From positions 1-21,377 of IMG/VR virus record IMGVR_UViG_3300047557_001245: a DNA stretch of 21,377 bases. The stretch is one strand, 5' to 3'. This DNA comes from a virus. A program made the position numbers and the translations under genes. The stretch's first letter is position 1. Each line of letters begins with the position of its first letter. The notes below the pieces were generated by a model, which did not search any database, was not told the DNA's origin, and saw nothing but the letters and a program-made list of their open reading frames with translations. Below, in pieces: positions 1 through 21,377 of this stretch.

Positions 1-1
1 T

Positions 2-1111
2 CTTAACACAAACACAGGAGGTGGCGGTGGTGGGGTTGGCGCTTACGGTAGTGGCTCTTCTGGTGCCGGGGGGCTTGGCACCGCAGCATCTGGGTTGACA
101 TATGGGCTTCCCGGTACAGGTGGCTCAGGCGGAACAAGCGGACAAAACGGATTAAGCTCGAATACTGATCGTGGTGCAGGAGGGGATTTTGGTGGCGGGT
201 CTGGCGGGGGTAGAAGTACCGCTCCTAGCCGTCCCGGTCGAGGCCTTGTTCGCATCATTCTTGGTGGAGCCAAATACCCTTCAACCGCTCCCGAAAACAC
301 CAGTGAAGCAATTATTACAACAACAGGCGCTAGTACATGGACTGTTCCCGCAGGTGTGACTTCTGTGAGTGTGCTGTGTGTTGGTGGCGGTGGTGGAGGT
401 CGCCGGAACGAATCCACATCTTCCTCTGGCGGTGGCGGTGGATTGCGTTACTACAACAACCTTGCCGTTACACCGGGAGCAACTATTAATTTGAGTGTAG
501 GAACCGCTGGCGTTGGCGGTACTGGCCCAACAGGCGGCGGCGTGAGTTTGTTCAATGGAACCGACACAAGCAACGCGAGTGTGTGGGCAGAAGGCGGTGG
601 TGGTGGCCTCAGTACAGGTGGCGGCACTGGTGGTACGGGTAGCACAATTGGCGGTTCTATTGGTGGCGGAAATGGTGGGAATGGTGGCGCTAATACATCC
701 AGTACTCGTTCTGGCGGTGCTGGCGGTGCTGGTGGATATTTAGGTAATGGCGGAAATGGAGAAAACGCTGGCGCAACAGTCCCTCCAACTGATGGTGCTG
801 GCGGCGGCGGTGGTGGCGGTACAAGCTCTACTGGTACTGCTGGTAACGGAGGTTCTGTTGGCGTTTACGGCCTTGGCTGGAGTGGAAAAGCTCAAGGTAC
901 AGGTTGGGACCCATTTGGAGTTAGCTCTGCTCCGGCTGCGTCTGGCGGCTTGAATAGCGGGGAAGCTAACAACTCTGCTGGCGGTCTATATGGTGCGGGT
1001 GGCGGTGGAGATGACAGTGGATCAGGAAACGCCCGCAGTGGCGGTCAAGGTGTCATCCGCATAATCTGGCCGGGAACGACTCGTACGTTCCCTTATGTTG
1101 CAGGAAAGTGA
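2..1111 (+). CDS. Glycine-rich phage tail fibre/adhesin protein, 5' end outside window
   Basis: The frame is open from the first bases, so the start lies upstream; 369 codons are visible. The protein is dominated by Gly/Ser/Thr runs and holds two copies of one module. The first visible copy ends near GRGLVRIILGG and the second near GQGVIRIIWPG. The second opens with TWTVPAGVTSVSVLCVGGGG (about residues 111-130 of the visible part), the signature of the glycine-rich domain found at tips of phage fibres and bacterial surface proteins. Such domains fold as polyglycine sandwiches and can contact host receptors; that role is inferred. A chaperone-like gene follows 8 nt later, as is usual for fibre genes. 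The GGTGGC-rich DNA is strongly strand-asymmetric. A TTG or ATG inside the frame is not needed as a start. Confidence 0.85.
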   Translation, partial: LNTNTGGGGGGVGAYGSGSSGAGGLGTAASGLTYGLPGTGGSGGTSGQNGLSSNTDRGAGGDFGGGSGGGRSTAPSRPGRGLVRIILGGAKYPSTAPENTSEAIITTTGASTWTVPAGVTSVSVLCVGGGGGGRRNESTSSSGGGGGLRYYNNLAVTPGATINLSVGTAGVGGTGPTGGGVSLFNGTDTSNASVWAEGGGGGLSTGGGTGGTGSTIGGSIGGGNGGNGGANTSSTRSGGAGGAGGYLGNGGNGENAGATVPPTDGAGGGGGGGTSSTGTAGNGGSVGVYGLGWSGKAQGTGWDPFGVSSAPAASGGLNSGEANNSAGGLYGAGGGGDDSGSGNARSGGQGVIRIIWPGTTRTFPYVAGK

Positions 1112-1119
1112 GAAATTAA

Positions 1120-1641
1120 ATGTTTGCACGAATTGAAAATGGCGTTGTTGCTGAGTACCCGTTGACTGAGCATGACATCCGAACACGGCACCCCAACACG
1201 TCTTTTACGACCAACTTTGCCAGCGGCTTGCCCGATGGTTATGTGCAGGTCATGCGAACCGGTGTGCCGGTGGCTGATGCTGATCACACAGTTCAGGAAG
1301 AGCGCCCTGCTTATCTTGATGGCATGTGGGTTCAGATTTTTTCTGTAAACCCCAAAGGTACACCGGAAGAAATTGCGGCTCGTGATGCTGAACGTGAACG
1401 AAATAAGTGGCAAAATTTGCGTGATGAACGGGATGACAAGATCAATGAATGCACGTTCCGTCTTGAGCGTCATCGGGAGCAAAAAGAGCTTGGTATTGCC
1501 ACAAGCATGAGTGATGCTGAGTACGGTCTATGGCTGCAATACCGCCAACAGTTGCGTGATTTTCCCTCAACCATCAGCAGTATTTACGACAACATTGTTT
1601 GGCCTAAAGCTCCGAATGAACTTTCTGTGGCAGGTGTTTAA
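1120..1641 (+). CDS. Phage tail assembly chaperone-like protein (fibre-associated)
   Basis: This 173-aa protein has an N-terminal beta-rich part (FARIENGVVAEYPLT) and a C-terminal helical part, RDERDDKINECTFRLERHRE then WLQYRQQLRDFPST and a final VWP. That pattern (R-D-x-R-[DN] start, LxxYRQxLRD, terminal xWPxxP) is typical of Phage_tail_APC-like domains encoded just after tail fibre genes. The family is thought to help fibre folding or attachment; the role here is inferred from similarity and position. It starts 8 nt after the fibre gene with AGGAAAG/GTGAG upstream, and its TAA overlaps the next ATG by 1 nt (TAATG), pointing to coupled translation. Confidence 0.75.
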   Translation: MFARIENGVVAEYPLTEHDIRTRHPNTSFTTNFASGLPDGYVQVMRTGVPVADADHTVQEERPAYLDGMWVQIFSVNPKGTPEEIAARDAERERNKWQNLRDERDDKINECTFRLERHREQKELGIATSMSDAEYGLWLQYRQQLRDFPSTISSIYDNIVWPKAPNELSVAGV

Positions 1642-2009
1642 TGGCTGAACCAGTTTCCACAATCAGTTGCGTTGCCAACGTCTACATTCGACAAATGCTG
1701 TTTGAAAAGGCTGGTGATGTAAATGAAGGTCATGAGCATGTGTTTAATCATCAAACATTGTTGGCTCGTGGTGCGGTAAAAGCAGTTGTTAACGGTGTTG
1801 AGAGTACGTTTGTTGCTCCACAGATCATCTTCATCAAAGCTGGCGTAATGCATGAATTCACAGCATTGGAAGACAAGACTCTGTGTTTTTGCATCCATGC
1901 ACTAAGAGATGGTGATGATGTATGTGACATCATCGATCCAGCAGGTGTCCCTCAAGGCATCAACCCATCAGGGATTTTTGATAACGCAAAACCACTGATA
2001 AAAATTTAA
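1641..2009 (+). CDS. Cupin-fold protein
   Basis: A 122-aa single-domain protein. Cupin motif 1 is clear: G25-x5-H31-x-H33, then H37-Q38 where Glu is usual. Motif 2 appears as K66-A-G-x-x-H71, with Pro replaced by Lys. H31, H33 and H71 could form a metal site, so this may be an enzyme or a small sugar- or metal-binding beta-barrel. Substrate cannot be told. It overlaps the upstream chaperone-like gene by one base and lies 16 nt before a glycosyltransferase gene. Cupins are common sugar-nucleotide modifiers, so a joint role in decorating virion or cell surface is possible but unproven. Confidence 0.7.
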   Translation: MAEPVSTISCVANVYIRQMLFEKAGDVNEGHEHVFNHQTLLARGAVKAVVNGVESTFVAPQIIFIKAGVMHEFTALEDKTLCFCIHALRDGDDVCDIIDPAGVPQGINPSGIFDNAKPLIKI

Positions 2010-2025
2010 CATTGAAAGGCATAGC

Positions 2026-3090
2026 ATGACATTGAAAATTGCCGTATACGCAATTAGCAAAAATGAGGAACAGTTTGTTCAACGATTTTGCGATTCTGCT
2101 CAAGATGCAGATTTGATTTTGATTGCAGATACTGGTTCGACAGATAAAACTGTTGAAAAAGCATTGGAATGCGGAGCCAAGGTTCATGATATTTGTATCA
2201 AGCCTTGGAGGTTTGACAAAGCAAGGGACACTGCTTTAGCTTTGATTCCCGGTGACTTTGATGTCTGTATCTCTCTAGATCTTGATGAGGTCCTAGAACC
2301 AGGATGGCGTGAAGAAATAGAGAGAGTCTGGACAGAACAAACCACTCGTTTGAGATACAAGTTTGATTGGGGTTGTGGGATTTCTTTCTTTTACGAGAAG
2401 ATTCACCACCGTCATGGTTACCACTGGCATCACCCTGTCCATGAATACCCTCGTCCTGACGGCAGGATTACCGAGGTCTATGCTCAGACAGACATGCTCT
2501 TGGTAAGCCACCACCCTGACCCAACAAAGTCTCGTGGTCAATACATGCCATTGCTTGAGTTGGCGGTTAAGGAAGACCCATACTGCCCTCGCAATGCTTT
2601 CTATCATGCTCGTGAACTAACCTTCTACGACCGCTGGGAAGAGGCCATACAGGCGTTAAATCGCTATCTGGCTATGCCTGAGGCTACTTGGGAAAACGAA
2701 CGCTGCTATGCCATGAGATTGCTTGGCAAAGCATATGAAGAAACAGGCAATGGATGGACAGCACAGAAGTGGTACAGATTGGCTTGTGCTGAAGCTCCAA
2801 ACACCCGTGAACCTTGGGTTGATTTAGCCATGTTCTGTTACCGCAGGAGTCTGTGGACAGAGTGCTATTCAGCAGCAAAACAAGCCTTACAGATTGTTGA
2901 CAAACAGGCTGTATATACGATGGACCCATCTGTGTGGACTGAAAAGCCTTTTGACCTAGCTTCCCTTGGTGCTTGGAACCTTGGACTGAAGGCAGAAGCA
3001 GTTGATTTATGCAGAAAAGCTTTAGAATTCAACCCAACTGATAGTCGATTAATCAGGAATCTAGAGCAAATGACAACCACGGTGACATAA
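2026..3090 (+). CDS. Family 2 glycosyltransferase with TPR-like C-terminal region
   Basis: The 354-aa product has a GT-A glycosyltransferase domain in residues 1-170: IAVYAISKNEE at 5-15, DTGSTDKT at 35-42 (nucleotide-sugar binding) and the DxD-type motif LDLDE at 84-88 for the metal. RFDKARD at 62-68 matches the conserved F-x-x-A-R-[ND] of this subfamily. A His-rich segment (HHRHGYHWHHPVHE) follows near 126-139. Residues about 190-350 form helical repeats resembling TPRs (PRNAFYHARELTFYDRWEEA, KEYxxG-like turns). It probably transfers a sugar in the cytoplasm, either to a virion protein or to a host surface precursor. It sits between fibre-associated and nozzle genes, which is why virion glycosylation is worth considering. 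SD GAAAGG precedes ATG. Confidence 0.85.
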   Translation: MTLKIAVYAISKNEEQFVQRFCDSAQDADLILIADTGSTDKTVEKALECGAKVHDICIKPWRFDKARDTALALIPGDFDVCISLDLDEVLEPGWREEIERVWTEQTTRLRYKFDWGCGISFFYEKIHHRHGYHWHHPVHEYPRPDGRITEVYAQTDMLLVSHHPDPTKSRGQYMPLLELAVKEDPYCPRNAFYHARELTFYDRWEEAIQALNRYLAMPEATWENERCYAMRLLGKAYEETGNGWTAQKWYRLACAEAPNTREPWVDLAMFCYRRSLWTECYSAAKQALQIVDKQAVYTMDPSVWTEKPFDLASLGAWNLGLKAEAVDLCRKALEFNPTDSRLIRNLEQMTTTVT

Positions 3091-3091
3091 C

Positions 3092-4705
3092 ATGGCTGAT
3101 TACACCCGTCTGCGGACTCCATTTACCAACATGTCATTTACTCCTGATGTTCCGAGTAATGCTCTTGGTCCAAATGAATACAACAACGGGCGTAATATTG
3201 AATCCGATGTTCGTGGTGTCAAAAAGATATTTGGCGAAGAAGAAATTCTGAGTGCTATTCCTAACGAACCTATCTTTATGGAAGGTGGGTATCGTTCAGA
3301 AACTCAGTGGGTTTACATTGTCGCCACAAGGAACTCATCCAACCAAGGCAGATGGTACATGCTTACCTCTGCTGGTATTAGCAACATTACCCCTGGTGTT
3401 GGTGCAAACCCAAGTGTTTTCCTTGCTGGCTACACTGCTGACCTGAATATCACCATGTCTGTTGTTGGTGGCGTGTTCTTTATCAATGACACGCTAAACA
3501 ACCCCATGTATTTCCTGTCAACAGCCAATGAGATTGCCATTGAGTCTGATGCCAACTGGAATTATGAACCTGGGGTTACCAAAACCACTGCTGGGTTTGT
3601 CAGGAACTACTCCTCTCCTAACCTTGGCAACATCTTGGTTGCTGGCAACATCACCAAAATCATTGGTGGCATTGAGTACAACTACCCCACTACGGTACGT
3701 TGGTCACAAGCTTTTGCCCAAACTGGTGTACCAGGAACATGGGAACCCACCCTGTCTAACGTAGCCAACGAGCAAGAAGTTCCTGTTCGTGGTCCACTGA
3801 TCGACGGTTTTGTTTTTGGTGGCAACTTCTATGTATGCTCGTATTGGGATACTGTTGTTTTTTCGCCAATCAACTATCAGAACTCCACAGCACCAGTGTT
3901 CGGTATTCGCCTGTATAACCAAGGTCGTGGGTTGATCAACAACAACTGCTGGACAAATGCAGACTCCAATGTCTACGGTGTTGATTCCCGAGACATCTGG
4001 GTGTTTGACGGTGCAAGCTTCCAATCCTTGGGCAACCAAAAGGTCAAGAACTACTTCTTCAGTAACCTGAGTACGCTGTACTCTGACCGCATCTTTATGG
4101 TCAACAACACCCAGAAAAACCAGATTGAGATCTACTATCCCGATCTGACTTCTACTGGTTACTGCAACAAGATGCTGTCATACCGCTATGACTTGCAGAT
4201 CTGGAATGCTCCTAAAGACATCGCCAACGCTTGTATGGGTGCTGAAGGTCCTCAGTTCATCTCTGGTTCGTTCAAGAAGGCTTCTCGCTTGGTTACCTAT
4301 GCCCGTGGTGGTGTAACTAACCAGAAGCTGATTCAGACCAACATTGGTAACTCGTTTATCAACTCAGCACCGATTCCTGCAACGTTTGAGCGCAACAACA
4401 TTGTTTTGCAATCAGACAAGGGTCCGATTCCTTACAGTTCCAAGATCTACACACACAGGTTGCTGCCTGAGATCTCTGGTACTGGTGCTATCAATATTGC
4501 TGTTGGTGGAGCTAACTCCACTGCCCAAGCTGCTACATACGGTCAAACAGGTATTACCAACATTGACACAAACAGTCCTTGGGTGACAACTCAGCAAAAT
4601 GCTGTTCGTACAGTGTCGGTCAAGGTTGAGTCCAATGACGCAACCAACACCTGGAACCTGACTGCTTTGAATTGGCAAGCAACCATCGTTGAGGACGCTT
4701 TCTAA
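3092..4705 (+). CDS. Phage tail nozzle / DNA-stabilisation-like structural protein
   Basis: A 537-aa beta-rich protein. The N-terminus (ADYTRLRTPFTNMSFTPD, then ALGPNEYNNGRNIESD and VRGVKKIFGEEEIL) and the central VDSRDIWVFDGASFQSLG with LSYRYDLQIWNAP resemble the beta-propeller proteins that close podovirus tails, such as P22 gp10 (packaged DNA stabilisation) and T7 gp12 (nozzle). This is family-level pattern recognition; close homology to either was not tested. It would join the portal/adaptor to the tail tip and keep DNA inside the capsid. GGTGA lies before the start, and its TAA overlaps the next ATG (TAATG), so the two tail genes are probably co-translated. Confidence 0.65.
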   Translation: MADYTRLRTPFTNMSFTPDVPSNALGPNEYNNGRNIESDVRGVKKIFGEEEILSAIPNEPIFMEGGYRSETQWVYIVATRNSSNQGRWYMLTSAGISNITPGVGANPSVFLAGYTADLNITMSVVGGVFFINDTLNNPMYFLSTANEIAIESDANWNYEPGVTKTTAGFVRNYSSPNLGNILVAGNITKIIGGIEYNYPTTVRWSQAFAQTGVPGTWEPTLSNVANEQEVPVRGPLIDGFVFGGNFYVCSYWDTVVFSPINYQNSTAPVFGIRLYNQGRGLINNNCWTNADSNVYGVDSRDIWVFDGASFQSLGNQKVKNYFFSNLSTLYSDRIFMVNNTQKNQIEIYYPDLTSTGYCNKMLSYRYDLQIWNAPKDIANACMGAEGPQFISGSFKKASRLVTYARGGVTNQKLIQTNIGNSFINSAPIPATFERNNIVLQSDKGPIPYSSKIYTHRLLPEISGTGAINIAVGGANSTAQAATYGQTGITNIDTNSPWVTTQQNAVRTVSVKVESNDATNTWNLTALNWQATIVEDAF

Positions 4706-6384
4706 TGCCATTCTTACTAGACGGAGACTCTCTGCCAGCCGAGATGGCTGACTCCATCAATTACTTGCTTGCAAACTTTGGAGCAAACCTTTCTGCTGAC
4801 CCAAACAGCGGAGAGATCAGTGGTCCCTCAGGGATCATCATTGCTTACTTGTACAGGTACTTGGCAGTCAAGTATGCCGACAGTGCTGATGGTTCTGTCA
4901 ACTTCAGCAACAGCCCAACAAACCGTGAATATTATGGTTTGAGGAACACCAACGACACCACCGAATCAACAAATCCTGCGGACTACATTTGGAACAAGGT
5001 TTCTGGTGGCTTTGGCACAACCAAGTTTCTGTTCTACCAAACCAATGGTGGTCGTCAGATCAACTTTGTTGCAGCTACTACTGCTCCTGATTCGACTTAC
5101 CTGCAAGAGTCTGGTGCTGCAATTGACTTGGATGTGGTTACAACAACCACTGCCTACAACACTGCTGCCCCATCGATCTACATCTGGACATCGACAGCAA
5201 CTCCACCTGCTAGGCCAACAACGACATCGTTGTACACATGGTCAACTGGCTCTTACATGGCTCCTGCTGGTTGGACAACATCACCGATAACAAACACCAC
5301 CCCTGGTAGCTATCTGTGGGCAATCACCATTCCTTTGGTGGTCAATGCCAACACTGTGACATCTACGCTGAATTGGGCAAACACTCTTTACCCGCTTTAT
5401 GCGTTCTCGTACAACGGTGATGATGGTCCTGCTGGAGGAAATGGCATAAGTGCCTTAACGGCTTACAGGGTGCAAAGCCAAGCTGGCACTGCTCCAAGTA
5501 CTCCTGGCAACACTACTGGCCCTACAGCCCCTGCTGGATGGTCTTTAACTGCTCCTAGCGTAGCTGTTGGTCAAGTGCTGTGGTACAGCTTTGGTCGTTA
5601 CAACTCAAGCTCTGCAACCATTGATGGCGTTCCTGCTGGTCAAACATCTTGGGGTACGCCAACTGCTGCAAGTGTTTTTCAAGATATCAGATCTGATAAC
5701 TGGAACGGCTCTAACCCTCCAACCTTTGGTGTTCCATCCTCATACGGAACAACTGGTTACTACATCCAAAGAACAACTGGCAACGTGTTCTTTAACAACG
5801 GCATTTTCCGTGGTGACATCAACACCAATGGAGATGCGGCATTCAATGGTGACAACCCAACGACAATTCCTGTAACTGTTGCTGGAACCACCTACAACAT
5901 TGACTACAGTTCTGCTGCACTTGCGGCAACCAATGCTCCCGGTCAAGCCAGAACAGGTCATTTTGGTTATGCAACATCTTCTTCTAGCGGCATCAATGCT
6001 GGTGTTGTTGGTATAGCAAATACGCTATCAAGAAGTTATGGTGTCGTTGGTCAAAGCTCAGGCAGTAACGGTGCTGGTGGATTCTTTTCCAACTCATCTG
6101 CTGCTGGAGTTGGGGCAGAGGCCGCTAATACTGGCGGTGGAACTGCCTTGTCTGTTGCTGGTCGAATGACTACCAATAACAGCACATTGGTGACAAACTT
6201 ATATGCTGATTTGGCTAGGACATTGGTTGGAACTACAAGCAATCAATTGAGGTTTGTTAGCGGAACCTCTACAGGAACAGATGTTGCAACCTTTTCTGGG
6301 GTCAAACCTGGAGGTGCATCCACTAACGTGTGGATAACTATGCAGATTGACTCAACCACAATTTATATTCCTGTTTGGGCATAA
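4705..6384 (+). CDS. Second phage tail fibre / tip protein
   Basis: A 559-aa protein rich in Ser, Thr, Asn, Ala and Gly. The N-terminus (PFLLDGDSLPAEMADSINYL) probably docks to the tail. Repeats of the type YLW/YIWT...TTTSLYTWSTGS follow, then a short collagen-like GDDGPAGGNG near residue 237. After ATGYYIQRTTGNVFFNNGIFRGD-type sequence comes a shaft or beta-helix portion with repeated G-[VH]-[VF]-G steps (HFGYATSSSSG, GVVGIANTLSRSYGVVGQSS). The C-terminus ends VWITMQIDSTTIYIPVWA, a common close of fibre proteins in environmental phages. It is likely a receptor-binding fibre, distinct from the glycine-rich one. SD GAGGA precedes the overlapping start. Confidence 0.7.
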   Translation: MPFLLDGDSLPAEMADSINYLLANFGANLSADPNSGEISGPSGIIIAYLYRYLAVKYADSADGSVNFSNSPTNREYYGLRNTNDTTESTNPADYIWNKVSGGFGTTKFLFYQTNGGRQINFVAATTAPDSTYLQESGAAIDLDVVTTTTAYNTAAPSIYIWTSTATPPARPTTTSLYTWSTGSYMAPAGWTTSPITNTTPGSYLWAITIPLVVNANTVTSTLNWANTLYPLYAFSYNGDDGPAGGNGISALTAYRVQSQAGTAPSTPGNTTGPTAPAGWSLTAPSVAVGQVLWYSFGRYNSSSATIDGVPAGQTSWGTPTAASVFQDIRSDNWNGSNPPTFGVPSSYGTTGYYIQRTTGNVFFNNGIFRGDINTNGDAAFNGDNPTTIPVTVAGTTYNIDYSSAALAATNAPGQARTGHFGYATSSSSGINAGVVGIANTLSRSYGVVGQSSGSNGAGGFFSNSSAAGVGAEAANTGGGTALSVAGRMTTNNSTLVTNLYADLARTLVGTTSNQLRFVSGTSTGTDVATFSGVKPGGASTNVWITMQIDSTTIYIPVWA

Positions 6385-6386
6385 TC

Positions 6387-6653
6387 ATGAGAACAACTGT
6401 CATTCCTGAAAAAACAGTTACTGAAGACATTAATTTGATTGAAGAAACTCCTGGTATTCAGGTTCGGTTTTTAGTCGGTCAAAAAGAATCAAACGGTAAT
6501 TGGGTAGTTCCACAGCAGTTTGAAACATTTATTGTTTCTGGCGAACAATATGCGGAATTAAATGGTCCTCCATTATCTTGGTGTCCTGATAAACCTGTTG
6601 GGACATATAGGAATGAAGATTTATGGCATTACGTTGATATGGTGAGAGGTTAA
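6387..6653 (+). CDS. Small conserved-looking phage protein, function unknown
   Basis: An 88-aa acidic, beta-rich protein (MRTTVIPEKTVTEDINLIEE, then IQVRFLVGQKESNGNWVVPQ and QQFETFIVSGEQYAELNGPP). The ATG at 6387 was chosen over an upstream in-frame TTG because it lies 2 nt after the fibre stop, matching the TAATCATG junctions used by the next genes. No family was recognised. Its place between fibre and candidate ejection genes suggests a minor structural or assembly role. Confidence 0.7.
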   Translation: MRTTVIPEKTVTEDINLIEETPGIQVRFLVGQKESNGNWVVPQQFETFIVSGEQYAELNGPPLSWCPDKPVGTYRNEDLWHYVDMVRG

Positions 6654-6655
6654 TC

Positions 6656-6964
6656 ATGGGAAGTTTTGCACCACAAGTTCAGTTTCCACAATCACCACAA
6701 ACAGGCAAAGGAACCGGGATTAGTCCTGTTCCCCAGCAATCTGGTCAACAAAATCAGATGAACGACATTTTGTCTGGATTGCAAGGCTTGGCAGGGGGTA
6801 AGGTCACCACTCCAGGTCAGGGTGGTCAACCAGAGATGGGCATGCCGAATGCTTACGAAAATACGGTACAGCCTTATAATCCACAGCAACCCAAGCCCAG
6901 CACAGGTAAGGGAAGTCCTGCAAACAATCAGTTTGCTCCAAATGCAATTGGTAAAGGAGTGTAA
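6656..6964 (+). CDS. Gln/Pro/Gly-rich low-complexity virion-region protein
   Basis: A 102-aa protein made mostly of Gln, Pro, Gly, Ser and Asn, with a short helical core (QMNDILSGLQGLAGG near 33-47). It is predicted to be largely disordered. It starts 2 nt after the previous stop behind GAGAGG. It is followed at the same spacing by the first candidate ejection protein, so it may be a small internal or connector protein. No family was recognised. Confidence 0.6.
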   Translation: MGSFAPQVQFPQSPQTGKGTGISPVPQQSGQQNQMNDILSGLQGLAGGKVTTPGQGGQPEMGMPNAYENTVQPYNPQQPKPSTGKGSPANNQFAPNAIGKGV

Positions 6965-6966
6965 TC

Positions 6967-7671
6967 ATGGGTTTCGGTAAAGGCAGTACCTCATCCGCAC
7001 CAGTTGTCACAGAAGAGCAAAAAGAGCTTCTCAAAGCGCAAACTGGATTTCTGACAGGCACAGCACTTCCTCAGTACCAAAAAACCATTGGTGGTGCTGA
7101 AGAGCGAATGAATCTTGCACAGCCTTTTGTTAATCAAGCCGCCAAAGACGTATTTGGTCGTGCCAGTGGTGTTGCAGAAGGCGCAATAAAACAAGGTGGT
7201 GAACTTGTCAAAAGTGGCGCTACTACTCTTGGTGCTTTGTTTGACCCTAAATACGAACAAGCTCAAATTGATGCTGCCTTGCAAGCAGGTCGTGAATCTG
7301 CTCGTGAGTCACAACTTGGTCAAAACGCCATGTACGGTGCTGCTGGTGGTTTGGGCTCTTCCCGTATGGCTTTGGCTGACAGAAACCTTGCATCCCTGAA
7401 TGCTCAACGTCAGGCAACTGCTGCTGCTGGCGCTCAAGCTCAGGTACAAGCTAACCGTTTGGGTGCTGCTCGTACTGGTTTGGAAACTGGTCAAAGCTTA
7501 GGCACTTTGGGCATGAATGCTGGTCAACAGCAGATTACCAGTGCTGGAGCTCCAATGGACCTGTACTCTAAGTACGCATCCATTGTGTACGGTACACCAC
7601 AAGCCTCCACAACCCCAAGCTTCCAAGGCACTCAGGGTCAGCGTACAAGCAGCAAGGGCTTTGGCTTTTAA
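6967..7671 (+). CDS. Candidate DNA ejection protein (P22 gp7-like in size and style)
   Basis: A 234-aa Ala/Gly/Gln-rich helical protein. Residues 1-45 (SSAPVVTEEQKELLKAQTGF) start the chain. A long helical middle runs through YEQAQIDAALQAGRESARES, then GAAGGLGSSRMALADRNLAS and AQRQATAAAGAQAQVQANRL. The tail is flexible (YGTPQASTTPSFQGTQGQRT and a terminal GFGF). Proteins of this make-up are encoded after tail genes in podoviruses and exit with the DNA to build a channel; P22 gp7 is of similar size (about 229 aa). The assignment is by composition and position only. SD AAAGGAG precedes the start. Confidence 0.55.
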   Translation: MGFGKGSTSSAPVVTEEQKELLKAQTGFLTGTALPQYQKTIGGAEERMNLAQPFVNQAAKDVFGRASGVAEGAIKQGGELVKSGATTLGALFDPKYEQAQIDAALQAGRESARESQLGQNAMYGAAGGLGSSRMALADRNLASLNAQRQATAAAGAQAQVQANRLGAARTGLETGQSLGTLGMNAGQQQITSAGAPMDLYSKYASIVYGTPQASTTPSFQGTQGQRTSSKGFGF

Positions 7672-7680
7672 GGAGCAATC

Positions 7681-8253
7681 ATGTCAGCAGGAATTACACC
7701 TTTTGGCGAAAGCTTTGCAGATCCTCGCAGGTACATGGGGCAGAGTCCTGTTGCTGAAATTGGCAAGGCTCTTAAAACCTATGGCGTTCTTTATGGTCTG
7801 CAAAAGTCTGGTGCTATACAAGCCCTGAACAACATGGGCCTCAAGCAAAACAACCAAGGTGAGTTTACCTATCAACCCTCAAAACCTGCTGGTGCTGTAC
7901 CTCCAACAGCGCCAGCAATGGGTTCGCAACCTGTTGTCCCACCTCAGGCTGCTGTTGCTCCAATGCTTCCAGCTACTCCACCTGCTGCTGGTGTTCAGAT
8001 TACTCCGCTTGGTCAAGACGCACCATCAAACGTACAAACCAATACATTTGCTCCACCACCAGATGCTGGTCGGCAAATCCTAGAAGGGACATTTCGTCCT
8101 CAGTCTTCTGTTGATGTAAAAAACGAAACAGACTTCAATCCATTGGCTCCTGACACAAGCAACCAGTTTGCTGTTTCAGGCAATGATTACCAACAAGTTC
8201 CAGGCTTCGGCAAGCTGCAAAAGATTGCTAGTCAACTTATGGGGATGGGATAA
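7681..8253 (+). CDS. Pro/Ala-rich virion-region protein, possible ejection accessory
   Basis: This 190-aa protein has a short ordered N-terminus (ITPFGESFADPRRYMGQSPV then a helix IGKALKTYGVLYGLQKSGAI, about 5-48). A long Pro/Ala/Val-rich disordered middle spans 65-130, and a small C-terminal helix (GFGKLQKIASQLMGMG) closes it. AAGGAG lies 5 nt before ATG. It sits between two larger candidate ejection proteins. Function is unknown; the layout suggests an internal particle protein. Confidence 0.6.
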   Translation: MSAGITPFGESFADPRRYMGQSPVAEIGKALKTYGVLYGLQKSGAIQALNNMGLKQNNQGEFTYQPSKPAGAVPPTAPAMGSQPVVPPQAAVAPMLPATPPAAGVQITPLGQDAPSNVQTNTFAPPPDAGRQILEGTFRPQSSVDVKNETDFNPLAPDTSNQFAVSGNDYQQVPGFGKLQKIASQLMGMG

Positions 8254-8258
8254 ACATC

Positions 8259-9839
8259 ATGCAAGACACTATGAATCCTCAAGCTCCAGCAGTTACTGCA
8301 TATCCAAGTGCATTAATTGATGCTGCTCAACTGAAAAACCAAGGCAACCAAGACCTGCAAACAAGGAACGTTCCTGGCTTGCTTAATGTTGCCACCAAAG
8401 TGGGTACAGACACACCTGAAGGTCGTGCGCTTGTTGATACAGCAAGAGACATTCAAACTCGTGGCTTTCAATTCAAAACATTGACTGCGCCTATTGAGAA
8501 TGCCAAGACTGAAGGTGAGCGCAATCTTGCTGCTGCAAATGCTTTGCGTAATGTCACCGAGCAGCCTATGTATGGTCAGGCCCTTATTGCCTTCATGATG
8601 GGTAATAGGCAAGCTGCTTTTAATTTGGCAACAGGTGGTGAAGTCAAAACATCTGTAGAGTTTGCTAAGGACAACGGCAGCATCATTGAAGTACGAGCTA
8701 ATGCCCTTGGTCAACCACAAAGCTACTTTGATCGTGGTTTGAACCGACTGCTTACGCCCGAAGAATATTCAAAGCGTGGCGGTAGCGTTACCGACTTTGA
8801 TCGCACAATGGCGGGTAAGAACCTTGAACAAAACCGTGCAGATTACAACAAAAAATTCACCGAAGAAAAGGTCAGAAACAGAGAGTTGTTTACTGCTTTT
8901 AACGGCATCAATAGCAAGGTAGATACCCTAGAAAAACTTGTATCTAACTTGAAGTTTGGTCTTCCTGGTGATGTGTATGCCAACTTGGTCGGCACTTTGT
9001 CTACTGCTCAAGGCCAAGCAAGCACCAAGTCTGATTCTTCAACATACTTGAACCAGATTCAGCAAAATGCTTCTGCTGGTCGAGGCCAAAAGATTGATGC
9101 TACTCTTGCTGCAAAGCTTGGCATTCCCAACAAGTATCTTGGCGAAACCTTCTCTATTGACGGCAAATATCTGGTGTCGAAAGACAACTCATTGCGAGTC
9201 AGCACAGATAGCCTGAAGCAACAAACAGACAGTGCAAGCCTTGCCTCTGAAACATCCAAGAACACCACCTCTAACCTAGAGAGTGTTTTGACTTCAGAAA
9301 GCTTTAAAGCTGCAATTGCTGGCAAGTCCAAGGAAGAGCAAAGCAAGATTGTTCAGCAAATGAGGGCTGCTCTTACGTTGAGCAATGAAATTGGTTCAAC
9401 AATCACAAAAACCATAGATGAATACGGCAAACCATCTTTCATCTCTTTGCCTACATCTGTAACGTTTGCAGATCCTCAATCGCAGTTCCTGATTCAACTT
9501 GAAACAATGCGTCAGAACAGGGACATGATCAACGCATATGCTCCTTACTTTGAAGAGGTTGCAAGCGTTTACGACAATGCCAAAACATTGCCTGTGCCTG
9601 GAACTATTGGGGCTAACTTTGTCAACAAAGATATCTTCAAAGATATCCGCAACAACTATGCAGACAAGATTCAGCAGATCGTCAACACCGATTTCATGAA
9701 TCGTTCTGCAAGACAAGCAAAGCCAGCAGCACAGCCAACAGCACAACCTGCAAAGGCAAATGCTCCTGTTGCTCCTCCTAAACCAAAAGAAGCGCCAAGA
9801 CCTTCATTGGCTGATCTTAGAAAACAAGCTGGGGGTTAA
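8259..9839 (+). CDS. Large candidate internal virion / DNA ejection protein
   Basis: A 526-aa mainly helical, Gln/Asn/Ala/Lys-rich protein without Cys. The N-terminal 120 residues are helical (LINVATKVGTD-like and EGERNLAAANALRNV). A middle section has coiled-coil character (NRADYNKKFTEEKVRNRELF around 190-210). The C-terminus (AQPAKANAPVAPPKPKEAPR) is a Pro/Ala/Lys linker ending SLADLRKQAGG. Size, composition and place match P22 gp20/gp16-type ejection proteins, but no diagnostic motif is visible. Its TAA overlaps the next ATG. Confidence 0.55.
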   Translation: MQDTMNPQAPAVTAYPSALIDAAQLKNQGNQDLQTRNVPGLLNVATKVGTDTPEGRALVDTARDIQTRGFQFKTLTAPIENAKTEGERNLAAANALRNVTEQPMYGQALIAFMMGNRQAAFNLATGGEVKTSVEFAKDNGSIIEVRANALGQPQSYFDRGLNRLLTPEEYSKRGGSVTDFDRTMAGKNLEQNRADYNKKFTEEKVRNRELFTAFNGINSKVDTLEKLVSNLKFGLPGDVYANLVGTLSTAQGQASTKSDSSTYLNQIQQNASAGRGQKIDATLAAKLGIPNKYLGETFSIDGKYLVSKDNSLRVSTDSLKQQTDSASLASETSKNTTSNLESVLTSESFKAAIAGKSKEEQSKIVQQMRAALTLSNEIGSTITKTIDEYGKPSFISLPTSVTFADPQSQFLIQLETMRQNRDMINAYAPYFEEVASVYDNAKTLPVPGTIGANFVNKDIFKDIRNNYADKIQQIVNTDFMNRSARQAKPAAQPTAQPAKANAPVAPPKPKEAPRPSLADLRKQAGG

Positions 9840-11257
9840 TGATGGCATTTGATGAAGCAAAATTCCGTGAAGCAGCTTTAAAGGCTGGTTACTCAGAAGC
9901 AGAGATCAACGCAGAGCTAAGGGGACCTGTTCCTGCTGGCGCTGTTGTCCCTCAAGCAATTGCCAGCGGTCCTGAAACTGTTGCTAAGTTTGATGCAGAA
10001 GGTGCTGCTAAACGGGCAGAAATCGTTCAAGGCTTTGAGGAAAGCAGCAAGAAAGATGCGTCACAGTCTCCAATGACTGTTCTAGGCGTTTTGTCGTCTA
10101 CCCCCGCTTTGGTAACTGGTGCTGCTGTGCTAGGTGGTTTGACTACGATTGCTGCACCCAAAATCTACAAGGGCATCAAAGATCGTTACATGACCAAAGC
10201 GCCTGAGATTGATCGAACCATCGACATTCCTACAGGTGGATTCTTTGACATTGCACCAGACGCTAGCTTGAACCCTCTTGGTCAACCTACGCCTGAAACG
10301 ATTGACAAGGTTCAACGAGCAGCAAGATTGGCTGAAGCCAACAAACAACTAGGCATTGGTCAACAAACTGCAGCCCCTACACCTCCTGTAGCCCCTGCAG
10401 TGACTCCTGAGCCTATTTCCACCCCAATCTCAGCAGCACCTATTGAAGCCCCTGCTCCAACACCATCTGCTCAACCCAATTCTTTTGCAACAGAGACAAT
10501 TGTCAATGAAGTAAAAGACATGATTCAAAAGACACCAGACCCTGTTACTGGTGCTGTAGCACAACCACCACAACCTGTTGCACCTCCACAGGAACTGCGT
10601 ACAGGTACTGGTAAACCTGCCTTTGCTGGTATGGGTCCAGAAGCAGCTTTGAACAAAAAGGGTGAGCCCAAATTCAAGCCTGACTATGCTGACATCAACC
10701 AAGTGCCTAGGGGTTTTGCTTTTGTTCCCGGCGCTCAATACATTGACACACCTCGTCAAAACCTTGGTCAACTTGAATACACCAAGGCATTTACTGAGCG
10801 TCCTTTCCCATTGACCAACGAACTTGCCATTCAGCAAGCAAACGAGATCAACAGGATGTTGGGCAGAGCTACTCGTGCTGAAGCCAAGGCTGCTGGTTTA
10901 CCCCCTGCTGAACTGACTCCTGGTATCACCAAGAAGACCAGTGCTGGCACTAAGCCTGTACGGGTTGCTGGCACTATCGGTGCTTTGGTTGCCATTCCTG
11001 ACCTTGCTAAAGCAGAGACTGCTGGTGAACGAGCTATGGCTGGAGCTAACCTGCTTGAAGCTGTCTTGCCACCAGGATTTATGATGTCTGGTGCTGGTCA
11101 AGGTTCTAGCAATGTTCCTAGCGTAGATCAAGCCTTGTTGCTGGGTAGCCCTTACGCTCAGACAGAGTTTGCCAAGAAGCGTAGACAGCAAGAAGAATAT
11201 ACTCGCAAGGTCGGTGCTGGTCGTGGCATCGCTCCTCCATCTGCTTACCAGAGATAA
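9839..11257 (+). CDS. Large candidate ejection protein with hydrophobic segments
   Basis: A 472-aa protein. The N-terminus is a helical mini-domain (FDEAKFREAALKAGYSEAEI, residues 4-23). A hydrophobic stretch at about 80-105 (VLGVLSSTPALVTGAAVLGG) could insert into a membrane. A Pro/Ala-rich linker covers about 175-250, and a second apolar stretch (VRVAGTIGALVAIPDLAKAE) lies near 373-392. The tail is basic (AKKRRQQEEYTRKVGAGRG). Membrane-active segments suit a protein that forms part of an injection conduit; this is inference. Start may be the ATG at 9839, overlapping the previous stop, or the adjoining ATG at 9842. Confidence 0.55.
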   Translation: MMAFDEAKFREAALKAGYSEAEINAELRGPVPAGAVVPQAIASGPETVAKFDAEGAAKRAEIVQGFEESSKKDASQSPMTVLGVLSSTPALVTGAAVLGGLTTIAAPKIYKGIKDRYMTKAPEIDRTIDIPTGGFFDIAPDASLNPLGQPTPETIDKVQRAARLAEANKQLGIGQQTAAPTPPVAPAVTPEPISTPISAAPIEAPAPTPSAQPNSFATETIVNEVKDMIQKTPDPVTGAVAQPPQPVAPPQELRTGTGKPAFAGMGPEAALNKKGEPKFKPDYADINQVPRGFAFVPGAQYIDTPRQNLGQLEYTKAFTERPFPLTNELAIQQANEINRMLGRATRAEAKAAGLPPAELTPGITKKTSAGTKPVRVAGTIGALVAIPDLAKAETAGERAMAGANLLEAVLPPGFMMSGAGQGSSNVPSVDQALLLGSPYAQTEFAKKRRQQEEYTRKVGAGRGIAPPSAYQR

Positions 11258-11260
11258 ATC

Positions 11261-11494
11261 ATGGACAAAGAAGTATCCCATGCCGAAATCTATGAACGTC
11301 TTATATTGGTCGAACAAAAGGTAGACCGTATTGACAAGAACACTGAAGGCGTTGTTGCTGCATTCCAAGCGGCATCGGGTGCTTTTCTAGTCCTTGAAAC
11401 ACTTGGCAAACTTGCCAAACCCATTCTTTACATAGGTGGGTTATGTGTTGCTGCTGGTATTTACTGGCAAACAGTCAAAGATCACTTCAAATGA
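11261..11494 (+). CDS. Small coiled-coil plus single-TM protein of the lysis cassette
   Basis: A 77-aa protein. Residues 7-30 (HAEIYERLILVEQKVDRIDK) form a likely coiled coil, followed by a helix and one transmembrane span at about 52-70 (AKPILYIGGLCVAAGIYW). This arrangement recalls XhlA/BhlA-like holin accessory proteins. It opens a chain of overlapping membrane-protein genes ending in holin and lysozyme, so a part in membrane permeabilisation is likely but not proven. Its TGA overlaps the next ATG (ATGA). Confidence 0.65.
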   Translation: MDKEVSHAEIYERLILVEQKVDRIDKNTEGVVAAFQAASGAFLVLETLGKLAKPILYIGGLCVAAGIYWQTVKDHFK

Positions 11495-11583
11495 AAGATC
11501 TAGCTGTTGCATTTGTTGCAGCAGCAATGCTGGTAGGCTTTGTTATCTACTGCATAAGCATCTTCATTTGGGCATTTGCATGA
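11491..11583 (+). CDS. 30-aa single-span membrane microprotein
   Basis: The frame runs ATG to TGA in 31 codons and overlaps the previous gene's stop by ATGA. The peptide starts MKDLAVAFVAAAMLVGFVIY and ends ISIFIWAFA, so nearly all of it is one hydrophobic helix with a short charged N-terminus. There is little Shine-Dalgarno match, so translation would rely on coupling. It lies between two other small membrane genes. It may be a small holin, antiholin or regulator. Reality rests on perfect packing between ATGA overlaps. Confidence 0.55.
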   Translation: MKDLAVAFVAAAMLVGFVIYCISIFIWAFA

Positions 11584-11654
11584 AACTTGCAATTGGCATC
11601 ATTGTGTTGTGGTGGCTACTTCAGGTAGCTATTTTTGTTGTAGGAGTTGTTTAA
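11580..11654 (+). CDS. 24-aa single-span membrane microprotein
   Basis: The frame starts at an ATG overlapping the TGA of the 30-aa gene (ATGA) and ends at a TAA overlapping the next ATG (TAATG). The peptide begins MKLAIGIIVLWWLLQVAIFV and ends VGVV: a hydrophobic helix with two Trp and a single Lys. The reading frame extends upstream to 11436, but that part would duplicate coding space of two other genes. A very small membrane protein in a lysis cassette is plausible; function is unknown. Confidence 0.5.
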   Translation: MKLAIGIIVLWWLLQVAIFVVGVV

Positions 11655-12136
11655 TGGACCCGATCACACTAGCTCTTGCTGGCATGGCGGCTGTTCAAAA
11701 AACGGTTTCTATGATCAAAGAAGCATCCGCGACAATGGATGATGTGAGAAGTCTTGGACCATTGCTTGGCAAATATTTTGAGCAAAAGCACGAGGTCACC
11801 AAAGCCCTGAATCAAGCTAAAAGCAGCGGTGGTTCAAACATGGGCAAAGCCATTCAAATTGAGCTTGATTTGAAAGCACAGCGAGATTTTGAGGAGCAAG
11901 TCAAAGGACTCTTTTTCCCCAACAATATGGACGTGTGGAACTCCATCATGGTTCGTGTTGCGGAGATGAATAAGCAAGACAAGATTGACGCACAGATTGC
12001 TCGTGACAGGGCGTTAAGAGCTAAAAAAGAGCGTGAAGAATTTGTTGAAATTTTGATTGTTGTCAGTGGTGTCGTGCTGATTTTTCTTTTGGTAGGCTTT
12101 GGAGCTTATCTGGTCATGTCTGTAAGGAGTGCGTAA
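11654..12136 (+). CDS. Membrane-anchored phage protein with C-terminal TM span
   Basis: A 160-aa protein. The N-terminal part is helical (DPITLALAGMAAVQKTVSMI, residues 2-21). The middle is charged (LDLKAQRDFEEQVKGLFF, MNKQDKIDAQIARDRALR). A single transmembrane span lies near 134-156 (VEILIVVSGVVLIFLLVGFG). TAGGAG is placed 7 nt before the ATG at 11654 and fixes this start over an upstream in-frame ATG at 11576. It sits just before the 3TM-type holin with TAATG overlap on both sides. It could be a lysis-timing or envelope-disrupting factor; no family was recognised. Confidence 0.65.
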   Translation: MDPITLALAGMAAVQKTVSMIKEASATMDDVRSLGPLLGKYFEQKHEVTKALNQAKSSGGSNMGKAIQIELDLKAQRDFEEQVKGLFFPNNMDVWNSIMVRVAEMNKQDKIDAQIARDRALRAKKEREEFVEILIVVSGVVLIFLLVGFGAYLVMSVRSA

Positions 12137-12639
12137 TGCTGTCTCTTATCTCTACTCTTGGTGGTTTGCTAATCTCTGGCTTGCCTAAGCTGCTGGAGTA
12201 CTTCCAAAACAAAGCCGACCAAAAGCATGAACTGGCATTGGCTCGTGTTCAAACAGAACGTGAATTACAACTGGCTGCTGCTGGCTTTGCTGCACAAGCT
12301 CGTATTGAAGAGATTCGCACTGAGCAAGTAGCCATGCAGTCTCAAGCGCAGATGACTGAAGCAGCCCTTAAACACGACGAGAAGGTGCTTGAAAAGGCTA
12401 GTCAATGGGTAGCTAACTATGTTGGCACTGTTCGCCCTACAGTGACATATATCTTTGTGATTGAGTTGGTTGCAATTAATGCCTTCATGGCTTGGTATCT
12501 GTACCAGCACCCAGCACTGATCAACAACATTGATGACGTTATTCTTTACTCTGACCTGATTTTTTCTAGCGATGAGATGGCAATGCTTGGTGGCATCATT
12601 GGGTTCTGGTTTGGTAGCCGTAATTGGGGCAAGAAGTGA
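12136..12639 (+). CDS. Holin of the 3TM / gene-transfer-release type
   Basis: A 167-aa protein. The N-terminus is apolar and amphipathic (LSLISTLGGLLISGLPKLLE), then comes a long charged helix (NKADQKHELALARVQTEREL and on to about 90). Transmembrane segments follow at about 97-122 (VRPTVTYIFVIELVAINAFM) and near the end (AMLGGIIGFWFGSRNWGKK). The motif KHELALxxxQxERE plus a C-terminal GxxGFWFGSRxW is typical of the GTA-type 3TM holin family in freshwater and marine phages. It would open the inner membrane for the lysozyme. AAGGAG precedes the start and its TGA overlaps the lysozyme's GTG. Confidence 0.8.
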   Translation: MLSLISTLGGLLISGLPKLLEYFQNKADQKHELALARVQTERELQLAAAGFAAQARIEEIRTEQVAMQSQAQMTEAALKHDEKVLEKASQWVANYVGTVRPTVTYIFVIELVAINAFMAWYLYQHPALINNIDDVILYSDLIFSSDEMAMLGGIIGFWFGSRNWGKK

Positions 12640-13145
12640 AGCTGTCCAAGGCTGGTGAAGACCTGATGCACAAGTATGAGGGCTTTCGCTCTCAACCTTA
12701 TCTTTGCCCTGCTCACATCTGGACAATTGGTTATGGTCATGTTCTGTATCAAGAGCAGATCAGAATGCCTGTTGTCCGTGTTCCTGGTAAAGAAACGCAA
12801 GCAATACGCAAAGAAATGCCATTGAAACCGGAGGACAATCGTGTCTGGTCAAAAGCGGAAATCGACAAACTATTCCGAACTGATGTCGGAACTTTTGAAC
12901 GGGGTGTTCTTCGTCTTATTCCCGGTGTGGTTGGGAGGCAAGGCAGCTTTGACGCTTTGGTATCTTTTGCCTTCAATGCAGGGTTAGGCAACCTCCAACG
13001 CTCTACTATCCGTATGAAGGCTAATAGAGGCGATTGGGAGGGTGCTGCTGAGGCTTTTAGGGATTGGACTAAGGGTGGTGGCAAAGTCCTTCCTGGGCTT
13101 GTTAAACGCCGGGAAGCTGAGATCGCTCTGTTTCTAGCTGAATAA
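12636..13145 (+). CDS. GH24 endolysin (lysozyme)
   Basis: The product (169 aa from GTG 12636) cleaves the MurNAc-GlcNAc bond of peptidoglycan. The GH24 signature is at residues 14-35: E15, C24 and T30 in the E-8aa-D/C-5aa-T layout, followed by IGYGH. FDALVSFAFNAGLGNLQRST (about 110-129) and the C-terminal GLVKRREAEIALFL are further lysozyme hallmarks. An insertion after GYGH (about 36-65) lengthens the active-site lobe. No signal peptide or SAR segment is seen, so export should depend on the holin. GTG overlapping the holin stop (GTGA) was preferred to an in-frame TTG at 12624. The last 44 nt overlap a convergent gene on the other strand. Confidence 0.9.
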   Translation: MKLSKAGEDLMHKYEGFRSQPYLCPAHIWTIGYGHVLYQEQIRMPVVRVPGKETQAIRKEMPLKPEDNRVWSKAEIDKLFRTDVGTFERGVLRLIPGVVGRQGSFDALVSFAFNAGLGNLQRSTIRMKANRGDWEGAAEAFRDWTKGGGKVLPGLVKRREAEIALFLAE

Positions 13146-13395
13146 GCAAATCAATGTAGTGCTTGGCCTTCTCAAGGTCAGCAATGCCATTTTTCTTTCT
13201 CCAACGAGAAACGTACTTGACTACGTTACCTTCAAAGTACCCCATAGCATTCGCATGGATGTACTGAGCAGGTTGGATAGGCATGTCTTTGTAGTGATCT
13301 CCTGATATCTGTATATCAAGGGCAGACTTTTTGTACTCAGGACATAGCCCTCCACCACCACAAGACCCGAGTGTTTGGCAGATATCGCAAAGCAT
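13102..13395 (-). CDS. DUF3310 (SaV-like) protein with N-terminal Cys cluster
   Basis: A 97-aa protein. An N-terminal cluster C3-x2-C6-x5-C12-x5-C18 looks like a small zinc site. The rest is the DUF3310 core: GDHYKDMPIQPAQYI, then YFEGNVVKYVSRWRKKNGIA and DLEKAKHYIDLLI. DUF3310 proteins are widespread in phages and of unknown biochemistry, often listed with nucleotide metabolism. ATG 13395 overlaps the stop of the MazG-like gene (TGATG) and has AAGGAG 5 nt upstream, so it was chosen over the GTG one codon earlier. Its 3' end overlaps the lysozyme gene tail-to-tail by 44 nt. Confidence 0.85.
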   Translation of the reverse strand: MLCDICQTLGSCGGGGLCPEYKKSALDIQISGDHYKDMPIQPAQYIHANAMGYFEGNVVKYVSRWRKKNGIADLEKAKHYIDLLIQLETERSQLPGV

Positions 13396-13700
13396 CACGA
13401 CTCCTTTTGGAAGATCCCATTGGGCAACAAGGTTCCCTTACGGTCCTTAATCTGCTCATAGGCATGCTCAAAACACTCTACAAGGTCTAAATCAGCAGTG
13501 GCACAACCCATGACAAGGGTAACCAAGATATCGCCGTATGCGTCCTTCATTGCTAACCTATCCTTGGACGATATAGCTTCTAGCAACTCACCAACCTCCT
13601 CAAGGGTTTTGATGGCCTGGGCCATTGGAGTGCTGTTCTGGACAATCTGACGAGCTTCACCCCATCTGATAACGTCAATCTCAACTTGTGCGTATGACAT
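13395..13700 (-). CDS. MazG-like nucleotide pyrophosphohydrolase
   Basis: A 101-aa all-alpha NTP-PPase-like protein. The metal-binding motif is E34-E35-x2-E38 (LEEVGELLEA) followed by D53-x3-D57 (KDAYGDILVTL). The C-terminal KDRKGTLLPNG is also typical of phage MazG domains. It would hydrolyse non-canonical or regulatory nucleoside triphosphates to monophosphates. The start at 13700 lies 2 nt after the upstream stop and behind AAAGGA; an in-frame start at 13724 would run into the neighbour. It is part of the minus-strand metabolism operon. Confidence 0.8.
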   Translation of the reverse strand: MSYAQVEIDVIRWGEARQIVQNSTPMAQAIKTLEEVGELLEAISSKDRLAMKDAYGDILVTLVMGCATADLDLVECFEHAYEQIKDRKGTLLPNGIFQKES

Positions 13701-13702
13701 GT

Positions 13703-13924
13703 TTATCCTTTGTGAAGCAACCAAACACGCAAGCCATTCTCTTCTTTGCGGGTTGAGATAACTTTGTTTGGATAGCGTTTCTTTGCATTGTTGATCTGGG
13801 CACGAATGCGACTGATCTTTGTGTTGTCAGTGCAGGGAATCAAGAAGGAATCACCCACCTCCATCTCATCGAATGGGTAAGCTTTTCTTGAAGCCAGTGG
13901 GATATTTTTTTCAACTGTGTACAT
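13703..13924 (-). CDS. Small phage protein with FDEMEVGDSF motif
   Basis: A 73-aa protein (YPFDEMEVGDSFLIP, then KISRIRAQINNAKKRYPNKV and EENGLRVWLL). The pattern F-x-x-[ML]-x-[VI]-G-x-S followed by a basic helix and a strand ending VWLL is common among small phage and plasmid proteins and may bind nucleic acid; this is not established. The 104-aa product of 15286-15600 shows the same pattern, so they may be paralogues. AAGGAAAACC before ATG is a good ribosome site. Confidence 0.7.
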   Translation of the reverse strand: MYTVEKNIPLASRKAYPFDEMEVGDSFLIPCTDNTKISRIRAQINNAKKRYPNKVISTRKEENGLRVWLLHKG

Positions 13925-14040
13925 GGTTTTCCTTATAAGTGGGACCTACTCGCTGCGTCTGTAGCGGACTAGCTTTGGCGGCACGCATGCGTACTAGTCG
14001 AGGCGACTTCAACTACAGCATCCGCTTTCGGCCCCGAAAA
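13925..14040 (-). other. Structured GC-rich intergenic stretch, possible tiny ORF
   Basis: These 116 bases between two minus-strand genes are more GC-rich than their surroundings. They hold a nested dyad: CTGTAG 13959-13964 with CTACAG 14013-14018, and GACTAG 13967-13972 with CTAGTC 13994-13999. The 10-bp palindrome ACGCATGCGT (13983-13992) sits in the loop. A minus-strand frame from ATG 13988 (25 aa) or TTG 14012 (33 aa) to TGA 13911 is open but lacks a clear ribosome site. It could be a leader, a small RNA or a short gene. Confidence 0.4.
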
Positions 14041-14193
14041 TCAGAAGCAGGTGGTGGTGCAGTTACCAGCACCGTAACAACAGGTAGTGCATGTAATCAT
14101 GCGACTGCCCTGAATGTAAGTATGGGTTGTGCAAGTTGCCCATACTGCTGTGGCTGATGCTGCAAGTGTCAAAGCAATGATCAGTTTTTTCAT
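14041..14193 (-). CDS. Secreted six-cysteine microprotein (50 aa)
   Basis: The 50-aa product starts MKKLIIALTLAASATAVWA, a clear Sec signal peptide with the A-x-A-like cleavage site VWA at about 17-19. The mature 31 residues hold six cysteines (C21, C35, C38, C39, C45, C49), with TCTTCC and TTTC clusters rich in Thr. Likely the mature peptide is exported to the periplasm and folded by disulfides. Its job is unknown: superinfection exclusion, enzyme inhibition or metal binding are all possible. It sits in the minus operon 14 nt after the SSB-like gene, with GGAG 8 nt before ATG. Confidence 0.75.
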   Translation of the reverse strand: MKKLIIALTLAASATAVWATCTTHTYIQGSRMITCTTCCYGAGNCTTTCF

Positions 14194-14207
14194 TTTGGTT
14201 CTCCAAG

Positions 14208-14483
14208 TTAAAAAGGCGTATCGTCAAAATCTTTTAACCATTCAGAATTTGTTTGTTTATTCTGTTTACGGGTAGGCTCAGAACTTTGACGGGGGGTGTC
14301 TTGTTTTTCACGGACAGACAGACTCAAGAAGGTCTTGCCTGTTTTCTCTGATTTCTTTTTCCATCCAGATAGCCAGTACTCCTTACCCCCTACGTTGATG
14401 GACCCGTTGTAGTCAGGGTGTTTTTCTGATTCTTTCTTGTCATTGATAAACAATGAGCCTTTGTCGGTGTTGTCGTAAGCCAT
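14208..14483 (-). CDS. Small SSB-like phage protein with acidic tail
   Basis: A 91-aa protein. Residues 9-57 look like a compact beta-barrel (KGSLFINDKKESEKHPDYNG, INVGGKEYWLSGWKKKSEKT, FLSLSVREK). A Gln/Asn/Ser/Thr linker follows, and the end is DFDDTPF, very like the DFDDDIPF tip that SSB proteins use to recruit partners. The N-terminal pattern (GSLFxNDKKxxxxHPDYxGxINVxGKEYWLSGW) recurs in phages. Located immediately downstream of ERF (1 nt gap), it probably binds ssDNA during annealing. The OB fold itself is inferred. Confidence 0.65.
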   Translation of the reverse strand: MAYDNTDKGSLFINDKKESEKHPDYNGSINVGGKEYWLSGWKKKSEKTGKTFLSLSVREKQDTPRQSSEPTRKQNKQTNSEWLKDFDDTPF

Positions 14484-14484
14484 A

Positions 14485-15099
14485 TTAACCTTTCGCTTTT
14501 TTGAGTGCAGAACGCACAGTGGAACTCAACTGGTTTGACAGATAGACCTTCTGATCTGCTTCCAATTGCTGCTCGTCGATCATGGCTAAGGCATCAACTG
14601 CCTGACCAACCTCGACTAACCCTGTAACGGAGGCTGCAAGGTCTTGCAAGAACTCCTTAATATCTGCTGGCAGGTCGTCACCGATACCACCCCTAGGGCT
14701 GATAACTGGTGCTGTACCCTTGATTCCTGTAGTTGCATCCAAGGCATCGTGTTCAACGATTTCAAGCGCAGCAACCCACAAATACCTGCGGAGGTAGGTT
14801 TGTACTGCCCCAAGGTTTTGAACCTCATGACAGCCCTTTAAAGCAGCCGTAGACATGGGTGTCTCAATGATGATCACCTCTTCTGGCTTATCTGTGTTGA
14901 TGATCCGCATGTGTGCTTCATTTTGGAAGAAGCTGATAACGCTTGTCAGACCAACTACATTGAAGATCTCCAACGCTGGAATGATGAAATCACCAAGCTC
15001 AAAGTACTTGTAGCCAGCAAACTTGTTGTGGCCTGATTTCTTCAGTTCAATGCTGTGGAATTCTTTCCGAGCCGCATTCAGTTTTTGATAGACATTCAT
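14485..15099 (-). CDS. erf: ERF-family single-strand annealing protein
   Basis: The 204-aa product matches the ERF superfamily, which anneals complementary ssDNA in phage recombination. The N-terminus has NVYQKLNAARKEFHSIE and HNKFAGYKYFELGDFIIPAL at about 24-43. The family core is at 88-121: KGCHEVQNLGAVQTYLRRYL, where G97-A-x-x-TYxxRY is the diagnostic, then ALEIVEHDALDAT. The C-terminal 70 residues are helical and variable. ATG 15099, 1 nt beyond the upstream stop with GGAAA at -9, was preferred to in-frame starts further up. The SSB-like gene follows, giving a recombination pair. Confidence 0.85.
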   Translation of the reverse strand: MNVYQKLNAARKEFHSIELKKSGHNKFAGYKYFELGDFIIPALEIFNVVGLTSVISFFQNEAHMRIINTDKPEEVIIIETPMSTAALKGCHEVQNLGAVQTYLRRYLWVAALEIVEHDALDATTGIKGTAPVISPRGGIGDDLPADIKEFLQDLAASVTGLVEVGQAVDALAMIDEQQLEADQKVYLSNQLSSTVRSALKKAKG

Positions 15100-15100
15100 T

Positions 15101-15289
15101 TCATTTCCAATTTGCTGAGTCATATTCGTCTTGGATGATTTGATTTTGTGTCTCATCATCAAAGTCCTGGAACTCTAAGAAGTGGTTCTCACCACAGCAA
15201 GAGAGTTTGTCGTTACGAGGTTCCATGCAATAGGGGCAATACTGCACACCATGCAGGTCTTCTTTGGCTTGTTGCAAAAAGTCTTTCAT
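15101..15289 (-). CDS. 62-aa zinc-ribbon-like protein
   Basis: A 62-aa protein with C18-x2-C21 (YCPYC) and C31-C32 (LSCCGENHFLEF), a pair of Cys knuckles likely to bind zinc, followed by an acidic end (FQDFDDETQNQIIQDEYDSA). ATG 15289 overlaps the stop of the upstream gene (ATGA) with GGAAAAG ahead. It resembles small zinc-finger proteins often placed beside phage recombination genes. Its partner is unknown, and a longer in-frame start at 15355 would overlap the neighbour. Confidence 0.7.
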   Translation of the reverse strand: MKDFLQQAKEDLHGVQYCPYCMEPRNDKLSCCGENHFLEFQDFDDETQNQIIQDEYDSANWK

Positions 15290-15600
15290 TTCTTTTCCAA
15301 TACAAATACACGAGATGTGTTCTTGGTGTAGTACATCTGACCCTTGATCTTCCAAGACTTGTGATGACGTTGGGCGTAAGAGCGCAGTGCCTGTGACACC
15401 TTATCGCAATCTTCTGGTTTGCAAGAGAGGGATTTCCCTATGTCGAGATCCTTGAAGATGGAGTCGTACTTGTAGAACCGAGCAACACGTTTTTTAGGCT
15501 TGTCATTGGTGATACGCAAAGTGGAGATATCCACCTCTCTGACAGCCTTTTTGGTGAACGGGTTTTTCCCGGCAAATGTGGTCTGGATAACGTTGTTCAT
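15286..15600 (-). CDS. 104-aa basic phage protein, possible paralogue of the 73-aa gene
   Basis: A Lys-rich protein. The front (MNNVIQTTFAGKNPFTKKAV, REVDISTLRITNDKPKKRVA) is followed by a domain FKDLDIGKSLSCKPEDCDKV...ALRSYAQRHHK...VFVLEKK. That domain follows the same pattern as the protein at 13703-13924 (x-[ML]-[ED]-[VI]-G-[DK]-S, then a basic helix, then a final strand). A nucleic acid role is guessed from its charge. It overlaps neighbours by ATGA at both ends. Confidence 0.65.
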   Translation of the reverse strand: MNNVIQTTFAGKNPFTKKAVREVDISTLRITNDKPKKRVARFYKYDSIFKDLDIGKSLSCKPEDCDKVSQALRSYAQRHHKSWKIKGQMYYTKNTSRVFVLEKK

Positions 15601-16076
15601 TTTGTTTTTGACTTAGGCCATCCAAGTTTTGAAAGATCAGCAACTACGTTAGCAAGTGCTGGCAGGTTTTTTGTTGGTGCAGCTTCCGTTGGAAAATACT
15701 TTTCAAACTCAGGCAAACGGTCCATCAGGGCTTTGCGTGTAGTGCAGCTATCAATGGCATTTCTCAGTTTGTTATGAGCAGCGTAGATAGCGTCATCCTC
15801 ATCCTTGTACGGCTTTAGGATTGCATCCATCATTCCATCAGTAACATCGCCGACAACAACAATGCGTGAATCCCAGTTTCCGTTATAAGTTAAATCCCCC
15901 ACATGGTAGGTACGCAATGCGCCGGGAATTTCTTTAAACACCTTACGCACCATTGGACTCATGGCTTTGACAATAGTGGCTTGAATTTCTTCAAGGCGCT
16001 TGGTTTTGTCAGGTTTGGGTACGTCTGCCATGATGGCTTTGACGATGGCAAGTCGGTCGTATTTTGTAATTTTCAT
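15597..16076 (-). CDS. Nmad5-like (nucleotide modification-associated) protein
   Basis: A 159-aa protein. The N-terminal helix MKITKYDRLAIVKAIMADVP, the middle EIPGALRTYHVGDLTYNG and the C-terminal LPEFEKYFPTE followed by NLPALANVVADLSKLGWPK match the pattern of Nmad5-family proteins (nucleotide modification associated domain 5). The biochemistry of that family is not settled. ATG 16076 overlaps the stop of the 50-aa gene upstream (ATGA), which decides it against the in-frame ATG at 16106. If the assignment holds, the phage may have modified nucleotides or counter host modification-dependent defence. Confidence 0.65.
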   Translation of the reverse strand: MKITKYDRLAIVKAIMADVPKPDKTKRLEEIQATIVKAMSPMVRKVFKEIPGALRTYHVGDLTYNGNWDSRIVVVGDVTDGMMDAILKPYKDEDDAIYAAHNKLRNAIDSCTTRKALMDRLPEFEKYFPTEAAPTKNLPALANVVADLSKLGWPKSKTK

Positions 16077-16225
16077 GGCTTTGTCACCGGGGTTGCAAGA
16101 AGCCATTTATTGCCAAGGAATCGGATAGACCGTACCCACTGCTTGCAGTTATGACGCTGTATGTGTGTTGGGACACCATCGATGCAAAACAACTTTCGCA
16201 CCTTTTTCAATGCTTGAACATTCAT
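16073..16225 (-). CDS. 50-aa basic protein, first gene of the minus-strand operon
   Basis: The frame ATG 16225 to TGA 16073 gives a 50-aa Lys/Arg-rich protein (MNVQALKKVRKLFCIDGVPT, then HIQRHNCKQWVRSIRFLGNK). A strong AAGGAG lies 6 nt upstream, and the TGA overlaps the Nmad5-like start (ATGA). It has two Cys and several aromatic residues, so it could bind nucleic acid, but no family was recognised. It is the likely promoter-proximal gene of the operon. Confidence 0.75.
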   Translation of the reverse strand: MNVQALKKVRKLFCIDGVPTHIQRHNCKQWVRSIRFLGNKWLLATPVTKP

Positions 16226-16269
16226 TTCAATCTCCTTTTTGTTAAAGCAGATGGTGAATGTATCAAAGT

Positions 16270-16283
16270 TTTTGTTGTTTTTA
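16270..16283 (+). repeat. Direct repeat copy 1 (14 bp)
   Basis: TTTTGTTGTTTTTA; identical to 16307-16320, 37 bp apart start to start. Confidence 0.8.
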
Positions 16284-16284
16284 T

Positions 16285-16301
16285 CTAGGTGTTTTCCCTA
16301 G
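16285..16301. repeat. CTAGG / CCTAG inverted repeat, candidate operator
   Basis: Two 5-bp arms separated by 7 nt (TGTTTTC), lying between the two 14-mers in the divergent gap. Short arms, so chance cannot be excluded. Confidence 0.45.
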
Positions 16302-16306
16302 TGTTG

Positions 16307-16320
16307 TTTTGTTGTTTTTA
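16307..16320 (+). repeat. Direct repeat copy 2 (14 bp)
   Basis: TTTTGTTGTTTTTA; second copy, 16 nt before the ATG at 16336. Confidence 0.8.
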
Positions 16321-16335
16321 CGTTAGGCTCACCCT

Positions 16336-16530
16336 ATGAGCCACCCTAAAATTATTGAACACCAATTGGCCTACGAACTGATTGTTCAGGCTACTGATCG
16401 TCTAGAGCTATTCTTGGACCCAGACGATTTAGAAGCTGGTATTGTTGCTGTACTGGCAACAGCACTAGAGATTGCAAGCAAACGTCGATTAAAGGAGATC
16501 CATGAAATCTACCAAGCCAAGTCCATTTGA
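16336..16530 (+). CDS. 64-aa small helical protein, first gene of the early plus operon
   Basis: A short helical acidic protein (IIEHQLAYELIVQATDRLEL, FLDPDDLEAGIVAVLATALE, then ASKRRLKEIHEIYQAK). There is no clear Shine-Dalgarno before ATG 16336, so a start close to the promoter is possible. Its last 29 nt overlap the next gene. Function is unknown; being first in the operon and next to the operator it may be an early takeover or regulatory factor. Confidence 0.65.
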   Translation: MSHPKIIEHQLAYELIVQATDRLELFLDPDDLEAGIVAVLATALEIASKRRLKEIHEIYQAKSI

Positions 16531-16654
16531 TTGGCAAAACAAGAAGCCGTCTTTGTTTACCAGGGCAGAGAAGTCAAGCATGAACTTCTTTGCTGTGACC
16601 AAGAAGACAGAGCGCAGAGAGATGAAAACTTACTCAAAGGCAGGTGCAAAATGA
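16502..16654 (+). CDS. 50-aa basic microprotein
   Basis: The frame runs ATG 16502 to TGA 16654 with AAAGGAGATC directly before the ATG, a very good ribosome site located inside the previous gene. The peptide (MKSTKPSPFDWQNKKPSLFT, then RAEKSSMNFFAVTKKTERRE) is Lys/Arg-rich. Its TGA overlaps ATG 16651. Strong SD plus overlap support a real gene. No family was recognised. Confidence 0.7.
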   Translation: MKSTKPSPFDWQNKKPSLFTRAEKSSMNFFAVTKKTERREMKTYSKAGAK

Positions 16655-16827
16655 TTTTTGACGCATTCTCAGAGTTTCCAAAGGCTGGTTTGACACCAGA
16701 CGAGCGTGGTGAGTACCATATGGGCTTATCAGAGATGGCACGGTTCAATGCTTATCAAGAGCAGCAACAACGTGACCGTGAATTTGAACAACGTCTTGAC
16801 CGTTGGATGACGGATGATTGGAACTAA
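16651..16827 (+). CDS. 58-aa acidic Gln/Glu-rich protein
   Basis: A helical protein (MIFDAFSEFPKAGLTPDERG, MGLSEMARFNAYQEQQQRDR and an acidic end). ATG 16651 overlaps the TGA of the 50-aa gene (ATGA). A longer frame begins at 16531 but would be entirely inside that gene, so it was rejected. Function is unknown. Confidence 0.6.
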   Translation: MIFDAFSEFPKAGLTPDERGEYHMGLSEMARFNAYQEQQQRDREFEQRLDRWMTDDWN

Positions 16828-16828
16828 T

Positions 16829-16981
16829 ATGCCTAAAGGTTTATATGCGGCAATTCATGCAAAGCGTGAGCGAATTGAGGCAGGGTCTAAGGAGAAGATG
16901 CGTAAGCCTGGAAGCAAAGGTGCGCCAACTGCTGCTGACTTTAAGAAGTCGGCTAAGACTGCCAAAAAAGTGAATAAGTGA
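16829..16981 (+). CDS. 50-aa highly basic protein (MPKGLY family-like)
   Basis: The 50-aa product (MPKGLYAAIHAKRERIEAGS, then KEKMRKPGSKGAPTAADFKK) carries a large Lys/Arg excess and is expected to bind nucleic acid or ribosomes. This short sequence type is one that recurs in phage genomes. It starts 1 nt after the previous stop. Its TGA supplies the TGn of an extended -10 promoter for the structured RNA that follows. Confidence 0.75.
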   Translation: MPKGLYAAIHAKRERIEAGSKEKMRKPGSKGAPTAADFKKSAKTAKKVNK

Positions 16982-16987
16982 TATAGT
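16959..16987 (+). promoter_or_regulatory. Promoter for the structured RNA
   Basis: -35 CTGCCA (16959-16964, four of six to TTGACA), 17-nt spacer, extended -10 TGA-TATAGT (16979-16987, hexamer five of six). The predicted start is about 16993-16995, exactly where the first stem begins. Confidence 0.65.
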
Positions 16988-16993
16988 TTGGCT

Positions 16994-17098
16994 AGAGGGT
17001 TTAGGTGTGGCGTGGTCGAGACGCTGATTACATCTAAGCCCTCACAGGCTGACCCTTGAAGGTCTGGTGCTCGACCCACCAGCTTTCAGGGGTTTTTT
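16994..17098 (+). ncRNA. Structured small RNA with two kissing hairpins
   Basis: About 105 nt. Hairpin 1 is a 14-bp outer stem, 16995-17008 with 17030-17043 (two G-U pairs). It continues past a 3' bulge (GATT) into GCGT/ACGC closing a 7-nt loop GGTCGAG at 17014-17020. A 9-nt linker follows. Hairpin 2 is 17053-17062 with 17083-17092 (10 bp, two G-U), one bulged T, then CTGGTG/CACCAG closing the 7-nt loop CTCGACC at 17070-17076, and T6. The two loops are perfect reverse complements (7 of 7), so a kissing interaction is likely. No family was recognised. It may be a free regulatory RNA or a leader that controls read-through to 17113. Confidence 0.75.
17053..17098 (+). terminator. Intrinsic terminator formed by hairpin 2
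   Basis: A 16-bp stem with one bulged T, a 7-nt loop, then six T (17093-17098). The loop can pair with hairpin 1. Only 4 nt separate the T run from GGAG of the next gene, so there is no room for a new promoter. Confidence 0.85.
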
Positions 17099-17112
17099 AT
17101 TTGGAGCTTCAA

Positions 17113-17298
17113 ATGATGTTTTTTCCCTCTGAGATTGAGACAACCGTTACAGCAGAACAAGGAAGAATTTGGATTGAACAAAGGCAAGAAGGACTAGAAA
17201 CTCAAACAATTGAGTTGACCGTTCATCAATTTAAGGAAATTTTTAACAGAGAAAAAATGATTATCAAGCAAGCTCAAGGGGACACTGATGAGCTTTGA
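17113..17298 (+). CDS. 61-aa small protein ahead of the initiator
   Basis: A 61-aa product (MMFFPSEIETTVTAEQGRIW, then QTIELTVHQFKEIFNREKMI). GGAG at 17103-17106 sits 6 nt before ATG 17113; an upstream frame start at 17056 would lie inside the terminator. The last 11 nt overlap the initiator gene. Function is unknown. Its mRNA must pass through the preceding terminator unless an unseen promoter overlaps the hairpin. Confidence 0.65.
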   Translation: MMFFPSEIETTVTAEQGRIWIEQRQEGLETQTIELTVHQFKEIFNREKMIIKQAQGDTDEL

Positions 17299-17905
17299 AA
17301 TCATGGCTTGGGCTGTAAAGCAAAAAACAGCCAACTCTGGTCAGCAACTTGTTCTGTTGCTTCTTGCCAACCACACAAATGGTCATACAGGCCAATGTAA
17401 TCCATCGCACAAACTTTTAGCTGAAGAGTGCCGAATGGGTTTGTCAACATTGAAAAACCACATCAAGGGTCTTGAAGAAGCAGGTTTTCTCAGGATTGTT
17501 CACATATCCAAAGAGGGAGTGAGTCTTCCAAACCAATATATTCTTGGAGGGGTGGGTCAGAATCTGACTGACGGTGGGTCAGATATTGACCGACAGGTGG
17601 GTCAGAATCTGGCTACAAAACAGGAAGATAAACCAGTAATTAAATTTGTTAAGAAAGCAACAAGATTGCCTGAAGATTTTGTTGTGCCTGACGAGTGGAA
17701 GAGTTGGGCAAAAGTTACTCGACCTGAGTTGAACATCAACTTTGTTGCAGACTCATTTGTTGACTACTGGATCTCTCGTGCTGATGCTGGTGCTGCTAAG
17801 ACCAACTGGCTTGCAACATGGAGGAATTGGGTTAGAAATTCCAAGCTTTCTTTTGCCCAACCAATCTCATCATCGGACCGTGAGAAGGCTAGGATCTTCC
17901 GATGA
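17288..17905 (+). CDS. Helix-turn-helix replication initiator (lambda O-like organisation)
   Basis: A 205-aa protein. A winged helix-turn-helix of the HTH_36 type covers about residues 5-85 (KQKTANSGQQLVLLLLANHT, LLAEECRMGLSTLKNHIKGL, EEAGFLRIVH). A linker of about 90-115 is encoded by the three iterons. The C-terminal half ends in FVDYWISRADAGAAKTNWLA and TWRNWVRNS, a motif shared by phage replication and primosome proteins. It should bind the iterons in its own gene and load the replication machinery. SD AAGGGGA precedes ATG, and its TGA overlaps the next start (ATGA). A DnaB-type helicase lies one gene downstream. Confidence 0.8.
   Translation: MSFEIMAWAVKQKTANSGQQLVLLLLANHTNGHTGQCNPSHKLLAEECRMGLSTLKNHIKGLEEAGFLRIVHISKEGVSLPNQYILGGVGQNLTDGGSDIDRQVGQNLATKQEDKPVIKFVKKATRLPEDFVVPDEWKSWAKVTRPELNINFVADSFVDYWISRADAGAAKTNWLATWRNWVRNSKLSFAQPISSSDREKARIFR
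17551..17616 (+). repeat. Three iterons inside the initiator gene, candidate replication origin
   Basis: Direct repeats start at 17551, 17573 and 17596 (spacing 22 and 23 bp). Each begins GGTGGGTCAGA. Copies 1 and 3 share the first 16 bases (GGTGGGTCAGAATCTG). Copy 1 contains the dyad GTCAGA-A-TCTGAC; copies 2 and 3 keep it imperfectly. Because spacing is not a multiple of three, copy 2 is read in another frame, so the repetition is kept at DNA level. Lambda's origin has four dyad iterons inside gene O. Confidence 0.75.
17614..17667 (+). other. AT-rich stretch beside the iterons, candidate DNA unwinding element
   Basis: Forty of 54 bases are A or T (74 percent), A-rich on the plus strand, directly after iteron 3. 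This mirrors the AT-rich segment next to the iterons in lambda-type origins. Confidence 0.5.
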
Positions 17906-18237
17906 AAGGCCATGAACCCTTAATCAGGTTGAGGATGGCTGGTAAAGCTCCAGCCTTCATCAGCATTGAAGACCACAAATCACTGACAAGCCATGATTGG
18001 CACTTGTACAACGAAACCCCTTGCATCAATGTTGACGGTGATGAGCTGCACAACCTTGATCTACGGTTTTGTGTTGGCTTGATTGTCAACATCAGTAGTT
18101 TTTCAGAAAACAGAGCAAAAACACTGTTAAGCATTGCTAAACAAGCAAAAGCTAGGGTAATCACTAGTTGTGTACTGATTCCGAATGCTCCACACTGGAA
18201 ACAGACAGGTTGGTCAGAAATCTATACACAATCATGA
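17902..18237 (+). CDS. 111-aa phage protein between initiator and helicase
   Basis: A 111-aa protein (MKGHEPLIRLRMAGKAPAFI, then VDGDELHNLDLRFCVGLIVN, ENRAKTLLSIAKQAKARVIT). Alternating strands and helices suggest a compact alpha/beta fold. It is coupled on both sides by ATGA overlaps. Sitting between initiator and helicase, it occupies the place of a helicase loader such as lambda P, but no loader motif is visible, so this is only positional inference. Confidence 0.65.
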   Translation: MKGHEPLIRLRMAGKAPAFISIEDHKSLTSHDWHLYNETPCINVDGDELHNLDLRFCVGLIVNISSFSENRAKTLLSIAKQAKARVITSCVLIPNAPHWKQTGWSEIYTQS

Positions 18238-19217
18238 TAATCAACAACGACACGGTAAATTTTGCTCTTTACATGAAAGAGTCAGATGCCCAGGCTAAGG
18301 TCAAGAGTGCCTTTATCTATGCTGATGCACTGAAAAACAAACTGCGAATCAAGAAGACAGTCAACCCGATTGTTTTGCCTTGGATTGGACAGAAGGACAA
18401 CTTTGAGTTCCGCAAAGGTGAGGTGACTCTTTGGGCAGGACAGAACAGTTCTGGTAAGTCCTTGGTGACCTCTCAAATTTCTTTGTCCTTGATGGGTCAA
18501 GGTGAGAAGGTAGCTATTGCTTCTTTCGAGATGAAGCCTGTCACAACCTTACAACGTATGGCAAGGATGTGGATAGGGATGAACCCACTAGCACCTGAGT
18601 TCCAGACTGAGGAAGGCTTTAAATCCATTGACGACCTGTTTGACCAGTTCAGCTATTGGTCTGAGGACAAGCTTTGGCTGTACGACCAGATGGGTGCTGT
18701 ATCTCAGGACCTCATCATTGGCATGTGCAGGTACTGTGCAAAGGAGCTTGGCATTGGTCACATCTTCATTGATAACCTGGCAACTTGTGTCATGGGTGAA
18801 GACGACATGTCTGGTCAAAAGAACTTTGTTGCTGAGTTGATCAACATTGCTCGTGACTACAACATCCATGTTCACCTGATTCACCACTTGCGTAAACCAT
18901 CCAGCGAATATGCCATGCCAAACAAATACGACACTAAGGGATCTGGTGCGATTGTTGACCTTGTGGACAACGTATGGATGGTTTGGCGTAACAAGGAAAA
19001 AGAAGATGAAGTCAAAGACGTTGGAAGAGCATCACCAAAGTTCAACGATCCAGATCAGCTACTGTTATGCAGAAAGCAGCGTAACTATGAAGGTAGTGGA
19101 AATGGTGAACCCACGGTCAAGCTATGGTTCCTTCCTGATGCACAGACCTATGTTGAGAGACAAGGTGATGAACCAATGTTCTTTGTGAATTTCCCACATG
19201 TTAGGAGCCCATCATGA
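18234..19217 (+). CDS. DnaB/RecA-fold replicative helicase
   Basis: A 327-aa protein. Walker A is at 69-76 (GQNSSGKS), a catalytic-type Glu in ASFEMKP at about 97-102, and Walker B at about 176-181 (HIFIDN). The sensor HVHLIHHLRKP is at about 212-222 and the DnaB-like KGSGAIVDLVDNVWMVWRNK at about 235-254. The N-terminal primase-binding domain of DnaB is short or absent (first 65 residues), so it resembles the compact phage DnaB_C/AAA_25 helicases. It unwinds the fork, probably loaded by the initiator. ATG 18234 overlaps the previous stop and was preferred to an upstream in-frame start at 18168. Confidence 0.85.
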   Translation: MIINNDTVNFALYMKESDAQAKVKSAFIYADALKNKLRIKKTVNPIVLPWIGQKDNFEFRKGEVTLWAGQNSSGKSLVTSQISLSLMGQGEKVAIASFEMKPVTTLQRMARMWIGMNPLAPEFQTEEGFKSIDDLFDQFSYWSEDKLWLYDQMGAVSQDLIIGMCRYCAKELGIGHIFIDNLATCVMGEDDMSGQKNFVAELINIARDYNIHVHLIHHLRKPSSEYAMPNKYDTKGSGAIVDLVDNVWMVWRNKEKEDEVKDVGRASPKFNDPDQLLLCRKQRNYEGSGNGEPTVKLWFLPDAQTYVERQGDEPMFFVNFPHVRSPS

Positions 19218-19690
19218 ATCAAGAAAGACTTAAAGAGTTGCTAACTTACGATCCTGATACTGGTAACTTTTTTTGGAATGTTGATAAATCACGTGGCGCA
19301 AAAAAAGGCCAGAAATGTTCAATAGAAGCCACAAACACTGGTTATCTCAGAATCGGAATAGATGGGAAAAGATATTTGGCGCATCGGCTTGTGTGGCTGT
19401 ACGTGCATGGGCAGTTTCCAGACAATGATTTGGATCACATCAACCGCATAAGAACAGACAACAGAATTTGCAATTTAAGACAAGCCACAAGAGCCGAAAA
19501 CTTGCAAAACAAAAGTAACGTCAAAGGCGTTTACTGGCATAAACGTGCCAAGAAATGGCTGGCACAAATTAAGTTAAACAAAAAACATTTTTATCTTGGT
19601 CTTCATGAAAATTTTGAAGACGCAAGACAGGCTTACATATCTGCCGCATTGCAACTTCACACCCACAACCCCCACGTTAGATCAGGGTAA
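19214..19690 (+). CDS. HNH homing endonuclease with AP2 DNA-binding domain
   Basis: A 158-aa protein. The HNH nuclease core is at 56-100: AHRLVWLYVHGQFPDNDLDH with H57, then D74-H75, INRIRTDNRICNLR containing N83/N87, and ATRAENLQNK. An AP2 domain covers about 101-148 (KGVYWHKRAKKWLAQIKLNK, HFYLGLHENFEDARQAYISA). This is the usual free-standing phage homing nuclease layout; it cuts a specific allele lacking the insertion. TAGGAG precedes ATG and it overlaps the helicase stop by 4 nt. The intact helicase frame shows it has not interrupted the gene. Confidence 0.9.
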   Translation: MNQERLKELLTYDPDTGNFFWNVDKSRGAKKGQKCSIEATNTGYLRIGIDGKRYLAHRLVWLYVHGQFPDNDLDHINRIRTDNRICNLRQATRAENLQNKSNVKGVYWHKRAKKWLAQIKLNKKHFYLGLHENFEDARQAYISAALQLHTHNPHVRSG

Positions 19691-19696
19691 ACACTG

Positions 19697-19909
19697 ATGT
19701 ACGAATACAGAAATAAACGATCAAATGAAGGTGACCGAGTTCAAATCGAACAAGGTGAAGCAAGAGAGATATTTCGTTCTTGGCAAACAACAAAGGACAA
19801 CATGTTTGTCCGAGCGATGTTGGAAAGAGCAGAAAAAATGTATGGCATGGGTGCAAAGGAGAGGATCAGATCCTACCTAACCCAAATGAAGGAGGGCACT
19901 TTGGAATGA
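19697..19909 (+). CDS. 70-aa charged helical phage protein
   Basis: A 70-aa protein (MYEYRNKRSNEGDRVQIEQG, then MFVRAMLERAEKMYGMGAKE and RIRSYLTQMKEG). It is mainly helical with many Arg, Glu and Lys. It starts 6 nt after the nuclease and its TGA overlaps the next ATG. The phrase VRAMLERAExMYGxGAxERIR looks conserved, but no function was recognised. Confidence 0.65.
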   Translation: MYEYRNKRSNEGDRVQIEQGEAREIFRSWQTTKDNMFVRAMLERAEKMYGMGAKERIRSYLTQMKEGTLE

Positions 19910-20118
19910 CAAAACTTACGAGAGAACAAGCCGCAATCATTGGGGCTTTTACTGGAATTCTATGTGGACCATTTGAAGATGTTCACGGCTTAATTGAACG
20001 TGTACTTGATCGTCCAGTTTTTACACATGAAATGGTAAGCAAAGATTTGTGGGAAAAAGTTAAAGAGCTTATTGAACCAGAGTATTTGGCTATTTGTGCA
20101 ACTAAGGAACAAGCATGA
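19906..20118 (+). CDS. 70-aa small phage protein (TREQAAIIGAFTG type)
   Basis: A 70-aa protein: MTKLTREQAAIIGAFTGILC, then GPFEDVHGLIERVLDRPVFT and LWEKVKELIEPEYLAIC. This type is frequent in tailed-phage early regions and has no known function. AAGGAGGG lies about 10 nt upstream. ATG 19906 overlaps the previous TGA, which decides it against the longer frame from 19780. Its own TGA overlaps the start of the 31-aa gene. Confidence 0.75.
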   Translation: MTKLTREQAAIIGAFTGILCGPFEDVHGLIERVLDRPVFTHEMVSKDLWEKVKELIEPEYLAICATKEQA

Positions 20119-20210
20119 CATGGCCTTTCCCACCATTTCCAAACCCTAAAGACACGGGCAATAAAGTCCCTAAGTTCAATCCTGGTAACCACGAGGATGC
20201 ACCGCTATGA
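20115..20210 (+). CDS. 31-aa Pro-rich microprotein
   Basis: ATG 20115 to TGA 20210. The peptide (MTWPFPPFPNPKDTGNKVPK, then FNPGNHEDAPL) is Pro-rich and probably unstructured. AAGGAA is 6 nt ahead, and the frame is joined by ATGA overlaps to both neighbours, which fills the coding gap exactly. Function is unknown; a short linear motif binding a partner is possible. Confidence 0.6.
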   Translation: MTWPFPPFPNPKDTGNKVPKFNPGNHEDAPL

Positions 20211-20764
20211 CCAAAGACGAAGCATATTTCACTTACGCTCATGCAAGAAAAAGTGATGGCAGGATTTTTTACATTGGCAAAGGCAAGCACGGAAGAGCTA
20301 CTAGCAAGGCTGACCGAAATAATTATTGGCATAACACCGTTGCAAAGCATGGATTGGAAATCAACGTTCTTGCAAAGTGGAGATCGGAGCAAGAAGCATT
20401 TGAACATGAAAAATTTTTGATTTGGTGCTTTAGGGATATGGGGTTCGGTCTTGTAAATATGACTGATGGTGGAGAAGGATTGGCAAACCCATCGCAAGAA
20501 ACAAGATCAAAAATGTCACAAAACAATGCGATGAAGCGACCAGAAGTTGCGGCAAAAATATCTGCCGCAAGAAAAGGCAAGCCGTTATCAGATGAGCATT
20601 GCTTGAAACTATCAGAGGTTCAATCTGGAAGAAAGTTGTCTGAAGCGACGAGGCAAAAAATGCGTAATAGGTATTTGACTGCTATTCCAGAAGCAACAAA
20701 ACAAAAGATGGCAGATTCTGCAAAAAAAGCATGGGCAAAACGCAAGGAGAAAAACAATGGATAA
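20207..20764 (+). CDS. GIY-YIG family homing-type endonuclease with NUMOD3-like repeats
   Basis: A 185-aa protein. The N-terminal GIY-YIG-like domain has FTYAHARKSDGRIFYIGKGK (8-27, YIG at 22-24), R30, HNTVAKHGLEINVLAKW and the acidic FEHEKFLIWCF with E68 as the probable metal ligand. NMTDGGEG follows at 84-91. Residues about 95-165 carry NUMOD3-like repeats (PEVAAKISAARKGKPLSDEH, KLSEVQSGRKLSEATRQKMR) that bind DNA in homing enzymes. It probably spreads as a free-standing homing gene. GAGGAT precedes ATG. Confidence 0.8.
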   Translation: MTKDEAYFTYAHARKSDGRIFYIGKGKHGRATSKADRNNYWHNTVAKHGLEINVLAKWRSEQEAFEHEKFLIWCFRDMGFGLVNMTDGGEGLANPSQETRSKMSQNNAMKRPEVAAKISAARKGKPLSDEHCLKLSEVQSGRKLSEATRQKMRNRYLTAIPEATKQKMADSAKKAWAKRKEKNNG

Positions 20765-21308
20765 AGACACTGCTTTGGACTTGGCGCTGGAGGCGTTGGA
20801 GCAAGGCATTGATGGGCAGACATCTATTCAAATGGACAAAGCCATCACCGCCATCAAGCAAGCCCGTTCAGCACCTGCACAAGAGCCTGTGGCGTTTAAC
20901 GCAGGCGTTCCGCCGCTCTACCCAAAGATGAAAGACGGCGAGACCATTTCCGTTGAATACACCACCCCACCCGGAGGACGTCAGTCCGAGGACTGCCTTA
21001 CCGCAGCACAGGAAGACATTCAGCGACTAAGCGCATTGGTACGAGCGCAACAGATCACCATTGATAAGCTGGAGCAAGCCCGTTCAGCACCTGTGCAGGA
21101 GCCTGACCACAGCGATGAACTGACCATTGCTTACATGAGTGGAGTCCAACGAGGGAAGGAACTCGCAGCACAGCGGCAATGGGTTGGGCTGACGGATGAT
21201 GAGTTTGAAAACATTGAGCTTGGATGTCGTAGCACTCCATTCGGAAAAATTGAGGCAATGCGGAAGGTCGAAGCCAAACTCAAGGAGAAGAACGGGGGTG
21301 TAGTGTGA
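20757..21308 (+). CDS. Phage accessory protein with repeated QARSAP-QEP segment
   Basis: A 183-aa protein. Two copies of QARSAPxQEP (about 35-44 and 107-116) divide it, and the end has WVGLTDDEFENIE and IEAMRKVEAKLKEKNG. The first 30 residues are helical (DKDTALDLALEALEQGIDGQ). Proteins with LYTTPP-like and W-x-GLTDxE segments are common in phage accessory regions, often variable in length, and of unknown function. SD AAGGAG stands 7 nt before ATG. The DNA repeats are listed separately. Confidence 0.7.
   Translation: MDKDTALDLALEALEQGIDGQTSIQMDKAITAIKQARSAPAQEPVAFNAGVPPLYPKMKDGETISVEYTTPPGGRQSEDCLTAAQEDIQRLSALVRAQQITIDKLEQARSAPVQEPDHSDELTIAYMSGVQRGKELAAQRQWVGLTDDEFENIELGCRSTPFGKIEAMRKVEAKLKEKNGGVV
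20858..20889 (+). repeat. 32-bp repeat in accessory gene, copy 1
   Basis: Starts GCAAGCCCGTTCAGCACCTG. It matches 21074-21105 with three mismatches and encodes the repeated QARSAP-QEP segment. Both copies are in frame. Confidence 0.8.
21074..21105 (+). repeat. 32-bp repeat in accessory gene, copy 2
   Basis: Second copy, 216 bp downstream (a multiple of three), three mismatches; suggests internal duplication or module exchange. Confidence 0.8.
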
Positions 21309-21377
21309 CAACGCAACTTATTCGCTCGTCCATGAAGCTAATGGCTGATGCCGGAATCGATATTGTTGATATGCAAT
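21305..21377 (+). CDS. Start of a further gene, cut by the window end
   Basis: A GTG at 21305 overlaps the previous TGA (GTGA) and opens a frame to the window edge: MTTQLIRSSMKLMADAGIDI then VDMQ. An ATG at 21332 is an alternative start. Nothing can be said about function. Confidence 0.45.
   Translation, partial: MTTQLIRSSMKLMADAGIDIVDMQ

Follow-up and report, generated by a model that had tools for sequence, protein, structure and literature searches.

Control elements at the start of early transcripts and ahead of replication genes have been described in several phages and plasmids. In lambda, the tR1/nutR region lies upstream of O and P, placing a terminator before replication genes inside the early operon; termination there is largely Rho-dependent, and the N protein acts with boxA/boxB. 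The P4 CI leader RNA and the ColE1 RNA I/RNA II pair are complementary RNA segments located upstream of replication functions. The int-alpA RNA (Rfam RF02996) is listed as an sRNA, and we know of no function assigned to it. In phage HK022, the put RNA is formed by two stem-loops, about 70 nt in all, near the start of the early transcript, with the stems joined almost directly (G35-A9 pair), and antitermination proceeds via the zinc-binding domain of the RNA polymerase beta' subunit (PMC9378689).

The window analysed here is an entire IMG/VR virus record of 21,377 bases (record G000), and it carries an element of about 105 nt composed of two hairpins, the second being a predicted transcription stop. 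As in lambda tR1/nutR, a terminator stands ahead of replication genes in an early operon, but tR1/nutR has no promoter of its own and no kissing hairpins; in contrast to P4 CI and ColE1, where pairing occurs between molecules, both partners lie within one RNA. The features of the locus are the following.

16814..16981, plus strand: small basic ORF (phrog_16028) upstream of the element, co-directional, its stop codon overlapping the promoter
16959..16987, plus strand: promoter with a weak -35 (CTGCCA), a 17-nt spacer and an extended -10 (TGaTATAGT, 16979-16987)
16995..17043, plus strand: hairpin 1, of 14 bp and then 5 bp, separated by a 4-nt bulge on one side (GATT, 17026-17029)
17014..17020, plus strand: loop 1, GGUCGAG (DNA GGTCGAG), pairing with loop 2 throughout the 48 distinct sequences
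17044..17051, plus strand: linker ACAGGCUG, its GGCUG invariant in 48/48 distinct homologues
17051..17094, plus strand: hairpin 2, the terminator stem, of 12 + 6 bp with a 1-nt irregularity
17070..17076, plus strand: loop 2, CUCGACC (DNA CTCGACC), the exact reverse complement of loop 1
17093..17098, plus strand: U-tract (T6) of the intrinsic terminator, present in all 48 distinct homologues
17103..17106, plus strand: Shine-Dalgarno GGAG behind the U-tract
17113..17298, plus strand: first downstream gene, about 61 aa, its sequence resembling, by eye, the small ORFs that follow the element in L032, L038 and L057
17288..17905, plus strand: replication initiation protein (HTH_36), downstream unit of the window
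18168..19217, plus strand: DnaB-like helicase, downstream unit of the window

The initial annotation had described an extended -10 leading through two hairpins to T6, and this arrangement was recovered at the same place, with the TG of the extended -10 forming part of the TGA stop of the upstream ORF (16979-16981) and hairpin 1 predicted to begin at +1 or adjoining it. Its stem lengths of 14 and 16 bp were approximate, given the interrupted helices listed above (14+5 and 12+6 bp), while the two 7-nt loops are, as it had claimed, perfect reverse complements, a property shared by every distinct homologue. The fold is very stable (MFE -60.4 kcal/mol, z = -5.5), and none of 200 shuffles was equally stable. 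The Rfam 15 covariance models gave no family above cut-off in the window, in agreement with the earlier remark that no known RNA family was recognisable, and a search relaxed to E <= 10 returned solely GlsR4, a chance match. Elsewhere in the window, an HNH endonuclease with an AP2 domain, possibly of homing type, lies behind the helicase (19214-19690), an ORF with a GIY-YIG-like start (IFYIGKGKHGR, by eye only) occupies 20207-20764, and the minus strand encodes, at 15597-16106, a protein that has the C-terminal portion of Nmad5 (nucleotide modification associated domain).

BLAST found one relative, phage MW202710.1 (Manatee Spring), with 71.6% identity over the element and little outside it, whose loops (GGTTCAG and CTGAACC) differ from those of the window by two compensated changes; the short BLAST matches L010 and L011 (Vibrio, Manatee) are due to chance. 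Homologues were sought by scanning 2.9 million viral contigs for sequence patterns and checking the matches with a covariance model (R1), which gave 58 matches, 56 of them full-length and 48 distinct, the source collections being metagenomic and partly redundant. A pattern of promoter plus linker gave seven matches in viral contigs and a further scan added L015, a pattern of linker plus terminator enlarged the distinct set to 29, and one scan used the base of hairpin 1 alone, leaving out linker, loop and terminator. The true members from this last scan again carry GGCUGACC, a U-tract and complementary loops, and one more scan enlarged the set further. GGCUG is likewise invariant, and the U-tract present, in elements found with patterns that omit them. 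The pattern matches L012-L014, L016-L031, L035, L046, L053, L056, L101, L103 and L106 are non-members by folding and flanks, and L101, L103, L106 and L031 were excluded by the covariance model too. The element had no match in plasmids and E. coli, and one scan of genome contigs gave a single match, due to chance; the nearest plasmid-borne relative of the window helicase, in Bordetella, is 37% identical. Judged from the sequences, the two-hairpin element represents a genuine phage RNA family that had not been catalogued before.

The comparative data bear most strongly on the contact between the loops. Across the 48 distinct sequences, all 336 cells of the loop-loop helix (336/336) are Watson-Crick pairs with zero G-U, and 71 cells are changed on both sides, against 21.8 +/- 3.1 in shuffles. 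The alignment used (A3) was fitted to the model, but complementarity of the loops was not built in, because the loops are unpaired in the model behind it. Thirteen loop types occur, their ends conserved as G....AG / CU....C, and on a maximum-likelihood tree inferred with the loops left out there are at least 17 changes of loop type and at least 27 changes of kissing pairs, with no unpaired intermediate. The complementarity is exactly seven bases in every full member and is never extended by the closing pairs, slid registers are at most 46% paired, and the predicted energies of the loop duplexes range from -6.7 to -11.3 kcal/mol. A long alternative helix running through the loops is ruled out, as pairing ends at the loop edge in all members.

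The stems behave in a similar way. Among the first 29 sequences, standard pairs fill 98.5% of the cells in the 44-pair structure, and 21/44 pairs, stems and loops together, are changed on both sides. The helices of hairpin 1 are 97.8% and 99.3% paired, with both-side changes in 9/19 pairs, and hairpin 2 is 98.3% paired, with both-side changes in 8/18. Helix lengths are near constant, almost all gaps being confined to three places: the bulge of hairpin 1, the linker and the irregularity in hairpin 2. Both stems contain G-U pairs, some of them conserved (e.g. columns 16-54 and 67-110); selection is therefore placed at the RNA level, and a DNA cruciform is unlikely. The shuffles and the covariation rule out chance folding, bearing out the earlier judgement that such stems with matching loops were hard to explain by chance, and the homologues, found by pattern and checked with the covariance model, show compensatory changes in stems and loops alike. 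On this comparative evidence, the kissing contact is real and under selection, the covariation fitting intramolecular and dimer kissing alike; it reports selection on pairing and says nothing on what the RNA does. A closed triangle, with 14 bp on one side, 5+7+6 bp in line on the second, 12 bp on the third and flexible points between them, appears sterically plausible.

The flanks of the element place it as a leader. In 48/48 distinct homologues a -10 box (at least 4/6 match) lies 6-9 nt upstream of hairpin 1, and the match reaches at least 5/6 in 43/48, against 1.5% of random positions; the extended TG is present in half of the 48, and the -35 is often weak. A G+C-rich stem followed by a U-tract, the pattern of an intrinsic terminator, is found in 48/48 distinct members, including those from patterns without the U-tract. 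The upstream ORF is co-directional in 45/47 elements with enough upstream sequence. In 45/48 the next gene begins close by, with a clear Shine-Dalgarno and a start codon 12-17 nt past the element; in L099, L104 and L123, which make up the remainder, an ATG lies at a similar distance but was not accepted by the script. The gap between U-tract and ribosome site is too short for a promoter; the downstream gene would therefore be transcribed only through the element, and its transcription must pass a strong predicted terminator. This tight spacing may be due in part to the compactness of phage genomes. The element is not called a classical attenuator or riboswitch, because it has a single dominant fold with no alternative antiterminator (terminator base pair probability 0.96).

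The initial annotation had called the element a compact RNA gene, and it does have its own promoter and terminator, but it is not evidently a free RNA gene, the U-tract being followed at once, in nearly all cases, by a ribosome site. If the cassette were the gene of a trans-acting small RNA, with the downstream gene fed only by leaky readthrough, then the promoter, the hairpin-protected ends, the strong terminator and the one copy that a record carries as a rule would all be expected. Such a role is distinctly unlikely, however, given the co-directional coding gene 12-17 nt downstream in 45/48, the replacement by int-alpA RNAs seen in the corresponding slot (see below), and the engagement of both loops in kissing, which leaves GGCUG as the only conserved single-stranded seed. 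A decoy for a host factor, also proposed earlier, found no direct support.

The genes behind the element vary and include replication initiators of several families, HNH proteins, a helicase and small ORFs. Because the downstream genes differ, the element is regarded as a generic leader, and one specific to replication genes is ruled out. Two copies, with loop types differing within each record, are found in G005 and G035 (L100), most records having one. In L100 the two kissing elements (L100:3583-3693 and L100:1255-1363) differ in loop type and belong to one operon, at a distance of 2.3 kb, and the first of the pair stands before a gene that is helicase/methyltransferase-like by eye. In G005 (L015/L037; 75,987 bases) the two elements, again with different loops, are about 37 kb apart, and this contig may join two phage genomes.

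The diversity of loops raises the question of specificity between phages. A released RNA could kiss, in trans, the leader being transcribed from a like phage and alter its readthrough, so that loop types would define incompatibility groups in the manner of P4 immunity or ColE1 control. The 13 loop types with their conserved ends and the differing types in both two-copy records would suit such a scheme, but variation is about equal in the apical stem pairs and the loop pairs, with no sign of faster change in the loops, and two such records are too few; we consider both the pairing in trans and the incompatibility groups very unlikely.

Among close relatives of the helicase, the element occurs in only three of 26 loci besides the window. 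Where relatives without it could be inspected, the upstream gene is followed by TGATATAGT and then by a different structured RNA, which Rfam identifies as int-alpA (RF02996), above cut-off in L075 and L087, slightly below it in L078, L084 and L086, and weakest in L079. Among the 73 records searched, int-alpA-like matches occur in 26, only 7 of them above cut-off; in some phages that carry the kissing element an int-alpA-like RNA is present as well, at other positions than the element itself, and the RF02996 model had no match in the window record. The int-alpA RNA resembles the element in its slot, its promoter position, the classes of replication genes downstream and a U-rich stretch behind its outer stem, a likeness of analogy and not of membership, for it differs in having an outer stem that encloses two hairpins and conserved CUAG, GAAAAG and CCUG motifs, and the two families do not match one another.

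The aligned trio of L100, L130 and L132 is near-identical as far as the second slot's -10 and then diverges: behind the shared -10, L100 carries a kissing element and L130/L132 an int-alpA-like RNA, each with a different replication gene. As the gene changes too, the trio shows an exchange of RNA together with gene. The RNA type is judged by eye not to be tied to gene family, since similar DUF1376-like N-termini stand behind both types. The two kinds of RNA thus seem interchangeable as leaders of early phage genes, and of the roles first proposed, that of a cis-acting RNA is favoured by the leader position and this swap.

Several int-alpA-like RNAs (L005:11039-11104, L057:3031-3097, L087:4873-4938, L089:4842-4916 and others) show an apparent pseudoknot, in which bases lying directly past the U-rich stretch complement the second hairpin's loop. 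The mean longest match is 5.0 (15 distinct rows), against at most 4.4 in 2000 between-row swaps. To our knowledge this pseudoknot has not been annotated.

We lean towards a cis-acting promoter-leader-terminator module that throttles early genes, with readthrough set by the folded leader; the element probably gates how much is made of the early, often DNA-replication, gene behind it. RNA polymerase would initiate at the promoter, which overlaps the stop codon of the upstream ORF, and hairpin 1 would form at the extreme 5' end, followed by the invariant linker and hairpin 2. Loop 2 would then pair with loop 1, closing the RNA into a compact ring with bends at the two bulges, and hairpin 2 with its U-tract would terminate most transcripts as an RNA of about 105 nt, leaving the ribosome site behind the element to be reached by readthrough transcripts only. 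With two hairpins predicted to be stable and no competing antiterminator fold, regulation of this readthrough must come from something unseen. One option is that the kissing fold strains or delays the closing of the terminator base and so sets readthrough; another is that a putative reader, polymerase or antiterminator, recognises the ring and the GGCUG linker, as HK022 put is recognised. Against regulated throttling, constitutive partial termination alone would account for the anatomy.

The second option touches on a put-like antiterminator, in which the leader would bind polymerase, stay on the elongation complex and confer terminator resistance through the early operon. Like putL just behind PL in HK022 (PMC9378689), the element would put a pair of neighbouring hairpins at the start of an early transcript, and the invariant linker and the apparent immateriality of the downstream gene would fit. 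However, the element has about 105 nt against about 70, a 7-8 nt linker and, as hairpin 2, a canonical terminator with a conserved U-tract, whereas put is described as V-shaped, with almost no linker, no terminator and no reported loop-loop contact, and the element model had no match in the searched stretch of HK022. Antitermination of this kind is unlikely for the element, and by analogy put offers a possible mechanism, not membership.

With the element, phage gene control gains a well-supported RNA family whose tertiary contact is of a rare kind and is backed by covariation. It may tentatively represent a new class of control by RNA only, in which a 5' hairpin kisses the terminator loop, in a form exchangeable with int-alpA and possibly with loop types that determine specificity between phages. 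It also gives int-alpA a testable setting as an early-gene leader, and a 105-nt element with its own promoter and terminator is assayable in a single in vitro transcription.
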